A stretch of 64,000 bases of DNA from Chryseolinea serpens (GTDB lineage: Bacteria; Bacteroidota; Bacteroidia; Cytophagales; Cyclobacteriaceae): assembly GCF_900129725.1 (NCBI RefSeq), contig NZ_FQWQ01000002.1, forward strand, positions 620,001 through 684,000, written 5' to 3'. A model generated the notes under the pieces. The model saw nothing but the letters and a program-made list of their open reading frames with translations, was not told the DNA's origin and did no database searches. A program made the translations under genes and the position numbers. Positions 1 through 64,000 of the stretch are shown here, one piece after another (the stretch's first letter is position 1; each line of letters begins with the position of its first letter).

Positions 1-2285
1 CTGCTTCCGTTCGACACTTCCCGGGGCAATGCCGTGGCTACAGCGCTGAAATTTCCCTTGCCATCATTTTCAAATAACTTATCCTGGAGCAACACCGCCG
101 CCGTGGCCGGAAACTCCACACCACCGTGCACCAAATAAAGATCGCGATCACCGTCGTTGTCGGCGTCAAAAAACAATGCGCCCGTATCTTCGCTCAAACT
201 ATCGGCCACCCAAGGTTGGCTGGGCGCCGGCATAAAGCCTTGTGATGTACTGATGTACAACCGGCCGGGATGACCACTGGCACCTCCTATAAAAAAGTCA
301 TCATTGCCATCACCGTCCACGTCGCCCGAAGCGAGACATGGGCCATACTTCGAAAGTTGATAAGGAAGGAGGTACTGTATTTTAAAATCGATAAAGTCAT
401 TCTCCACATGCCTGTAAGCAACGGCCGATTGAAGGGTCGCGTCTTCAAACCACGGAAGCTTGCTATGATCTGCAGTATGCGGATATATTGCGCCGGAGGT
501 TTCACTAAGTGCCAATGTCGCGTCGACTTTCACCTTTCGCTTCACATCGATCTTGCGATCCGGCCACAGCACCCAAAGCGAATCGATTTCTGTGTTTGCG
601 CCCGTTCCGAAAATGATTTCCGCCGGCATGCAGGATTGAAACCCTCGCGTGGGATACAACTCCTGCACCTGTAGTTGACCGCCCACACGGATGCCCACTT
701 TTGCACCGATGCCGTTCGTGTTCTTTGCCGACCCCTTGATCCTGACTTTGATGTAATGCGATTGCCCATGATCGGTATTGTTTCGATATAGAAAAGCGGG
801 CTGATTAATATTGTTGGTCACCAGGTCCAGGTCACCATCGTTATCCAGGTCGGCGTAGGCCGCCCCGTTTGAAATCGATGCCTCCGACAATCCCCAATCC
901 ATCGCAGCATTTTGAAAAGTGAGGTCGCCCTGGTTTCGGAATGCATAGTTGCTGATGCGCGTAGAAGGAAGTTGCTTGACGATCTCATAGGGCCGTTGAT
1001 TCTTTTGCTTGTCCTGGTACACATACTTTACAAAATCCAGGTTGGTAAAGTCGCGCAAAAAACCGTTGGTAATAAAAAGATCCTTATAGCCGTCGTTATC
1101 GAAATCGGCCATCAATGGACACCAACTCCAGTCGGTATTGGAAATTCCGGCGAGTTGCCCGACTTCGCTAAACACGGGCACGCCGTTGCGCAAGCCCATG
1201 TTCAATTGCAGTACGTTGCGCATGTTCTGGTGGTGGTAGCCACTGTCGCGCAACAAGTTGTAGCGGTCGAAATCATCAGGACCTTTTAAGATCTTCTGAC
1301 GGTAGTTGTCTTCCGGCAACATATCCACCACGACCACATCCGGCCGGCCGTCGTTGTTGTAGTCGGCAATGTCGCAGCCCATGCCGTTGCGGGCAATGTG
1401 TCGAAAAGATTCTTTCAAGGTTTCGCGAAATGTTCCATCGCCCTTGTTGATATAAAAAAAATCCTGCTCTTCATAATCGTTGGTCACGTATAGATCGGGC
1501 CAACCGTCTTCATTCATGTCGGCCACCGATACCCCCAGGCCGAAGTTGACGCCACTGCCGTGGATGCCGGCTTCGGCGCTAATGTCTTTGTAATGGCCAT
1601 CGTCGTTCTGATACAGTCGGTTCCCATATTCCGGGTGACGCATGGCGCGAAGTTTTTTAGAATTGAAAAAAGGATTGTAGGTAAGTCTGGCGTGGTTGAG
1701 CAAAAACATGTCGAGGTCACCATCCAGATCATAATCAAAAAAGGAGGCCTGCGTAGAAAATGTGCCGCATGCGTCGAGCCCATATTCGGCGGCGCGTTCG
1801 GTGAAGGTGGGCACTTTTGTTCGCTGGTTGATATACAGTTCATTGCAACGATCGCTGGCCTTGCCCGGACCAGAGTAGCAAATGTACACATCGAGCCAGC
1901 CATCGGCATTCACATCGGCCAGGGTGACGCCCGTTTTCCAACGCGGTCTTCCGGCTATGCCTGCCGCCTGGGTGATGTCTTCAAATTTCCATTCGCCTTT
2001 GTTCAGATAGAGTTTGTTGGGCACGGCATTGCCCGTGAACAGCAAATCGATGTTGCCGTCATTGTTCAAATCGCCCGCAGCCACGCCTCCCCCATTGTAT
2101 AAATATTCGTAGGTAAGGATGTTGAACGCATCGTCTTCCTCCACCATGTTGACAAAGGTCACGCCGGTACCGGCAGCGTCCATCGCGGTGAATAAAGTCT
2201 CCTTCCGCTCGCTGCAGGACAGCAGACAACACGTTACTCCAACCAAGAGTAGCAAAGCGCCAGGGAAGCGGATCGGTAGATGCAT
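1..2285 (-). CDS. FG-GAP/VCBS repeat lipoprotein of the CRTAC1/ASPIC-UnbV type (partial, C-terminus beyond left edge)
   Basis: About 761 residues lie in the window and no stop is reached before the left edge. The N-terminus is a lipoprotein signal with lipobox LLSC, so the protein is probably lipid-anchored in the outer membrane. The body carries many calcium-binding-type repeats of the form D-x-N-x-D-G-x-x-D (for example DLNNDGNIDLL, DYDLDGDLDMF, DYNNDGRPDV) typical of FG-GAP/VCBS beta-propellers. A segment around residues 510-570 (GIGAKVGIRVGGQLQVQEL, then GFQSCMPAEIIFG) matches the ASPIC/UnbV domain, and propeller repeats resume after it. This architecture is common beside SusC/SusD in Cytophagales and is thought to bind glycans or surface polymers; that role is inferred. 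It follows SusD on the same strand with a strong hairpin in the 76-bp gap. The ATG has no Shine-Dalgarno sequence, as usual in this phylum. Confidence 0.85.
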   Translation of the reverse strand, partial: MHLPIRFPGALLLLVGVTCCLLSCSERKETLFTAMDAAGTGVTFVNMVEEDDAFNILTYEYLYNGGGVAAGDLNNDGNIDLLFTGNAVPNKLYLNKGEWKFEDITQAAGIAGRPRWKTGVTLADVNADGWLDVYICYSGPGKASDRCNELYINQRTKVPTFTERAAEYGLDACGTFSTQASFFDYDLDGDLDMFLLNHARLTYNPFFNSKKLRAMRHPEYGNRLYQNDDGHYKDISAEAGIHGSGVNFGLGVSVADMNEDGWPDLYVTNDYEEQDFFYINKGDGTFRETLKESFRHIARNGMGCDIADYNNDGRPDVVVVDMLPEDNYRQKILKGPDDFDRYNLLRDSGYHHQNMRNVLQLNMGLRNGVPVFSEVGQLAGISNTDWSWCPLMADFDNDGYKDLFITNGFLRDFTNLDFVKYVYQDKQKNQRPYEIVKQLPSTRISNYAFRNQGDLTFQNAAMDWGLSEASISNGAAYADLDNDGDLDLVTNNINQPAFLYRNNTDHGQSHYIKVRIKGSAKNTNGIGAKVGIRVGGQLQVQELYPTRGFQSCMPAEIIFGTGANTEIDSLWVLWPDRKIDVKRKVKVDATLALSETSGAIYPHTADHSKLPWFEDATLQSAVAYRHVENDFIDFKIQYLLPYQLSKYGPCLASGDVDGDGNDDFFIGGASGHPGRLYISTSQGFMPAPSQPWVADSLSEDTGALFFDADNDGDRDLYLVHGGVEFPATAAVLLQDKLFENDGKGNFSAVATALPREVSNGS

Positions 2286-2298
2286 GCTGACAGGGCAT

Positions 2299-2336
2299 AA
2301 AAGAAAAGGCAGCGCGTTTTGCGAGAACGCGCTGCC
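2299..2336 (-). terminator. Hairpin plus T-run between susD and the FG-GAP gene
   Basis: On the minus strand an 11-bp perfect stem (arms GGCAGCGCGTT and AACGCGCTGCC, 7-base loop) is followed by a T-rich tract, the form of an intrinsic terminator. It lies 25 bases after the susD stop and only about 14 bases before the ATG of the next gene. It may therefore end most susCD transcripts and allow partial readthrough, or act as an attenuator. Confidence 0.75.
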
Positions 2337-2361
2337 TTGTTCTCAGGACTTAAGAATTATC

Positions 2362-4038
2362 TCAATACGAAGGATTCTGCTCGAGCTTGTTCCCGGACGA
2401 AAGGATCTCGGCACGGGGGATCGGCAGCCAATAGTGCTTCTCTTCAAATTTCCGTCCATCCAAGGCCACCTTCTTTTCGAACGTGAGCGTGTTTCCACTC
2501 TTGGTGATGTTCACACCATAGGCCGGTTCGTTCTCGGTGTCGATCGCGATCTTCCAGCGACGCACATCATAGAAACGATGCTCTTCAAAAGCCAGCTCTA
2601 CCTGTCGCTCGTGGCGGATCGCATCGCGCATGGTGACTTGCGTCAGGCCCGCAGGCAGATTGGGCATACCCGCACGGGTGCGGATCTTGTTGATGGCATC
2701 ATACACCGACGCATCCGGACCGGAGGCTTCGTTTTGAGCTTCCGCATAGTTGAGCAATACTTCGGCGTAGCGCAAGTAGATCCAGGGTTGCACGCCGGCC
2801 ACATCCCAGGGATTGTCGATCGGAAGTTTATCGTCGAGGAACTTCAAGAGGTAGTAGCCTGTCTTCGATGCGTTCCAGTTGTCGCGTCCGTCCTTGCTGT
2901 CCAACCCACCTGGGAGGAAGGTCTCGATCTGCCGGCCACGGTACGATGCACCGTTGTAGAGAATGCTGGCATAAAAACGTGAGTCGCGATTGACATACGG
3001 ATTCTGAACGTGTGTGGCATTGTTCCAGTCGAAAGGCACGGCGGTGTTGGCATCTACTTTCACTTCGTAGGCATCGACCAGGTTTTGGAGGGGCGAGTTG
3101 CCGGCCCATCCGCCATAGCCGTTGGGGCCATTGGAGATTTCCAAACATACGTGGCGTGCGCCTACGCTATACAACCGCTCGAAAATAATCTCACTGCTCG
3201 ACGAGGTGAGGAACAAGTTCCGGTAGTCGGGATGCAGGGAATAGCCCAGGGTCATCACTTCTTTAGCAGCGTCCGCTGCTGCTTGCCACGTGCCGGCATT
3301 GTAAAGCGGGCTGGCGGCATACAACAAGACCCGCGACTTCAAAGCCAATGCAGCGCCTTTGGTTGCGCGGCCCAACTTCCAGTTGCTGTCGTTGGCAGTG
3401 GGAAGTCCTGCGGCAGCCTGCGTCAATTCGGTGGTGATGTATTGGATGCCTTCGGCCACGGAGGACCGTACAAACAATGCGGCATCCGTTAAGTCGTTAT
3501 CGAGGTCGTATACATTGTCACCCATCAGTACCACAGCACCATAATTGCGCACGAGGTCCTGGTAGCGGTAGGCGCGAATAAATTTCAGTTCTGCGGTGAG
3601 GCGTGCACGGCGTTGTTCCGTCATGGTCACATTGTTGATGATGCTCAGCGCATAGTTGCATTCGCGGATGCTCCGGTAGCTCCGCGACCAGATGGTGCCG
3701 GCGATACCCGTGTTTTCCGGCGCCAATTGTCCACGCTGGACCAGCCAGGTGTTGTCGTCGTTGTTGTAGATGGCTTCGTCGGTAAGCGATGCCCACATGG
3801 CATACTCAAAGCCGCGGCCAAAACCAGGAGGTGTGCCTTCGGCTTCCTTGTCCATCAGGCGCACGCCCATGTACCGGTTGATCACAAAGTCCTCGAACAG
3901 CGAGGAGTCCGAGGCGATGGCGTCGTCGGAGATGCGGTCGGTGGGTTGCACGTCGAGCAGGTCGCTGTTGCAACTCACGGCCAGTCCGCCGAGCGTGATC
4001 ACGCCTGCCAGTAGTATGTAATTGAATCTTAGTTTCAT
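2362..4038 (-). CDS. SusD/RagB-family nutrient-binding outer-membrane lipoprotein
   Basis: The 558-residue protein has a lipoprotein signal with lipobox AVSC and the usual CNSDLLDVQPTDRISDDA start of mature RagB/SusD proteins. Further family landmarks are the TPR-like helices (IRAYRYQDLVRNYG, KGAALALKSRVLLYAASPLY) and the C-terminal segment YAEVLLNYAEAQNEA followed by an RTRAGMPNLP motif. SusD proteins cap a SusC channel on the cell surface and capture the glycan or other ligand before TonB-dependent import. It starts 12 bp after the SusC stop on the same strand, so the two are co-transcribed. Length is normal for the family. The ligand cannot be told from sequence. Confidence 0.96.
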   Translation of the reverse strand: MKLRFNYILLAGVITLGGLAVSCNSDLLDVQPTDRISDDAIASDSSLFEDFVINRYMGVRLMDKEAEGTPPGFGRGFEYAMWASLTDEAIYNNDDNTWLVQRGQLAPENTGIAGTIWSRSYRSIRECNYALSIINNVTMTEQRRARLTAELKFIRAYRYQDLVRNYGAVVLMGDNVYDLDNDLTDAALFVRSSVAEGIQYITTELTQAAAGLPTANDSNWKLGRATKGAALALKSRVLLYAASPLYNAGTWQAAADAAKEVMTLGYSLHPDYRNLFLTSSSSEIIFERLYSVGARHVCLEISNGPNGYGGWAGNSPLQNLVDAYEVKVDANTAVPFDWNNATHVQNPYVNRDSRFYASILYNGASYRGRQIETFLPGGLDSKDGRDNWNASKTGYYLLKFLDDKLPIDNPWDVAGVQPWIYLRYAEVLLNYAEAQNEASGPDASVYDAINKIRTRAGMPNLPAGLTQVTMRDAIRHERQVELAFEEHRFYDVRRWKIAIDTENEPAYGVNITKSGNTLTFEKKVALDGRKFEEKHYWLPIPRAEILSSGNKLEQNPSY

Positions 4039-4050
4039 GATCTTTCGTTT

Positions 4051-7000
4051 TTAGAACTGAATGTTTACACCAACATTGATGATGCGCTGCTGCGGATAGA
4101 ATTGACCGCTTTCGCTGCTTCCCTCGGGATCATAATCTTTCACTTTGGTGATGGTGAACAAGTTGAACGCATTGGCATACAATCTCAACCCGCTGATGCG
4201 ATACTTGGAGAGCAACGTCACCGGCACGTTGTAGCCGATGGAAACGTTCTTGAGTCGCACAAAAGCCGAGTTGTTCAGCCAGAAATTATTCTTGTACAAC
4301 CCGCCGTTGATCGACGACGATGCGCGCGAATCTACCCGGGGATAGCTTCCTTCGGTATTCGTCGGGCTCCAGCGATTGTCGGCCCAGGTGCTGTAGAAGT
4401 TTCCAACCGTTCCCGACTCGGCCAGCACATACTGGCTCACCCGCGCCTGCCCTGCGAAGAGCAGCGAGATGTCGAAATTCTTCCAGCCACCGTTCAGCGT
4501 GAGGCCATACGTGACCTGGGGAATGTTGCCATACTTGGTGCGCACCTGGTCGTCGGCCGTGATCTTGCCGTCTTTGTTGTAATCTTCGTAGATCAGGTCG
4601 CCAAGTTGTGCACCCGACAGGTGAGGATGCGAATCGAGGTCGGCTTGCGTGCGGAAGATGCCGATCGTATTATACAAGAGATAGGTGTTCATCGGCCGGC
4701 CGGTTTGACGTTGGTAGTCCAGCACACCGGGAGCTTCGTCAATAAAGATGATCTGGCTCTTGGCCAGCGTCATGTTGGCCGAAGCACCGTACCAGAAATT
4801 ACCCTGGTGTTTCGAATAGCCCAACGTGGTTTCGAAACCCGTGCTCTTCACTTTACCGATGTTCTCGAACGGCACCAGCGGCACATACTTGTCGGTGTTG
4901 TCATTGTAGGGATTCACGATGCCCGACACACCGGGGATAGACGCATTACGCGCGGCCAGGATGTCGGAGCGGTCTTGTCTGAAGTAGATGAATTCCAGGG
5001 TGACGTTTCTAAAGATCGTGGCATTCAAACCGACGTCGGTCTTCTTTGATACTTCCCACGTGATGTTGGGGTTGGCCAGCTTGGTGAGGTCGATACCCGG
5101 GTGCTTGTCGCTGCCGACCGTGTAGGTGTTGTTGAACGAGTAGTTGTTGAAGTATTGGAACTGCCCCACGTTGTCGTTACCCAACTGACCATGCGATGCA
5201 CGGATCTTCAGATCGTTTACAAACGATACGTTCTCGAACCATCCTTCTTCCGATATTCTCCATCCTGCAGAAATAGCAGGGAAGTAGCCATATTGTTTTC
5301 CTTTCGGGAAAGTGGACGAACCGTCGATGCGCATTTGCACTTCCAATAAATATTTCTCTTTGTAGTTGTAGGCCACCTTGCCGATATAACTTTTGCGTGT
5401 GTAGTTATAGCTGCTGCCCGTGTTGTCGCGGTCAGAGCTTGCCGAACCACCCTGTGTAAGCTCAGGGGTTTGAATGGTCGGATAGTTGATGCGGGTTGCA
5501 TTGAACGTTTCGCGGTGCGTCTTGCTCTGTTCATAGGCCACGAAAGCGCTCACATAGTGACTGCCCATCTGCTTCTCATAGTTAAGCTTCAAGTTGTCGG
5601 TGATCATGCTGGTGTTCTCCTGCGATTCCACGAGCTTGCCCAACCCGGAGGAGCCACCGGTCACCACCGGCGAATAGGTGCCGTCGGCGCTGTTATAGCG
5701 ATACAGGGTATAGGGTTTTGAAAACACCTTTCCGAAATTCCAGATCTTATCCACGGCATAGAAGCCGTCGATCGAAAGACCTTTTACATACGGGATTGCA
5801 TAGCTTGCCCGCAGGATACCGTTGAACGTAGTGATCGGGTTCATGTTGGTACCCCCCTTGTCGGTAGCCATCACCGTAGGGTTGTTATTTTCTATACCTG
5901 TAGAGGGAAGTCCGTTGGGATAGGTTGCAATGACGGTGGGGTAAGCGCGATAAATAGAACGGAAAATATCATTGGCGCCATACACCGGATATTTCCGGTC
6001 CTCCTGTCTTCCCGACAGTGAAAGGCTTACTTTGAAATCTTTCGTGACATTGGCGTCGATGTTCGACCGGAAATTGTATTGGTTGTATTTGGTCGCGCCA
6101 TTTTTATACAAACCATCCTGGAAAGTTTTTCCCAGCGACACAAAGTAACGAATGTCGTCGGTACCGCCCTTGATGGACAAGTTGTGTTGATTCTGAAGCG
6201 CTACCCGCTTCAACGTTTCCTTTGCCCAGTTGGTGTTGGGATAAACGAGCGGATCGGAACCATCGCGGAATTTCTGGATCTCTGCATCGGAATAATGTTG
6301 ATTCATTCCGCCAGCTTTGTTGTTGTAGTAGTCGATCTCATTCTGGATCGTCGCATACGTGGGTGCGTCGGCCATCTTGGGCAACCGTGTGGGCGATGAG
6401 AAGCCTTGATTGAAACTATACGAAATGGTGGGCTTACCACTTTTTCCACGCTTGGTGGTCACGAGGATCACACCGTTGGCCGCGCGACTTCCGTACACAG
6501 CAGCAGAAGCATCTTTCAGAATGGAAATGCTTTCGATGTCGTTGGGGTTCAATCGTTCCAAGCCGCCGAGTTGTCCGGGGATGCCGTCGACCACCACGAG
6601 CACGTCGTTGTTGCCGGTCGTTGCCTGGCCGCGGATGCTGTAGGTACTGCCGTCATAGCCGGGCTCGCCACCGCGGTTGTTGGCAATGATCCCCGAGAAG
6701 CGTCCTGCCAACGAGTTTGAAACGTTAGGTTGCGGGCTCTTCACCAGGTCCTCGCCCTTTACCTGCGAGATGGATCCGGTGAGCGTTTCTCTCTTTTGCT
6801 CGCCATAACCCACCACGACCACTTCCGACAAGGTCTCCATGTCGGCGGTGAGCGTGATGTCGATGGACGTCTGATTTCCGACGGCGACCTCTTGTGTCTT
6901 GAAGCCGATGAAGGTGAAGACCAACACCGATTCTGTGCTGGGAACCGAAATAGAATAACTACCATCAGCGTCGGTGGTAGTGCCAATGGACGTGCCCTTC

Positions 7001-7164
7001 ACGATGATGTTCACACCCGGCAAGGCGGAACCATCATCCGACGAAGTAACTTTTCCCTGAACGGTGTTGTCCACCCGGCCAGGTACGGCAAATGCTGCAG
7101 CCGGTGTGATCATGACGATCGCTGCCAGGAACAGCATACGGTTTAGTAGATGTTTAAATTTCAT
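4051..7164 (-). CDS. SusC/RagA-family TonB-linked outer-membrane transporter
   Basis: The 1037-residue protein has a cleavable signal peptide ending near AAAFA, then a carboxypeptidase-D-like beta-sandwich (about residues 36-110, with GSALPGVNIIVKGT). A TonB-box-like EVVVVGYG segment comes next, followed by the plug (IRGQATTGNNDVLVVVDGIPG, ISILKDASAAVYGSRAANGV) and a large barrel ending in an aromatic C-terminus (VGVNIQF). SusC proteins import ligands handed over by SusD using TonB energy. There is no N-terminal STN domain, so it is not expected to signal to a FecR protein. This agrees with the HTCS gene directly upstream on the same strand. The 352-bp leader region contains repeats that could be HTCS operators. 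Confidence 0.96.
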   Translation of the reverse strand: MKFKHLLNRMLFLAAIVMITPAAAFAVPGRVDNTVQGKVTSSDDGSALPGVNIIVKGTSIGTTTDADGSYSISVPSTESVLVFTFIGFKTQEVAVGNQTSIDITLTADMETLSEVVVVGYGEQKRETLTGSISQVKGEDLVKSPQPNVSNSLAGRFSGIIANNRGGEPGYDGSTYSIRGQATTGNNDVLVVVDGIPGQLGGLERLNPNDIESISILKDASAAVYGSRAANGVILVTTKRGKSGKPTISYSFNQGFSSPTRLPKMADAPTYATIQNEIDYYNNKAGGMNQHYSDAEIQKFRDGSDPLVYPNTNWAKETLKRVALQNQHNLSIKGGTDDIRYFVSLGKTFQDGLYKNGATKYNQYNFRSNIDANVTKDFKVSLSLSGRQEDRKYPVYGANDIFRSIYRAYPTVIATYPNGLPSTGIENNNPTVMATDKGGTNMNPITTFNGILRASYAIPYVKGLSIDGFYAVDKIWNFGKVFSKPYTLYRYNSADGTYSPVVTGGSSGLGKLVESQENTSMITDNLKLNYEKQMGSHYVSAFVAYEQSKTHRETFNATRINYPTIQTPELTQGGSASSDRDNTGSSYNYTRKSYIGKVAYNYKEKYLLEVQMRIDGSSTFPKGKQYGYFPAISAGWRISEEGWFENVSFVNDLKIRASHGQLGNDNVGQFQYFNNYSFNNTYTVGSDKHPGIDLTKLANPNITWEVSKKTDVGLNATIFRNVTLEFIYFRQDRSDILAARNASIPGVSGIVNPYNDNTDKYVPLVPFENIGKVKSTGFETTLGYSKHQGNFWYGASANMTLAKSQIIFIDEAPGVLDYQRQTGRPMNTYLLYNTIGIFRTQADLDSHPHLSGAQLGDLIYEDYNKDGKITADDQVRTKYGNIPQVTYGLTLNGGWKNFDISLLFAGQARVSQYVLAESGTVGNFYSTWADNRWSPTNTEGSYPRVDSRASSSINGGLYKNNFWLNNSAFVRLKNVSIGYNVPVTLLSKYRISGLRLYANAFNLFTITKVKDYDPEGSSESGQFYPQQRIINVGVNIQF

Positions 7165-7306
7165 AGGTTTTAGTTGGTATCAAGAATTCATTTGTAGCAT
7201 ACGGGCGTAAAAAGGCGTTGCCTTTTCTACCCCGAGTTGAGGTTGGGTGGGCTGGAGCGATTCATAGGTTTTATAAGGTTAGAGAACCAGGCCTGCGATT
7301 GGCGCA

Positions 7307-7324
7307 AACCTTTGTGTAAAGGTT
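7307..7324 (-). promoter_or_regulatory. Small perfect hairpin in the susC upstream region
   Basis: A 7-bp perfect inverted repeat (AACCTTT, GTGT loop, AAAGGTT) lies about 145 bases before the susC start codon. It could be a leader-RNA hairpin or a protein site. I found no exact TAnnTTTG element on the minus strand in this interval, so the transcription start is unknown. Confidence 0.3.
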
Positions 7325-7397
7325 ACCGGAAACGATTCCTGACAGGAGGGGTAAAATGAGAATTCGTAGGGGGCAGATGTTCTTACTTCAAAAAAGC

Positions 7398-7419
7398 CCT
7401 GAATTCAGGCCTAATTCAG
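7398..7419 (-). promoter_or_regulatory. Candidate HTCS operator: 11-bp direct repeats with an embedded palindrome
   Basis: On the minus strand CTGAATTAGGC is followed immediately by CTGAATTCAGG, two near-identical 11-mers in tandem. The second is also a 12-bp palindrome (CCTGAATTCAGG). AraC-type DNA-binding domains, such as that of the upstream HTCS, typically bind direct repeats at helical spacing ahead of their target susC. The site is about 235 bases before the susC start. The assignment rests on position and repeat form only. Confidence 0.4.
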
Positions 7420-7516
7420 CATAAAATTTTGAAAAAACTGGCAACGGCAATATTTCGCCCGCCGACAGGGGGCATTTGTTCATTTTGTAAAAAACGCGTT
7501 TACAAGTCGCCAGGGG

Positions 7517-10500
7517 CTATGCCGACGGGGAAGTGCTTTTCCCATATTCCGAAGGCGGGTGGCCGAACTCCTTTATAAAGCATTGGCGGAAATACTTCAG
7601 GTCGGAAAACCCAACCATATAAACCACTTCAAACACCTTGTACTGGTTGGTCTTTAACAGGCGGGCGGCTTCCTGCATGCGCAACGACCGCAAATACTCC
7701 ACCGGTGTGAGTCCGGTGAGCATCTTCACTTTCTTATATACTAAGGTGCGGCTCATGTTGAGCGAATCGCAAAGCTCGTTCACGTTAAAGCCGGGGTTGT
7801 CCATGTTGGCTTTCAACGTGTCGTGGATGGTGTGCAAAAACTTTTCTTCCAGCCCGGTTTGAACATTGGGCGGCGGGTCGGCATGTTGCGTGAAGAGGTT
7901 GCGATAGAATCGCTTCAGGTTTTCACGCAACTGCAGCAGGTTTTGGATGGTCACCGACAACATCTCCGGGCTAAAAGGCTTGGTGATATAAGCATCCGCT
8001 CCGCCTTCGATGCCTTCCTTGTGCTGACTGTGCGTGTTGCGGGCGGTGAGCAGAATGATGGGAATATGACTGGTGCGCAGGTTTGTCTTCAGGTGACGCG
8101 TCAACGTGATGCCGTCCATTTCGGGCATCATCACGTCGCTGATGATGAGGTCGGGGTGAAATTCAAGGGCCATCGCCAACGCTTCCTTGCCGTCGGCCGC
8201 CTCGAGGATGCGGTAGCGCTTTTCGAAATACTCTTTTAAGAAAGAGCGGATGTCTTCATCGTCCTCGACGATCAACACGCCGGGCACGCCTTTGTGCACC
8301 GCCCCATCCTCGTCGGCCTGGGCTGGCGCGTGCCACGCAGGAAGTTGCAGGCTCTCGGCCACCAGCTTTTGACGGTCTTTTTCCAATACGATCTCTTCGG
8401 GTTTGAAATGGGCAAAGCCTTTCAACAGCACGATGCTGAACGTGGAGCCCTGGCCGTCCTTGCTTTCGACGGTGATCTCGCCATGATGCAAGTGCAGGAT
8501 CTTGCGCGCCAGCGCCAACCCGATGCCCGAACTCATCGGCCCGGCGTCGTTGCCTTTATAGAACCAATGGAAAATATTGTACAAGTGTTTTTCGGGAATG
8601 CCCACGCCATTGTCTTTGATCTGCACCACCATTCTCTCCGCATCCTCGAGCAGCGTGATGCTGATCCGGTTTCCCTGGCCGATGTATTTGAAAGCGTTTG
8701 ACAAGATGTTGGTCACGGCCATCTCCATCCTCTCGGTGTCGAACCAAACCCGGGCCGAAGGTTCAGGGGCATTCAGGACGAAGTCGATGTTCTTTTGCAC
8801 GGCGAGGTCTTTGAACGTGATGTGGATCTCTTCCAAAAACGCAACGATGTTCTCCTCGCTCACCTTGAGCGTAACGTGCCCGCTCTCGATCTTCCGATAC
8901 TCCAACAATTTATTGATCAGCGAAAGCAGCTTGTGCGCATTCCGGTTCACCAGCTTTAGCTTCCGCACCGTGGTCGGGTTGCTTTCCTGGTTCACCATTT
9001 CTTCCAACGGGCCGATGATGAGCGTGAGCGGTGTGCGAAACTCGTGCGACACTTCCGTGAAGAAACTCAACTTCTCCCGCACGCGCTGCCGTTCGCGCTT
9101 GCGCTGCGCCTTTTCGATCTTCAACCGCTTTTTCAAACGGTCTTGTTTCCGCCGGATCATAAACACCGTGCCCCCGATGGCCAGCGACATGGCAAAATAT
9201 AAACTATAGGCCCACCACGTGCGGTAAAACGGTGGCAACACCGTGATGTCGATGCTGGCATAATTGTCGCCCCAGGTGTTGTCCTGGTTGGAGGCCTTTA
9301 CTTTAAACGTATAATTGCCAGCGGGCAAATACCGGTAGGTAGCCGTGCGCTGGTGGCCAACATAGTTCCAATCGTCGTCCAGACCGTCCAGCATATAGGC
9401 ATATTGATTCTTCTCGGGGTAGCTGTAGTTCAAGCCTACAAACTCGAACGTAAATACCGATTGATCGTGACTCAGCGTAATGTGTTGTGTGCGGCTGATC
9501 ACCTGGTCGAGCACAAATTCGCTGTCGTTTTTTTCGTTTACTTCGATCGGCTTGTTGAAAAGTTCGAAGGCGGAGATCAGCACTTCGGGTTCCTTCAAGT
9601 CGCGCATGACGCGTTCGGGGTAAAAAACATTGACGCCCATGGTCCCGCCAAAACACATGTAGCCGGCGATGTCGTTGTAGGCTGCTGCACCCACGTTGAA
9701 CTGTCCTTCCTGCAGCCCATCGTTTGCATCGAAGTTTGTGAACCGCTGCTGGCCTTGTTCGTATTTGGAGAGGCCTTTGTTTGTACCCATCCAAAGGTTA
9801 TTGGAATTGTCGACGAGGATGGCGTAAACCGTGTTATTGCCAAGGCCTGCCTTCTCGTCGTAGTGCATCAAGGCTTTGGTCTTGTAATCATAGGCGTACA
9901 GTCCTCCCCCACCCGTGCCGATCCACAATTTGCCATGATGATCGTTTCGAAGGGCGAAGACCACGTTGCTGTTGAGGCCGCTGGTTTTCTCGGTAGCATA
10001 AAAGAGCTGCGACGCTTTTTTGGAGCGTGCGTCGAATTCGTAGAGGGCGTCGCCGTACAAGCCTATCCAGAGTTTTCCGTCGCGGCCTTCTTCAATCGCA
10101 CGGATGTCGCCATCCATCAGTGTGGAGTTGATACCCGGAGGATTGCCATACGTTTGCGCGTCTTTGTTGATCTGGCACAGCCCCCCGCGATTAGTGCCCA
10201 CCCAGATGCTGCCGTTGGCGTCTTCAAACAAGGCGCGTACATCGTTGGCGCCGCTGCCGGTATGCTGGCCTTTGTAGGTATAGTTTACAAAGGAATCATG
10301 CTGGGCGTCATAGCGGAAAATGCCTTTTGAGTAGGTTCCGAACCATAGGTTATTGGCCCGGTCGCGCAAAGCGCATTGCACAGCGTTGTCGCCGATGCTT
10401 GCCGGGCGGCCGTCGGCGGTGTAGTGGTGAATGACTTCGCCGTTGAGTTTTGATTTGTAGATGCCATTGCCTTCGGTGCACAGCCACAAAAATCCATTTT

Positions 10501-11641
10501 CGTCGTAGGTCACGCCGTGATATTGCACCACGTTGGAAGCGGTCTTGAAAAATTGCCGGGTTTGTATTTTGGTGAACCGCTCCTCGGCGCTGCTCTTCAT
10601 GTAGATGCCTTCGCCAAACGTGCCCAGCCAAAGATTGCCATCCTTGTCCTCATACAGCGACTGCACGGTGCAGCGGGAGATGTCGTAGTCGCGCAAGACT
10701 TCCATGTGACGAAACGCCGCTTGTTCCAGCGGACGATCGACAAACTGCCGCAGATCCAGCAAAAAAAGACCAACCCCTTGCATGCCGACCCACAGGTTCT
10801 CCTGGTGATCGATCAGCAGACTGAAAATGTTGCCGTGCTGTCCCGCCAGGGTTTTGAAATCGAAGGTGTGAAATTGATTGTCCTGCCGCTTATACACCAC
10901 AAGGCCGCTGGAGGTCCCGATCCAGATGTTGCCGGAAGCATCTTCGGCAAAACAGCGGATGTTGGAGGAGGGGATGGCATTGTTGTTCGACAGTGGTTCA
11001 TTTCGCTCCACCACTTTTCCGTTGGTGACCCGGTAAACGTTGAGCCCGCCATTCTGTGTTCCAACCCAGAGCCAGCCGAATTTATCTTCGTGCAAGACAA
11101 TGGTCTGCGTGCTGCTCAATCCTTTGAGGTTACGCGGATTGTAGGGCGTGAAGACTTTCGTTTTCTTATCAAACGACGCAAAGCCTGCACCGTACCACGC
11201 GACCCACAAATTGTTGGCCCGCCCCTCGGTGATAAAGCTCACGTCATTTTGCGGCGAGGTGACCTCCTGCTTGCTGACAGCGTGCTGGTAGAGTGTGAAC
11301 TGCTCGCGCGACTCGTCAAAGTGGTGAAGCCCTTTGCGCGACGAGACCCAAAACGATCCATCGGAGTCTCTGAATATATTTTGAATAAAATTATCCGCGA
11401 GTGTTTTCGGATTGTCGGGGTCGTTCTTATAGTTCTTGAAGGAATAGCCATCAAAGCGGTTGAGCCCGTCTTCGGTGGCAAACCACATGAGCCCCTGGTT
11501 GTCTTGCGAAATGCTGTTGACCACGGCCTGCGAAAGGCCGTCTTTGATCCCATATTTTTTTACGCGGCTTTCCTGGTTGCCTTGTGCTCCCGCAGTAAAA
11601 ATAAGGAGGGTCATCCACCACACACAGATAAGGCGCTTCAT
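7517..11641 (-). CDS. Hybrid two-component system sensor/regulator (HTCS)
   Basis: The 1374-residue protein joins a sensor kinase and its transcription factor in one chain. In order: a signal peptide; a long periplasmic sensor of about a dozen regulator-propeller repeats (LWVGTQNGGLNVY, NIWIGTSSGLVVY, KLWIGTGGGGLYAY); a Y_Y_Y domain (about 737-800); one TM helix (about 806-828); a HisKA domain with SHEFRTP (His about 866); and an HATPase_c domain (DNGVGIP, GIGLALARKI). After these come a receiver with phosphoacceptor Asp about 1169 (ISDVMMPEMDG) and a C-terminal AraC-type HTH (VNELCDSLNMSRTLVYKKVKML). HTCSs bind a breakdown product in the periplasm and activate the adjacent susCD operon. Here it sits just upstream of susC on the same strand, the standard arrangement. 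All catalytic landmarks are present. Confidence 0.97.
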   Translation of the reverse strand: MKRLICVWWMTLLIFTAGAQGNQESRVKKYGIKDGLSQAVVNSISQDNQGLMWFATEDGLNRFDGYSFKNYKNDPDNPKTLADNFIQNIFRDSDGSFWVSSRKGLHHFDESREQFTLYQHAVSKQEVTSPQNDVSFITEGRANNLWVAWYGAGFASFDKKTKVFTPYNPRNLKGLSSTQTIVLHEDKFGWLWVGTQNGGLNVYRVTNGKVVERNEPLSNNNAIPSSNIRCFAEDASGNIWIGTSSGLVVYKRQDNQFHTFDFKTLAGQHGNIFSLLIDHQENLWVGMQGVGLFLLDLRQFVDRPLEQAAFRHMEVLRDYDISRCTVQSLYEDKDGNLWLGTFGEGIYMKSSAEERFTKIQTRQFFKTASNVVQYHGVTYDENGFLWLCTEGNGIYKSKLNGEVIHHYTADGRPASIGDNAVQCALRDRANNLWFGTYSKGIFRYDAQHDSFVNYTYKGQHTGSGANDVRALFEDANGSIWVGTNRGGLCQINKDAQTYGNPPGINSTLMDGDIRAIEEGRDGKLWIGLYGDALYEFDARSKKASQLFYATEKTSGLNSNVVFALRNDHHGKLWIGTGGGGLYAYDYKTKALMHYDEKAGLGNNTVYAILVDNSNNLWMGTNKGLSKYEQGQQRFTNFDANDGLQEGQFNVGAAAYNDIAGYMCFGGTMGVNVFYPERVMRDLKEPEVLISAFELFNKPIEVNEKNDSEFVLDQVISRTQHITLSHDQSVFTFEFVGLNYSYPEKNQYAYMLDGLDDDWNYVGHQRTATYRYLPAGNYTFKVKASNQDNTWGDNYASIDITVLPPFYRTWWAYSLYFAMSLAIGGTVFMIRRKQDRLKKRLKIEKAQRKRERQRVREKLSFFTEVSHEFRTPLTLIIGPLEEMVNQESNPTTVRKLKLVNRNAHKLLSLINKLLEYRKIESGHVTLKVSEENIVAFLEEIHITFKDLAVQKNIDFVLNAPEPSARVWFDTERMEMAVTNILSNAFKYIGQGNRISITLLEDAERMVVQIKDNGVGIPEKHLYNIFHWFYKGNDAGPMSSGIGLALARKILHLHHGEITVESKDGQGSTFSIVLLKGFAHFKPEEIVLEKDRQKLVAESLQLPAWHAPAQADEDGAVHKGVPGVLIVEDDEDIRSFLKEYFEKRYRILEAADGKEALAMALEFHPDLIISDVMMPEMDGITLTRHLKTNLRTSHIPIILLTARNTHSQHKEGIEGGADAYITKPFSPEMLSVTIQNLLQLRENLKRFYRNLFTQHADPPPNVQTGLEEKFLHTIHDTLKANMDNPGFNVNELCDSLNMSRTLVYKKVKMLTGLTPVEYLRSLRMQEAARLLKTNQYKVFEVVYMVGFSDLKYFRQCFIKEFGHPPSEYGKSTSPSA

Positions 11642-11759
11642 CGCTAGGTCGTTTCTTGCCCGTTAAAGTACAAAAAAAGGCGAAGACCAAATAGCCACCC
11701 TGGACGTGCGACGTTTTATGCAGCGCACTGTCCGTGTTCCTCTTTCTTATCATATGCGC

Positions 11760-13037
11760 CTATTTCGCATTGTTGTAATCGATCTGGAGCGCATTGCCGT
11801 TGAGAAAATTCAGGGGCTTATAATCCTTGTAGCCCGGAAAGATATAACCTAGTTTGGGATTGGCCATTCGCTTCAACAAGATCTCGCTGAGCACGTGACG
11901 ATAGTCGGTCGTGACGGCCAGGTCGACGTGGTTGTCGAGTTGTTCGTTTTCAAGCCCGGGCCAGGTGCCATACATCTTCCCTCCCTTTACATCTCCACCC
12001 AAGACCAACATAACATTGCCATGACCGTGATCGGTGCCGTTGCTCTTGTTGGATTTCAGACGCCGCCCAAACTCACTCATCACCAACAGTGTGACACGCT
12101 TCTGGTGGTTGCTGATGTCGTTGTAGAACGCACCCAACGCGGTCGACAATCCTTCGGCGAGATTGGCAAAGGCGCCTTGCTGGTGTTCATGTGTATCCCA
12201 ACCGCCATAGTCCACCGACGCCACCCGCAGACCGGTTTCCATCTTGACCAGTTGCGCCAGCGTTTGGAGTGACCTTGCCAACGGGTTGTCGGGATACTTC
12301 ACATTATTTTCGGGCACATAAGGCATCGGCGTGTTGGTGACATCTTTGGGCAACTGTTGGTTGATCTCCGCCACAGAGGTCAGTGCATTCTGAGCAGCCT
12401 CATCCAACAACGAATTGCCCGTGTATAGACTTTGAAGAATCGAAGCATAACGTTTATCGCCGCGCAACTTATAGTCGTTGAGGTTGCTAATGGCCAGCGT
12501 GCTGTTGCTTCCCAGGAATGATGTCGGCACCACCGTACCGATCGCCACCGACACGATGCTATTTTCCCCCGGCGCAGCGGGAACGCTTTTCAAAAAGCGG
12601 GTGAGCCACCCCTCGTTCAGGTTTTTGTTTTGAAGCGAACCCCGCTCGATCAGGTCCATGGCATCGAAATGACTGCGCGTGCCGTTGGTGAGGCCGGCAG
12701 CATGGATGATGGCCAATGCATTTGAATCGTAGAGCTCTTTCAATGCCGAAGTTTTTTTATGAAGACGAAAGTCGAGACCGGCCAGTCCATTGCCGAGCGA
12801 CAATCCTTCGGTGTCGCCATGGTCGGTCACGCGAACGTCGGCGGTCCGGTTGGCGATGTAGTTGGGGTCGTTCACGGGTGCCACAAGGTTGAGCCCGTCG
12901 CATCCCCCGCGAAGGAAAACATAGATGAGAATATTTCCCGGGCTGCCATCGGGAGAAAACGAGTACCCGGTGATGCGGCTGCCCGCCATGGCCGCGATCG
13001 CGGCGGAACAACCGATGATAAATTCCCTGCGTTTCAT
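11760..13037 (-). CDS. DUF1501 domain secreted protein
   Basis: The 425-residue protein starts with a twin-arginine-like leader (KRREFIIG, then a short hydrophobic stretch), as is usual for DUF1501 proteins. The body has the family features: FLRGGCDGLNLVAPV near the N-terminus, HFDAMDLIERGS, VDYGGWDTHEHQQG, and MSEFGRRLKSNKSNGTDHGHGN. The D-x-H and GTDHGHG motifs recall the alkaline-phosphatase/sulfatase fold to which DUF1501 is distantly related. The biochemical role is unknown. It starts 25 bp after the DUF1800 stop, and this pair is conserved in Bacteroidota and Planctomycetota, so a joint extracytoplasmic function is likely. Confidence 0.9.
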   Translation of the reverse strand: MKRREFIIGCSAAIAAMAGSRITGYSFSPDGSPGNILIYVFLRGGCDGLNLVAPVNDPNYIANRTADVRVTDHGDTEGLSLGNGLAGLDFRLHKKTSALKELYDSNALAIIHAAGLTNGTRSHFDAMDLIERGSLQNKNLNEGWLTRFLKSVPAAPGENSIVSVAIGTVVPTSFLGSNSTLAISNLNDYKLRGDKRYASILQSLYTGNSLLDEAAQNALTSVAEINQQLPKDVTNTPMPYVPENNVKYPDNPLARSLQTLAQLVKMETGLRVASVDYGGWDTHEHQQGAFANLAEGLSTALGAFYNDISNHQKRVTLLVMSEFGRRLKSNKSNGTDHGHGNVMLVLGGDVKGGKMYGTWPGLENEQLDNHVDLAVTTDYRHVLSEILLKRMANPKLGYIFPGYKDYKPLNFLNGNALQIDYNNAK

Positions 13038-13062
13038 GTTGCTGGTGGGGTTAGGTTGGTCA

Positions 13063-14700
13063 TTAAATCAATTGAAAGTCCGGCGTCATGGTGAGCAACG
13101 CAATGAGTCCGCTGAGGCGATTGTTCAGTTTGTCGGGTGGGATCGGTTGATCCGCTTTGCCCTCGCCGCGCAGAAAATCGATCATGGCCTGCTCAAAATC
13201 CGGCGTCTTCTTTTTCTGCAAGACCCGCTCGATCCAGAAGCGCGAAAGGTCCTGCGGTTTGTCCATTCCAGGAGGTACCAACCGTGCAAAATCATGCGCG
13301 GCAATCCGGTTGTTGGGACTGACCGACAACAGCGACGACGCCACGTTCCAGCGCGCGATCATGCTGTTGGAGCTTAGCCAATAGTCCATCGTGTCGGGAT
13401 GGCCGGCGGGGGTTTGCCAATTGTAATGAAGATAACCCATCTGGCTCAACTGCCCGGTGAGCCCCTGGTTTGGGGTGATCTCGGCTTGCGTGGCGCGCAA
13501 CATCGAGACCATGAGGTGAAAGGGCCGCTTCACTTTTTGTCCCCACGTGGCGGCAAACGCTTTGGTGTTTAGGATATAGCGCAAGGTCTGCGCGATCTGA
13601 TCAGGGCTTTTTTGATGCTGCATCCACACGTTGGCCGCACCCTCTACTACGGAGGGTGGCGGCTGATCCGAAATGAATCGTATACAAAGTTTCTTGCATA
13701 GGTGCTTGGCCGTGGCCGGGTGATGCGCCACCAGGTCCAGCGCCAGGTGTCCGTCCGACAACGCAGGCTGGTTGGGTTCGATCTCGTTGCCCAGGATCCG
13801 CTTTTGATAGTTGTCGTGCCAGCCATCATAATAATAAAACTCACCGGTGTTGGGAAGTTTGTCGTTGCCACTGCTGGCGCCGTCGGCGACCGTCCAGCCG
13901 GTGAATGCCCGTGCCGCTTCATAAACATCTTCGTCGATATAGCCAACGGGTTTTCCAGCCGTGGCTCCGGGCACATCGCGCCAGCGGTTGTAGAGGTTGT
14001 TAAAATAAAAATCGGAACCCAGCGTGTGCAATTCAAAAAGTTCACGCGCATAATTTTCATTCGCCGGGCTGGCCTTGCTGGTGAAGTTGTCGAGGTAATA
14101 CAGCATGGCTGCACTTTTGGACACGTCTTCCAGAAAGGCTCTGAAATTTCCAAAGCAATTTTTCCGGATCACGTCGCGGTCGTACACCGGGAACACGGTG
14201 CTGATCTTCTGGTCGGATGCATTCACATTAAAGTGATTGTGCCAGAACTCCGTCATCACCTCGCGCAACTGCCATGGACTGTAGGTTGCCCGCAACCAGG
14301 ATGCTACGCGAACTTCTTCCAGCGCCCGGATCTTTTCGGCATACGGAAGATTGGCCTCTTTGTCGTTCAGTTTCCAGAGCTCGCTGAGCGGCGCATCGAT
14401 GAGTCGCAAAGCGCGCACTTCATCCACCAAAGGATTTCCATCTTTGTCGTTATACTTAATCGGAAGCGTCGCTTCTGAAAGTTTCCGGGCCACCCTCTCG
14501 TCCTCACCCTTGGGGTGGAGTTGTTCCTCGAGGTAGTCTTTTATGCCTCGCTTGGTGACTTGTTCTGTCAATTCGGATGTGGCGCCGTAGGTTAGCCGGT
14601 TGAGCGCGACAACCACCGGTGAAGGTGGCAGCACATCATATCCTTTTAACGACGCAACGAGGGAGGGAAGGGCGGTGGATAGGTTTCTAGGAGAATTCAT
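13063..14700 (-). CDS. DUF1800 domain protein
   Basis: This is a 545-residue member of the DUF1800 family. Family landmarks are ALNRLTYGAT at the N-terminus, MTEFWHNHFNVN, NYARELFELHTLG, and EAARAFTGWTV (about the middle). I place the start at the ATG giving MNSPRNLSTALP. An in-frame ATG 105 bases upstream exists, but the extra 35 residues are arginine-rich and unlike the family. A 7-bp hairpin abuts the chosen ATG, which is unusual and leaves some doubt. The function is unknown; it forms a two-gene operon with DUF1501 upstream of the HTCS locus. No signal peptide is evident from this start. Confidence 0.88.
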   Translation of the reverse strand: MNSPRNLSTALPSLVASLKGYDVLPPSPVVVALNRLTYGATSELTEQVTKRGIKDYLEEQLHPKGEDERVARKLSEATLPIKYNDKDGNPLVDEVRALRLIDAPLSELWKLNDKEANLPYAEKIRALEEVRVASWLRATYSPWQLREVMTEFWHNHFNVNASDQKISTVFPVYDRDVIRKNCFGNFRAFLEDVSKSAAMLYYLDNFTSKASPANENYARELFELHTLGSDFYFNNLYNRWRDVPGATAGKPVGYIDEDVYEAARAFTGWTVADGASSGNDKLPNTGEFYYYDGWHDNYQKRILGNEIEPNQPALSDGHLALDLVAHHPATAKHLCKKLCIRFISDQPPPSVVEGAANVWMQHQKSPDQIAQTLRYILNTKAFAATWGQKVKRPFHLMVSMLRATQAEITPNQGLTGQLSQMGYLHYNWQTPAGHPDTMDYWLSSNSMIARWNVASSLLSVSPNNRIAAHDFARLVPPGMDKPQDLSRFWIERVLQKKKTPDFEQAMIDFLRGEGKADQPIPPDKLNNRLSGLIALLTMTPDFQLI

Positions 14701-14701
14701 A

Positions 14702-14726
14702 GGCAGCGGACGACAAATTCGCTGCC
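14702..14726 (-). promoter_or_regulatory. Hairpin directly abutting the DUF1800 start codon
   Basis: A perfect 7-bp inverted repeat (arms GGCAGCG and CGCTGCC, 11-base loop) ends one base before the ATG. If it is in the mRNA it would shield the ribosome landing site. Alternatively it argues for the upstream start. Confidence 0.3.
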
Positions 14727-14891
14727 ACGACTGACGACGGCGTACATCCCGCCAGTTACCTGCGTGCAATGGAGTTTCCTTACCCTGCGCCGTTCGCCGT
14801 GCCATTCAACGGGCAGGCTCCACGGGCATGGTGAAGAAAAATTCGGCAGACAGTGTTGATAATTTTCTACAACGGCAGCTTAAAACGGCCT

Positions 14892-14930
14892 TAAATAAAA
14901 AAGTTGCAGAGTCTTTAACCCTGCAACTTT
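14892..14930 (-). terminator. Intrinsic terminator downstream of the small coiled-coil gene
   Basis: On the minus strand a 10-bp perfect stem (AAAGTTGCAG, then CTGCAACTTT) is followed directly by a T-rich tract. It begins about 25 bases after the stop of the 77-residue gene and separates that gene from the DUF1800 operon. Confidence 0.85.
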
Positions 14931-14954
14931 GCAACACGCGACGGATTCGTTCGC

Positions 14955-15188
14955 TTATTGAGAATCGTCGTTTGATTCCTGTCCATTTTCTTCGACGCCG
15001 ATAAGGTCGCCTGAGTTATCTTTCGCAGACGACTTCACTTTTTTCACAGACTTGTCGACAATTTTTTCAAGCGCGCCGATTGCCTCTTGAAGGGGTTTTA
15101 GCTTAACCAACAATTCCGCTTCCTCATCTTTCAGTTTTCGCAGTGCGTCAACAACGGGATTTTCTTTTGCCATACTTTCCTTAGCCAT
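14955..15188 (-). CDS. Small acidic helical protein, unknown function (77 aa)
   Basis: The start at MAKESMAKENP is chosen because an A/T-rich tract precedes it. An upstream in-frame start would add 30 residues of unlikely composition, and a second ATG five codons downstream is also possible. The middle (ALRKLKDEEAELLVKLKPLQ, residues about 14-33) has heptad-like leucines and alternating charge, so a coiled coil is likely. The tail is Asp/Glu/Ser-rich. No signal peptide or TM helix is present, so it is cytoplasmic. A strong terminator follows it. I do not recognise the family. Confidence 0.65.
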   Translation of the reverse strand: MAKESMAKENPVVDALRKLKDEEAELLVKLKPLQEAIGALEKIVDKSVKKVKSSAKDNSGDLIGVEENGQESNDDSQ

Positions 15189-15496
15189 AAATTGATTTTG
15201 TTTTTGTTGTGAAGGTTTTCCCTGTGTGAAGCATAACATTCCACTTCTCCCGGGAAAAAACCGCGCGCTAAAATACACTCAAAATTTTTAAAGTAGCACA
15301 AGTCATCCAATTGCCGGCAACATTTTAAAAGGCTGTGTGTCAGACAGAAGTGAAATAGGCTTGGAAATAGAGACGAAAAAAACAGCTTCAAGGGTATACA
15401 CTGCGCGCTTGTCGTTGAAAGAAGCAAAGTCCAAAATCCGGCAAGTACCTAAATCGAAATCACCGGATTTTGTCGCATGTTCCGTTTAGGTTCATG
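15189..15496. other. Intergenic region, 308 bp
   Basis: Apart from the terminator-like inverted repeat near its right end, I see no gene, exact -7 element or repeat. The A/T-rich part near the left end probably holds the promoter of the 77-residue gene. Confidence 0.6.
15432..15472 (-). terminator. Terminator-like inverted repeat downstream of the secreted hypothetical gene
   Basis: Perfect 10-bp arms (CAAAATCCGG and CCGGATTTTG) are separated by 21 bases and begin about 25 bases after the stop on the minus strand. The T-tract is inside the 3' arm (ATTTTG), a form seen in AT-rich bacterial terminators. It could work in both directions. Confidence 0.5.
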
Positions 15497-16099
15497 TCAA
15501 TCCATGGGTATGATTCTTTTAACGACAAAGAATTGCCGATACTCCTGCAGTTTGGGGTCAAAAAATTCCTGGGGCTCATAATCAATGTGAAGCGTTTTGC
15601 CGACGAGCGTTGAATAGGAACTCGTTAAGTCGCCCGCTGACTCAATAAATGTCAACCAGTAGTATTTGGTGATCTTACCGGATTCGTCCTTTAACGAAAG
15701 GACTACAAAAAAATCATTTTCAATTTTTGTCACCGTCCCCTCTGACGATTGTTGCGCTTTGGTGGTTGCGGTCTGGCCTTTTATTCTCTGTGTCATCTTC
15801 AAGAGCGTGTTGGGGCAAACTGAAGCCATTTTCACACCTAACATCCTCCCGAGTTTCACACCCTCTGTATCGATCTTGTCAAGATCTATACCGAAATCTT
15901 TTTTTATCTGCTTTTTATAGGGCATCGAAGCGTCGATCATGCATAGTCCGAGACGCATATTAAATTGTTCCGATTTCAGTGTGTCGGGTACTTGCTCGCC
16001 GCAATCACAGGATTTCCGGGTGATGATCTCGATATACTCTTGTGCTAATCCCCTGCTAACGGTCAATACCAAAAAAGAAATAAGTAAAATGTGTTTCAT
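15497..16099 (-). CDS. Secreted hypothetical protein with a CDC motif (200 aa)
   Basis: A clear signal peptide (MKHILLISFLVLTVSRGLAQ) is followed by a mature protein with cysteines at 31, 33, 53 and 95. The C-D-C-G-E motif lies at the new N-terminus, so disulfides or metal binding are possible. The C-terminal half (about 120-195) looks like a beta-rich OB-like domain (DFFVVLSLKDESGKITKYYW, then YSTLVGKTLHIDYEP). I do not recognise the family. An exact -7 element about 90 bases upstream and a 17-bp palindrome in the leader suggest its own regulated promoter. Confidence 0.75.
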   Translation of the reverse strand: MKHILLISFLVLTVSRGLAQEYIEIITRKSCDCGEQVPDTLKSEQFNMRLGLCMIDASMPYKKQIKKDFGIDLDKIDTEGVKLGRMLGVKMASVCPNTLLKMTQRIKGQTATTKAQQSSEGTVTKIENDFFVVLSLKDESGKITKYYWLTFIESAGDLTSSYSTLVGKTLHIDYEPQEFFDPKLQEYRQFFVVKRIIPMD

Positions 16100-16139
16100 G
16101 TGTTGTGTTTTGAAGTTCTATTCAATGACCGCCGCCCTA

Positions 16140-16156
16140 TAAGGCACAGTGCCTTA
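16140..16156 (-). promoter_or_regulatory. 17-bp perfect palindrome in the leader of the secreted hypothetical gene
   Basis: TAAGGCAC-A-GTGCCTTA is perfectly symmetrical and lies between the predicted transcription start and the ATG. It could be a repressor operator or a leader-RNA hairpin. Confidence 0.45.
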
Positions 16157-16190
16157 CATTCTCCCAATGGCGGGGCCGGAAAACATCGTC

Positions 16191-16198
16191 CAAAAATA
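16191..16198 (-). promoter_or_regulatory. Bacteroidota -7 promoter element (TATTTTTG)
   Basis: The element matches the TAnnTTTG consensus exactly on the minus strand, about 92 bases before the start codon of the secreted hypothetical gene. No TTTG at the usual -33 spacing was seen, so support comes from the -7 box alone. Confidence 0.45.
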
Positions 16199-16267
16199 GG
16201 GAATACAAAGGAGTTAATAACCTTCCAAACAACATTTTGCAAAATGGCCTATACGCCCTACTGGTGG

Positions 16268-17647
16268 CTAATCGTGTTTTATTCCCACGGGAAAGGAGAC
16301 GCTGAATAAAGTCTGTTGTTGCGGCACGGATTCAAGACGAATATCGCCGCCGTGGAGTCTGACGATCTGTCGGACCAGCGACAGGCCGATGCCGAATCCC
16401 TTGTTCTGCCGGTGCCGTTTGCCCCGGAAAAAGGGATCAAAGATCCGGTGAACATTTTCCGCATCGATGCCCTCGCCCGTATTCCGAAAATGAAGGGCAA
16501 TGAATCCCGGTTGCTTTGTGTCCAGGGTAATGACCACCTGGTGATCATCGGAATACTTGCAGCCATTATCCATCAGGTTAAGGACAACCACCTTCACCAG
16601 TTGCTCATCGCCCTCCATGAGCAGGGACTCATGGTTCAGCGCTAGGTCGAAATGAATGTCGATACGGTATGTGGGAAATGCCTTGATCAGTTCGTCTTTT
16701 ATTTCCCACAAAACATCATCAATGCGAAGCGGTGCGAAATTTTTGTCGGGTTGATCCGTGCTCGTCTGCGCCAGCAACAACAACTGCGTCGACAGGCGGT
16801 TGAGCCCCTTCAGTCCACCCAAAACCGACCCGAGGATCTTGATATAATAGTCGTTGTCGCGGTCCTGCAGCAACGCTACCTCTATTTCTCCGGCCATCAC
16901 GGTGATGGGCGTTTTGATCTCATGAGAGGCATTGGCGATAAAGTTCTTCTGCGAGGCAAAAGCACTTTGCAACCGTTCCAGCATCCGGTTAAACGTATGC
17001 GCCAGTTTGCTCAGTTCGTCCGTTCGATCGCCTTCGTCCAGCCGCCGGTTCAGGTTCTCTTCGGTGATGTTGCTCACCTGTTCAACGATCTTTGAAATGG
17101 GTGAAAGGACCTTTCCCGCAAAAAACCATCCCAGGATAGAGACAAACACCATGCTTACGCAAAAGGTAACGATGAGAATATTTCGAAGATTTCGCAACGC
17201 ATCCAGGCCATACACATCCGTGGCGGCGGCCACCACCGTGAACCGGTCATGCGGGTCGGCAAACAGGAAGCCCAGCGCTTCGAAATTTTTATAGGTGTAG
17301 CGCACCTCCTGTTGCTGGCGTATGGTGTTCAGCAACGCCTGGTCCACAGCGATGACGTTGCTGCCGTCGGAACTATACAGCACTTCATTTTTTTGATTGT
17401 AGAGAATGATGTATTGGTTGGGCAGACTGGCCGGATTGTTCCGCTCCATGCGGCGAAGCAGGTTCGCGTCCACTTCTTCCACTTCCGTCAGGATCTTTGC
17501 CGTATTGATCGCCCTGTTTTTCAGCCTCCGGTAGAAATCTTCCTGGCGGTAGTTCGCCGAAAGAAAATAGACGGAGACGCAAATGATCGTGAGCACAATG
17601 ATGACGATGCTGAAGAAGATCACCGTAAGCTTTGCCCGGATATTCAT
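16268..17647 (-). CDS. HAMP-domain sensor histidine kinase paired with the OmpR-type regulator
   Basis: This 459-residue class-I kinase has TM1 (about 7-30), a periplasmic domain (about 31-155), TM2 (about 156-178) and HAMP (about 179-231). HisKA follows with SHEIKTP (His242), then HATPase_c with N-box NLMDNGCKYS and G-box GFGIGLSLVRQI. The periplasmic segment resembles those of heavy-metal and envelope-stress sensors in Bacteroidota (PNQYIILYNQKNEVLYSSDG). It overlaps the response-regulator gene by 4 bp (ATGA), so they are translationally coupled. The signal is unknown. An efflux operon at the right end of the window is the type of target such kinases often have, but no shared operator was found there. 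Confidence 0.93.
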   Translation of the reverse strand: MNIRAKLTVIFFSIVIIVLTIICVSVYFLSANYRQEDFYRRLKNRAINTAKILTEVEEVDANLLRRMERNNPASLPNQYIILYNQKNEVLYSSDGSNVIAVDQALLNTIRQQQEVRYTYKNFEALGFLFADPHDRFTVVAAATDVYGLDALRNLRNILIVTFCVSMVFVSILGWFFAGKVLSPISKIVEQVSNITEENLNRRLDEGDRTDELSKLAHTFNRMLERLQSAFASQKNFIANASHEIKTPITVMAGEIEVALLQDRDNDYYIKILGSVLGGLKGLNRLSTQLLLLAQTSTDQPDKNFAPLRIDDVLWEIKDELIKAFPTYRIDIHFDLALNHESLLMEGDEQLVKVVVLNLMDNGCKYSDDHQVVITLDTKQPGFIALHFRNTGEGIDAENVHRIFDPFFRGKRHRQNKGFGIGLSLVRQIVRLHGGDIRLESVPQQQTLFSVSFPVGIKHD

Positions 17648-18324
17648 GTCTCTTTGCTCAGTACATACCCTAACCCGATCCGCGTCTGCAAAAGCTTGGG
17701 CTCGAAGTCCCGGTCGATCTTGTTGCGCAGCATATTCATGTAGACCTCCACCACGTTGGTGCCCGTCTCAAATTTGATGTCCCATATTTTTTCGGCTAGT
17801 TCGCTCCGGGAAATAACCCGCTCCGGATTCCGCAGAAAGAATTCCAGTAACGCAAATTCTTTTGCCGAGAGTTTGATGACCTTGTCGTGGCGATGCGCTA
17901 CTTTCTTTTCGATATCCAGTTTGAGATCTTCAAACCGCAGCACATTGCCATAGTCTGTCGTGGCCGACCGCCTTCGCATGAGTGCCCTCAGGCGGGCGAC
18001 GAGTTCTTCAAATGCAAAAGGTTTCAGCAGGTAGTCGTCGGCACCCGCATCAAAGCCCGATAATTTGTCGGCGGTGGTGCCCAGGGTGGTGAGCATGATG
18101 ACGGGGGTCGAGGGCTTTTCTTTTTTCAGGATCTTGCAAAGGTCAAATCCGTTGATGCCCGGGATGACCAGATCCAGCACGATCACATCATAGTCCCGGT
18201 TCAAGGCAAGCCGCTCACCCATGTTCCCATCAAACGCAACGTCCACGGCAAAGGAATGCTCCTCCAAACCCTGTTTGATAAAGGATGATACTTGCTGTTC
18301 ATCTTCAATGACCAGGACTTTCAT
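17644..18324 (-). CDS. OmpR/PhoB-family response regulator
   Basis: The 226-residue protein has a receiver domain with phosphoacceptor Asp51 (VIVLDLVIPGING), Thr80 and Lys101 (DYLLKPF). A winged-helix output domain follows (about 128-222, with LSAKEFALLEFFLRNP, ISRSELAEKIWD and GTNVVEVYMNMLRNKID). Such regulators bind tandem hexamers at 11-bp spacing. Exactly that pattern, three TTTAAT hexamers, lies about 106 bases upstream and is a strong candidate for autoregulation. It is the first gene of an RR-kinase operon. Confidence 0.95.
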   Translation of the reverse strand: MKVLVIEDEQQVSSFIKQGLEEHSFAVDVAFDGNMGERLALNRDYDVIVLDLVIPGINGFDLCKILKKEKPSTPVIMLTTLGTTADKLSGFDAGADDYLLKPFAFEELVARLRALMRRRSATTDYGNVLRFEDLKLDIEKKVAHRHDKVIKLSAKEFALLEFFLRNPERVISRSELAEKIWDIKFETGTNVVEVYMNMLRNKIDRDFEPKLLQTRIGLGYVLSKET

Positions 18325-18429
18325 AAGGTTAATCCGTTTTCAGAGACCCGACAGCGTCATCAGGACCCTAAATATTCCACAAAGTTTCTCCAATTCTTTC
18401 CTTTCCCCTCAAAAAATGGGCTTGTCTTT

Positions 18430-18457
18430 TTTAATATACTTTTAATGTCCTTTTAAT
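18430..18457 (+). promoter_or_regulatory. Triple TTTAAT operator, 11-bp spacing (site 1)
   Basis: Three perfect TTTAAT hexamers occupy positions 18430-18435, 18441-18446 and 18452-18457, each separated by 5 bases. A fourth degenerate unit (TTATAG) follows in register. This matches the (C/T)TTAAT-N5-(C/T)TTAAT boxes of PmrA/QseB-like OmpR-family regulators. It sits between the OmpR-type regulator gene (leftward) and a putative rightward RNA. Confidence 0.7.
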
Positions 18458-18489
18458 GGCTTTTATAGGATACCGGAGGCGTCATGACT

Positions 18490-18497
18490 TACTTTTG
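18490..18497 (+). promoter_or_regulatory. Rightward -7 promoter element (TACTTTTG)
   Basis: An exact TAnnTTTG match lies 32 bp downstream of the triple TTTAAT site and ahead of a perfect rightward terminator. No canonical -33 TTTG is present, as expected if a bound response regulator replaces that contact. Confidence 0.5.
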
Positions 18498-18503
18498 ACC
18501 TAC

Positions 18504-18587
18504 TGAGTAACCGGGATTGGTTATAAGGTTCTAGACAAACCTTCAAGAACCCATAGGCGGGTGGCCATGGGTTCTTGTCTTTTTTTC
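18504..18587 (+). ncRNA. Putative small RNA (about 84 nt) between two response-regulator genes
   Basis: No rightward gene exists here, yet a -7 box is followed by a short interval with two hairpins. The first has arms AAGGTT/AACCTT and a 7-base loop. The second is an 11-bp perfect terminator stem followed by seven T. The predicted start is about 6-7 bases after the -7 box. Both flanking genes run leftward, so a rightward transcript would be a stand-alone sRNA. This is a prediction from signals only. Confidence 0.4.
18544..18586 (+). terminator. Intrinsic terminator reading rightward
   Basis: Arms CAAGAACCCAT and ATGGGTTCTTG form an 11-bp perfect stem followed by GTC and seven T on the plus strand. 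The minus strand lacks a T-run after the stem, so it suits a rightward transcript better than the leftward receiver gene that ends 4 bp away. Confidence 0.75.
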
Positions 18588-18590
18588 CCA

Positions 18591-19013
18591 TCACATATTC
18601 ATCAGGTCCATCATCAGGTTGAACGCATCCATCGAAGACGCGCTGTGGAGTTTGAAGGGTTTGGTCACAAATCCGGAAACGCCGAGTGCCTGGGCCTCCG
18701 CTTTATCCGCGGGCCGATCCGAAGTCGTCAGGATAAAAACCTTTATATCTTTCCATCGCCCGTCGGCCCTGATCCATCGCAGCAACCCGAAGCCGTCCAT
18801 CTCGGGCGTGGTCAGATCGAGCAAGATAAAATCCGGGATGCCGGGAGAACCGCCGGCCGGCTCGCCATCGAGCAGGCGCATGGCCTCTTCGGCATTTTTC
18901 GCGACCTGGAGCCGGTAGAGGATGTGGCGTTTGTCCAGCGTCCGTTTCACTTCGATCTGCTCCGTCGAATCGTCCTCGATGAGCATGATGTTGATGACGC
19001 GCTTCCTAATCAT
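18591..19013 (-). CDS. Single-domain response regulator (CheY/Rcp1-like)
   Basis: The 140-residue protein is a receiver only: acidic pair Glu13-Asp14-Asp15, phosphoacceptor Asp66 (FILLDLTTPEMDG), Thr/Ser switch (ILTTSD) and conserved Lys (FVTKPFKL). There is no output domain, so it would relay phosphate or act by protein contact, as Rcp1-like receivers do for bacteriophytochrome-type kinases. It has no kinase in the same operon. A second triple TTTAAT site lies about 180-210 bp upstream, which could place it under the OmpR-type regulator next door. Confidence 0.92.
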   Translation of the reverse strand: MIRKRVINIMLIEDDSTEQIEVKRTLDKRHILYRLQVAKNAEEAMRLLDGEPAGGSPGIPDFILLDLTTPEMDGFGLLRWIRADGRWKDIKVFILTTSDRPADKAEAQALGVSGFVTKPFKLHSASSMDAFNLMMDLMNM

Positions 19014-19178
19014 TTTGGCCAGGGATATGAAAAATAATCAGGGCCAGCGCATCGCTGGTGTTTTCAAAAGTGTCTTTTCCTTTTTGGGTTTGAATCATGT
19101 CAAAAAATTTCGTGATGCAGCACGCGCCAGGGCAACGTCTCCTGTGGATGGTAAATTACTTCCATTCAGCATGCCCGC

Positions 19179-19275
19179 AGACCACGGACCTTCATTTTAA
19201 TGTGGATTTAATGTGGCTTTAATCTCGTGGCTACGACATTGACATTCGCTCGAAGGAATGGAAGGCCCGTGGTCT
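19179..19275. repeat. Long imperfect inverted repeat enclosing TTTAAT site 2
   Basis: The left arm AGACCACGGACCTTC (19179-19193) and right arm GAAGGCCCGTGGTCT (19261-19275) pair over 15 bp with one mismatch. The loop between them contains the three TTTAAT hexamers. It may be a cruciform-type control element or a weak terminator for the gene ending just to its right. Confidence 0.5.
19196..19223 (+). promoter_or_regulatory. Triple TTTAAT operator, 11-bp spacing (site 2)
   Basis: Perfect TTTAAT hexamers lie at 19196-19201, 19207-19212 and 19218-19223 with 5-base spacers (GTGGA, GTGGC). The geometry is identical to site 1, 740 bp away. It is upstream of the single-domain receiver gene and downstream of the membrane-anchored hypothetical gene. 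Confidence 0.65.
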
Positions 19276-19281
19276 TGTCTC

Positions 19282-19869
19282 CTAAATATTTTCATGCACC
19301 CACTGCACCTCTCCCCTCGCCGAAATGCGATCGACGGAGTAGAACCGGCTAAAAATTCTTCGTGGGGTGTCGTAGGGCAGGCTTTCGCTGTCATAGGGGC
19401 CGGCCACGCCCAGCATCCAGTTGTTTTCGGCTGCCCAGTGATCGCCGGTCATGCGGTATTTGAAGACATAGTACGTCTGGTCTTCCCGTTCATTCAGATC
19501 TACCGTGGTATAGAGCTCTATTTCGTGCGGCGCCCGGCCCAACTCGGTGGGAAATTCCAGCCAGGTGACTAAAAAGCTTTCGGCTCCTTTTTCGATCGTA
19601 AAAAATTCAAGCGGAAAAAGATCTGACTGGTTGTAGGCTTCCAGCACACGATACACTGCATGACGCAAGGAAGGATCCTGAACCATGAACAAGATCTCCG
19701 TCCGGGTAACGGTCTCCCTGGCAGCCAGCTTCTTGATGAGCGGACCTACCACCGCATATTTCAAGGTGATCAACCGCTGAAGCCTGTGCCGCAGATAGTA
19801 GTAGCCTCCCAACAAGAAGGCCCCTGCCAGGAGGATGATAGAGAACACAACGATCACGATCGTTTTCAT
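19282..19869 (-). CDS. Membrane-anchored hypothetical protein (195 aa)
   Basis: An N-terminal hydrophobic helix (residues about 3-26, IVIVVFSIILLAGAFLLGGY) lacks a clear cleavage site and probably anchors the protein in the inner membrane. The rest is soluble: a helical region (ARETVTRTEILFMVQD, RHAVYRVLEAYNQ) and then a beta-rich part with many aromatics (ESFLVTWLEFPTEL, DQTYYVFKYRMTGDHWAAEN). I do not recognise the family. Its neighbours are all signalling genes on the same strand, but gaps of more than 260 bp on both sides suggest separate transcription. Confidence 0.75.
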   Translation of the reverse strand: MKTIVIVVFSIILLAGAFLLGGYYYLRHRLQRLITLKYAVVGPLIKKLAARETVTRTEILFMVQDPSLRHAVYRVLEAYNQSDLFPLEFFTIEKGAESFLVTWLEFPTELGRAPHEIELYTTVDLNEREDQTYYVFKYRMTGDHWAAENNWMLGVAGPYDSESLPYDTPRRIFSRFYSVDRISARGEVQWVHENI

Positions 19870-20211
19870 AAGAATACGGGATTAAAATCATACGATTTGA
19901 TTGTGGAGAAGGCACAAGATCTGCAGTGCGCTCTGGACGCTCGTTTACCTGTGTATTACTGTGGGAGTTGAAAAGCGAGAATGCTGAAAAAAAGATAAGG
20001 TGTGCAGGACAAGAACATCAAAAAATGATACTATCAACCCCAACGTCTATCGAACAGTAGAGTAAAGATACCGAAACAAAGATCGTCAATCACTATACTT
20101 CAGTATATTTTACCCGTCGTTGAGCGAGCGTAAATGCGATTGCGCGTTTGAACTCGTTGAATGGAGTGGCTTTCTTATCTGCCGCAGTGAAAACAACCCA
20201 TGATGAAGTGA
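19870..20211. other. Intergenic region, 342 bp
   Basis: No gene is visible. A 14-bp inverted repeat (TATACT-TC-AGTATA) lies at 20094-20107. No exact TAnnTTTG element was found on the minus strand for the gene to the left. Confidence 0.6.
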
Positions 20212-21768
20212 TTAATTCGGACTGCCGATGCCCGCGCCGATCGGGAATTGAAGCTTTATCGTCGTTCCCTCATTGACCTTGCTGCTGGCGAAGATGTGCC
20301 CCCCTGCGCTCTCCACCTGGACCTTGGCCAGGTAGAGGCCAAGACCCTTACCGGAAAAGCGGGTGTTGAGCCTGGAAAACGGTTTGAACAACTTGTCGCG
20401 GTGCGCGTCGGAGTCAAATCCGATCCCGTTGTCGGAGATCTCGAGGATACACTCCGTCTCGTTCACCTCCGAACGCAAAAATATGTGCGGGGTCTTCGAC
20501 GCATCTTTGTACTTGATGCTGTTGCTGATGATGTTGTGCAGGATGGAATGGGCAAACGCATCGCTCACGGCAATCTCATGCTGCGGATTTATCTGGTTGG
20601 AAATCACGATTCCCTGAGCATCCAAATCCTGCTTCAGCTGACTCAATACTTCCCCGATAATGTCGGACGCCTTTAACCTCCTGTTATTCCCCGCGCTTTG
20701 GTATTTCACCTGGACCACGGAGACGAGATCGTGAATGACCTCATCCAAGTCCAGGATGGAACTGCCGATGAGCGTCATCACCTTCTCTTTTTCCAAGACG
20801 TCGGTCTCGGGAAATTGAAGGAGCTGGAGCAATCCGAGGATCCTCGCCACCGGGCCGCGTAAATTGTGTGCGGCCATAAACGCGAATTGTTCCAATTGCA
20901 GGTATTGCTTTTCCAATTCCTCGCTGGCTTGCAGAATGTCGGCCGTCTTCTCCTTTACTTTTTTCTCCAGGTCCGTCTTGGCCACCTGCAACAAGTGATT
21001 CTGATTTTCAATGGTCTGCTTCTGTTTTTCCAGCTGACTGTTTTGAACGGAGATGTATTCGTTTTGCGTGGAGATCTCTTCCAATTGGCCGAGGATCTCC
21101 CGGTTCTTACCTTCGAGGTCTGCGATCAGGCCTTTGTTCACCTGCTCCTTCTTCTCTACCGACCGTTTCAAAAAAAGCGAACTGCCGGTGATGATGATAA
21201 AGCCGATCAACACCCGCATCTTCGTCAAGGCATAACCGGTTTCGCTTAACCCCTTTTGATGGTAGCCCACGCCAAAGAAATTGTGCACGAGATCAAAACA
21301 GGTGAGGGCGAGGAATGGCCCGGCAAGGGAGAGCACCATCAGAAAGGTATCCTTCAATCGAAACAATAAAAAAGGCACCACCGAAGAGGCCATGATCGAG
21401 AATTGGATGCCCATGTAGTGCGATGTCTGGAAGTCCATTCCCGACGATTTGTTATAGACCGAGAAGATCAACGCTTGCAAAGGCATGTTCCAACTGAGCA
21501 GCACCCGGCTGGCCGTGGTGTAGCCCAATGCGTTCACAAACACGGGGAGTAAAAATAAGAGCGGTTGTGCGAGAATGGGGAGTGTGATCCGGGACCATCC
21601 CTGATCATAGACATTCGCAACAATGTAGATCAAAGGCAATATACACATCAGCATACTCACCTTGTTTGAGAGTATGATGTCCTCCTCGTCATCTGCGTTG
21701 CTCACATGACGGGTTCCTATCCGCGTGATTCGCTGCAATACTTCAAATTCCATTTTTCGCCCAACCAT
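20212..21768 (-). CDS. Multi-pass membrane sensor histidine kinase with coiled coil
   Basis: The 518-residue protein has about six hydrophobic helices in residues 35-205, then a long coiled coil (about 205-290, ISVQNSQLEKQKQTIENQ). A HisKA domain with AHNLRGPVARILGL (His301) follows, then HATPase_c (HNIISNSIKYKD, DNGIGFD, GKGLGLYLAKVQ). The HNLRGPV form of the H-box is common in Cytophagales kinases with integral-membrane sensors. There is no cognate regulator in the same operon. The lone receivers nearby (at 18.6, 28.8 and 30.5 kb) are candidate partners. ATG1 and ATG6 are both possible starts. Confidence 0.92.
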   Translation of the reverse strand: MVGRKMEFEVLQRITRIGTRHVSNADDEEDIILSNKVSMLMCILPLIYIVANVYDQGWSRITLPILAQPLLFLLPVFVNALGYTTASRVLLSWNMPLQALIFSVYNKSSGMDFQTSHYMGIQFSIMASSVVPFLLFRLKDTFLMVLSLAGPFLALTCFDLVHNFFGVGYHQKGLSETGYALTKMRVLIGFIIITGSSLFLKRSVEKKEQVNKGLIADLEGKNREILGQLEEISTQNEYISVQNSQLEKQKQTIENQNHLLQVAKTDLEKKVKEKTADILQASEELEKQYLQLEQFAFMAAHNLRGPVARILGLLQLLQFPETDVLEKEKVMTLIGSSILDLDEVIHDLVSVVQVKYQSAGNNRRLKASDIIGEVLSQLKQDLDAQGIVISNQINPQHEIAVSDAFAHSILHNIISNSIKYKDASKTPHIFLRSEVNETECILEISDNGIGFDSDAHRDKLFKPFSRLNTRFSGKGLGLYLAKVQVESAGGHIFASSKVNEGTTIKLQFPIGAGIGSPN

Positions 21769-22185
21769 TACGCATCCTTGTCTGATTCAAATCGTTCCTG
21801 GCCATTTAATTTACAACTTATTTATTTGCCGGTAAATAATAGTTTTCTGCATCTACATCTTTCAAGGATTGCCGGAAAACCACCCCCTGCGACCCACGCC
21901 ACACCAATCTTTCTGAAAGGGCACCGCTCCTGCCCGGTATTAAAATTTCGTCCTGAATGCCCCGGAAACCAGTCGTATTTGGACACGGGTAAACCTGCGG
22001 GTAAAAATAATTTAGAAGATCCGACAAGGCCTGAAGTTCGGGCCGATTGACGCATATCACCTGGTGATCCGGCGGGAAGTTTTTAGGCAAACGGCTTCCT
22101 TGACACTTGAAAGTGTCTCCGCAAATCTATACCGGTAAAAGCAAAATAGGACGCGTAGAATCGTCGCGTTGAAATGTTTGTTCGA
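21769..22185. other. Intergenic region, 417 bp, with a promoter-like element
   Basis: I accept no gene here. A 90-codon open frame exists from a TTG at 22090 to 21818 on the minus strand but has no ATG. The region also holds the -7 element and inverted repeat annotated separately. If that promoter drives the kinase gene, its leader is about 350 nt. Confidence 0.5.
22102..22129 (-). promoter_or_regulatory. -7 element with adjacent inverted repeat, reading toward the 6-TM kinase
   Basis: TAGATTTG (22122-22129, minus strand) matches TAnnTTTG exactly. Just downstream, GACACTT-GA-AAGTGTC (22102-22117) is a perfect 7-bp inverted repeat lying over the expected transcription start, where a repressor would act. 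Confidence 0.45.
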
Positions 22186-22386
22186 TCAAAGACCTGCGTT
22201 GCCTTTGCTCATACCGCTGAAGAGGCGCTGAACAAATGCCCGCCACACGCTTAAGGCATCGGGGCGCGAAGCGTTGGGGCGGCTTGTCGCTTCGTGCGCG
22301 ACGGTGTCGGGCATCCAGCGGGGGTCCACCAATCCGTTCATGGTGAACAAGGACGCCTTCCGCTCGATATCATGTTGGGTTGACAT
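22186..22386 (-). CDS. Small hypothetical protein (66 aa)
   Basis: The start is set at MSTQHDIERKASLFTMNG. The upstream in-frame extension (rich in Cys, Ile and Tyr) would overlap the predicted transcription start. The chain has no signal peptide or TM helix and ends with VWRAFVQRLFSGMSKGNAGL, which could be an amphipathic helix. An exact TACATTTG -7 element lies about 46 bases upstream, with an inverted repeat at the expected start of transcription, and this raises confidence that it is expressed. I do not recognise the family. Confidence 0.5.
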   Translation of the reverse strand: MSTQHDIERKASLFTMNGLVDPRWMPDTVAHEATSRPNASRPDALSVWRAFVQRLFSGMSKGNAGL

Positions 22387-22411
22387 AAAAAAGATCACGT
22401 TTTGTGTATAA

Positions 22412-22439
22412 CAACTTATACAAGTTGCCAACAAATGTA
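22412..22439 (-). promoter_or_regulatory. Promoter (-7 TACATTTG) with overlapping inverted repeat for the 66-aa gene
   Basis: TACATTTG at 22432-22439 on the minus strand is an exact -7 match. The inverted repeat CAACTT-ATAC-AAGTTG (22412-22427) covers the expected start site and could be an operator. Confidence 0.5.
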
Positions 22440-22568
22440 TCACAACCCGGGCTATTGGACAGAGGGATGTACGTTAATCCGTCATTCCGTTCATGCAACG
22501 CGTGACGTCACCGGATTTCCACAATCGATTGTGGTCCGCGTTTGCCCTATGGATGATAAATGACCCTA

Positions 22569-22603
22569 ATAAAAAAAAGCAGCAGGAAAAAAATCCTGCT
22601 GCT
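22569..22603 (-). terminator. Intrinsic terminator of the YceI gene
   Basis: On the minus strand a perfect 10-bp stem (AGCAGCAGGA, six-base loop, TCCTGCTGCT) is followed by a run of eight T. It begins 22 bases after the yceI stop. Confidence 0.92.
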
Positions 22604-22625
22604 TCTCTATACGGTAGTGTCGTTG

Positions 22626-23201
22626 TCAGGCTTTCTTATCCAATTCGATCTTGATGTTCAGCTCCACCTCGTCGCTCACCACCATCTCGCCGGTCGGTGT
22701 GGTGTTGGACCAGGTCAGACCGAAGTCCTTGCGGCTGATCGTTCCAGTGAACTTAAATCCGGACTTCATGCCGCGGCCCGTGTTCACGGTGGCGCCGCCG
22801 GTAACCTCAAATTCCACGGGCTTGGTCACGCCGTGCATCGTCAGGTCGCCTTTCAGTTTATATTTTGTGCCGCTTTTTACCAGGTTGCCTTTGAAAGTGA
22901 TGTCTGGATATTTGGCGGCGTCAAAAAAGTCGGGAGATTTTAAATGACCATCGCGGCGTTCGTTTTCCGTGTCGATCGAAGCGGTCTTTGCTGAAAAGGT
23001 TATTTCGGCGCCATCAAAATTTTCATTCCGCGACACCAGGGCTCCGCTGTACTCGTTGAATTTTCCCTCCGTTTCAGCCACGGCCATGTGGGTCACACTG
23101 AAGCCGATCTTGGAGTGGCCGTTGTCGATGGTCCATGTCGTTTGAGCAAACATGAACGTTGTGGAGAGAAGCGAAGCAAAAAGAATAATAGATTTTTTCA
23201 T
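22626..23201 (-). CDS. YceI-family periplasmic lipid-binding protein
   Basis: The 191-residue protein has a signal peptide ending near FAQ and the YceI lipocalin-like fold. The landmarks are WTIDNGHSKIGFSVTHM at the mature N-terminus, GRF-like GKFNEYSG, then IDTENERRDGHLKSPDFFDAAKYPDITF, GDLTMHGVTKPVEFEV and FGLTWSN. YceI proteins bind polyisoprenoid or similar lipids in the periplasm. Length is standard. It is monocistronic, with a strong terminator behind it. Expression may respond to stress or pH as in other bacteria, but nothing in the sequence shows this. Confidence 0.95.
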   Translation of the reverse strand: MKKSIILFASLLSTTFMFAQTTWTIDNGHSKIGFSVTHMAVAETEGKFNEYSGALVSRNENFDGAEITFSAKTASIDTENERRDGHLKSPDFFDAAKYPDITFKGNLVKSGTKYKLKGDLTMHGVTKPVEFEVTGGATVNTGRGMKSGFKFTGTISRKDFGLTWSNTTPTGEMVVSDEVELNIKIELDKKA

Positions 23202-23540
23202 AGATTGATTTTATTAATGTGTAAATGTAACACAAAGAGTTTTGAAAGTTTGAGCGCGCAATGATCGTTAACTTTTCGTTAACAAATTCGATTCCGGGTT
23301 CCCGAAGAATTCCTTTCAAGTCCATTTGCTTTTACGCCCGGTGACCGACATAAATTTTCTGTTGACTTGACAAAACGCGTCGATGCGTTCATCCTCGATG
23401 AGCGCACTGGAAAAATTTCAAAAAAATACCCGATCGTCGATTTTTTCCCGGGATCGATCTAATGTAAACCCTAAACCGGGGCATCCTCCCATATATTGTG
23501 TAAATTCAACACATTGAAACAGACCTTACGCTATACTCCT
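23202..23540. other. Divergent intergenic region between yceI and the GH3 gene, 339 bp
   Basis: It must hold both promoters. I saw no exact TAnnTTTG on either strand; ACTCTTTG on the minus strand and TATATTGT on the plus strand are partial matches. No repeat or small gene was recognised. Confidence 0.55.
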
Positions 23541-25874
23541 ATGAAACGACTTCTTATCCTCCCGGCCCTCTTGTGGGCGATGGTTTCGGTTGGTCAAACC
23601 TGGACCGAAAAAAAGAATGATGGCATTTCCCTCGTCACCAACCCGAAGGGACAAACCCTGGCCTATGCCTTAAGCTCGGGTGTGAAACTGCTGACCGTCG
23701 ACGGGTTAGCGTTCAAGGATCTGAATAAAAACAATGTGCTCGACAAATACGAAGACTGGCGATTGCCTGTCGATGTTCGCGCAAAAGACCTCGCCGCGAA
23801 AATGTCGGTGGAGCAAATCGCGGGGTTGATGCTCTACAGCGGGCACCAATCCATCCCCGCACAGGCCACGGGCTTCCGCGCCGGAACCTATAATGGCAAA
23901 TCCCTCGCCGAAAGCGGAGCACTATCGTCTGACATCACCGACCAGCAAAAAAAATTCCTGACCGACGACAACCTCCGGCACATCCTGATCACGACGGTGG
24001 AAAGCCCCGAGGTTGCCGCGAAGTGGAACAACAACATTCAATCGTATATTGAAGGCATCGGGCTGGGCATCCCGGCCAACACCAGCTCAGACCCTCGTCA
24101 CGGCGCCGTGGCCAACACAGAATACAACCTGGGCAGCGGAGGCAAGATCTCCATGTGGCCGGTGTCGCTGGGCATGGCCGCCACGTTTGATCCGGCGCTC
24201 GTTCAGAAATTCGGATCCATCGCCGCCAAAGAATATCGCGCGCTGGGCATCACCACTGCTTTGTCGCCCCAAATCGATCTGGGCACCGAACCCCGCTGGA
24301 GCCGTATCAATGGAACCTTCGGAGAAGACCCCATCTTAGCGGCCGACATGGCAAAGGCTTACGTGGATGGCTTCCAAACCTCTTCCGGAAAAGCAGAGAT
24401 CAAAGAGGGCTGGGGCTATCAAAGCGTGAACGCCATGGTGAAACATTGGCCCGGTGGCGGACCGGAAGAAGGGGGTCGTGATGGCCATTTTGCCTATGGA
24501 AAATTTGCCGTTTACCCTGGTAAGAATTTTGACACGCACCTGGTCCCCTTTGTGAAAGGCGCCTTTAGCTTATCCGGCAAAACAAAGATGGCCTCCGCCG
24601 TCATGCCCTACTACACCATCTCCTACGACCAGGACAAGACCTACAACGAAAACGTAGGCAACGGCTTTTCAAAATACCTGATCACCGATCTGTTAAGAAA
24701 GAAATACGGCTACGACGGCGTGGTCTGCACCGACTGGCTGATCACCGGCGACGAAGGAAAGACACCCGATGTTTTTGCCGGGAAGTCCTGGGGTGTAGAG
24801 ACACTCACCATCGCCCAGCGTCACTACAAAGTGATCATGGCCGGCGTGGATCAGTTTGGCGGGAACAACGCCGCTGGCCCCATACTCGAAGCGTATCAAA
24901 TGGGTGTGAAAGAACACGGCGAACCGTTTATGCGCAAACGCTTTGAGGAATCGGCCGTGCGACTGCTGAAGAACATATTTAACGTGGGTCTTTTTGAAAA
25001 TCCCTATGTCGATCCACAGGTTTCAAAAAGCGTGGTGGGCAACGCAGAGTACATGACCGCGGGTTATGAAGCGCAACTGAAGTCACTCATCCTGTTAAAG
25101 AACAAAGGACACGTGTTGCCGCTGAAGAAGAACCTCACAGCCTACATTCCCAAACGCACGGTTCCTGCCGGCAGGGATTGGTTTGGAAACGTGACCCCCG
25201 AGAAGATCGAGTACCCGGTGAGTATGGATATCGCAAAAAAATATTTTACCATCACCGACGATCCAACCCAAGCCGACATAGCACTCGTTTTTGTAAAGAG
25301 CCCCGACGGTGGCGTGGGCTACAGCAAGGCCGATCGCGAGAGCGGCGGCACGGGCTATGTGCCGATCAGTCTTCAATACGGTCCTTACACCTCGACGGCC
25401 TCCAGGGAAAAAAGTATTGCTGCGGGCGACCCGGTGGTCGATCCCACCATCACCAATCGTTCGTATAAAGGAAAATCATTCACCGCCTCTAACCTCGCCG
25501 ATCTCAAATCCATCGAGGACACCAAGGCGGCCATGAAAAACAAACCCGTCATCGTGATCGTGGATGGCAACAAGCCCATGATCTTCCAGGAATTCGAACC
25601 CCAGGTCGACGCCATTGTCTTTGGTTTTGGCGTGATGAACCAGGCGGTGCTCGACCTGCTGACCGGCGCTGCCGAACCTTCCGGGCTGCTTCCCGTCCAA
25701 ATGCCACTGAACATGGAGACGGTGGAACAACAACTCGAAGACGTGCCCCACGACATGAAGGTGCACGTGGACAGCGAAGGAAATGCCTATGACTTTGGGT
25801 ATGGTCTCAACTGGAAGGGCGTGATCGACGACAAGCGCACGGCACACTACAAAAAGAAAGCCCTCAAGCCATAA
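23541..25874 (+). CDS. Glycoside hydrolase family 3 (beta-glucosidase-type) enzyme
   Basis: The 777-residue protein starts at MKRLLILPALLWAMVSVGQ, a normal signal peptide. An in-frame ATG 45 bases upstream is unlikely. The N-terminal (alpha/beta)8 domain carries GIPANTSSDPRHG, the MVKHWPGGGPEEGGRDGHF substrate-binding region and the nucleophile motif YDGVVCTDW with Asp398. The C-terminal alpha/beta sandwich (LKSLILLKNKGHVLPLKKN) follows, and the end carries the usual FGYGLNW. GH3 enzymes of this type remove beta-linked glucose or xylose from the non-reducing end of oligosaccharides in the periplasm. It is not next to a susCD pair. It converges with the YcaQ-type gene with one base between the stops. 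Confidence 0.95.
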   Translation: MKRLLILPALLWAMVSVGQTWTEKKNDGISLVTNPKGQTLAYALSSGVKLLTVDGLAFKDLNKNNVLDKYEDWRLPVDVRAKDLAAKMSVEQIAGLMLYSGHQSIPAQATGFRAGTYNGKSLAESGALSSDITDQQKKFLTDDNLRHILITTVESPEVAAKWNNNIQSYIEGIGLGIPANTSSDPRHGAVANTEYNLGSGGKISMWPVSLGMAATFDPALVQKFGSIAAKEYRALGITTALSPQIDLGTEPRWSRINGTFGEDPILAADMAKAYVDGFQTSSGKAEIKEGWGYQSVNAMVKHWPGGGPEEGGRDGHFAYGKFAVYPGKNFDTHLVPFVKGAFSLSGKTKMASAVMPYYTISYDQDKTYNENVGNGFSKYLITDLLRKKYGYDGVVCTDWLITGDEGKTPDVFAGKSWGVETLTIAQRHYKVIMAGVDQFGGNNAAGPILEAYQMGVKEHGEPFMRKRFEESAVRLLKNIFNVGLFENPYVDPQVSKSVVGNAEYMTAGYEAQLKSLILLKNKGHVLPLKKNLTAYIPKRTVPAGRDWFGNVTPEKIEYPVSMDIAKKYFTITDDPTQADIALVFVKSPDGGVGYSKADRESGGTGYVPISLQYGPYTSTASREKSIAAGDPVVDPTITNRSYKGKSFTASNLADLKSIEDTKAAMKNKPVIVIVDGNKPMIFQEFEPQVDAIVFGFGVMNQAVLDLLTGAAEPSGLLPVQMPLNMETVEQQLEDVPHDMKVHVDSEGNAYDFGYGLNWKGVIDDKRTAHYKKKALKP

Positions 25875-25875
25875 C

Positions 25876-27069
25876 TCACGCCACCGCCTTGCGGATGGTT
25901 TTCAAAAGCGACGCGTCATTTGATTTTTTGACGACGATGGTGTCGCATTGATTGAATTTTGCAAACGCCTGCAGGGCATCGCACACCTTGGTGACCATGG
26001 CCTTGGTAAGCTTGAGCGGTTCGAAGTGCAGGTTGTGGATGGTCAATATACGCTGCTTCCGGTCGGCTTTGGAATCCATGCGGGCCACAAACGTGTCGCC
26101 GATCAAAATGGGCAGCGAAAAATAGCCATACTTGCGCTTGGGGGCGGGCACGAAGCATTCCACCTGGTAGTCGAACGCAAAAAAATCGCGGAGACGGTGC
26201 CGGAAAACGTTCAGCACATCGAACGGGGAGAGAATGAAGGCGTCGCCGGATAAATTGATCTTCTTCTTTTTATACTCGGGAAGCATGTAGAGGGGTGAAC
26301 CTTTCAGGCCGGTGATCTCCACCCGGCATAGGTCGCCGGCTTCGACCAGTTTCTCCAATTCCGTTTTTATGGAATGTTTCACAAAGCGGGCGCTCCAGGC
26401 GATCTCTTTGGCATAGGCAATGCCCAACGCTTTCAACACCCGCAGGATGATGTGTCGGGAATATTCTTCGCCGGTGGGCACGGTCATGTCCACGTCGGGC
26501 GGAAGGATGTTTTCGGGCAGGTCGTATACTTTCTGGAAATTCTCTTTGCGGGTGGTCACCAGTCTGCCGTCGAGGTGAAGCCGTTCGAGGGCGAGCTTCG
26601 AAGGGCGCCAGTCCCACCAGCCCGAACTTTTTGTGACGCGGTCGTTCTCAAAGTCCCGCGCCATGAGCGGTCCCTCCCGCGAAATTCTGTCGAGCACCTT
26701 TTTCATCAGGTTGATCTCCGCGGTGGTCAGGGCTTTTCTCCGGGCCGCAAAACTCTCCTTCACGGGCAACGAGAAGCGAAAGTCGTGCATGGGAATGTAG
26801 CCGGTGGCAAACGTCCAGAATTCGAAGATCCTTCCGTCGGCCTGGAGTTGGTCGAGCCATTCCGGTTTGTAGTCCGGCACGCGCGACACGATGCTGTGAT
26901 GATGGGCACGCTCCACGACGTAGTTCGTGTCGATCTGAACAAAACCGAGATGGTCGATGAGTTTATAGACCGCCTCCTTGCCTTTGCCAAACTGCGCGCG
27001 TTTTGAAAGCCCCGTGGCATGAAGAATGATTTTCCGGGCTTGGGATGGGGTGAGGATGACTTTGTCCAT
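25876..27069 (-). CDS. YcaQ/AlkX-type winged-helix DNA glycosylase family protein
   Basis: The protein has 397 residues from the MDKVILTPSQARKI start; an ATG five codons upstream is an alternative. It has the HTH_42 family architecture of tandem winged-helix domains. The hallmark QxD motif is present near the N-terminus (LGFVQIDTN followed by RAHHHSIVSRV), as are DWRPSKLALERLHLDGRL and the C-terminal KADRKQRILTIHNLHFEP. In E. coli YcaQ this Gln-x-Asp pair is needed to unhook interstrand crosslinks and N7-alkyl adducts. The activity here is inferred by homology. No signal peptide is present. It is probably monocistronic. Confidence 0.88.
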   Translation of the reverse strand: MDKVILTPSQARKIILHATGLSKRAQFGKGKEAVYKLIDHLGFVQIDTNYVVERAHHHSIVSRVPDYKPEWLDQLQADGRIFEFWTFATGYIPMHDFRFSLPVKESFAARRKALTTAEINLMKKVLDRISREGPLMARDFENDRVTKSSGWWDWRPSKLALERLHLDGRLVTTRKENFQKVYDLPENILPPDVDMTVPTGEEYSRHIILRVLKALGIAYAKEIAWSARFVKHSIKTELEKLVEAGDLCRVEITGLKGSPLYMLPEYKKKKINLSGDAFILSPFDVLNVFRHRLRDFFAFDYQVECFVPAPKRKYGYFSLPILIGDTFVARMDSKADRKQRILTIHNLHFEPLKLTKAMVTKVCDALQAFAKFNQCDTIVVKKSNDASLLKTIRKAVA

Positions 27070-27228
27070 GCGATGAATTAACAACTTTTTGGATGGGCGC
27101 GACCGGCCGCGACTTTCAACAATTCAAAATTTTAATAACGTGCCGGGTAAAAATTGGATTAGTTTTTTTGCGGAAAATAATAGCGTTCCCTGTCATCAAA
27201 AAAAGGATTTAAAATATCCGGAAGCTCC

Positions 27229-28839
27229 TCACTGGGATGGCGTTCGATCGGGAAAATAAACATAGAAGTTTGCTCCTTTTCCGGGTTCACTGTTGGCCGT
27301 GATGAACCCCTGGTGATTCTCAATGATCTTTTTACAAAGGGCCAAACCGATGCCGGTGCCGGCATAGTCCTGCGTGTCTTGCAGGCGTTGAAACATCGTG
27401 AAGATCAAATCCGCATACTTCGGCTCAAAGCCGATCCCGTTGTCGGCGACCAGCACCTCTACATACCGCTGTTCCTGGACATGGTCCGGACGGTTGATGA
27501 TTTGCTCCGTGCCTACAAACCTGGATTGAATGCGAACAACGGGATCACTATTCGTAAACTTTAGCGCATTGCTCACCAGGTTGGAGAATAATTGTTCAAG
27601 TTGTTGGTGATCGCCCCGGATGACCGGCAATTTATCGACCTGCACCGTAGCATTTTTTTCCGCGATCAGCAATTCAAAGTCGGCTTGGACCTGCGTCATG
27701 ATCTCGTTCAGGTCCACATTGACAAACCCGCTATTGCCCCTGGACAAACGGCTATAGTTGAGGACGGATTTGATGAGGTTGGTCATCCGCTCGGCCGAAC
27801 GGTTTATCTTCTCGAAATAGCGACTCACCACCGCCGGGTTGCCTTCATTCTTTTGAATGATCTCCGTGAAGGTCCTGATCTTTCGCAACGGCTCCTGTAA
27901 ATCGTGGGAGGTAACATAGGCAAACTGTTCCAGTTCGCGGTTCCGGTTTTCCAACTCATTGGCATAGGCAACCAGCCTGTCCTCCGCCATTTTCTTCTCG
28001 GTCAGATCGCGGGTCACTTTAGAAAACCCGATCAGTGCACCGGATTTATCGTGGAGCGCGGTGATCACGATATAACCCCAAAAGGTGGAGCCGTCTTTTC
28101 TCACGCGCCATCCTTCATGGTTTGCCCTGCCGTGTGTCCGGGCATAGTCCAGGAGGGTCTCCGGCAATTTTCTTTTTCGATCCTCGGCGGTGTAGAATAC
28201 ATTGAAATTGGATCCGATGATCTCGCTGGAATATCCCTTGATCATCTGGGCGCCGGCATTCCAGTTCACAATGTTGCCCTCCGGGTCGAGGAGAATGATG
28301 GCATAGTCCTGGATCTCGGCGATCATCTGGTGATAGCGTTCCTCGCTAAGGGTCAATTCTGCGTTGAGCGCCTTCAGTCTGTCGGTGGCTTCGTCTTGCT
28401 GGTCCTCGGCGATCTTTCGTTCCGTGAGGTCGCGCGTCACTTTGGAGTACCCGATCACGGCGCCGTCATCGTCGTGCAGGGCGGTGATGGTGATGCTTCC
28501 CCAAAATCGTGTCCCGTCTTTTCTCTTCCGCCACCCCTCCTGCGATGCGCGGCCATTTTCACGCGCGATGCGCAACAGCCTTTCGGGAAGATTATCCTGG
28601 ATGTCTTCGGGCAGATAGAAAATGCTAAAATGTTTTCCGATGACCTCCGATTCCCGGTATTGTTTGATCTTCTCAGCGCCCCGGTTCCAATTTTGAATGA
28701 TGCCATCCGCATCCAAAAGGATGATGGCATAGTCTTCTACTTCGGCGATCATTTTGTGATATCGCTCTTCGCTCTTCCTCAACTGCTCGATCACCTGTTC
28801 AAGGTCCGTCCCCACAGAAGGCGTTTTTGAATTGCTCAT
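27229..28839 (-). CDS. Tandem-PAS sensor histidine kinase (soluble, phytochrome-type HisKA)
   Basis: The 536-residue protein has no TM helix. Two PAS/PAC units (about 20-145 and 160-275) are clearly duplicated copies: each has RYHxMIAE, DYAIILLD, NWN.GA, EGWR.RKDG..FWG and VTRDLTE. HisKA follows with SHDLQEPLRKI (His312), then HATPase_c with N-box VSNALKF, DNGIGF and GTGIGLALCKKI. This H-box form is typical of kinases that work with single-domain Rcp1-like receivers. Such a receiver is encoded just upstream with a 4-bp ATGA overlap, so the pair is a compact phosphorelay module. The signal is cytoplasmic and unknown. Confidence 0.94.
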   Translation of the reverse strand: MSNSKTPSVGTDLEQVIEQLRKSEERYHKMIAEVEDYAIILLDADGIIQNWNRGAEKIKQYRESEVIGKHFSIFYLPEDIQDNLPERLLRIARENGRASQEGWRKRKDGTRFWGSITITALHDDDGAVIGYSKVTRDLTERKIAEDQQDEATDRLKALNAELTLSEERYHQMIAEIQDYAIILLDPEGNIVNWNAGAQMIKGYSSEIIGSNFNVFYTAEDRKRKLPETLLDYARTHGRANHEGWRVRKDGSTFWGYIVITALHDKSGALIGFSKVTRDLTEKKMAEDRLVAYANELENRNRELEQFAYVTSHDLQEPLRKIRTFTEIIQKNEGNPAVVSRYFEKINRSAERMTNLIKSVLNYSRLSRGNSGFVNVDLNEIMTQVQADFELLIAEKNATVQVDKLPVIRGDHQQLEQLFSNLVSNALKFTNSDPVVRIQSRFVGTEQIINRPDHVQEQRYVEVLVADNGIGFEPKYADLIFTMFQRLQDTQDYAGTGIGLALCKKIIENHQGFITANSEPGKGANFYVYFPDRTPSQ

Positions 28840-29228
28840 CGTCCGGCTTGCATTTTAAAAACTTGCATCAATTTTTCTGTCAACAGCGCCAGACCGGGGG
28901 GTTTGACGATGAAGTCTTTTGCGCCAAGGGCTTTACTTTTCTCGATCATGGTTTCGTCCGAAGACGTGGAGTACATAAACACGTCGGCATCCTTCAAGTG
29001 ATCCAATTTTTGGATCTCCTGCAAGCACTCCATACCATTCATCCGCGGCATGTTCATGTCGATGAAGATGTAGTCGGGGATCAAAGGTTTTTTTGCTTTC
29101 AATTTCTCTAATGCCGCTATACCATTGCTCGCCATGACGCATTGGATGTCGCTGTTTATATCCTCCAAGGCCATGGAAAAAATTTCCTGATCATCCTGGT
29201 CATCATCAATAAGCAAGCAGACTATCAT
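28836..29228 (-). CDS. Single-domain response regulator (Rcp1-like), partner of the tandem-PAS kinase
   Basis: The 130-residue receiver has Asp8-Asp9-Asp10, phosphoacceptor Asp57 (YIFIDMNMPRMNG), the switch region (VFMYSTSSDE) and Lys (DFIVKPPGL). It has no output domain. Its stop overlaps the kinase start by 4 bp, so kinase and receiver are translationally coupled, with the receiver first. Residues match the Rcp1 subfamily used by phytochrome-type kinases. Confidence 0.94.
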   Translation of the reverse strand: MIVCLLIDDDQDDQEIFSMALEDINSDIQCVMASNGIAALEKLKAKKPLIPDYIFIDMNMPRMNGMECLQEIQKLDHLKDADVFMYSTSSDETMIEKSKALGAKDFIVKPPGLALLTEKLMQVFKMQAGR

Positions 29229-29571
29229 TTTGTTTAACTGCGCAGGTTAAGAAGTTGAATTTACGCTATTTTGAACGACATCGTTTTAACAATCCTCCTG
29301 GAAGGCCAGGTTTGGGCTGATGTCCGGCCGAAAATCCTTTTGAGACCAACCCAATCCAGGCGGATGGCCAACGCGGAAAAAACAAGGGCTTCGCCGGCAG
29401 GTGCCTGCCTCCTGCAAAAACACCTTGTAAGATACTGAAAATAAACAACTTATGGACAATAGGCCTCCGGCACCTGCACGCACGCCGGCCAATTTGTTCA
29501 GAGGCTTATCAGAAATGGGTTTGGCTTTTTATCTTTAATTCAAACGTATCCCGAACACACCCTCCTATCGC
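29229..29571. other. Divergent intergenic region, 343 bp
   Basis: It separates the receiver-kinase operon (leftward) from the WG-repeat gene (rightward). TATCTTTA about 40 bases before the rightward ATG is one mismatch from the -7 consensus. I see no gene or repeat. Confidence 0.5.
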
Positions 29572-30312
29572 ATGAAGCACAAGATTGCATCACTCCTCCT
29601 GGTTGTGGTCTCCATCGCCCCGGTTGCCGCTCAGAAGAAGTGGCCCATCAAACCGACCTACGACGCCGCCAGCACCTTCACCAACGGCGTGGCGCACGTG
29701 ACGCTGCGCGATAGCCTGTTGTTTATCGACAAGACCGGCAAAGTATTGCGCGGCTATCTCAAGAATGATGTCGGCCCCTTTTCCGACGGCCTCGCCGCCA
29801 TCCGGATGCCGGACACCAAGTATGGCTATCTCGACCTCACGGGCCAACTGGCTATAAAACCCAGGTTTGCCTATGCTCACGACTTTGTGGAGGGCGTGGC
29901 CACGGTGGTTGAAAAGAACCTGATGGGACTGATCGACAAAACGGGAACCTATGTTATCCCCCTCAAATATTTTTCATTGCTCGATCTCTCCGAAGGACTC
30001 ATCGCCGCCCAGAGCGCCACCACCAAAAAGTGGGGCTACATCGACAAGACCGGCAAGACGGTGATCCCCCACCAGTTCAATCAAGGCAATCCCTTTGAAG
30101 GAGGCTATGCGACCGTTTACGATGGCAGCAGCACGCCGAAGACGATCGACAAGACCGGAAAATTTGTAATCCCTCCCCCTGCCAGCGGCAAGCCCTCACC
30201 CCAACTCAAAACCGACCCACGCTTCCCCGGCGCACAAGAAGTGGGCGAGGCATCCGAAGGGTTGATGCCTGCGAAGCGGAATGGAAAGTGGGGGTATGTC
30301 AGCGTGGAGTAG
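29572..30312 (+). CDS. Secreted WG-repeat (KWG) protein
   Basis: The 246-residue protein has a signal peptide ending near VAAQ. About six WG-type repeats follow, with the recurrent pattern FxDGLAxxxxxxKYGYLDLTG / LIDKTGTYVIP / KWGYIDKTGKTVIP / NGKWGYVSVE. WG repeats form a beta-propeller-like binding scaffold of unknown ligand, common in Bacteroidota periplasmic proteins. It is shorter than many family members. It stands alone between signalling genes, so no function can be inferred from context. Confidence 0.88.
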   Translation: MKHKIASLLLVVVSIAPVAAQKKWPIKPTYDAASTFTNGVAHVTLRDSLLFIDKTGKVLRGYLKNDVGPFSDGLAAIRMPDTKYGYLDLTGQLAIKPRFAYAHDFVEGVATVVEKNLMGLIDKTGTYVIPLKYFSLLDLSEGLIAAQSATTKKWGYIDKTGKTVIPHQFNQGNPFEGGYATVYDGSSTPKTIDKTGKFVIPPPASGKPSPQLKTDPRFPGAQEVGEASEGLMPAKRNGKWGYVSVE

Positions 30313-30530
30313 CGCGCTGCCTCCGGAGTTTATTTCAAATTTGCTATGGGCCCTTATGCCCCTCGTTGCCCCTGATGAACGCCAGACCGTCACGCAGATT
30401 TAGGGTGGTGTCGCACTTTTATTTACAGAATCCTTCAGAAATAACGAAATTCCTCTGTACCTTGTAGTTGGACTACGCACCTATGCATTTTTTCGACTCT
30501 ACTCAAAAGTCCTATCAGACAATCACCTTA

Positions 30531-30944
30531 ATGAAAAGAACAATTCTTCTGGTCGATGACGATCCATTTTTTAGGTTCATGCACGAACGGTTATTGTTGG
30601 CGGTGAGACCGGATTTTGAAATACGCATGACCGAAGACGGCGCCCAAGCCCTCCAGGACATCCACGCCTGCATCGCCGGCGAACGCAATCTTCCCGACTA
30701 CATTCTCCTGGACTCCGAGATGCCGGGGATGAATGGAAAAGAATTTTTGGAAGCTTTCAGGACGTTGATTTTTCCGGGGAAAGAAAATATTCAGATCGTG
30801 CTCGTGAGTACTTCGGCGGATCCCATTCCGCTTTCAGGATATGAACAGTATAAGATCATGTCGTTCACCAAGCCTATACGTATCGATCAGTTGAAGGAGA
30901 TCATTTTTCCGGAGCCCATGGTGCATGCGATGAAGAAGCATTAA
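30531..30944 (+). CDS. Single-domain response regulator (CheY-like)
   Basis: The 137-residue receiver starts at MKRTILLVDDDPFF; an in-frame ATG 63 bases upstream would add an unlikely extension. Acidic residues are at 9-11, phosphoacceptor Asp61 is in YILLDSEMPGMNG, the switch is VLVSTSAD, and the conserved Lys is in SFTKPIRI. There is no output domain and no kinase in the operon. It is the third lone receiver in 12 kb, with orphan kinase candidates at 20.2-21.8 kb. Confidence 0.9.
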   Translation: MKRTILLVDDDPFFRFMHERLLLAVRPDFEIRMTEDGAQALQDIHACIAGERNLPDYILLDSEMPGMNGKEFLEAFRTLIFPGKENIQIVLVSTSADPIPLSGYEQYKIMSFTKPIRIDQLKEIIFPEPMVHAMKKH

Positions 30945-31060
30945 CGATCCAATTCCAGACGCAGCCCCCATACGTCGGGCCATCCTTCCTACTTGACCGT
31001 CTGTCGACAGCCAACTTTCAAATCACAGTGATAGGGTCGTCAATTTTCCATCACTGAGTT

Positions 31061-31077
31061 CACGGTGTATAACCGTG
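31061..31077. promoter_or_regulatory. Perfect hairpin upstream of the sulfatase gene
   Basis: CACGGT-GTATA-ACCGTG forms a 6-bp stem followed by TTT. It lies about 75 bases before the sulfatase ATG and 115 bases after the receiver stop. It could be a weak terminator or an operator. Confidence 0.3.
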
Positions 31078-31152
31078 TTTCACTGTTTCGGCATTCGAAA
31101 GCATGCTAATTCGCATTGGGTTTAATCCGGCAAAACCTTAAACCCAAAGCGT

Positions 31153-32793
31153 ATGACGGACAAGAAAAGGAACCTTTTAAAAAAAACAAGTTCAGCATCG
31201 TTGTGGTTGGCCATCATGGTCACGTTCATAACTCTGCAGGCATCCTATGCTCAGAAGAAACCCAACATCGTAGTGATCTGGGGCGACGACATAGGAATTT
31301 GGAATGTGGGTGCCTACACCCACGGCATGATGGGGCGCACGCCGAACATTGATCGCATCGCCCGGGAAGGCGCCATCTTCACCGATCACTACGGTCAGCC
31401 TAGCTGCACGGCGGGTCGCGTGGCCTTTATTACCGGACAGCTTCCGATACGCTCGGGGATGACCACCATTGGCATACCGGGGTCGTCGCTCGGCATTCAA
31501 AAAGAAGATCCCACGCTGGCCGAAGTTTTGAAAGCCCAGGGGTATGCCACGGCTCAATTTGGCAAGAACCATTTGGGCGACCGTAACGAATTTCTTCCCA
31601 CCGTGCATGGGTTTGACGAATGGTTTGGAAATCTCTATCACCTCAACGCCGAAGAAGAACCGGAAGAATTGGACTATCCCGGTCAAAAAAATCCCGACTA
31701 CACAAAGAAAGTAGGACCGCGCGGCGTGCTGCACGCCTGGGCTACCACCACCGACGATGCCACCGTTGAGCCCAAATGGGGCAAAATAGGAAAACAAAAA
31801 ATAGAAAACACCGGCATGCTCACCCGCAAGCGCATGGAGACTTTTGACAGCGAGGTACTGGGCCACACGTTGACCTGGATGGACAAACAAAAAGGCGGCG
31901 GCAAACCGATGTTCCTGTGGTTCAATTCTACGGCGACGCACATCTGGAGCCACTCGCCCCAAAAATACATTCAGTTGGCGGTCGATGAAGGCCGCGCCGA
32001 ATCGGATGTGTACCGCGCAAAAATGATCGAACACGACGAGCACGTCGGCAAGATCCTGGACAAAATCAAGGAGATGGGCATTGAGGACAATACGCTCGTG
32101 ATCTACTCCACCGACAATGGAAATGAATTGATCATGTGGCCCGACGGTGGCTACTCTCCTTTCCGGGGCGAAAAAGGAACAACCTGGGAAGGCGGCGTGC
32201 GCGTACCTTGCCTGATCAAGTATCCGGGCGTGATAAAACCGGGCTCCGAATTCAACGGCATCCAAAGTCATGAAGACCTGTTCGTTACCCTCGCAGCCAT
32301 AGCCGGACTACCCAATCTGAAAAAAGATTTGCTTACGGGCGTCAAGCTGGGCAACACTACCTATAAGGTGCACCTGGACGGCTACAATCAACTCGACTAT
32401 TGGAGCGGCAAATCAGATAAGTCTGCACGAAAGGAGATCTTTTATTATGATGAGACCGATCTGATGGCGATTCGCGTGGAGGGCTGGAAGATGCACATCG
32501 GTGTGAAATATGATGGCCTTTGGTGGAACACGAAACGATATCCCAGCGTACCTTATATCTTTAACTTGTTAATGGACCCCATGGAAAAAATGGATCCCGA
32601 AAGTCATGAGTGGGGATACATCGGAAGAAAATTTGTGGGCGAGAAATTGTGGGTTCCCACGGCCGCGCAACCCTTCCTGATGGAACACCTCAAAAGTTTC
32701 GCCGACTATCCACCGCGACAAAGAGCCGAATCGCTCAGTGCTCAGAAAGCGGTTCAGGCGGCGATGGATCAACTGAATAAAAATCACAATTAA
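31153..32793 (+). CDS. Secreted sulfatase (type I, formylglycine-dependent)
   Basis: The 546-residue protein has a signal peptide (cleavage near SYAQ) and the sulfatase N-terminus PNIVVIWGDD with metal-binding Asp45-Asp46. The formylglycine motif is C-T-A-G-R (Cys85), the C-x-A/P-x-R form that a sulfatase-modifying enzyme converts. Other landmarks are GKNHLGDRNEFLPTVHGFDEWFG and YSTDNGNE with SPFRGEKGTTWEGGVRVP, all typical of S1 sulfatases. It would remove sulfate from a carbohydrate or aryl ester in the periplasm. No maturation enzyme is in the window. It is monocistronic, with a strong terminator. Confidence 0.95.
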   Translation: MTDKKRNLLKKTSSASLWLAIMVTFITLQASYAQKKPNIVVIWGDDIGIWNVGAYTHGMMGRTPNIDRIAREGAIFTDHYGQPSCTAGRVAFITGQLPIRSGMTTIGIPGSSLGIQKEDPTLAEVLKAQGYATAQFGKNHLGDRNEFLPTVHGFDEWFGNLYHLNAEEEPEELDYPGQKNPDYTKKVGPRGVLHAWATTTDDATVEPKWGKIGKQKIENTGMLTRKRMETFDSEVLGHTLTWMDKQKGGGKPMFLWFNSTATHIWSHSPQKYIQLAVDEGRAESDVYRAKMIEHDEHVGKILDKIKEMGIEDNTLVIYSTDNGNELIMWPDGGYSPFRGEKGTTWEGGVRVPCLIKYPGVIKPGSEFNGIQSHEDLFVTLAAIAGLPNLKKDLLTGVKLGNTTYKVHLDGYNQLDYWSGKSDKSARKEIFYYDETDLMAIRVEGWKMHIGVKYDGLWWNTKRYPSVPYIFNLLMDPMEKMDPESHEWGYIGRKFVGEKLWVPTAAQPFLMEHLKSFADYPPRQRAESLSAQKAVQAAMDQLNKNHN

Positions 32794-32839
32794 AAAAGTG
32801 CCTGCGGATCGGTGCGCTTAAAAAATAGACACTTGTCAC

Positions 32840-32884
32840 AAAAGATTCATGTGCCCGCAACAAAACCGGGAACATGAATCTTTT
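32840..32884 (+). terminator. Terminator downstream of the sulfatase gene
   Basis: Perfect 13-bp arms (AAAAGATTCATGT and ACATGAATCTTTT) with an inner CCCG/CGGG pair start 46 bases after the stop and end in four T. The A/T symmetry suggests it can act in both directions. Confidence 0.8.
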
Positions 32885-33232
32885 CCTCGGCGCGACCGCA
32901 GAACGCCATCACATCTGCCGTTAGCATAATACATCACAAACCTCCAATGGCTTTCGCCATTCATCATGAACGATCCACTCGACAAACCCCTGAGCAGCTA
33001 CATGATCAAATCGATGCCCGGAGTCCTCTTTGGCCTTCGCCAATGGCAATCCGATAAAGCCCGCTAGGGATTGCGACGTTGTTCCGTTAATTTCCATAAA
33101 GCCTTTAAACAAGACGGTGATAAAAGTTTTGGCAAGGGCCGGGAATATTTGCCTGGGTCGGGTTGTCTAATGACAAACAAACTTCAAAATCCTGTCCAAA
33201 GGGGCCTCCAAATGCGGAAAAACCACATAACC
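32885..33232. other. Intergenic region upstream of the DUF3500 gene, 348 bp
   Basis: A 58-codon leftward open frame (33097 to 32921, starting MEINGTTSQSLAGF) has a protein-like composition and could be a gene remnant, but I do not recognise it. No exact promoter element was seen. Confidence 0.35.
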
Positions 33233-34333
33233 ATGAAAATAGGAAACTCCAGAAAACTCATTCCTTTCCTCCTGCTGATCGCCGCTATGTCATCTATTCA
33301 AGTCTGCTATGGACAGGGCTTGACCACCATCGTTGCCGCGACCAATAACTTCTTAAAAACCCTGAACCCTGAAGAACTCAAGGCCACCCAATTTTCTTTC
33401 ACCGATAGTCTCCGCATCAAATGGTCGAACTTCCCCGTGGGCATGGTTCCCCGGGCTGGGATCCGCTATGGCACGCTGGGTGACCAAAGCCGCGTGGCCT
33501 TTCACGACATGCTCTCCACCTTTCTCAGCTCGCAAGGCTATCTGAAGGTGACGGGCATCATGCAGCTCGACGACATTCTCAACATTCTGTCACAACAAGC
33601 CTTCGACCAGGGGAAGATGAGCGCCGGCCAGTTGAAGAACATCCTGGAGAAACTGGGCTGGGGTTATGACAATTACTTCATCTCCATTTGGGGCACACCG
33701 AATGAAAAGGAACCTTGGGGTTTCAGCTTAGGAGGTCATCACATGGCATTGAGTTTGACCATGCGGGGCAAAGACATTTCCTTCACACCGATGTTTGTGG
33801 GAACGGACCCTGCGCAAATTCAGACCGCGAAGTATGCCGGGTGGCGTGTACTCAGCAAGGAAGAGGACTATGGATTTCTGTTGCTCGGCTTTCTCTCCAA
33901 AGCGCAAAAGGCCAAAGCCATTCTCACGCAAGCCACACCAAAAGATATCATCACCAACCCCGAGAGCAGCCAACGCATCACGACATATTCCGGCATCGCA
34001 GCAAAGGAATTCAACGCCGACCAACTGGAAGTTTTCAAGATCCTGATCCAGGAATACCTGCACAATTTTGAACACGACGTCGCGCATGGATTGTATGATA
34101 AAATTGTAAAGACCGGATTCGACAAAGTGTACTTTGCCTGGATCGGCGGCGAGCAAAGACACACGCCGCATTATTACATCATCAACGGTCCCGACTTCCT
34201 GATCGAGTATGACAACGTGGGTTTTCAAAACGACGGGAATCATATTCACGCCATCTTGCGGCAAAAGGACAATGACTTTGGTTCGGACATTTTAAAGGAT
34301 CACTATTTGAACAGCGACCACCACAAGAAATAA
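33233..34333 (+). CDS. DUF3500 family secreted protein
   Basis: The start at MKIGNSRKLIPFLLLIAAMS gives a 366-residue protein with a normal signal peptide ending near CYGQ; an upstream start would bury the signal. Family landmarks are WSNFPVGMVPRAGIRYGTLGDQSR, WGFSLGGHHMALSLT, the segment ending TPMFVGTDPAQI, and a C-terminal YFAWIGGEQRHTPHYYIINGPDFLIEYDN with HIHAILR. The several His residues (GGHHM, RHTPHYY, NHIHAI) suggest a metal site. The family is common in Bacteroidota and its function is unknown. It ends 32 bp before an ECF sigma gene on the same strand and may share its transcript. Confidence 0.85.
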   Translation: MKIGNSRKLIPFLLLIAAMSSIQVCYGQGLTTIVAATNNFLKTLNPEELKATQFSFTDSLRIKWSNFPVGMVPRAGIRYGTLGDQSRVAFHDMLSTFLSSQGYLKVTGIMQLDDILNILSQQAFDQGKMSAGQLKNILEKLGWGYDNYFISIWGTPNEKEPWGFSLGGHHMALSLTMRGKDISFTPMFVGTDPAQIQTAKYAGWRVLSKEEDYGFLLLGFLSKAQKAKAILTQATPKDIITNPESSQRITTYSGIAAKEFNADQLEVFKILIQEYLHNFEHDVAHGLYDKIVKTGFDKVYFAWIGGEQRHTPHYYIINGPDFLIEYDNVGFQNDGNHIHAILRQKDNDFGSDILKDHYLNSDHHKK

Positions 34334-34365
34334 TCCGCGAAGGAAAATATCCGGGCCGTCAGAAA

Positions 34366-34908
34366 ATGGAGCAACACAAAGGAGACATTCAACTGATCGA
34401 AGACGCCAGAAATGGCGACATGACGGCTTTTCGAACGATCGTTGAACGACACGAAGCCAGCGTGGCCGGTGTTGTGAAAGGCATCCTGGGCGACACGCCG
34501 GAGGCGGCCGATGTGGGGCAGGAAGTGTTTATCAGGCTTTTTGAATCGTTGGGAAAATTCAGAGGTGAGGCATCGCTTTCGACCTATGTCACGCGGATTG
34601 CCATCAACCTGTCGCTCAACGAGAGCAAGAAGCGGAAACGGAAGTTCAAATTGTTTGGCCCTTTGAAAGAAGGAGAAAATACCAGCGCAGAAGAATCCAC
34701 GGTCGACTTGAAAGAGATGCTCTATCACGAGCTTCATCAACTGGACCCCGAGTTTCAAGCGGTGGTGACGTTGAGAATGATCGAAGGCTATTCCATCCAG
34801 GAAACGGCAGTTGTATTGGAGATCCCGGTCGGCACGGTGATGTCGAGACTTTACCGGGCACAGAAAAAATTGAAACAAGTAATCGCCAGAAAGGAAGGTT
34901 ATGAATAA
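34366..34908 (+). CDS. ECF RNA polymerase sigma factor
   Basis: The 180-residue protein has region 2 (DVGQEVFIRLFESLGKFRGE with STYVTRIAINLSLN) and region 4 (LDPEFQAVVTLRMIEGYSIQ then VLEIPVGTVMSRLYRAQKKL), the two-domain layout of group-4 sigma factors. Its gene overlaps the next gene by 8 bp. That next gene encodes a small single-TM protein of anti-sigma shape, and a CnrR/Spy-like sensor follows it. The set resembles metal- or envelope-stress ECF modules such as Cnr rather than the FecI type. Confidence 0.95.
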   Translation: MEQHKGDIQLIEDARNGDMTAFRTIVERHEASVAGVVKGILGDTPEAADVGQEVFIRLFESLGKFRGEASLSTYVTRIAINLSLNESKKRKRKFKLFGPLKEGENTSAEESTVDLKEMLYHELHQLDPEFQAVVTLRMIEGYSIQETAVVLEIPVGTVMSRLYRAQKKLKQVIARKEGYE

Positions 34909-35326
34909 ACAAGAAACGGAAGACCTCTATATTCTATCGCTGGACCAAAAGCTGGCTCCTGCCGATGAAGAACGATTGCTGACCGCCCTTCGAGAACACC
35001 CCGACTGGGCCCGGTCGCTCCTGCAACATAAAACCGCGCGGGAACTTCTTCGGGCGAGCAGCCCGGCCACGTTCGGGCCGTACTTCACCGCGAAGCTGAT
35101 CCACAAAATTCAGAACACCGGTGTGGTCATCGACCGGCAGCTCTTTGGCATGTTCAAAAAATTTCAGCTTGCCGCGGTCGGTGTAGTGGTGGCGTTGCTC
35201 ATCCTGAACGTGGCGCTCGCGGAACAAGGCAGTTGGAAGTCGGTGCTGGGCATTGAAGAAGACGCCACCACCCCAGTGGAGCAACAAGTGCCCTTTGATT
35301 TTTATGAAACATTAAATAATCTATAA
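34901..35326 (+). CDS. Putative anti-sigma factor with one TM helix
   Basis: The 141-residue protein has a cytoplasmic helical domain (about 1-86), one TM helix (about 89-107, LAAVGVVVALLILNVALA) and a short periplasmic tail. The N-terminal part (QKLAPADEERLLTALREHPD) resembles anti-sigma domains that clamp an ECF sigma factor, though no zinc motif is visible. The 8-bp overlap with the sigma gene and the one-base junction with the next gene (TAA directly followed by ATG) point to tight co-expression. The function is inferred mainly from context. Confidence 0.75.
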   Translation: MNKQETEDLYILSLDQKLAPADEERLLTALREHPDWARSLLQHKTARELLRASSPATFGPYFTAKLIHKIQNTGVVIDRQLFGMFKKFQLAAVGVVVALLILNVALAEQGSWKSVLGIEEDATTPVEQQVPFDFYETLNNL

Positions 35327-35746
35327 ATGACAACGGAACGTATTAAATCCATCGGAATTTTGGTGGCCACGCTTATCATCGGCGTCTTCCTCGGCCTGCT
35401 TGTGCCGGGCCTCTTTCACAAATTCGACCGGCGGCATGGCATGGAACGCGGCCCCATGCCCGAACGAAAGGGCGACTGGTTTGTCCACACCCTCCACCGG
35501 ATTGTGCAACCCACCAGCGAACAAGAAGCAAAATTCAAACCCGTGGCGTCCTGGGCTGCCGCGCGACTCGACTCCATCGAGCAATTGGCAAACGCCGAAG
35601 CCAAACGTGTGTTGGACTCCGTGAAGACGCAACTCCACCCCATCGTCACCGAAGAGCAATGGAGCCGGCTCGAGAAATTCGACGAACAGGCAAAAGAAAA
35701 ATGGCATGGCCGCGGCCCCCGGGGCGGCAGAGGAAGGAGAGACTAG
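35327..35746 (+). CDS. CnrR/Spy-like periplasmic sensor protein
   Basis: The 139-residue protein has an N-terminal TM/signal helix (about 8-30, SIGILVATLIIGVFLGLLVP). Its periplasmic domain is helical: LHRIVQPTSEQEAKFKPV, then a long helix DSIEQLANAEAKRVLDSVK and LHPIVTEEQWSRLEKFDEQA. This two-helix-hook pattern matches the CnrR/ZraP/Spy group (periplasmic heavy-metal sensors or chaperones). The tail is Gly/Arg-rich (HGRGPRGGRGRRD), and His and Met residues near the membrane (RRHGMERGPMPER) could bind metal. As third gene of the sigma/anti-sigma operon it is the likely signal receiver. Confidence 0.75.
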   Translation: MTTERIKSIGILVATLIIGVFLGLLVPGLFHKFDRRHGMERGPMPERKGDWFVHTLHRIVQPTSEQEAKFKPVASWAAARLDSIEQLANAEAKRVLDSVKTQLHPIVTEEQWSRLEKFDEQAKEKWHGRGPRGGRGRRD

Positions 35747-35765
35747 AAGACTATCCTAATCCCCT

Positions 35766-36137
35766 ATGAAACCCTCTCAACATCCGATCAAGATCCTGTT
35801 TATCGCCTCCGTCCTGCTGTTGGTGTTCACCGTCACCTCGCTTATCATCAACACAAACCAAACGATGGAAAAAACAGCCGACTTCATGAAAAGAGAACTC
35901 AGCGGCGTGCTGGTGGCGGTTAAGGATATTCATCGCGGGAGTTCGTCCGTCACCATTAAGCAACACCCGACGGGGGAACTCCTTGAGTACAATTTAGAGA
36001 TCAGTAAATTTCTTCGCGAAAACGACATTCGGGAACGCGACTCCATCAGCAAGAACGCCAATAGCGGCACCATCATTTTTTATAAGGCGGACGAGCGTGG
36101 TGTTTATGCAAAATGTTGTGAACTCGAATACGATTGA
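35766..36137 (+). CDS. Membrane-anchored hypothetical protein (123 aa)
   Basis: An N-terminal TM or uncleaved signal helix (about 8-28, IKILFIASVLLLVFTVTSLI) precedes a small beta-rich domain (GVLVAVKDIHRGSSSVTIKQ, then SGTIIFYKADERGVYAKCCE). A CC pair lies near the C-terminus. It begins 19 bases after the sensor gene and is probably the last gene of the sigma operon. I do not recognise the family. Confidence 0.7.
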   Translation: MKPSQHPIKILFIASVLLLVFTVTSLIINTNQTMEKTADFMKRELSGVLVAVKDIHRGSSSVTIKQHPTGELLEYNLEISKFLRENDIRERDSISKNANSGTIIFYKADERGVYAKCCELEYD

Positions 36138-36190
36138 TCATGACCCTGTTCATCTTTCATGGTATCGAAGCCCACGTGAGCAGACATCAT

Positions 36191-36757
36191 CTACCAGCCG
36201 GCCCTCTCAACCAATCGCTTGCGATAGTTGTCGACGCTGATCCTTTCTTCCATTTCCATTAAGGTCATCAGCACTAAGCTTAAGTCCGCTCCGGATATTT
36301 TTTCGCCTCCGGTTATTCGGCTTCCGTCTATGGCCATCGGATCTTCCACCGCCAGAAGATCCATGTCCCTTAACAACGGAAGTGCATCGGTGGCCGTAGT
36401 CACCTTGTATCCCTTCAACACGCCCGAGGATGCCAACAGCAATGCGCCAAGGGAAACCGCCGCCACAAATTTTGCGTGCCTGGATTGCTTTTGAATAAAC
36501 GCCTTAAACCCCGCATTGATCGCGCCAGCAGCACCCTTTCCACCGGGCACAAAAAGGACATCGAGCCTGGGGCATTCATCAAATGAAAAATCCGCGCTTA
36601 CGGACAGGCCGGCGGACGTCTTCAAACATCGCGTGGTCTCGGAAACTGTACAGATCGCAAATTCGACGGTCCGTCCAAACATTTCGTACGGGCCAACGAT
36701 ATCCTGCATATTGAAGTCGGGAAATAACACCACTCCTATTCTTTTCTTTTCCGTCAT
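36191..36757 (-). CDS. DJ-1/PfpI-superfamily protein lacking the nucleophilic cysteine
   Basis: The 188-residue protein has the DJ-1/PfpI fold landmarks: GVVLFPDFNMQDIVGPYEMF, DVLFVPGG, and the nucleophile-elbow region VAAVSLGALLLASSGVLKGY. In related isonitrile-hydratase-like and ThiJ proteins this elbow reads V-C-T-G-A; here Ser102 replaces the cysteine. The protein is therefore either catalytically different or a binding/regulatory member. It lies 17 bp after the YdjC-like gene on the same strand, so they form an operon. HxlR is divergent upstream. Confidence 0.85.
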   Translation of the reverse strand: MTEKKRIGVVLFPDFNMQDIVGPYEMFGRTVEFAICTVSETTRCLKTSAGLSVSADFSFDECPRLDVLFVPGGKGAAGAINAGFKAFIQKQSRHAKFVAAVSLGALLLASSGVLKGYKVTTATDALPLLRDMDLLAVEDPMAIDGSRITGGEKISGADLSLVLMTLMEMEERISVDNYRKRLVERAGW

Positions 36758-36774
36758 AACACTATTTTTTCAGA

Positions 36775-37872
36775 CTACTTGGAAATCTTATCTCTCCGTT
36801 GCTGCATTTCTTTCCATGTAGTGAAAATGAATCCTTCTTTTTCACAAAACGACTTCAATTCAGGATCCATCATGGCAAGCAAATCCGCCCGTCGCGTGTT
36901 GCCCGAATCACTTATGTTTTTGAAGGCCTCTTTTGCATCGGAGCAATGTATGAGTATGACCGTGATACCCGGTTTTGTGGATTGTAGCAATTCCTTGTAT
37001 TTGTCGCGTTTGAATTTGCATAGATTATCATCAGAAGGCTCAGCACCTGAGGGGAATTCCCAATCGTAGCTCGAGATGTATAGATCGTCGGCCACGGCCA
37101 GGCCGCCTTGCCACAGTCTTTCGCCGGTATTTTGGATCGCCTTTAAAAAAATGCGGTGGTCAGACGACTGAGCATTTACTGTAGTCAGTTTCTTCAACCC
37201 TTGCAACGGGCCTGATTGAATCTGTTTCAGCAACAACGTGTTGTGTCCTCCCGGCAATAGAATGGGAATGTGCTCCGCGATGCCAACTTTGATATAACGT
37301 TCAAGATACCCGGGTGTAGACCACAATGTTCCCATATGTGTATCCAAATGCGTGGGTTCAAATCCCATCCTTCTTGCGCGCGACAATTGCGATCGTATTT
37401 CCATCTCAATCTCATCGGCAGAAGCATGCGCCATGACGTCGGCCACATTGTTCCATAAGGCACCCTCCGTATCCACCAACCCTGGTGTTGTGTTCATTCC
37501 GGATAATGGGCCCCAACGATACACCGGCCATTCCGAGGTGTGGGTTAAGTGTAACCCCGCATCCAGTCCCGGGTGTTGACGGATGTGGTTAACGATGCCG
37601 GGCACCCAGGGACAAGGCATCATCACACTCATGGAAGTTGCCAACTTCTTCTCCAGCGCCCGGATCGCACCCTGGTTCGACTCGTAGGACATGCCCACAT
37701 CATCGACGTGAAAAATAATTACCCGGTCATTCTTCTTCCAACCCAACCGCTCCGCATACGTTTGAACAGATTGACCCTGGACCGTAGTCACCACCAATGT
37801 TACCGCGATCAGCATGATCGGAAAAGTTCGCTGCACCAAAAAGTCACGCATTAATTTTTTCATTTGTTTCAT
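36775..37872 (-). CDS. YdjC/ChbG-like carbohydrate deacetylase, secreted
   Basis: The 365-residue protein has an N-terminal signal (cleavage near VQGQ) and the YdjC motifs: FHVDDVGMS (Asp57-Asp58, metal ligands), GLHLTHTSEW and PTHLDTHMG (metal His residues). A C-terminal DPELKSFCEKEGFIFTTWKE follows. YdjC/ChbG enzymes remove acetyl groups from N-acetylated di- and oligosaccharides. E. coli ChbG is cytoplasmic, whereas this one carries a signal peptide and so probably acts in the periplasm. ATG1 or ATG4 may be the start. It is the first gene of an operon with the DJ-1-like gene and is divergent from HxlR, its likely regulator. Confidence 0.87.
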   Translation of the reverse strand: MKQMKKLMRDFLVQRTFPIMLIAVTLVVTTVQGQSVQTYAERLGWKKNDRVIIFHVDDVGMSYESNQGAIRALEKKLATSMSVMMPCPWVPGIVNHIRQHPGLDAGLHLTHTSEWPVYRWGPLSGMNTTPGLVDTEGALWNNVADVMAHASADEIEMEIRSQLSRARRMGFEPTHLDTHMGTLWSTPGYLERYIKVGIAEHIPILLPGGHNTLLLKQIQSGPLQGLKKLTTVNAQSSDHRIFLKAIQNTGERLWQGGLAVADDLYISSYDWEFPSGAEPSDDNLCKFKRDKYKELLQSTKPGITVILIHCSDAKEAFKNISDSGNTRRADLLAMMDPELKSFCEKEGFIFTTWKEMQQRRDKISK

Positions 37873-37937
37873 GTAATAAGTTTAACTTCGATGCAAGTAA
37901 ACGCCGGTTTCTATCCTTATCAATAAGTCAAAAAATT

Positions 37938-38282
37938 ATGACTACTCAAGAAAATGACATCCTCATCGAATGCCCGAAAGAGTATTTGCTAAAATTGCTC
38001 ACCGGAAAATGGAAGCCCTGCATTTTTCGCTATGCCACACAAGGCCCTGTTCGATTCGGACAAATGGTGAAGCTGCTTCCCGAAGCCACGCGACAAGGAT
38101 TGACCAATGCGCTTCGCGAATTGGAAGAGAGCGATATTCTCGAACGGAGAGTCATAAAATTAAAGCCGTTGCACGTGGAGTATCATTTAACGGAACTGGG
38201 GTTGGAGTTTATTCCGATCTTCAAAGCGATCGAGGCGTTGAATCTTTTGCCGGTCAGGAAAAACCAACCGCTGCATTCGTAA
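37938..38282 (+). CDS. HxlR-family winged-helix transcriptional regulator
   Basis: The 114-residue protein matches HxlR proteins: ECPKEYLLKLLTGKWKPCIFRYATQGPVRFGQM, a helix-turn-helix (GLTNALRELEESDILERRVIK) and a wing ending in VEYHLTELG. Two cysteines near the N-terminus (ECP and WKPC) could sense aldehydes or redox, as in HypR/YodB relatives. It lies 65 bp from the divergent YdjC/DJ-1 operon, which it probably controls. Confidence 0.93.
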   Translation: MTTQENDILIECPKEYLLKLLTGKWKPCIFRYATQGPVRFGQMVKLLPEATRQGLTNALRELEESDILERRVIKLKPLHVEYHLTELGLEFIPIFKAIEALNLLPVRKNQPLHS

Positions 38283-38456
38283 ACTGCTGTGCCCGCCATC
38301 ATTTGGAGATAGAAGCTTACTCCCAGCAGTGGGGTAACTAGTCCCAGATGCTCCATAAAGGCGGTTGAAGGTAAAAGCTAAGATGAAATACTAAAGCCTC
38401 CATTTTAACTCTTTATCTTTTTCACGATCTTCACTGCCGGACATCTCCCCATCCAA

Positions 38457-39014
38457 ATGACCCTCGCTCGATTTACCCTGCGTATTTGGCTCCTAGCCCT
38501 CCCGCTGTTGTCCGCTTGCACACCCCTTCGCGAGATCGGTCAACCCACGGCACAAGCCATTGATCGCAATTCCCCCGCATCCTTTACCGGCCAATACACC
38601 ATTAAAACGCCCGACATCTACGCACCTTCCCTGTGGGACATCGTCGCTCCCTATCAAGGTGCATGGCGCAAAGGCAACACGCGGCCGACCGTGACGCGGG
38701 ACAGTTTATACATCGACATCCATCCTTCCGGCGAGGATAAGATTACCTTTACCCTGTACGATGAACAGGGCCTGGTGCGTTCGAAGACGATCCGTGGAAA
38801 ATATAAGGACGGCTATTTTTATTCACCGCAAAAGATGGTGCTTGTTCCGTTTTTTCCTATGCTCTTTCACTACAACTTCCAACGGTTCCGTATCGGGCAG
38901 GCCGATCATCATTTAGTCATACATGAAAGGCGCAATTCGATTTCGTTGTTCTTTCTTATTCATGTAAGCAAGGATAATTGGAGGGGGCAAATGGAATTTG
39001 CGAGCAGGAAGTAA
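38457..39014 (+). CDS. Hypothetical lipoprotein (185 aa)
   Basis: A lipoprotein signal with lipobox LLSAC precedes a beta-rich domain (SFTGQYTIKTPDIY, DSLYIDIHPSGEDKITFTLYD, SKTIRGKYKDGYFYSP, HHLVIHERRNSISLFFLIH). The fold may be lipocalin-like, but I do not recognise the family. It is transcribed alone or with the PepSY-like gene 38 bp downstream. Confidence 0.75.
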   Translation: MTLARFTLRIWLLALPLLSACTPLREIGQPTAQAIDRNSPASFTGQYTIKTPDIYAPSLWDIVAPYQGAWRKGNTRPTVTRDSLYIDIHPSGEDKITFTLYDEQGLVRSKTIRGKYKDGYFYSPQKMVLVPFFPMLFHYNFQRFRIGQADHHLVIHERRNSISLFFLIHVSKDNWRGQMEFASRK

Positions 39015-39052
39015 GGACGGATTTTTTTTGTAAACAATAACCATAACGATAC

Positions 39053-39565
39053 ATGAAACAGCTCTTAACCTTAACACTTGCCGCACTGCTAGGCCTGACG
39101 GCGCAAGCACAGAAATTGACCGACGACAAAGTGCCCGCCGCTGTAAAGGCGGCCTTGATCAAGCGTTTTCCCGCAGCAAAGCAAGTGGCCTGGGAGAAAG
39201 AAGACGCACAAGCCTACGAGGCGAAATTCACGATAGGCGACAACAAGCAATCGGCCAACTTCGATGAGAAAGGCACCTGGCTCTCTACCGAAACAAATAT
39301 CAAGAAGACCGACATCCCCGCCGCCATTCAGTCGTCCCTTGCCAAAAACTTCGCCGGCTACGATATTGGCGATCCCGAAAAAGTCGAGTCGCCCGAAGGC
39401 GTGTTGTACAAAATGAAATTGAAGAAAGAAGGGCAAAAACTTGAAGTTGTGTTCCTGCCCGATGGCACCGTAAAAAAACAAAAGGAACACAAGTCTGGCG
39501 ATAAGGATAAGACTAAAGATAAAGGCAAAGCTAAGGATAAAGACAAGGCCGACGATACCCGCTAG
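39053..39565 (+). CDS. PepSY-like (DUF2874) secreted protein with Lys-Asp tail
   Basis: The 170-residue protein has a signal peptide ending near AQA. Two PepSY-like beta-lactamase-inhibitor-type repeats follow: VPAAVKAALIKRFPAAKQVAWE with AYEAKFTIGDNKQSANFDEKG, and IPAAIQSSLAKNFAGYDIGD with YKMKLKKEGQKLEVVFLPDG. The last about 28 residues are an unusual low-complexity Lys/Asp run (DKDKTKDKGKAKDKDK). The family is periplasmic and of unknown role in Bacteroidota. A solo 25-bp palindrome begins 15 bases after its stop. Confidence 0.88.
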   Translation: MKQLLTLTLAALLGLTAQAQKLTDDKVPAAVKAALIKRFPAAKQVAWEKEDAQAYEAKFTIGDNKQSANFDEKGTWLSTETNIKKTDIPAAIQSSLAKNFAGYDIGDPEKVESPEGVLYKMKLKKEGQKLEVVFLPDGTVKKQKEHKSGDKDKTKDKGKAKDKDKADDTR

Positions 39566-39579
39566 ACGCGCCCCTCGCC

Positions 39580-39604
39580 TTTGTTGGTGTTCTTCACCAA
39601 CAAA
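39580..39604. repeat. Solo palindromic unit of the GTTGGTG repeat family
   Basis: Arms TTTGTTGGTG and CACCAACAAA pair perfectly around the loop TTCTT, the same 25-bp unit found in the three composite elements. It follows the PepSY gene stop by 15 bases. No immediate T-run is present, so it is not a classic terminator. Confidence 0.85.
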
Positions 39605-39637
39605 TCAGCTACCCAACATTTTTTTCAGTCACACCCC

Positions 39638-40024
39638 TCACTTCCTCCTCCTCGGCACATAATCAAACGGCTTCTTCAAAAACTCCATCGAGTCCAGCAA
39701 GGTGCGCAGGGTCCAGAGACTTTTCACCTCGAAGTTGAAGGTGTCGCCGGCGGCGTCGGTGAAGGTGAGGGTGATGCGGCAGTGGTCGATCTGGGGTGGA
39801 CCGTCGTAGCGGCTCACGACCTCGTAGTCGCCGATGTCGTCGTGGTCGCGGGGGTGCGAGCCGAAGGGGTCGTGATCGATGTGGTAGCGCAGGCTGTCGC
39901 CCACACCCCGCACGGTGAGCATGTGGACCGTGTTGGAATTTTTGCGGCCCGGCCGCCGGCCACCCAATGCATAGTCCTGCTTCCTGATCTTGTACAGGCC
40001 TGGGGTGAGCTCCATCATTTTCAT
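39638..40024 (-). CDS. Hypothetical protein (128 aa)
   Basis: This is a soluble protein without signal peptide, strongly basic at its C-terminus (FDYVPRRRK). It is rich in His and Asp in the centre (YHIDHDPFGSHPRDHDDIGDY), which could bind metal. The rest looks beta-stranded (CRITLTFTDAAGDTFNFEVK). I do not recognise it. It is divergent from another small unknown gene, and the shared 122-bp region has two palindromic operators. Confidence 0.6.
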   Translation of the reverse strand: MKMMELTPGLYKIRKQDYALGGRRPGRKNSNTVHMLTVRGVGDSLRYHIDHDPFGSHPRDHDDIGDYEVVSRYDGPPQIDHCRITLTFTDAAGDTFNFEVKSLWTLRTLLDSMEFLKKPFDYVPRRRK

Positions 40025-40058
40025 GCGGTAAAAGAACGTGTTGGCGTGAATAAAGTCA

Positions 40059-40095
40059 ACTAATATTTTTAGTATTTTGGTCTAATAATATTAGA
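40059..40095. promoter_or_regulatory. Pair of related palindromic operators, 22-bp centre spacing
   Basis: A 15-bp perfect palindrome (TCTAATA-A-TATTAGA, 40081-40095) and a related imperfect one (ACTAATATTTTTAGT, 40059-40073) share the CTAATA half-site. Their centres are exactly 22 bp apart, two helical turns. They lie between divergent genes and just upstream of an exact -7 box. Confidence 0.65.
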
Positions 40096-40114
40096 CATAT
40101 GTTTTTCCTTATTC

Positions 40115-40122
40115 TATCTTTG
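40115..40122 (+). promoter_or_regulatory. Rightward -7 element (TATCTTTG)
   Basis: This exact TAnnTTTG match puts the transcription start near 40129. It therefore decides the start of the following gene in favour of the ATG at 40147 over one at 40099. Confidence 0.6.
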
Positions 40123-40146
40123 CCTCATTCAAAAACAAAGAAGGGC

Positions 40147-40398
40147 ATGGGGCAAATAGAAAGGGATCTGGCACTCAAAACCATTTGCGGCGGTGTTTAC
40201 CACATGTTCACCACCTACAAAAAATTCGAGATCCTGGACCGCGATTGGGAGATGCTGTGCAGCTATTTGAAATCAACCGAGCAGGTTTACGGTGTGGAGA
40301 TGGAGAAAAAGGGGTTTGTGATCACGACGCGCAGCTTTAGGTTGCGGTATGTCCACAGTGATTTTGGAGACCGGAGCGTGGAGATCTTTTATGCATAA
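40147..40398 (+). CDS. Small hypothetical protein (83 aa)
   Basis: The start at MGQIERDLALKTICGG is chosen because the preceding -7 box lies downstream of the other possible ATG. The chain has an N-terminal helix, aromatic-rich middle (VYHMFTTYKKFEILDRDWEML) and C-terminal strands (FVITTRSFRLRYVHSDFGDR). It has no signal or TM segment. I do not recognise the family. It is probably controlled by the palindrome pair upstream. Confidence 0.6.
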   Translation: MGQIERDLALKTICGGVYHMFTTYKKFEILDRDWEMLCSYLKSTEQVYGVEMEKKGFVITTRSFRLRYVHSDFGDRSVEIFYA

Positions 40399-40523
40399 TT
40401 AATTGAGTGGCGCGAATGGTTAGTACGATTCAGTGAAGTATCATTGAAGCCGAGATCAAAGGGGCTCACAGCCACAGCGGCGAGTAGTAAATTAAACTAA
40501 AACAAACAAACCGATAAAGTAGT

Positions 40524-41021
40524 ATGGGAATGATTGGCAACCTGATGCAGGTAACAGAAAAAGACCTGAAAGACATTTTAAAGAACCCCTCTCTCCTCGA
40601 GGATCGCGCCGATGCCGACGAAGCCAAGGACGACGAGATCGACCTGGACAAAGCCTGGGAAGGAATCTTCTATGCCCTGACCGGCTACACCCTGGCCGAG
40701 ATCGAAAAAGTGAAACCCCCTATGGCCTGGGTGGTGTTTGGCGATAAGGTAGTGGACGAAGACCTGGACATGGGCTACGGCCCTGCACAGTACATCACCC
40801 CAGAGCAGGTGAAGCAGTTGAACAAGGAGCTCGACAAAGTGACCGCCGAACAATTGCAGCAAAATTATGACGGAAAGAAAATGACTGACCATGGCATCTA
40901 TCCAGAGATTTGGGAAGAAACCGACGGGCTTGACTATCTCCTGGAATACTTTGCAGAAATGAAAGCGTTTTACAAACGTGCCGGGGAGACGAACAAGGCC
41001 GTTATTTCATTTATAAGCTGA
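40524..41021 (+). CDS. DUF1877 (YfbM-like) protein
   Basis: The 165-residue cytoplasmic protein matches the YfbM/DUF1877 family: N-terminal MIGNLMQVTEKDLKDIL, IDLDKAWEGIFYALTG, the central YGPAQYITPEQVKQLNKEL, and YPEIWEETDGLDYLLEYFAEMK near the end. Length is normal. Family members often appear beside toxin-immunity or defence genes, but nothing here supports that. The start codon is preceded by an A-rich tract as usual in Bacteroidota. Confidence 0.88.
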   Translation: MGMIGNLMQVTEKDLKDILKNPSLLEDRADADEAKDDEIDLDKAWEGIFYALTGYTLAEIEKVKPPMAWVVFGDKVVDEDLDMGYGPAQYITPEQVKQLNKELDKVTAEQLQQNYDGKKMTDHGIYPEIWEETDGLDYLLEYFAEMKAFYKRAGETNKAVISFIS

Positions 41022-41124
41022 TCCACTGTGACAAAAGAAAAGCTGTGGTAGTCTGGGAGTATTGGCCGTGTTTTGACGGCACATTGCGTGCGTTCACGCC
41101 ATGGCCAATACCCTGACCAATCCC

Positions 41125-41868
41125 CTATTCTTTCGAATTGATGATCCTGACGATCCCAAGATCATCGGCGGGCCTCATGCCACACTCCTTCTCTAAAACC
41201 GAGAACTTACGGCTCAACATGTTATCCTTCTCTTTTCCTTCCTGGTCAAGGGTCAGATAGGCTATCGGGTCTTTTTCCAGGGTGTAGCTGTTCTTATCAT
41301 GTCGGGTGAACGTAAAGATCCCATCCGTACAGATGCTTACGTCGTCAATTTTATCGATGGCCAAGTATTGTTTTTGATTTTTATACCACGACTCAAATTC
41401 TTCACCGATGTGGTACCCCAGGTAATCCGGTCTGTTGTCCTGGTCGTATTCAACCCATTGACCGTTGATGGTAACAAGGCCATCGCCAATCACCATAACA
41501 TGTCCGGCGTTCCGGTCAAAATCCACGACGAGGAGAATTAGCGTACACAGCAGTTCATCGGGGTTGAGGTGGAGTTGATTTTTCTGTTGCTTCAGATCGA
41601 GCATCAGCTTCTCAAGGATTTCCTTCAGTTCGGTTTCTTCGCTCTTTGTTTCATGCGCATTATAAAACGCCGTGTAGCTTTTTTCAATCGCAATCTTCCG
41701 CAACAATTTTCCAACCAGGGTTGCAATAAAATAACTGTCGGTCCCCATGGTGCACCCGTCCATCACGGCACACATGATCCGTTGGCCGCCGAGGCTCTCC
41801 ACCACGGCAAAGTCCTCGCAGTGGTTGGTGTGATGTTCCCCAATCTTTAGTAATTGATAAACCTTCAT
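41125..41868 (-). CDS. PP2C-like serine/threonine protein phosphatase
   Basis: The 247-residue protein starts at MKVYQLLKIGEHH; the open frame begins two codons earlier at a TTG. PP2C motifs are visible: HCEDFAVVE (Glu-Asp), CAVMDGCTMG (Asp-Gly), VMVIGDG, ICTDGIF, and ADDLGIVRI at the C-terminus, all aspartate ligands of the dimetal site. The usual second-motif threonine pair is changed (LLCTLILLVVD), so it is a divergent member. It is soluble. The target is unknown; no Ser/Thr kinase is nearby. Confidence 0.8.
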   Translation of the reverse strand: MKVYQLLKIGEHHTNHCEDFAVVESLGGQRIMCAVMDGCTMGTDSYFIATLVGKLLRKIAIEKSYTAFYNAHETKSEETELKEILEKLMLDLKQQKNQLHLNPDELLCTLILLVVDFDRNAGHVMVIGDGLVTINGQWVEYDQDNRPDYLGYHIGEEFESWYKNQKQYLAIDKIDDVSICTDGIFTFTRHDKNSYTLEKDPIAYLTLDQEGKEKDNMLSRKFSVLEKECGMRPADDLGIVRIINSKE

Positions 41869-41966
41869 GTTCAAAATTTTTACGGCGGCCGCAAGCTACT
41901 TCCAATCTACATAAATCTCGGGTTTCGTCGCGGCGTGGTGTTGGTATTTTGTCGGATCATCTTCGA

Positions 41967-41994
41967 AAGGAGCCAGGAGCCAGGAGTTGGGAGC
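41967..41994. repeat. Heptad tandem repeat (CAGGAGC family), 4 units
   Basis: Units AAGGAGC, CAGGAGC, CAGGAGT and TGGGAGC follow each other in perfect 7-bp register. The same family recurs with 7 units at 56634-56682. It lies between the PP2C and esterase genes. Confidence 0.8.
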
Positions 41995-42128
41995 GCAAGT
42001 AGCCGGGGCGAGTGTGGGGTTCGATAGTTAGTTGACGTTGCGTTGGGCACATTGAATATGTGGACATTAAACGCAATATCATCTCCGTTAATCTCTTTTT
42101 CACGACCAGCAAAAGGCTAACATTCCGG

Positions 42129-43157
42129 TCAATCAAAATCAAGGTAGTCGTTGAAGAAGGGCAACAGGTCGTTTAGTACTCTTCCGTCGCGGGACCAGAT
42201 TTTGTTGGTGTGGTCGCCGATGTATTCTTCGGCAAAATGGGTGATGCCGAGGTTTTCGAGGCGTTGGCTGAGCATTCCGATTTGGACGGGGAAGCGGGGT
42301 GCGTCGTTCCGGCCCCAGTCCATTTTGATGGCGGCGAGTTTGCGCAGGTTGTCGGCATATTTTTCAACCATGTAGACGGGCATGTTGGCTTCCCACTTTT
42401 CGAAGATGGGTTGGTTGATGATCATTTTGTCGCCTTCGTAGCTGAAGGGAAAGTCGCAATAGAACGGTGGCTTGTTGGGGTTGGGCGACCATGCTCTTCC
42501 CACGGCGACCAGCACTTTGGGATAGTAGGTCTTCTTCAATTCATCATGGGTCTTGACGGCCTGAACCTCGCGATACGAATTGCTGTTCGGACCAAACTCT
42601 TTTACCATCGCGAGCAACCCGGGGCTCATGGCATAAACACTGCTGAATACTTCGGGGTGGAGCATGGCGATCTTAAAGGCGCCATAACCCCCCATGGAGT
42701 GCCCGCCAATGCCGCGGCTTTCGCGGCGGGCGATCGTTCTGAAATTTTTGTCGACATAGGCCACCAACTCCTTCGATGTGAATTCATCCCAGTTGCCAGT
42801 CAGGGTGGAGTTGCTATAGAAGCTGCCTTCGAAAAGTGTGTATTGATCGGATTGCACCAGGATGAAGGGGCGGATCTTTTTGCTGCGAATGCCTTCATCC
42901 AGGATCTCTTTCATGTTTGAAAAAATACTGTCTTTGCCCATGAATCCGTGCAGGTAGTATATGACCGGGTAACGCTCGCTGTTTCCATCGTAGTTGGGCG
43001 GGAGGTAAACCGAAACCTTGCGATTTGGATTTTCACCACCGGTGTTCTGCAATGATTTAGCGTTTATAAAAAAGCTCTTGATCTTTCCGGTGACCGCCTG
43101 GCCATTCGAATAGTTAAAAGCGACCAGCCAAAATGCCAGGAGGATGTAGTGCTTCAT
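42129..43157 (-). CDS. Secreted esterase D-type alpha/beta hydrolase
   Basis: The 342-residue protein has a signal peptide (cleavage near SNGQ) and the esterase/feruloyl-esterase-like fold. Landmarks are VYLPPNYDGNSERYPVIYYLHGFMG with the oxyanion region, nucleophile elbow GIGGHSMGGYG (Ser154), and catalytic His in EYIGDHTN. Such enzymes remove acetyl, feruloyl or similar acyl groups from plant polysaccharides in the periplasm. The acyl substrate cannot be told. It is monocistronic. A heptad repeat lies downstream and a composite palindromic element upstream. Confidence 0.9.
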   Translation of the reverse strand: MKHYILLAFWLVAFNYSNGQAVTGKIKSFFINAKSLQNTGGENPNRKVSVYLPPNYDGNSERYPVIYYLHGFMGKDSIFSNMKEILDEGIRSKKIRPFILVQSDQYTLFEGSFYSNSTLTGNWDEFTSKELVAYVDKNFRTIARRESRGIGGHSMGGYGAFKIAMLHPEVFSSVYAMSPGLLAMVKEFGPNSNSYREVQAVKTHDELKKTYYPKVLVAVGRAWSPNPNKPPFYCDFPFSYEGDKMIINQPIFEKWEANMPVYMVEKYADNLRKLAAIKMDWGRNDAPRFPVQIGMLSQRLENLGITHFAEEYIGDHTNKIWSRDGRVLNDLLPFFNDYLDFD

Positions 43158-43578
43158 GTTTTTTTTAGTCAGATAAAATTGATAGGAAATGACTTCGGGT
43201 TTTGTTGTTTGTGCGAAAAGCCATAAGACACCGCATTCGATCGAATATGTTGAAATTTATACAATTCCACAAGGAGAGTTTGAGTGGCGGCGGGTTTTAA
43301 ATCTCCCACCGGCGTTGTTGGTGTTTCGTCAACACATTACCGTCGTTGTTGGTGTTCTTCACCAACAACTTTTCTGGCGACGTGTCTTATTTTATATCTA
43401 TCCTTACCGGTGCTCGGCCAACAACAATACATTCCCCCACATCGCTTGTTGGTGAAGAACACCAACAAGGGCGGTACACCAACAAGGGCCCGTATAATCA
43501 ATGTGTGTTATCACACACGAGCCCTCCCCTTGAAATTGATATTAATTTAACTTAAACTTGTTATGAAAGCTTCTTAAC
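43158..43578. other. Divergent intergenic region (421 bp) holding palindromic element A
   Basis: It separates the esterase gene (leftward) from the ECF sigma gene (rightward). Apart from element A, an inverted repeat TGTGTG-TTAT-CACACA lies at 43502-43517, about 60 bases before the sigma gene start. No exact -7 element was found. Confidence 0.6.
43314..43486. mobile_element. Composite palindromic element A (REPIN/MITE-like)
   Basis: The core module is a palindrome at 43345-43369 (arms GTTGTTGGTG/CACCAACAAC, loop TTCTT), a 75-bp spacer, and an inverted palindrome at 43445-43469 (arms CTTGTTGGTG/CACCAACAAG, loop AAGAA). A degenerate extra unit precedes it from 43314 and a half unit (CACCAACAAG) follows at 43477-43486. 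The spacer shares CAACAA and a TTCCCCC segment before the right palindrome with elements B and C. No coding potential is present. Confidence 0.75.
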
Positions 43579-44157
43579 ATGAAAACTGTCCACCACGGTG
43601 ATGAAGAACTCCTGAAACGATTGCACCTGGGCGATGCTGAAGCTTTTGAAGAAATTTTCTCCCGTTTCTGGGAGCGTCTTTATCACGTCGCCAGGGCCCG
43701 GATAAATTCGGAAGAGGAGGCGGAAGAAATTGTGCAGGATATTTTTGCAAGCTTGTGGAAGAATCACCGAACCGTGTTGATCGCCGACTTGCCCAGTTAT
43801 CTTTTTGCTGCTGTTCGCCGGGGTGTGATCAGCAAAATACGCAGCCGGCTCGTTCACCAAAAATACCAGGACTATTACCTGAAGTTCTTTCCGGGTTATG
43901 CACGGACGACCGAAGAAGCCATTGATTTTGAAGAACTGAGTCTCGTCATCGAGAATGCCCTCCAGCAGTTGCCTGAAAAATCACAACAAGTGTTTCGTCT
44001 TAACCGGCTGTTGGGCCGGTCCGTTGCCGAGATCGCTGAGACCCTGAAGATGCCCCGCAGGACCATCGAACATCATCTTACCCTTTCCATCCGGGAACTT
44101 CGCCTGCGTTTGAAGGACTATATGCCTCTCGTCGTCGTGAGCCTGCTGTTGCAGTAG
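43579..44157 (+). CDS. FecI-type ECF sigma factor of a SusCD signalling system
   Basis: The 192-residue protein has region 2 (EEAEEIVQDIFASLWKN, LPSYLFAAVRRGVISKIRS) and region 4 (LPEKSQQVFRLNRL, VAEIAETLKMPRRTIEHHLT). It is typical of the Bacteroidota sigma factors encoded next to FecR and an STN-type SusC. It is held by FecR at the membrane and released when the outer-membrane receptor binds its ligand. Three target-type genes follow on the same strand. The C-terminus (VVVSLLLQ) is hydrophobic, as often seen in this group. Confidence 0.95.
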   Translation: MKTVHHGDEELLKRLHLGDAEAFEEIFSRFWERLYHVARARINSEEEAEEIVQDIFASLWKNHRTVLIADLPSYLFAAVRRGVISKIRSRLVHQKYQDYYLKFFPGYARTTEEAIDFEELSLVIENALQQLPEKSQQVFRLNRLLGRSVAEIAETLKMPRRTIEHHLTLSIRELRLRLKDYMPLVVVSLLLQ

Positions 44158-44272
44158 ATGCCTTTCGGGCACGTTCACGCGTTAGCAAAAAAATATTTTT
44201 AAAAAACTTTCAAATCCTTTGCGGAAAAACCGGGGTAGTGCGTCTTCGTAGTGACCTAAATCCTACGAACCC

Positions 44273-45259
44273 ATGTCGCCCCAGGAAATTGATAAGATCT
44301 TGCAACGTTATCTGAACGATGAATCTACGCCAGAGGAGCAGGAACTGGTGGAGCGCTGGTTCGATGCCATAGGCGAAGAAAAACAAGAACTCGATCCCGC
44401 CACCCGGCAGGCCATCCAGCAAAGACTCTGGTCGTCCTTGAAAGTCGCGAAGCCCAAGCGGCATAACGTTGCATACTTTGCCCGCATGGCCGCGGCGGTC
44501 CTTTTGCTAGCCGTCAGCACATTTTATATCTACCGTCAGTTCACTCCCAGCATTTCCCCCGAGCAAACTATAGCGGATGCCGCCTCCGCAACAGAGGTCG
44601 TTGCCTCCGGCGATACTGAAAAAAGAGTTGAACTATGCGATGGCAGCGTGGTGACCTTAAAGCCGCGAAGTGAGCTCCGTTTCCCGTCGGCCTTTGGCAA
44701 TCAGCGTGAAGTGAGTCTTTCCGGCGAGGCACTCTTTGAAGTGGCGCGGGATGTGAACCACCCTTTCCTGGTACATGCCAATGAAGTGACCACCCGGGTG
44801 TTGGGCACGAGCTTTCTCATCAAAGCCTATGCGCTGGAACAAGACATCACGGTGACCGTGAAGACCGGCAAGGTTTCTGTCTACACCGAGCAAGCCAGCC
44901 CTAAGACCGACAGCCGGCAGGAGATCATCCTGACGCCCAATCAACAAATCGTTTATCACCGGAATGAAAATCAGACGGTGAAAATGCTGGTGAATGATCC
45001 GCAGGTGATCGCACCACAATCCGGTCAGAAAACGAGCTATACCAACATGGCGGTGCCGGAGATCTTTCGCGCACTGGAGGAACGGTATGGCATTCCCATC
45101 CAATTTGATGCAAGTGTGTTGTCGGGTTGCACGATCACGTACGCCGACCTGACGGAGGAGGGATTGTATGAACAAATTGAGATCATCTGTAACGCGCTCG
45201 GAGCGCGGTATAAAAAGTCAGAGTCTTCCATCGTCATCGAAGCGGAAGGCTGTAAATAA
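44273..45259 (+). CDS. FecR-family transmembrane anti-sigma factor
   Basis: The 328-residue protein has a short cytoplasmic domain (about 1-62, IDKILQRYLNDESTPEEQEL), one TM helix (about 70-87) and a periplasmic FecR domain. The latter has ELCDGSVVTLKPRSELRFPS, VSLSGEALFEVARDVNHPF and TTRVLGTSFLIKAY. The C-terminal DUF4974-like segment (VPEIFRALEERYGIPIQFD, ITYADLTEEGLYEQIEIICN) is a secretin/TonB-N-like fold that contacts the STN domain of the partner SusC. It lies 115 bp after the sigma gene and 158 bp before susC. Confidence 0.96.
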   Translation: MSPQEIDKILQRYLNDESTPEEQELVERWFDAIGEEKQELDPATRQAIQQRLWSSLKVAKPKRHNVAYFARMAAAVLLLAVSTFYIYRQFTPSISPEQTIADAASATEVVASGDTEKRVELCDGSVVTLKPRSELRFPSAFGNQREVSLSGEALFEVARDVNHPFLVHANEVTTRVLGTSFLIKAYALEQDITVTVKTGKVSVYTEQASPKTDSRQEIILTPNQQIVYHRNENQTVKMLVNDPQVIAPQSGQKTSYTNMAVPEIFRALEERYGIPIQFDASVLSGCTITYADLTEEGLYEQIEIICNALGARYKKSESSIVIEAEGCK

Positions 45260-45417
45260 ATGATGAACCTAAACGAAGAATCGCCTATGAAGTAAGACCC
45301 CTACAAAAAAAATGAGGCCGACGGTGTTACGAGCACCATCAGCCCTTTCCTGCGCCGGGATCGGAATCCCGGAACGGATTTGTCTTTGCCCTTTTACAAA
45401 CAAAAACATCCCAATTT
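45260..45417 (+). promoter_or_regulatory. fecR-susC gap with 11-codon leader frame and hairpin
   Basis: An ATG immediately after the fecR stop opens an 11-codon frame (MMNLNEESPMK, ending at 45295). Further on, CCGGGAT-CGGA-ATCCCGG (45355-45372) is a perfect 7-bp hairpin followed by a T-rich but broken tract. TGTCTTTG at 45381-45388 is one mismatch from the -7 consensus. The region may attenuate or re-initiate transcription of susCD. Confidence 0.35.
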
Positions 45418-48400
45418 ATGAATAAACCTAAACCTATTCAACATGGATTGCTTTTTCTTATGAAAGTAACAATGTTCTCCATATTGATCTCATCCTTTTC
45501 CCTTGCCATGGCCACGGCCCATAGCAGCGCAGGGCAAGAGACGCTGGAGCGCAAAGTGACGATCGATGTAAAGAACTCCGAGTTTCAAGACGTCCTCTTA
45601 TTCCTGGCGAAACAGGCGAGAGTGAAATTTGTCTATAGCCCCCAGATCGTCAAGAAAGAAAAAAAGGTCACGCTTGCGCTCAACGAAGTATCGCTGGCCG
45701 ACGCCTTGTCGGCCTTGTTGGGTGGCAACTATCGCTATCGCGTCATCGGCAAACAGATTGTTTTAGTGCCGCATCCTCCCGTCAGTTCGGTTGAAGACGA
45801 CGCTGCCAGGAAATTCGCCTATGCCTTCAAGGTATCCGGGGTGGTCACCGATGGTGCCGGCGCCGTGCTGCCCGGCGTCAACGTCATGATCAAGGGAACC
45901 ACGGTTGGAACAACAACCGATTCAAAAGGCGCTTACACCATCGATGCCATCAACGGCGATGCCACGCTGGTGTTTTCGTTTATCGGATTTGCTACCCGGG
46001 AAGTACCCGTCAATAATCAAAGTACGGTGGATGTCATCCTCAACGAAGACACGCAATCGTTAGGGGAAGTTGTCGTCACCGCGCTGGGTCTCACCCGAGA
46101 CAAAGCCGCATTGCCTTATGCGGTTACGGAAGTGCCCGGCGAGAATCTCACGAAAGCCAGGGAAAACAACCTGGGCAGCGCGCTGTCGGGTCGCATTGCC
46201 GGCGTGAATGCCACGAGCACGGCCACGGGCCCGGGTGGTTCAAGCCGTGTCATCATCCGCGGCAACGGTTCCCTGGGTGGAAACAACCAACCGCTCTATG
46301 TGGTCAACGGCATTCCCATTAACAACACCACCTACAGCACCGTCAGCACGTATGGCGGAACAGACAAAGGCGACGGGTTGAACAGCATCAACCCCGACGA
46401 CATCGCGTCGATCTCCGTGTTGAAGGGGGGAACGGCTGCAGCCCTTTACGGTTCGCGCGCTGCAAATGGTGTGATCATCATCACGACCAAGTCGGGCAAA
46501 GCACAAGAAGGTATTGGCGTGGACTTCAGTTCTACCTATACGATGGAGAGTCCACTGAAAGCCACCGACTGGCAGTATGCCTACGGTTCGGGCTCGCGGG
46601 GACTCAAGCCCGCGTCGCAGGCCGATGCCATCGCCAATGGAAGAATGTCGTGGGGAGCACCGATGGATGGCACGTCGGTCATTCAGCCCGATGGGGTGTC
46701 GCGTCCGTATTCGCCTCAAAGAAATAACATCAAGAATTTTTACGATGTAGGAAGTACGTTCTCCAACACGCTTGCGCTGAGTGGAGGAACTGAAGTGGCC
46801 AGCTTCCGGTTCTCGGCCGCCAACATGGACAACAAGGGGATCATCCCGAACTCCACCCTCAATCGCAAAACATTCAACCTGAGTGTCAACTCCACGCTGG
46901 CAAAGAAGGTTGTACTTCAGGCCAATGTGCAGTACAGCATCGAGCTCAACAAAAACCGCACGTCGATCTCCGATTTCACCAGCAACCCGAATGCTTCCGT
47001 TGGAGTGATGGCCACGAGCCTGGATGTGCGCACGCTGGCGCCGGGATATGATGCCGATGGATATGAAACACCGTGGAATGATTATGTGTTTGTGACCAAT
47101 CCATATTTTGCCGTCAACAAAGTAAAAAACCAAGACCAGCGTCACCGGTTGATCTCTTCGTTTAGCACACGCTATAATATCACCGACTGGTTGTATGTGC
47201 GCGGACGACTGGGGATCGACTACTACAACATCGATGGCTACAGCACCAACCCCACGGGCTTGCTCTGGAATCCGAAAGGAGATTATGAAACGACACAGAA
47301 CCAGGCTTCCGAAACCAATGCCGAAGTGTTGATGGGCTTCGACAAAACCTTTGGCAAGTTCTCGGTCACGGCGCTCGCCGGCGGAAACAAAATGCACAAC
47401 GAGGTCTCGTCCGGTGGACTGGAGAGCGGGCAGCTGATCGTCCCCTTCAAATATTTCATTGGCAACGGAAGCAACCAGGTGTTCAAGACCCCCGTGTTCA
47501 GGGAGTCGGCCATCAACTCCATCTTCGCTTCTGTCGACATCGGGTTCAACCACTACCTGTATCTGAGTCTCACCGGCCGCAAAGACTGGTTCTCGACCTT
47601 GTCGATGGCCAACAACAGCAAGTTCTATCCTTCCGCAGGTCTTAGCTTTGTGTTCTCCGACGCCTGGACCACCAAGCCCACGTGGCTGTCGCTCGGAAAA
47701 GTACGGGCATCGCTCGCGCAAGTGGGTGGCGGCGCGCCCGATCCTTATGGACTGGGGCTGAGCTACACGGCGCAATCGGTGAACCACCTCGGCCAGCCGT
47801 TGATGGCCATCACCGGGACCACGATACCGAACGAAAATCTCAAGCCCTACACGTCCACCACAGCGGAAGCGGGTATCGAGACGCGGCTGTTCAACAACCG
47901 CGTAGGCGTAGACCTCACGTTGTACAGAAGAACAACGACGAACGACATCGTGAATGCATCCGTAGCAACATCGTCAAGTTATGAGAGTGTGTTGCTCAAC
48001 GTCGGTGAAATGCGCAACCAGGGAATTGAATTGTTGCTGACCGGCACGCCCGTGACCCTCTCCAACGGACTCACCTGGGATGTGAGCTTTAACATGGCCT
48101 ACAACAACAACAAGGTCATCAAGATCGCCGACGGTTTGACCAGCCTCGCCATCCCCGGAGCGATCCCGCGCACGGAGAATGCCTACATCTATCATTATGA
48201 AGGACAATCGTTCGGCATGATCTCCGGCAACAAAATGATGCGCGACGACAAGGGCAACATCGTCTACAACAATGCCAATGGCATTCCCCTGCAAAGCGAC
48301 ATCACCCCCCTCGGCCGCGGTGTGCCGCCGCTCACCATGGGGTTGAACAACAGCGTGAGCTACAAGAATTTCAACCTGAGCTTTCTCATCGACGGCAAAT

Positions 48401-48846
48401 TCGGTTCGAAGATCTATTCTTCGGCCAATGCTTATGGCGCATACTTTGGCTTGTCGAAGATCACGGCCGATAACCACATTCGTGAAAACGGTGTTGCCGT
48501 TCATGGCGTAGATCAGAATGGCGCAGAGTACGATGCCGTAGTTCCCGCACAGGAATACTACCAGGGCATTGCTTATTCGATCACGGACCAGTTCGTGTAT
48601 GACGCCAGCTTTATCAAGTTGCGTCAACTCACATTCGGTTATTCGGTGCCTCGCTCGCTGCTCGCTAAAACACCCTTCCAGGCATTGAGTCTCTCTTTTG
48701 TGGCGCGGAATCTCTTGTTGTTATACAGCAAGGTCCCGAACATCGATCCGGAGTCAAACTACAGCAATGGCAACGGACAAGGCCTCGAAAACTTCGGGAT
48801 ACCGACCACCCGGAGCTATGGTTTCAACCTATCGGTAAGATTCTAG
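45418..48846 (+). CDS. SusC/RagA-family TonB-dependent transporter with STN signalling domain
   Basis: The 1142-residue protein has a signal peptide, an STN (secretin/TonB N-terminal) domain (about 48-117, VKNSEFQDVLLFLAKQ, LADALSALLGGNYRYRVI) and a carboxypeptidase-D-like domain (about 137-215, GAVLPGVNVMIKGTTVGTT). The plug (IIRGNGSLGGNNQPLYVVNG, VLKGGTAAALYGSRAANGV) and a barrel ending YGFNLSVRF follow. The STN domain passes the ligand signal to FecR, so this transporter senses its own substrate. It forms an operon with the SusD gene 36 bp downstream. Confidence 0.97.
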   Translation: MNKPKPIQHGLLFLMKVTMFSILISSFSLAMATAHSSAGQETLERKVTIDVKNSEFQDVLLFLAKQARVKFVYSPQIVKKEKKVTLALNEVSLADALSALLGGNYRYRVIGKQIVLVPHPPVSSVEDDAARKFAYAFKVSGVVTDGAGAVLPGVNVMIKGTTVGTTTDSKGAYTIDAINGDATLVFSFIGFATREVPVNNQSTVDVILNEDTQSLGEVVVTALGLTRDKAALPYAVTEVPGENLTKARENNLGSALSGRIAGVNATSTATGPGGSSRVIIRGNGSLGGNNQPLYVVNGIPINNTTYSTVSTYGGTDKGDGLNSINPDDIASISVLKGGTAAALYGSRAANGVIIITTKSGKAQEGIGVDFSSTYTMESPLKATDWQYAYGSGSRGLKPASQADAIANGRMSWGAPMDGTSVIQPDGVSRPYSPQRNNIKNFYDVGSTFSNTLALSGGTEVASFRFSAANMDNKGIIPNSTLNRKTFNLSVNSTLAKKVVLQANVQYSIELNKNRTSISDFTSNPNASVGVMATSLDVRTLAPGYDADGYETPWNDYVFVTNPYFAVNKVKNQDQRHRLISSFSTRYNITDWLYVRGRLGIDYYNIDGYSTNPTGLLWNPKGDYETTQNQASETNAEVLMGFDKTFGKFSVTALAGGNKMHNEVSSGGLESGQLIVPFKYFIGNGSNQVFKTPVFRESAINSIFASVDIGFNHYLYLSLTGRKDWFSTLSMANNSKFYPSAGLSFVFSDAWTTKPTWLSLGKVRASLAQVGGGAPDPYGLGLSYTAQSVNHLGQPLMAITGTTIPNENLKPYTSTTAEAGIETRLFNNRVGVDLTLYRRTTTNDIVNASVATSSSYESVLLNVGEMRNQGIELLLTGTPVTLSNGLTWDVSFNMAYNNNKVIKIADGLTSLAIPGAIPRTENAYIYHYEGQSFGMISGNKMMRDDKGNIVYNNANGIPLQSDITPLGRGVPPLTMGLNNSVSYKNFNLSFLIDGKFGSKIYSSANAYGAYFGLSKITADNHIRENGVAVHGVDQNGAEYDAVVPAQEYYQGIAYSITDQFVYDASFIKLRQLTFGYSVPRSLLAKTPFQALSLSFVARNLLLLYSKVPNIDPESNYSNGNGQGLENFGIPTTRSYGFNLSVRF

Positions 48847-48882
48847 AGCATGGCAGTAACCACCTTAATCAGAGAACGAATC

Positions 48883-50475
48883 ATGAAAAATATAAAACAG
48901 CAATTGACCCGACTGACGATCCAGAGCAGCTTGATCATGATCTTACTGGCCTCTGCCTGCGACAGCGGCTTTGAAGAGATGAACAAGAATCCGAATGCCT
49001 TTACCGACCCGGTGATCGGCAGCTTGTTTTCTTACAACCTGATCCGGACCGCAGGCTCGAGTGACGACAACACGTTGTATCCGAACGACAAGCTGGCGGG
49101 AGCCATGATGCAGATCTTCGCATCGCTGAACCCCTACCAATGGACGGGCGACAAGTACTTAAAAAAAGCAGGCTATACCGACGGCCTTTTCAACGCCGTG
49201 TTCGGCACCGAGTTGAAGGAGAACGTACAGATCCTGACGCTCACCAAAGACGATCCGGAAATGGTGAACTACTACAACATCGCCCGCATCTGGCATGTCT
49301 ACATCATGCACCGCGCAACCGACATGTATGGCGACGTCCCCTATTTTGAAGCGGGCCAGGGTTACACCGAAGGCATCTACAAACCGAAGTTCGACAAACA
49401 GGAAGACATCTATGCCGACATGCTGAAAGAACTCGACGAGGCCGCCAAGAACCTCGATCCCTCGAAACCCTCTTTTGGATCGGCCGACTATCTCTATGGC
49501 GGCGACGTGGGCAAGTGGAAGACCTTTGCTTATTCCATGATGCTTCGCCTCGGTCTTCGACTCACCAAAGTTGACCTCGCCCTGTCGGAAACTTGGGTGA
49601 AGAAAGCCATCGCCGGCGGCGTCATGCAAAGCAATGCCGACATCGCCAAACTGAATCACTCGAGCGGCGGTGAACTGAACTACTATTGGGATGGTCGCGA
49701 GCTGCAGGGCGGCGAAGGTGTGCCGCCTTCGGAAGAAGGCAGAGGCTATGGGAAGATGGCACAAACTTTTGTGTCGCACCTGAAAGATACAGGAGACCCC
49801 AGGCTTCCGTTCTACATCACACTGTGGCCGGGAAATGCCGATCCTACCCTGTTGCCAACCAGCACCAATCCTGCGGACCAAAAAGGCCTGCCCTCTGGCT
49901 ACGACGCCTCTTCCATCAAATCCATTATCCCCGATTGGACCGACGATTCCTATGCCGAATACTCGGAGATCAATTTGCACACCGTCGCACATGATGCCAC
50001 GCCGAGCATTTTCCTGAGCTACAACGAGGTGAAACTATATCTCGCCGAGGCTGCCCTCCGGGGCTGGGATGGCGGCGACCCGAAGACGTACTATGAAGAA
50101 GCCGTTACAGCGTCCATGAAAATGGGACCACTCTATCCTGGATCGTTCAGCATTCCACAAGCCGACATCGATCAATACCTGGCCGACAATCCCTACACGG
50201 GCGGCACCTTCGAACAGCAAATGGAACAGATCCACACGCAATTCTGGGTATCCCAATTCATGAACAACATGGAGATCTTCGCCAACTGGAGACGCACGGG
50301 CTACCCCAAGCTGACCCCGACCAATTATCCAGGCAACGAAACCGGCGGAACCATTCCCCGCCGCATCCCCTACCCGCAATCGGAAGCCAGCATCAACACA
50401 GAAAACTACAAGGCCGCCATCGACTCCCAAGGCCCGGATTTATGGACCACCCGGATCTGGTGGGACAAAGAATAG
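48883..50475 (+). CDS. SusD/RagB-family lipoprotein (SusD-like type 2)
   Basis: The start at MKNIKQQLTRLTIQ gives a 530-residue lipoprotein with lipobox LASAC; an ATG 33 bases upstream would displace the signal peptide. The mature N-terminus CDSGFEEMNKNPNAFTDP and the segments NIARIWHVYIMHRATDMYGDVPYFEAGQGY, SYNEVKLYLAEAALRGW and TQFWVSQFMNNMEIFANWRRTGYP are typical of the SusD_like family. This family works with STN-containing SusC proteins and is less tied to glycans than classical SusD. It ends the operon, and a strong terminator follows. Confidence 0.95.
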   Translation: MKNIKQQLTRLTIQSSLIMILLASACDSGFEEMNKNPNAFTDPVIGSLFSYNLIRTAGSSDDNTLYPNDKLAGAMMQIFASLNPYQWTGDKYLKKAGYTDGLFNAVFGTELKENVQILTLTKDDPEMVNYYNIARIWHVYIMHRATDMYGDVPYFEAGQGYTEGIYKPKFDKQEDIYADMLKELDEAAKNLDPSKPSFGSADYLYGGDVGKWKTFAYSMMLRLGLRLTKVDLALSETWVKKAIAGGVMQSNADIAKLNHSSGGELNYYWDGRELQGGEGVPPSEEGRGYGKMAQTFVSHLKDTGDPRLPFYITLWPGNADPTLLPTSTNPADQKGLPSGYDASSIKSIIPDWTDDSYAEYSEINLHTVAHDATPSIFLSYNEVKLYLAEAALRGWDGGDPKTYYEEAVTASMKMGPLYPGSFSIPQADIDQYLADNPYTGGTFEQQMEQIHTQFWVSQFMNNMEIFANWRRTGYPKLTPTNYPGNETGGTIPRRIPYPQSEASINTENYKAAIDSQGPDLWTTRIWWDKE

Positions 50476-50502
50476 CAAGATCCTCTCTTGCAGTTTAGGG
50501 TG

Positions 50503-50545
50503 AACTGCCTGCCCGATCGGTACATCGGCGCAGGCAGTTTTTTTT
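50503..50545 (+). terminator. Intrinsic terminator of the sigma/FecR/SusCD operon
   Basis: A 10-bp stem (AACTGCCTGC and GCAGGCAGTT) with a nested CCGAT/ATCGG stem is followed by eight T, starting 27 bases after the susD stop. Confidence 0.95.
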
Positions 50546-50823
50546 GCTTATATAGGGAGCTCGTTATCGGAGCGCATCACCATTGTTTGCGCTCATCGTC
50601 AAAAATATCTACATCGCCGTTGTTGGTGTCCCACCAACAACATTTTTCGGCAATGTCACCTAATTTTAGTTCCACCCACCCGCCGTTGTTGGTGTTCTTC
50701 ACCAACAACATTCCGGGCGATGTCGTTTATTTCATGCCGGTCATGGTTAACATCTACCTAGCAACAATGCGTTCCCCCGCATCGCTTGTTGGTGAAGAAC
50801 ACCAACAAGGGCGGTGGAATCGA
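50546..50823. other. Intergenic region downstream of susD, occupied by palindromic element B
   Basis: The susD operon and the cupin gene converge here. Beyond the terminator and element B, I see no gene or promoter signal. Confidence 0.65.
50619..50815. mobile_element. Composite palindromic element B (REPIN/MITE-like)
   Basis: A first unit (50619-50641, arms GTTGTTGGTG/CACCAACAAC, 3-base loop) precedes the core module: palindrome 50685-50709, 75-bp spacer, inverted palindrome 50785-50809. The outer ends read CGCC before and GGGCGG after. The element stops 9 bp from the cupin gene stop. Confidence 0.78.
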
Positions 50824-51399
50824 TCATTGCTTATCCTTATAAACCATCCCATATTTCTTCTCCGTCAACGCATACGCCTCGTCGCTTCTTTCCTTGGCGG
50901 GCATCCCCACGGGTGTGCCGTTCTCTATAAAATATTCTTCAAATCCAGCGGGTGAATATTGAAAAACCATGTGCAGGTTTTCTGTGCCGGTGTTGTCAAG
51001 GCCATGCCATGTATCTTTTGGAACAAAGACGACATCGCCAGTCTTTACGGCAATGGTCTCTTCATCCAATGTCAGCGTGCCTTCTCCTTTATGGATAAAA
51101 ATAAGCTCATCATTATTCAGATGTTTATGAACACGCATCTTGCGCCCGGGTGACATGTCCTCCACACAAAATGAAATGCCTTCGACGCCCTGCTTCGCTT
51201 TGGATATTTTTATGGTTATCGGCACTTTCCGCCGCGTTAAAATATGCGTTCCTTCATCTTCCCGTACGACAATACCTTTGTCGCCACCGGACGTTGGCTT
51301 TGCAAAACTGAGGTTCGGGAGGTGGGCAAAGAAAGCAGTACAAAATCCTACTACGCCTACCCGGAGAAATTTTCGACGAGGTTGGTGGATGTGTTTCAT
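50824..51399 (-). CDS. Secreted cupin-domain protein
   Basis: The 191-residue protein begins with a twin-arginine-like leader (RRKFLRVGVVGF), then a cupin barrel: MRVHKHLNNDELIFIHKGEG (metal-binding H-x-H...E) and GDVVFVPKDTWHGLDN with VFQYSP (second cupin motif with His). Metal-binding residues are intact, so an oxygenase, isomerase or sugar-binding role is possible; the substrate is unknown. It lies between palindromic elements B (downstream) and C (upstream). Confidence 0.85.
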   Translation of the reverse strand: MKHIHQPRRKFLRVGVVGFCTAFFAHLPNLSFAKPTSGGDKGIVVREDEGTHILTRRKVPITIKISKAKQGVEGISFCVEDMSPGRKMRVHKHLNNDELIFIHKGEGTLTLDEETIAVKTGDVVFVPKDTWHGLDNTGTENLHMVFQYSPAGFEEYFIENGTPVGMPAKERSDEAYALTEKKYGMVYKDKQ

Positions 51400-51472
51400 G
51401 GTACGCTTGTTGAGTAAACAAGGTAATCAATATAATCGGCAAGTTGCCGGGGCGACGCGTCCATCGTCCGCC

Positions 51473-51668
51473 GTTGTTGGTGTTCTTCACCAACAACATT
51501 TCGGGCGATGCGTCCGCCGTTGTTGATGCTCTTCACCAACAACATCCCGGGCGGTGTGCTCTATTTATATTTGCCCTTTGCTAATACCTCCTTGCAACAA
51601 GACGTTCCCCCGCGTCAACTTGTTGGTGAAGAACACCAACAAGGGCGGGGGAACACCAACAAGGGCGG
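51473..51668. mobile_element. Composite palindromic element C (REPIN/MITE-like)
   Basis: A leading perfect unit (51473-51497) precedes the core module: palindrome 51519-51543 (with two changes in the left arm/loop), 75-bp spacer, inverted palindrome 51619-51643. A half unit (CACCAACAAG) follows at 51654-51663. The spacer matches element B in CGGGCG near its start and GTTCCCCCGCGTC near its end. The element ends 10 bp from the stop of the methyltransferase gene. Confidence 0.78.
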
Positions 51669-51678
51669 TGTACTGATG

Positions 51679-52629
51679 TCACCGGCTGCCAAAAACTCCC
51701 AGCGCGTTAACGTCGTTGATGTCGGTTCCTAGAAAATCCAGCCAGCGTTGTTCGGCCACCTTGGCCATGCAGGGACCATAGGTGAAGATCCTGATTTTTC
51801 TGGACCGGGATTCGTTCTTCAGAATCTCTAAAACCGTTTGTAGCATTTTTCCTTCGAAGGGTGTATACATAAAAAATAGAGTGCCGTCAGAATAGTTTGC
51901 TTCACGCGCGTCGGCGTTAATAAAGGAAACGTCCGATAGATTAAGCTGAGTCGCGCATGCGCTGGCGTATTGACAAAATGCCGGCTCAAATTCAATACCC
52001 TTGGTTCGAAAACCACTGAGGAGATTTACCAGGATGGCTACCTGGCCCAAGCCAGAACCCAGATCAAAAAAAACATCTCCCGGTGTGAATTGGGCTTTCT
52101 CCACCAGTTCGAGAATGATCCTGCCGGGTGTCTTTTGATAATACACCATTTCCGGTTCCAGGCTCCTGATCGCTTCAGGCACCGGTAGAAACGAGGATAG
52201 CCCGTTGAGAAAGATATCGAGATTGTCGTAGCCGATCACTTCGCGTTGCCCGCTGGGATTCAAATCAGCCCCGACGTATTCGTGCAGTAGATTCCTGAGA
52301 TCATCTCCCGTATACTTTTTATTCCGGATGTTTTCGCGAAGGCTTTCAAATAAGGTAGCGTTGACTTTCTCGAGGCGAGCCTTTACGCTTTCGGCGTGAT
52401 CTTTCAGTGAAGTCAATTGACCTGTCGGACTTGTTTTTTGGAGCATCGATTCAATCTGGCCGAGAACATGGTATTCGATAAAATCGATCGCTTCCACTCT
52501 CTCGTTAAAGTTGATTTTGTTCACCAAGACAGAACTCTGATCGATGGCTTCCAGGCACGCCTTTATTCCGGAGATGTCCGTGGGGGAATGAATGCTAGTA
52601 TGGCCGAGGTCCAATCCCTGTGTGGTCAA
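51679..52629 (-). CDS. Class I SAM-dependent methyltransferase with DOT1-like SAM loop
   Basis: The 316-residue protein appears to start at a TTG: an in-frame TAA lies five codons upstream, and the next ATG would remove 61 residues. The N-terminal half is helical (about 20-145). The C-terminal half has SAM motif I at residues about 189-196 (FFDLGSGLGQVAILVNL), acidic motif II (GIEFEP) and NADAREANY, then MYTPFEGKML in the motif IV position. The D-L-G-S-G-x-G-Q-V loop with the preceding Y-x-K-T-P is very like DOT1-family lysine methyltransferases. The substrate is unknown. Element C begins just after its stop. Confidence 0.8.
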   Translation of the reverse strand: MTTQGLDLGHTSIHSPTDISGIKACLEAIDQSSVLVNKINFNERVEAIDFIEYHVLGQIESMLQKTSPTGQLTSLKDHAESVKARLEKVNATLFESLRENIRNKKYTGDDLRNLLHEYVGADLNPSGQREVIGYDNLDIFLNGLSSFLPVPEAIRSLEPEMVYYQKTPGRIILELVEKAQFTPGDVFFDLGSGLGQVAILVNLLSGFRTKGIEFEPAFCQYASACATQLNLSDVSFINADAREANYSDGTLFFMYTPFEGKMLQTVLEILKNESRSRKIRIFTYGPCMAKVAEQRWLDFLGTDINDVNALGVFGSR

Positions 52630-52775
52630 CTTGTGGTGCGTTTAAGGTCGTCCGTTTCCGTGCTAAAGTTTGGATTTTTTGACGTCCCAGGCAACCTATC
52701 AAAACGATCTTGTTCAAGGGCGCGGTTATCCCTGCATGCGAGCAAGCACACCAGTCCGGGGTCGGCTGATATCCG

Positions 52776-55166
52776 CTATTCCGTTCTCAGGCTTTTGACG
52801 GGGTTCATGATGGCGGCTTTGATGGAGTGGTACGATACGGTGGCCAGCGCGACCAATACCGTGACCGCGCCTGCCGCGGCGAACATCCACCATTCCAGGT
52901 CGATCTTGTAGGCAAAATCCTGGAGCCAGCGGTCGGTGCTCCACCAGGCGATGGGTGTGGCGAGTGCGATGGCCACCACGACCAGTTTGATGAAGTCGCT
53001 GGAAAGGAGTTGTACGATGTTGGCCATGGTGGCGCCGAGCACTTTGCGGATGCCGATCTCTTTTGTCCGCTGTTCGGCCGCATAGGTGGCCAAACCGAAA
53101 AGCCCCAGGCACGATACGATGACGGCCAGCACGGAGAAGAACAGGATGATGGTGCCGCTGTTTTGTTGCGTGCGATATTGCGCGTCGAGCGCCTCGCCGA
53201 TGAATTGATATTGCAGGGCGGCCTGGTCTTCGTGTGTTTTATAGATCTTCGCGACGGTGGCCAAGGCCTCGCGCGTGTGCCCGGGTTGTGTTCTCACAAA
53301 AACACCGGCATAGCTGCTCTTTGCCCAGTAGCGAAAAATAAAAGGCTCGATCACGGCCGTCATGGGGCGGAAATGAAAATCTTTCACCACACCCACAACG
53401 GTGCCTTCCTTACCCCAGAGCGTAACGGCTTTGCCCAGGGCTTGCTCAGCGGTCCATCCCATGCGGCGTGCAGCCGTCTCGTTGAGCAGGTAGGCGGTCG
53501 TGTCGGATGCACCCGGCACGAAGTTTCTGCCGGCGGCCAGCGTCATGCCCATGGTGCGCAGAAAATCGGCGTCGGTATTGATTTGTGTGATCAGGAATTT
53601 ATCATCGGCCGGCTGTCCTTCCCACCCGATCGACCATGTGGAGTTCGTCACATCGACCATGTCGCTGGTTGCCGGTGCCACTGCGACAATACCGGGTTGA
53701 TTTTCCAATTCATTTTTAAACGTCAGCGCCTTGCCGTTGAGTTTGTTTTTGAGCCGCATATATAACAATTGCTCGCGGTCAAATCCGAGCTGTTTGTCCT
53801 GGATGAAACGGAGTTGTTTGTAGATCACGATCGAGCCGATGACAAGCATCACGGCAAACATGAATTGCCCGACCACAAGCGCGCGCCGGAAGGTGATGCC
53901 AGAGCGGACTTTCAAAAATCCCTTGAGCACTTTAGCCGGCGAAAAGCTTGACAAGAAGAACGCGGGGTAAAGTCCAGCCAGCAGACTGATCATCACTGTG
54001 GCCAACGCCACGGCTACCAGGAAGTCTATTTTTTCAAAGGGCACGTAGAGTGATTTACCCGATATCTCGTTCAGCAAGGGCAAGAAGAGCTGCAAGAGGG
54101 CCAGCGCCACCACCACTGCCAGGGCGGTGAGCAAGAACGACTCCACCAGGAACTGGGCGACGAGTTGTTTGTACATCGCGCCGATCACTTTGCGCACGCC
54201 CACTTCCTTGGCGCGATGCGTGGCCCGCGCGGTGGACAAATTCACAAAATTGAATATAGCAATCAGCAACACCATCAGCGCCACGGCGAAAAAAATGCGC
54301 ACATAGGCAATGTCGCTCGTCCGGGCATCGTCGCTGTTGAAATCGAAGTGGGAGTGCAGGTAGATGTCCTTCATGGGTTGCAGAAAGAGGGTGCGGGCTT
54401 CGTCTTTTGAACCGATCTCGGAATAGCGGTCGATGTAGTTTCTTAGCTTGTGATCGAATGCCACCGGGTCGGCCGACGGGTTCAATAATACATAGGTATA
54501 GTACGAGTTGTTGTCCCACTTGAAATAGTCGTACTTCTCCACGGTGAGCATTGAGAGCAACACGTCGTAGCGGATGTGGGAATTTACGGGCGGATCGTCG
54601 ACAATGCCGGTCAGCGTCAGCGTATAGTCCACGCCGTAGCTGGTCATGCTGATGGTCGTCCCCAGGAGGTTGGGTTTGGTTGGCCAGTCGGGGCCAAGCA
54701 ATTGGGATGCGACGGACCGGGTGAGCACGATCTCGTCTGGCCGGCGCAGGGCCTGGGCGGGGTTGCCCTTTAATAATTTAAAATCAAACATCGAAAAGAA
54801 ACTGTTGTCCACCAGGCGGATGTCGGCGGGCTCCACGTGTTTTTGTCCGGTCTCCAGTATGCCATTGGTCCTGCCGAGCCGGCAGCTTTGTTGCACTTCT
54901 GCGAAATCCGTTTTCATGGCCGGGCCGAGCGGGCCGGGGGTGCAGGCCACGTCATAGAGCACACCGGCTTGTTTTTGTTTTTCAACTACGCGATAGAGCC
55001 GGGGGAGCTTCGCGTGAAATTTATCAAAACTGAATTCATCATGGATGAAAAGTCCGATGCCCAGACCGCAGGCCAAGCCGATGGCCAGCCCCGTGACGTT
55101 GATGAGCGAGTAGGCTTTACCGTTGATGAGGTTTCTCCATCCGTAGCGAAAGTAACTCTTATACAT
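52776..55166 (-). CDS. FtsX-type ABC transporter permease (MacB-like, two FtsX domains)
   Basis: The 796-residue protein opens with the usual Cytophagales FtsX start (YFRYGWRNLINGKAYSLINVTGLAIGLA, TM1). A periplasmic MacB-PCD domain is followed by three TM helices (DIAYVRIFFAVALMVLLIAIFNFVNLSTARATHRAKEVGVRKVIGA), then a second PCD and a C-terminal FtsX domain with EIGIRKVLGA. The E-x-G-x-R-K coupling helices that contact the ATPase are present in both halves. No ATPase gene is adjacent, so the partner must be elsewhere. These permeases take part in efflux or lipoprotein-related mechanotransmission across the envelope. Confidence 0.92.
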   Translation of the reverse strand: MYKSYFRYGWRNLINGKAYSLINVTGLAIGLACGLGIGLFIHDEFSFDKFHAKLPRLYRVVEKQKQAGVLYDVACTPGPLGPAMKTDFAEVQQSCRLGRTNGILETGQKHVEPADIRLVDNSFFSMFDFKLLKGNPAQALRRPDEIVLTRSVASQLLGPDWPTKPNLLGTTISMTSYGVDYTLTLTGIVDDPPVNSHIRYDVLLSMLTVEKYDYFKWDNNSYYTYVLLNPSADPVAFDHKLRNYIDRYSEIGSKDEARTLFLQPMKDIYLHSHFDFNSDDARTSDIAYVRIFFAVALMVLLIAIFNFVNLSTARATHRAKEVGVRKVIGAMYKQLVAQFLVESFLLTALAVVVALALLQLFLPLLNEISGKSLYVPFEKIDFLVAVALATVMISLLAGLYPAFFLSSFSPAKVLKGFLKVRSGITFRRALVVGQFMFAVMLVIGSIVIYKQLRFIQDKQLGFDREQLLYMRLKNKLNGKALTFKNELENQPGIVAVAPATSDMVDVTNSTWSIGWEGQPADDKFLITQINTDADFLRTMGMTLAAGRNFVPGASDTTAYLLNETAARRMGWTAEQALGKAVTLWGKEGTVVGVVKDFHFRPMTAVIEPFIFRYWAKSSYAGVFVRTQPGHTREALATVAKIYKTHEDQAALQYQFIGEALDAQYRTQQNSGTIILFFSVLAVIVSCLGLFGLATYAAEQRTKEIGIRKVLGATMANIVQLLSSDFIKLVVVAIALATPIAWWSTDRWLQDFAYKIDLEWWMFAAAGAVTVLVALATVSYHSIKAAIMNPVKSLRTE

Positions 55167-55307
55167 AATCCAGGTTTTTGGTGGTGGTATGCGATCGCTT
55201 TATGACATGAAGAATTATGCCAAGATATATAAAACGTCGAAAGCCGTCTACATACACCGTCGGAACCAGCACGGGTTGTCCGCCGTCGGACGGAATCGTC
55301 TGATTAT

Positions 55308-55322
55308 GATCATGGCATGATC
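55308..55322. promoter_or_regulatory. 15-bp perfect palindrome upstream of the FtsX permease gene
   Basis: GATCAT-GGC-ATGATC lies about 142 bases before the permease ATG, between it and the NlpC/P60 gene on the same strand. It could be an operator; no other support. Confidence 0.3.
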
Positions 55323-55417
55323 TTCTTCCGGTCTCTGTCACTGAGAAACGGTAGCACGATCATAGATGGACTTGGATGGTCAATGGGGTATTGTCGACGG
55401 CCGGTCGCCGGGAGTGA

Positions 55418-55978
55418 TCATTCCAGCAGGCGGACCACTTTGATGAATCTCGCTTTATAGTGGGCGCCCAACGTCGTCTCGTTCACACCCCACGATTTTC
55501 CGGAGGAAGAATGTATAAACCGGATGGTGTCCGACGCCTGGATGACGATGCCGACGTGACCTACCTTTCTCACTTTTTTATTGGTGCCTGTAAAAAGAAT
55601 GAGATCGCCGGGCTGGGCGCTTTTGAGGTCCACTGTTTTTCCAACATTCGTGAAAGCGATGGAGCTGCGAGGAACCTGGATATTAAAATGATGGAATACA
55701 TACTGGACAAACCCGGAACAATCAAATCCTTTCTTCGGGTCGGAGCAGGCGTATTTATAAGGTGTTCCTTTCAGGGTCTGTGCAAACGTGATGAGATCTT
55801 CCGCCTTGCGTTTTGCGATATCGCTTTCAGCGGGCTTCACCGATGGAGCACCCAGGGTGTCGGCAAGTTTATAGTGACCGTTTGTCGCTAACGTCAGGAG
55901 GTGTTGGTGCCGATTCTTTACCGGCGGAAAGAAAGAGAGAACGGGAAGGAAAATATGGATTACCAGAACCTTGAGCAT
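55418..55978 (-). CDS. NlpC/P60-family cell-wall peptidase
   Basis: Starting at the ATG (MLKVLVIHIFLPVLSFF) gives 186 residues with a signal peptide; the frame opens two codons earlier at a TTG. The NlpC/P60 catalytic triad is present: Cys87 in KKGFDCSGFVQYVF, His141 in VGHVGIVI and His156 in RFIHSSSG. Such enzymes cut D-Glu-DAP-type bonds in peptidoglycan stem peptides in the periplasm. Length is short, catalytic domain only. Confidence 0.93.
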   Translation of the reverse strand: MLKVLVIHIFLPVLSFFPPVKNRHQHLLTLATNGHYKLADTLGAPSVKPAESDIAKRKAEDLITFAQTLKGTPYKYACSDPKKGFDCSGFVQYVFHHFNIQVPRSSIAFTNVGKTVDLKSAQPGDLILFTGTNKKVRKVGHVGIVIQASDTIRFIHSSSGKSWGVNETTLGAHYKARFIKVVRLLE

Positions 55979-56202
55979 CTGCAAATTTAACAGATCGCAG
56001 GCAATTATGCATCATCCGCGCAAAGCCTGATGACACCCCGGCAAATGAGTTGCAAAAAATAACTTTCCATCTGTGTTAAATACAGTTTATCGATCATTTT
56101 CGAAGTGAAAAGAATTTATTTTGCAGGGTAAACATCCTACATCACGCCGAATTTTTCTATCAGGTAAGCATTTTATCCGGGTGATCTACCCATTCAGACC
56201 AC

Positions 56203-56577
56203 TTATTTCCCGGGGTGGAATTGTCCAAAATGCCAGAGTACGCCGGAGGGATCGTGCATAAAGCATTCTCGTCCCCAGCTTTCTTCCCGGATGGGCGTCA
56301 ACTTCACGCCCTTATATTTTTGATGCAGTCCCAGGCTTTGCAGTTCTTTCCAATAGCGATGCACATCGTCCACTTCCAGGAACAGCATCAAGTTATTTAT
56401 CCAGTCTTCCACATAAGCGTTCTGCAAGTAGAACCCCAGCGTGTCCGTGACTTTGAAGTATGACATGGAGGCATCGATCGGCGATTCTTCAAATCCCAAT
56501 TCCTTGTAGAATTGTCTCGATTCCTCGAAGTTCCTGGCGCCAATAAAAGCCCGGAGTGATTTTGCAGCGTGGTTCAT
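56203..56577 (-). CDS. Glyoxalase/VOC-superfamily protein
   Basis: The 124-residue protein matches single-domain VOC proteins: AFIGARNFEESRQFYKELGFEE, a central LGFYLQNAYVEDWINNLMLFLEV, and C-terminal WGRECFMHDPSGVLWHFGQF. The conserved Glu/His metal-ligand pattern is only partly clear. These proteins act on small molecules (glyoxalase, dioxygenase or bleomycin-type binding); the substrate is unknown. It is monocistronic. Confidence 0.88.
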   Translation of the reverse strand: MNHAAKSLRAFIGARNFEESRQFYKELGFEESPIDASMSYFKVTDTLGFYLQNAYVEDWINNLMLFLEVDDVHRYWKELQSLGLHQKYKGVKLTPIREESWGRECFMHDPSGVLWHFGQFHPGK

Positions 56578-56633
56578 GTGGTGATGGTTTTTATATGCCT
56601 TGTTGTATACAGCTAAATTAAGACATTTCTATT

Positions 56634-56682
56634 CAGGAGCCAGGAGCCAGAATCCGGGAGCCAGAATTCAGGAGCCAGAAGC
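56634..56682. repeat. Heptad tandem repeat (CAGGAGC family), 7 units
   Basis: Seven 7-bp units in exact register: CAGGAGC, CAGGAGC, CAGAATC, CGGGAGC, CAGAATT, CAGGAGC, CAGAAGC. Units of the same family occur at 41967-41994. It lies between the VOC gene and a lipoprotein gene. Confidence 0.85.
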
Positions 56683-56780
56683 TTGGTGTGCGGCATTCCT
56701 TTGAAGGCGGGTCTTTCGGGAAAAAGTTCGATATTCGTTGGAGCAATAAAAAATGGTTTCCATCAAACAGGGTTCAGGCC

Positions 56781-57485
56781 ATGGCCGATAAGATGCAGCG
56801 GGTGAAATCCCTTCTTCAGTATGCTATTCTTTTTCTGGGGATCATCACTTGTTTTGGTTGTACCTACCGGCCCAAGCAGAAGCGGCTGGGCGAGTCCAGG
56901 AACAGTGACAAATTGATCCTGAAGACGTTTTACAAAAAGTCGAATGACACCATCGAATTCCGGCGGATCCTGGCAAGCAATTCAGAAATCGCGTTGCAAA
57001 ACGGACAGCTCTACCTCGATGAATATGGCTTGACGTATCAGCGATTCGAGGCGGTGACAACATTCAAAAATGAATCGAAAACAATAGATTCGCTGTCGAT
57101 GCACTTTGAAAAGGAAGGATGGACTGCAAAGCTGGGGAAAGAACGGGACGTCATGTTCATTCAGATCATCCCAGACTCCGCCATGAGCAACCTGGAATCT
57201 TTCGGGTTCGTGGATTTGAGACAAAGTGTCGAGGACAAAATTGATGAAGCCCTGAAGCGTGGAAATCTCGGAGAATGGTTTGCAGGGGATATGGGTGCAG
57301 GCGGAAATATGCTGTTCTTTATCAACGACTGGGACAGTGCAACTGAACTGGTGTTAGAAGTTCTAAACGAAGAAGGGTTGCTAGACCACGTCCTGGTAAC
57401 AAAACGGATCATGACGGGAGAAGAAGATTGGAATTACGAAATCGTCTATCCTGTAGAATTCGAAGGGGTATTCAATTCCATGTGA
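56781..57485 (+). CDS. Hypothetical lipoprotein (234 aa)
   Basis: The start at MADKMQRVKSLLQYAIL is chosen because it gives a lipoprotein signal ending in CFGC; an in-frame extension of 31 codons upstream is unlikely and begins just after the heptad repeat. The body is mixed alpha/beta with SKTIDSLSMHFEKEGWTAKL and DKIDEALKRGNLGEWFAGDM. I do not recognise the family. No neighbour suggests a role. Confidence 0.7.
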   Translation: MADKMQRVKSLLQYAILFLGIITCFGCTYRPKQKRLGESRNSDKLILKTFYKKSNDTIEFRRILASNSEIALQNGQLYLDEYGLTYQRFEAVTTFKNESKTIDSLSMHFEKEGWTAKLGKERDVMFIQIIPDSAMSNLESFGFVDLRQSVEDKIDEALKRGNLGEWFAGDMGAGGNMLFFINDWDSATELVLEVLNEEGLLDHVLVTKRIMTGEEDWNYEIVYPVEFEGVFNSM

Positions 57486-57610
57486 CCAGCCTCTGACATT
57501 TCACAAATTCTGTTCTGAAAGTATTATGAAAATGTCATTTAATGTGCATAAATTGACCCGATCGATTGCCATCCACCTGGGCAGTTTCATTCTCTAAATT
57601 TTTTATTGTG

Positions 57611-58036
57611 ATGTTATTTAAGCAGATCGTTTCGACTGAAGCTGCTAAAACTACCCTATTGATCAGGTTGATGGTGGGTGCTGTTTTTCTTTCTGAAGGC
57701 ATTCAGAAATTTCTGTTTCCCGATAAGCTCGGTGCAGGTCGCTTTGCCAAAATCGGACTACCCTACCCAGACTTCCTTGGGCCCTTTGTTGGTTCATTCG
57801 AGATCATTTGTGGGACGCTCGTGCTCATCGGATTGCTGACACGGCTTGCCTCCATTCCTCTTCTGATCATCATGCTGGTAGCGCTTGCGACCACGAAATC
57901 GGAAGTACTTGCCGAGGATGGCTTTTGGGAAATGATGCACGGCAGCCGCACGGATTGGGCTATGCTGTTGGGAGGAATTTTTCTCCTTATTCACGGGGGC
58001 GGCCGATGGTCAGTCGATCTGAAACTCAATGGCTGA
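57611..58036 (+). CDS. DoxX-family membrane protein
   Basis: The 141-residue protein starts at MLFKQIVSTEAAKT; an ATG 45 bases upstream is less likely. It has four TM helices and the DoxX pattern: LLIRLMVGAVFLSEGIQKFLFP, GPFVGSFEIICGTLVLIGL, LASIPLLIIMLVALATTK, TDWAMLLGGIFLLIHGGG. The pairing with a ChrB-like gene downstream on the same strand suggests a role in oxidative or chromate stress, although DoxX functions vary. Confidence 0.9.
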   Translation: MLFKQIVSTEAAKTTLLIRLMVGAVFLSEGIQKFLFPDKLGAGRFAKIGLPYPDFLGPFVGSFEIICGTLVLIGLLTRLASIPLLIIMLVALATTKSEVLAEDGFWEMMHGSRTDWAMLLGGIFLLIHGGGRWSVDLKLNG

Positions 58037-58143
58037 GATCAGCTGAACGCTCTATTCCCTGCGAAAAAGTTTGGATAAAGGTAAACTCCATCCCAAAAGT
58101 AAATTCCATTCTATACTTCATCGTGCCGGTTTTGTAGCATTAC

Positions 58144-58617
58144 ATGATCAAAAAAAACAATGTCATGAAATGGATCACACGCGAACGTCCGAAGATTGAT
58201 CGTATTGCCTGTCCCTGGCTGATCAAGAATTTTGTGGACCGTGAGGCGGAGTTCATTTATGTTCCCAAGGAGCAGGTGTTCAGCAAAGCAAAAGAACTGG
58301 AAGCGATCCCTTATGACATTCCGGGCGCGGAGTATTCGCACGAGGGCGACCTCTGTACGTTTGATTACATCGTCAAGAAACATCATCTCGCCGATCCGGC
58401 CATCGATCAATTGGCCCGGATCGTTCGTGCAGCGGACACCGATAGTTTTGAACTGGCACCCCAGGCTGCCGGACTTTGGGCGATCTCTGCCGGACTATCT
58501 TATAATGTCAAAGATGACCAGGAGCAACTTGTGATCGGGATGAAAATCTATGACGCGTTGTATAGTTGGGCAAAATATGTGCAGGGTGAAAAACACACCT
58601 GGAGCAACAGGCTTTGA
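58144..58617 (+). CDS. Chromate-resistance ChrB C-terminal-domain protein
   Basis: The 157-residue protein (an internal ATG at MKWITRERPKIDR is also possible) consists only of the ChrB C-terminal domain: RPKIDRIACPWLIKNFVDREAEFIYVP, with DIPGAEYSHEGDLCTFD, LARIVRAADTDSFELAPQAAGL and KIYDALYSWAKYV. The two Cys and the His/Glu/Asp cluster are conserved in the family. ChrB regulates or supports chromate efflux in proteobacteria; here the regulatory N-terminal domain is absent. It follows DoxX by 107 bp. Confidence 0.87.
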   Translation: MIKKNNVMKWITRERPKIDRIACPWLIKNFVDREAEFIYVPKEQVFSKAKELEAIPYDIPGAEYSHEGDLCTFDYIVKKHHLADPAIDQLARIVRAADTDSFELAPQAAGLWAISAGLSYNVKDDQEQLVIGMKIYDALYSWAKYVQGEKHTWSNRL

Positions 58618-58813
58618 CGCATGGTATCGCCGGGTGCAAAGCATTGCCCATCCGGGCACGGGCATTGGCCGGCCCGTTGCTTTACGATATCGGCCGCAGC
58701 CGTAAAAAAGAAATTTCAAAGGCTGGCATCCGTGTACGTTTTACAAGAATTGAACTAACTTAGCGACCCCACCACTTTTCTCCCAAATTGACTTGTACTT
58801 TATAAAAAAACCA

Positions 58814-60154
58814 ATGAAACTATTTTGGTTCGCCATCGGGTTATTGACGGCCTCTACGGCAAGCAGTCAGACCCTTCATGAGTTATTGAAACAAGCCGAA
58901 TCCAACTACCCGTTGTTGAAGGCCAAATCGCTTGAGGTGCAGGCGGGACAAAGTAATATCTCCACGGTAAAAAATTCTGCGCTACCGTCCCTGGACGCGG
59001 CCTACCAGGTGAACTATGCCACCTATAACAACATCACCGGCATGGCGATGCCACAATATTTTGTGCCGATCAGCGGGCCGCCATCGGCAGACAACACCTC
59101 CAGTGGTGTGTTTGGAAGCGTGGGGAGTTTGCTCTTGAAGTGGGAGCCCTTCACGTTTGGGCAACGAAGCGCGCGCATCGACCTGGCAAAAACGGGTGTC
59201 AAATACAATGAAGCCGATGCGCGCAACGAGCTGTTCAAACACCAGGTAACCTTTATCAACACCTATCTCGATGTGCTCATGGCGCACGAACTCCTGAAGG
59301 TCTATTCAAAAAACCTGGAGCGCTCTAAAGAGAACTTGCGGGCCGTGCGCACGCTCACCGTGAGCGGCTTGCATCCTGGCGTGGACACCGCCCTGTTTCA
59401 TGGAGAAGTATCGCGCGCCCGGATCGAGTTGCTCAATCACCAGAAATATCTTGAGACACAACAAGCTTCTTTGTCGGAATTGCTGGCCAGCGATGCCGCG
59501 ACCTACACTCCCGACAGCAGTTACTTTCACCAGCTCCCTTCAAATTCCGGTGACAGCATTGCCTCCAGCCATCCTTTACTGAGTCTTTCAGAAAGCAGGC
59601 TCCTGGCCCGGCGTCACCAGCAAACCTCTATCCGGCGAACGCTCAACCCAAACCTTTCGATGTGGGCCACAGGGTATGCGCGCGGTTCTGGCATTCGCTA
59701 CGATGGTGTTGTCAATTCAAGCGACGGCCTGTCTTTTAGCCGGTACAACTATGGCGCGGGACTTCAACTGAGCGTTCCTTTGCTCCGCTTTCTTGAAGTT
59801 CGCCCCCAACTGCGCCAACAAAGTGCGTTGATCAGCGCAGACGAAGAACGGCTCAACCAGGTGAAACTCGAATTGAACAAACAAAACAAAGTCGCGGAGA
59901 TCACCTTTCGGAACGCGCTGGCAGTGGCGAAGGAAAGCCCGGTGTTTTACCGCTCCGCCGAATTCTCCTTCCGCGCATTGACCACCCGCTACAACTCGGG
60001 GCTCACCAACTATGCCGACCTGATCCAGGCACAATACAGTTTGGTGAAGGCCGAAACCGAGTTGAAGCAATCTTACCTGGAAGCCTGGAAGGCACTCCTC
60101 TATAAAGCGGCGGTTCAGGGTGACATCGCTATATTTTTAAATCAAGTCAAGTAA
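58814..60154 (+). CDS. TolC-family outer-membrane efflux channel
   Basis: The 446-residue protein starts at MKLFWFAIGLLTASTAS with a signal peptide ending near SSQ; an ATG 21 bases upstream is less likely. It has the two repeated TolC helical units: TLHELLKQAESNYPLLKAKS with the long helix KHQVTFINTYLDVLMAHELL, and the C-terminal RALTTRYNSGLTNYADLIQAQYSLVKAETE, the signature of the family. It forms the outer-membrane duct of the RND pump encoded 5 bp downstream. Confidence 0.93.
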   Translation: MKLFWFAIGLLTASTASSQTLHELLKQAESNYPLLKAKSLEVQAGQSNISTVKNSALPSLDAAYQVNYATYNNITGMAMPQYFVPISGPPSADNTSSGVFGSVGSLLLKWEPFTFGQRSARIDLAKTGVKYNEADARNELFKHQVTFINTYLDVLMAHELLKVYSKNLERSKENLRAVRTLTVSGLHPGVDTALFHGEVSRARIELLNHQKYLETQQASLSELLASDAATYTPDSSYFHQLPSNSGDSIASSHPLLSLSESRLLARRHQQTSIRRTLNPNLSMWATGYARGSGIRYDGVVNSSDGLSFSRYNYGAGLQLSVPLLRFLEVRPQLRQQSALISADEERLNQVKLELNKQNKVAEITFRNALAVAKESPVFYRSAEFSFRALTTRYNSGLTNYADLIQAQYSLVKAETELKQSYLEAWKALLYKAAVQGDIAIFLNQVK

Positions 60155-60159
60155 GCCGT

Positions 60160-63100
60160 ATGAACTTAATACAAGGTGCTTTACGCAAACCCATCACCGT
60201 CGTTGTAGCGATCGTTGCTATCCTCGTCTTCTCCACCGTCGCCATCCGGAACGCGAAGGTCGATATATTTCCAACGCTTGGGCTACCCACCATTTATGTG
60301 GCACAAACCTATGGCGGACTTTCTCCACAACAGATGGAGGGTTTTATTACGTCATACTATGAATATCACTTTTTATACATCACCGGCATCAAGTATGTGG
60401 AGAGCAAATCCGTTCAAGGGGTTGCGTTGATCAAATTGCAATTTCACGAGGGCACGGATATGGCCACGGCGATGGCCGAGACGGTGTCGTATGTGAATCG
60501 CTCCCGTTCGTTTATGCCCCCCGGGACCCTCCCTCCTTTTATCATGCGCTACGATGCGGGGTCGGTGCCCGTGGGCCAGCTGGTGTTTAGCAGCGAAACC
60601 AGGTCGCTGAATGAAATTCAGGACCTGGCCCTGTTCAAGGTGCGTCCCATGTTTGCCTCCCTGCCCGGTGTGTCTGCGCCACCGCCACTGGGTGGAAACC
60701 AGCGGACCGTTTTGATAAAAGCCGATCCGGAAAGAATGCGAAGCTACGGCCTTAGCCCGGATGACCTCGTTACCGCCATCGCCAAAAACAATGTCGTCTC
60801 CCCTGCCGGAAATATTCGCGTGGGAGACTTTGCTTTGATCACTCCATCCAACAGCGTTGTCGACAATTTTAAAGAACTCGAGTCCATACCGCTCAAGCTG
60901 GGAACGGGCGCGTCGATCTATGTACGCGATGTGGCTAGTGTGGATAACGGGGCGGACATCACGTCGGGCTATGCGCTCATCAATGGAAAACGCTCCGTCT
61001 ATATCCCCGTCACTAAAAGAGCAGACGCGTCGACATGGGAGGTCGTGCAAAACATAAAGAAGGCGTTGCCCGAAATGCAGGCGGCCGTTCCCGACGACAT
61101 AAAAGTATCGTATGAATTGGATCAATCCGGATACGTCATCAATTCGCTTCGAAGCCTGATGTTCGAAGGCGGATTGGGCGCCATATTAACCGGGTTGATG
61201 GTATTATTATTTTTAGGCGACCGCCGCAGCGCGATCATTGTTGTGCTCACCATACCGCTGGCGTTGCTTTCGGCCGTGGTGTTCCTGTATCTTTTTAAAC
61301 AGTCGATAAACATCATGACGCTTGGCGGGCTGGCCCTGGCCGTGGGCATACTCGTCGATGAGGCCACGGTGACGGTGGAGAATATTCATCATCACCAGGA
61401 AAATGGAAAGTCCAAGGCCCGGGCCATCATCGACGCCTGCAAAGAGATCGCATGGCCCAAGTTTTTAATCTTGCTCTGTATCCTGGCCGTATTTGTGCCG
61501 GCCCTCTTTATGGCGGGCGTTCCGAAAGCGATGTTCCTTCCGCTGTCGATGGCCGTGGGTTTTGCGATGATCGCTTCTTTTCTGCTGTCGCAAACTTTTG
61601 TCCCCGTGGTTTCCAACTGGTTATTGAGAACCGGGACCCAGTCCAACAACGCCAGGTTTGAAAGATTTAAGACGTGGTACGTTCAATTCACCAGCGCGCA
61701 ATATGAACGGTCAAAAATTCTGGCGCCTTTGTTTTTAATCGCGGCGTTGGTAACGGCCCTGGTCTGCTATCGCTTCATTGGCACCGAAATATTTCCCAAA
61801 GTAGATGCCGGGCAATTTCAAGTCCGCCTGCGTTTGCCCACCGGCACGCGCATCGAGCGCACCGAGACGGCCACCAAAAATGTGCTGGCAGTCATTGACC
61901 GGATCGCAGGGAAGGACAACATCGAGATCACGTCGTCCTTTGCCGGGTTGCAGCCCCAAACCTATGCCATCAACTCGATTTTTCTGTGGACCAGCGGCCC
62001 GCATGAAGCACTCCTGAAAGTGAAATTCAAAAGTACCTCGGGCATCCGCCTTGAAAAATTCAAGGAGCAACTTCGCGACAGTCTGAAAAAAGAAATGCCG
62101 GCTGCGCTGATCTCCTTCGAGCCGGCCGACCTGGTGGACCAGGTGATGAGCCTGGGCACAAACACGCCGATTGAAATCGCTGTGCAAGGCAAGAACCTTG
62201 CAGAAGGGCGCGTCTATGCGGAGAAGCTTAAAAAGGAGTTGGAGAAAATTCCGTATCTGCGAGACATTCAATACGGTCTCCCGTTGGATTATCCGAGCCT
62301 GCAGATCAACTACGATCGCGTACGCGCCGGTCAGATGGGCGTGTCGGTGGAGCAGGCCGCCAAGTCGGTGCAGGCGGGAACGTCTTCCAGCCGCTTGACA
62401 CAACCCATGTACTGGCTCGACAAAGCCGCCGGCAATGCTTACCAGGTGCAGGTAGAATATCCACAATTCAGAATGAATAGTCCCGACCAGGTGGAGCAGA
62501 TCCCCATCGATGGCAAGGGTGACCAGAACATTTACCTGCGCGATGTGGCCGACTGGAAGAAGACAAACACCATCGGCGAATATGACCGCCTCAACCAGCA
62601 ACGCTACATTACCGTGACGGCCAACCTAAACCAAAAGGATCTGGGAACGGCCGTGAAGGATGCCAACAAAGCCATAAAGAATATCGGCGAGATCCCGCAG
62701 GGCATGAAGGTCTATCTCCGTGGGCAGGCCGAAATGCTGGACCAAACGCTGCGGGAGTTGGGCATCGGATTGCTCCTGGCGGTCGGCATCATCTTCTTGT
62801 TGCTGGCCACCAACTTTCAATCCTTCGGTCTTTCGGGATCGATACTGTCCACCGTGCCGGCGGTGATTGCCGGATCATTCCTGCTCTTGCTCGTGACGGG
62901 GAAGACGCTCAACATTCAGTCGTTCATGGGAACGATCATGGCGATCGGTGTTGCCGTATCCAATGCGATCCTGCTCATTACCAACGCTGAATTTTTGCGG
63001 AAAGAGAACAGACCTGGTGTGAATATCGGACTGGAGGCCGCGCGCAACCGCCTGCGCCCGATCCTGATGACCAGCATCGCTATGATCGCCGGCATGATCC

Positions 63101-63297
63101 CTATGGCCGTTGGCTTGGGAGAAGGCGCAGAACAAACTTCGCCCTTGGGAATTGCCGTGATTGGTGGCTTGCTCCTCTCCACGGTGACCACGTTGTTTGT
63201 TTTACCGGCCGTGTATAGCCGCGTCGCTGGAAATAAACCCTACGTCAGTGCGTCGCTGGATCCGGACGACGAGGCCAGCAAAAATTTCGGACAATAG
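60160..63297 (+). CDS. RND-family multidrug-type efflux transporter (inner-membrane pump)
   Basis: The 1045-residue protein has the 12-TM RND layout: TM1 near residue 12, first periplasmic porter loop (about 35-330), TM2-6 and so on. In TM4 the proton-relay motif reads ALAVGILVDEATVTVEN, with Asp400 followed by Glu401 where HAE1 pumps have Asp-Asp. The C-terminal half has SFMGTIMAIGVAVSNAILLIT and RPILMTSIAMIAGMIPMAVG. The heavy-metal (CusA) methionine signature is not evident, so an organic substrate is likelier. It lies between the TolC and adaptor genes in one operon. Confidence 0.95.
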   Translation: MNLIQGALRKPITVVVAIVAILVFSTVAIRNAKVDIFPTLGLPTIYVAQTYGGLSPQQMEGFITSYYEYHFLYITGIKYVESKSVQGVALIKLQFHEGTDMATAMAETVSYVNRSRSFMPPGTLPPFIMRYDAGSVPVGQLVFSSETRSLNEIQDLALFKVRPMFASLPGVSAPPPLGGNQRTVLIKADPERMRSYGLSPDDLVTAIAKNNVVSPAGNIRVGDFALITPSNSVVDNFKELESIPLKLGTGASIYVRDVASVDNGADITSGYALINGKRSVYIPVTKRADASTWEVVQNIKKALPEMQAAVPDDIKVSYELDQSGYVINSLRSLMFEGGLGAILTGLMVLLFLGDRRSAIIVVLTIPLALLSAVVFLYLFKQSINIMTLGGLALAVGILVDEATVTVENIHHHQENGKSKARAIIDACKEIAWPKFLILLCILAVFVPALFMAGVPKAMFLPLSMAVGFAMIASFLLSQTFVPVVSNWLLRTGTQSNNARFERFKTWYVQFTSAQYERSKILAPLFLIAALVTALVCYRFIGTEIFPKVDAGQFQVRLRLPTGTRIERTETATKNVLAVIDRIAGKDNIEITSSFAGLQPQTYAINSIFLWTSGPHEALLKVKFKSTSGIRLEKFKEQLRDSLKKEMPAALISFEPADLVDQVMSLGTNTPIEIAVQGKNLAEGRVYAEKLKKELEKIPYLRDIQYGLPLDYPSLQINYDRVRAGQMGVSVEQAAKSVQAGTSSSRLTQPMYWLDKAAGNAYQVQVEYPQFRMNSPDQVEQIPIDGKGDQNIYLRDVADWKKTNTIGEYDRLNQQRYITVTANLNQKDLGTAVKDANKAIKNIGEIPQGMKVYLRGQAEMLDQTLRELGIGLLLAVGIIFLLLATNFQSFGLSGSILSTVPAVIAGSFLLLLVTGKTLNIQSFMGTIMAIGVAVSNAILLITNAEFLRKENRPGVNIGLEAARNRLRPILMTSIAMIAGMIPMAVGLGEGAEQTSPLGIAVIGGLLLSTVTTLFVLPAVYSRVAGNKPYVSASLDPDDEASKNFGQ

Positions 63298-63322
63298 TTT
63301 TAACTTCAACTTGAACAGATAC

Positions 63323-64000
63323 ATGAAATCTCTTGTAATCCTTTTGCCCTTTGCCGTACTGCTCTCGTCCTGCGGAAAACCTCACGCGAATCCATCCCCG
63401 GCAGGCGAAACAAAAAAAGTGGACACGCTCAAAGTGCTGTCTTTGAAAAAGGGAAAAGTGGAGCGACAGACTTCCTTACCGGGCGAACTCCTGGCCTTTG
63501 AGCACGTGGAGATCCATCCGAAAGTGACGGGCTATATCAAACAACTGAAGGTAGACATCGGCTCGATAGTCAGGAAGGGACAAATCCTGGCCATGATCGA
63601 TGCGCCCGAGATCCAATCGCGGTTGGGAGAGGCCAACGGGAAACTTCAGGCATCGAAGGCCAGGTTTCAAACCAGCCTCGACACCTACAACCGCATAAAA
63701 GATGCCGCAAGAACAGAAGGCGTGGTTTCGCCCAATGAATTGCAAAAGGCAAGAAATCAAATGCTCACCGACAGCGCGGACTATAGCGCCGCCCGCTACT
63801 CGGCAGCGTCCTTCCAGCAGGTTGGGAATTACCTGGCCATCACCGCACCTTTCAACGGCATCATCACGCAACGAAACGTGAATGAAGGTGCCTATGTCGG
63901 CTCGCCGAATGAAAAGCCTATTCTGGTTATCGAGGATAATTCGAAGTTAAGGTTGCGCGTCGCGGTGCCGGAGGCGATGACGGGTGTGTTGTTGAAAGAC
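63323..64000 (+). CDS. RND periplasmic adaptor (membrane fusion) lipoprotein, partial at right edge
   Basis: 226 residues lie in the window; the C-terminus is beyond the edge. A lipobox (LLSSC) gives inner-membrane anchoring. The sequence shows the HlyD/MFP order: beta-barrel start (VERQTSLPGELLAFEHVEIH), lipoyl half (KVTGYIKQLKVDIGSIVRKG, ILAMIDAPEI), alpha-hairpin (KLQASKARFQTSLDTYNRI to SADYSAARYSAASFQQV) and second lipoyl half (AITAPFNGIITQRNVNEGAYV). It links the RND pump to TolC. It starts 25 bp after the pump stop. Confidence 0.94.
   Translation, partial: MKSLVILLPFAVLLSSCGKPHANPSPAGETKKVDTLKVLSLKKGKVERQTSLPGELLAFEHVEIHPKVTGYIKQLKVDIGSIVRKGQILAMIDAPEIQSRLGEANGKLQASKARFQTSLDTYNRIKDAARTEGVVSPNELQKARNQMLTDSADYSAARYSAASFQQVGNYLAITAPFNGIITQRNVNEGAYVGSPNEKPILVIEDNSKLRLRVAVPEAMTGVLLKD

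Follow-up and report, generated by a model that had tools for sequence, protein, structure and literature searches.

The window, a stretch of 64,000 nucleotides of the Chryseolinea serpens genome, carries three modules that we identify, with a probability of about 0.93, as REPINs of a REPIN/RAYT system, i.e., inverted REP hairpins around a variable core, which a cognate HUH/Y1 RAYT would mobilize in single-stranded form. The earlier note on this sequence had read them as REPINs or a non-autonomous mobile element, and this is strongly supported by the copy number, the outer tag, the in-facing preference of the hairpins and a RAYT gene with the palindrome at both ends. The system is probably one of RAYT subclass 2.6/group 5.

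Hairpin pairs in the window and across the genome

Three inverted palindrome pairs, 100 bp apart from start to start, had been described before, and all were recovered exactly where they had been placed (Table 1). Each consists of 25 + 75 + 25 bp, the right palindrome being the reverse complement of the left one (loop TTCTT to AAGAA) except for the outermost pair, which is G-C on the left and C-G on the right; REPIN 3 differs at two more positions in its left palindrome (GTTGTTGATGCTCTTCACC...). Matches to GTTGTTGGTG with at most one mismatch number 39 in the window, vs. 4.7 in 100 shuffles (sd 2.2, largest 12). The surroundings of the single REP with the 3-nt loop are absent from the syntenic place in the congener G163.

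Table 1. REP units and REPINs in the window (positions within the 64,000 nucleotides).
Feature	Coordinates	Strand	Parts	Remarks
REPIN 1	43341..43473	.	tag CGTC 43341-43344, hairpin 43345-43369, core 43370-43444, inverted hairpin 43445-43469, tag GGCG 43470-43473	G163 ortholog: both hairpins identical, core 59/75
REPIN 2	50681..50813	.	tag CGCC 50681-50684, hairpin 50685-50709, core 50710-50784, inverted hairpin 50785-50809, tag GGCG 50810-50813	G163 ortholog: both hairpins identical, core 55/75
REPIN 3	51515..51647	.	tag CGCC 51515-51518, hairpin 51519-51543 (2 changes), core 51544-51618, inverted hairpin 51619-51643, tag GGCG 51644-51647	G163 ortholog: core 44/76
Single REP	51469..51497	+	CGCC tag + 25-bp hairpin, hairpin start 51473	oriented like the left REP of REPIN 3
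Single REP, 3-nt-loop subtype	50615..50641	+	CGCC + GTTGTTGGTG-TCC-CACCAACAAC, hairpin start 50619
Single REP	39576..39604	+	CGCC + TTTGTTGGTG-TTCTT-CACCAACAAA, hairpin start 39580	outside the interval of the earlier note (43314-51668)
Degenerate REP remnant	43314..43335	+	GTTGTTGGTG without intact second arm
Half-REP remnant	43477..43489	-	CACCAACAAGGGC
Half-REP remnant	51654..51666	-	CACCAACAAGGGC

The palindrome is by no means confined to these few copies: 131 units were counted in the genome, where reversed controls gave 0, and there were 60 additional units with a 3-nt loop (controls 0). Unit statistics refer to the 116 units in retrieved loci, out of the 131 counted, 112 of which have at most two mismatches. 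A REP unit consists of a CGCC tag, in fewer cases with a different first base, and after it a hairpin of 10 bp whose loop is TTCTT (CGCC-TTGTTGGTG-TTCTT). The outer tag was CGCC in 104/112 units and the outermost pair was Watson-Crick in 106/112 (C-G 44, G-C 38, T-A 24), both lying outside the search pattern; CGTC, as read by the window REP at 43341, was the tag of 1/112. None of the 112 units carried GT[AG]G, the canonical REP tag; as their tag is CGCC, they are not canonical GTAG REPs. Neither a conserved tail 3′ of the hairpin nor a strongly conserved 3′ base marking a cleavage site was found in these units, the best position being a T at the fourth place (68/112).

Units lying within 200 bp of each other tend to face inwards. 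Among 39 such neighbours 19 were in-facing, 4 out-facing and 16 oriented the same way, and in G163, where 100 of the 112 counted units were listed, there were 12 in-facing vs. 1 out-facing. The 19 in-facing pairs span 99-168 bp, and the 12 of G163, from the same 100 of 112 units, 99-158 bp, five of them at 99-100. The invariant 100-bp geometry proposed in the earlier note thus describes the three window pairs, with two more at 99 bp, and does not extend to the genome. Since core length does vary, the length part of that proposal, and it alone, is refuted.

The RAYT gene and its hairpins

The cognate transposase is most likely a 176-aa HUH/Y1 RAYT gene at G000:C8:32098-32586, on the same contig as the window and about 587 kb away. 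Such a gene, flanked by the same palindrome, had been predicted from the window, and this one has inverted copies of the tagged palindrome on its two sides (locus L174, hairpins at 1414(+) and at 2170, 2277, 2384 and 2491(-)) and is apparently intact. It was located by a translated search using the G171 protein; it was absent from the Pfam search, its Y1_Tnp score, 16.1 bits, is under the cut-off of 23, and against NCBIfam REP_Tyr_transpos (NF047646) it scores 90.4 bits (cut-off 80). The protein has the HUH motif (NHMH) and the catalytic tyrosine region (YIHLNP) of the Y1 family, and residues H60, H62, Y136, N140 and P141 are invariant across 20 sequences. The structure model (mean pLDDT 92.4) had its best match in 4er8, a complex of the E. 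coli TnpA-REP with a REP hairpin (E 1.9e-8, Z 14.9, rmsd 2.7, 136 aligned). The C. serpens RAYT would be predicted to bind and cleave the window type of hairpin. The first Y1_Tnp genes found in the genome, L046 and L047, were rejected as the cognate; they carry other palindromes, and the tagged palindrome was not found within their 3-kb loci.

A RAYT gene between inverted hairpin copies was found also in G163 (L196), G171, G118, G074, G094, G183 and G005, although the bracketed genes of the last three look broken or split. No RAYT bracketed by the C. serpens type of hairpin was seen in the inspected loci of G160 (62 copies, where gaps between draft contigs may hide the cognate RAYT), G059 (18), G093 (9) and G137 (8), the G137 RAYT having one such palindrome nearby, facing outward; therefore a genome may retain the repeats even where no partner is detected. 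The flanking hairpin is absent also from a same-genus RAYT in G015 (61% identical). That the modules are MITEs of a different transposon, with the RAYT a chance neighbour, could draw on the four of 13 genomes with at least seven copies in which the inspected loci held no hairpin-bracketed RAYT, but we regard it as extremely improbable: in several genomes the RAYT gene is enclosed by inverted tagged hairpins, the 3-kb loci of the two further Y1 genes found in C. serpens have no such palindrome, and RAYT distance rises with stem distance (Spearman 0.44, 0/2000 permutations, shared descent uncorrected).

The best 80 RAYT loci, all titled Bacteroidota, extend the comparison beyond this hairpin type. 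An in-facing GCC-tagged hairpin was present on at least one side of the RAYT at 41 of them and, by the strict rule, no GCC hairpin at the other 39; at seven of the 80, GCC hairpins stood on both sides but in opposite orientation. Altogether 98 GCC hairpins were in-facing and 30 out-facing, vs. 0.4 in base-shuffled flanks, and 69 of the 98 carried a GTG...CAC tip. Because of these flanked loci and tips, and because stems track the RAYT, we somewhat favor the view that there is a phylum-wide third REP tag class, in which the Bacteroidota RAYTs of this clade recognise GCC (mostly preceded by C, T or A) and a hairpin with a GTG-loop-CAC tip, with GCC replacing GTAG as the cleavage guide, and sustain REPIN populations that coevolve with them. 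By analogy with what has been proposed for GTAG, the GCC tag may guide cleavage.

Cores, flanks and the congener

The three window cores are homologous (identities 44/75, 44/76 and 51/76; alignment z 8.7, 5.4 and 7.7 vs. shuffles), and so their equal length is in keeping with a single common subfamily. Across the genome 18/171 core pairs have z > 4. That the doublet is itself the duplicated unit was borne out by the same-core pairs outside the window (9 of the 12 best), whose cores align at z 5.1-14.0 and whose 100-bp flanks only at z -1.0 to 2.2; therefore the copied unit runs from tag to tag. Within the window, local segmental duplication, by which the three modules would derive from one REPIN via recombination and not from three transpositions, is unlikely, if not negligibly so; it bears on no copies but those of the window, and the REPIN reading can accommodate it. 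The three related cores do lie within 8.3 kb, and two of the three window pairs have some flank likeness (left flank z 3.5 and 5.2), but the pair 43345/50685 combines a core z of 6.8 with flank z of -0.1 and -1.3, and same-core pairs elsewhere, whether on different contigs or separated by as much as 1.4 Mb, have no common flanks.

Comparison with the orthologs of the three modules in G163 shows hairpins that agree at 148/150 positions and cores that are 58-79% identical, beside a block (43341-50560) that is 88.5% identical; hence it is the hairpins rather than the cores that are kept. This contrast, together with single-strand DNA folding in which all three modules beat 200/200 shuffles and the avoidance of long ORFs (15/116 units inside ORFs of at least 200 aa vs. 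1592/2320 random positions, counting ORFs and not annotated genes), would suit a fold of RNA or DNA that is conserved for a function in the host (as an mRNA-stability, terminator or riboswitch-like element) and whose 100-bp length is held by selection. We consider such a fold very improbable. The earlier note had taken equal length as a sign of a selected fold, but selection on length is not supported by the 99-168 bp spacing or by the cores, which are not kept in G163, strong folding is expected of any inverted REP pair, and same-core copies lack common flanks. A known structured RNA was rejected (between 39000 and 53000 of the window nothing in Rfam reached the gathering threshold), as were terminators as a general function: ordinary terminators do not fit, a T-rich tail following 11/112 units on one strand and 0/112 on the other. 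The REPINs may have a host role in addition to mobility.

The 21 locus pairs compared contain 35 C. serpens clusters; for 26 of these an anchor could be placed in G163 on either side, and 25/26 had a unit there, a proportion biased by the choice of G163 regions for holding units. L108, the sole region chosen without this bias, holds units that G163 lacks, with no clean junction; the REPIN at C7:845726 is absent from G163, its junction being rearranged. The search for empty sites that had been recommended revealed no clean one in the comparison with G163, and neither transposition nor excision was seen. We propose that two inverted REPs and their core would travel as single-stranded DNA via the RAYT, that local arrays would afterwards expand by tandem duplication, and that copies common to the congener would stay put while cores change and hairpins are kept. 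Copies may still move.

Relation to known REP and RAYT systems

The REPINs and RAYTs of Pseudomonas fluorescens and enterobacteria also comprise inverted REP pairs, high copy number, a conserved tag and a cognate HUH/Y1 gene (PMC3116915, PMC8049555), and in E. coli repeats likewise persist, there in genomes without the transposase gene (PMC8049555). They differ in their tag, which is GT[AG]G while that of C. serpens is CGCC-like, and the C. serpens RAYT appears to be of another subclass. REPIN/RAYT experiments and models in the cited literature concern Proteobacteria and the GTAG tag. Here we have a defined Bacteroidota system with an apparently intact RAYT, its hairpin and nearly 200 units, a population with two loop subtypes and with full doublets that form subfamilies, and in addition a congener in which copies occupy corresponding sites, which permits direct testing of the GCC tag as a cleavage guide and of why hairpins outlast cores. 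The E. coli TnpA-REP (PDB 4er8), the closest fold to the C. serpens RAYT and its sole sequence match in the PDB with E ≤ 1, is 20-21% identical to it, and the E. coli REP has a GTAG tag and a bulged stem (PMC8266576).

CGTC-tagged REPs, reported in Bacteroidetes among other phyla, resemble the C. serpens units in having a hairpin of 8-9 bp whose loop is 4-5 nt, a tag on one side that differs from CGCC by a single base (with TGTC and CCTC variants) and mostly inverted dimers; in most REP dimers the spacers are 20-100 bp, compared with cores of 74-143 bp in the C. serpens REPINs (PMC3733652). They are reported to have no dedicated transposase and a CCA-like tail, whereas the C. serpens units have a RAYT attached and no conserved tail, and with CGTC in 1/112 units we rejected membership in that group.

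The probable class is in print: it is the hairpins of the Bacteroidetes RAYT subclass 2.6 (PMC6006769). We found no published name for this hairpin sequence in the literature on Bacteroidota REPINs, so that the earlier statement that it belongs to no named family stands for the name and not for the class. TnpA-Y1 subclass 2.6, which is RAYT group 5, is mostly from Bacteroidetes, about 179 aa long, with motifs NH[LIV]H and YIH[QN]NP, and its hairpins, which are without GT[AG]G, flank the gene and have further genomic copies (Quentin et al., 2018, PMC6006769). The C. serpens RAYT fits in length (176 aa) and tag; its motifs are NHMH and YIHLNP, and in most members of the clade they are NH[IF]H and YIHNNP-like. 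The 2018 structures were termed atypical and weaker, and the available text states no tag (PMC6006769), whereas those of C. serpens have 10-bp stems and a GCC tag and often form REPIN pairs.

Copy number and geometry of the hairpin units

The window occupies positions 620001-684000 of contig C8. The genome of C. serpens (8.36 Mb, 10 contigs) contains 131 palindromes with up to two mismatches, against none in the reversed control. The same stem with a 3-nt loop, TCC in most of the listed places, forms a subtype with 60 occurrences at no more than one mismatch, again against none. Unit statistics were obtained from 116 units of the fetched loci, 112 of which had up to two mismatches. CGCC stood beside the hairpin in 104 of these 112, and the next stem pair outward was C-G in 44, G-C in 38 and T-A in 24; the tag bases adjoining the hairpin lie outside the search pattern. 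The varied, paired outer bases together with CGCC represent hairpin covariation plus a conserved one-sided tag.

The three palindrome-pair modules (REPINs) claimed in the earlier note, with 100 bp from start to start, were found exactly as stated. The invariance of this geometry held for these three copies but not genome-wide, where the 19 in-facing pairs are spaced by 99-168 bp. As the spacing varies, 100 bp is a feature of few pairs, namely the window copies and two loci on contig C10 with a nearby value of 99 bp. Neighbouring C. serpens units within 200 bp of each other face inward in 19 cases, outward in 4 and the same way in 16; an even scatter of units would give 0.3 neighbours. The congener G163 (one 8.24-Mb contig) has 110 palindromes; the 100 units listed for it include 12 in-facing pairs, with spacings of 99-158 bp. 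Folded as single-stranded DNA, each 133-base window module is stronger than 200 of 200 shuffles (z -6.7, -9.4 and -5.3), because the hairpins at its two ends form an inverted repeat and base-pair with one another.

Coordinates of the features (C. serpens unless another genome is named)
Feature	Location	Positions
REPIN 1, hairpin starts	window	43345/43445
REPIN 2, hairpin starts	window	50685/50785
REPIN 3, hairpin starts	window	51519/51619
ECF sigma factor, FecR, TonB-dependent receptor and SusD-like genes	window	43579-50472
Block aligned with G163	window	43341-50560
3-nt-loop unit	window	50615-50641
RAYT gene	C8	32098-32586
Four (-) REPs	C8	32767-33110
RAYT gene of G163	C1 (L196 1959-2507)	7716578-7716973
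Different hairpins at a further Y1 transposase gene	L046	2011-2356
Different hairpins at a further Y1 transposase gene	L047	1206-1229
Host-flank copies around the G171 RAYT element	L141	~1061-1177, ~1934-2049
Stretch beside a REP	C7	~846742-846840

The RAYT gene and its hairpins

A RAYT-like HUH (Y1) transposase gene flanked by the same palindrome had been predicted, and one was indeed located. The Pfam Y1 model reported two genes in C. serpens, both flanked by other hairpins. Among the Y1 loci of 14 related genomes, one in G171 was bracketed by the same palindrome, and its protein, used as query, retrieved a 50% identical gene of C. serpens, ~587 kb before the window. This gene encodes 176 aa from its ATG and is flanked by one (+) unit and four (-) units, the latter forming an exact 107-bp tandem array upstream, in the place of which G163 has two REPs 134 bp apart. 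The protein passes the NCBIfam REP-associated tyrosine transposase model and contains both the HUH and the tyrosine motif. An AlphaFold2 model of it (mean pLDDT 92.4) has its best match in E. coli TnpA-REP in complex with a REP hairpin (E 1.9e-8; Z 14.9, with 136 residues superposed at rmsd 2.7). Searching C. serpens with NF047646 reported this gene and that of locus L047. The genes of L046 and L047 have distinct hairpins of their own nearby, so additional REP-like families may be present in this genome.

At least seven palindromes were found in 13 of the 196 genomes of the family, and a RAYT adjoins this hairpin in nine of the 13 (G000, which is C. serpens, G163, G118, G005, G074, G094, G183, G024 and G171); none was found at the loci inspected in G160, G059, G093 and G137. 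The G163 RAYT lies between inverted units in the same arrangement; judged by eye, its frame departs from the family alignment just past the motif of the catalytic tyrosine, as a frameshift would cause. The palindromes are nonetheless numerous in that genome. A slightly varied form of this tagged hairpin brackets the RAYTs of G118, G074, G094, G183 and G005; the G094 gene has an internal stop, and those of G183 and G005 match in pieces. In G024 the hairpin, here with a loop of TTTTT, is present on a single side. Stems differ at the RAYTs of G133, G194 and many others. The RAYT of the same-genus G015 is without such a flanking hairpin; the palindrome search matched that genome at just two places, each with a different loop and 2 mismatches. 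In G171 two very similar ~115-bp stretches of host flank, with a terminator-like hairpin in them, enclose the RAYT element. RAYTs are not known to make target duplications as long as these.

GCC-tagged hairpins at 33 RAYT loci, taken from genomes within the family of C. serpens, pointed inward in 66 cases and outward in 15. A second set, the 80 best loci of named genomes, has only Bacteroidota titles and apparently overlaps the first in at least one genome; under a stricter hairpin rule it gave 98 inward and 30 outward (0.4 in base-shuffled flanks). Inward hairpins stood on both sides at 30 of these 80, on one side at 11 and at neither at 39; outward ones stood on both sides at 7. In 70 of 113 loci both a hairpin and a sufficient length of protein were available, and over these the RAYT and stem distances correlated with a Spearman coefficient of 0.44 (0.32 when restricted to pairs below 55% identity); the highest value in 2000 permutations was 0.19. 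The permutation leaves the shared descent of these loci uncorrected.

Copying and maintenance of the doublets

Cores of the 19 in-facing pairs resembled each other at z > 4 versus shuffles in 18 of 171 comparisons. For the 12 best core pairs (z 5.1-14.0) we compared the 100-bp flanks, and in the nine outside the window, one only 3 kb apart and the rest on separate contigs or at distances of hundreds of kb, flanks scored z -1.0 to 2.2. Similar cores beside dissimilar flanks mean that the copied unit is the doublet, from tag to tag. REPINs 1 and 2 fit this rule. In the two window pairs that include REPIN 3 the flanks are somewhat similar (z 3.5 and 5.2 on the left), so that local duplication may have helped there.

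All three window REPINs have counterparts at orthologous places in G163 and are older than the split of the two species. There, 148 of 150 hairpin positions are identical, as against 59/75, 55/75 and 44/76 in the cores, and the aligned block is 88.5% identical; the hairpins, unlike the cores, are conserved or repeatedly renewed. The 3-nt-loop unit lies at a point where G163 is 119 bp shorter, and at REPIN 1 G163 has an additional array of 45-bp repeats. The genes between REPINs 1 and 2 probably form a regulated outer-membrane uptake operon. The ~100-bp stretch on C7 has over 20 matches in G163 and represents another dispersed repeat family of the genus.

Comparison with known REP systems

According to PMC3733652, most REPs fall into GTAG and CGTC classes, and the latter is reported to have no dedicated transposase. 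GTAG is described as a cleavage-site guide (PMC8266576), and by extension the GCC tag may act likewise. Subclass 2.6, which is RAYT group 5, is mostly from Bacteroidetes, and the hairpins flanking its genes are atypical, lack GT[AG]G and have further genomic copies elsewhere (PMC6006769). The C. serpens system fits this description and extends it by the tag, the perfect stem, the doublet structure and the copy numbers.
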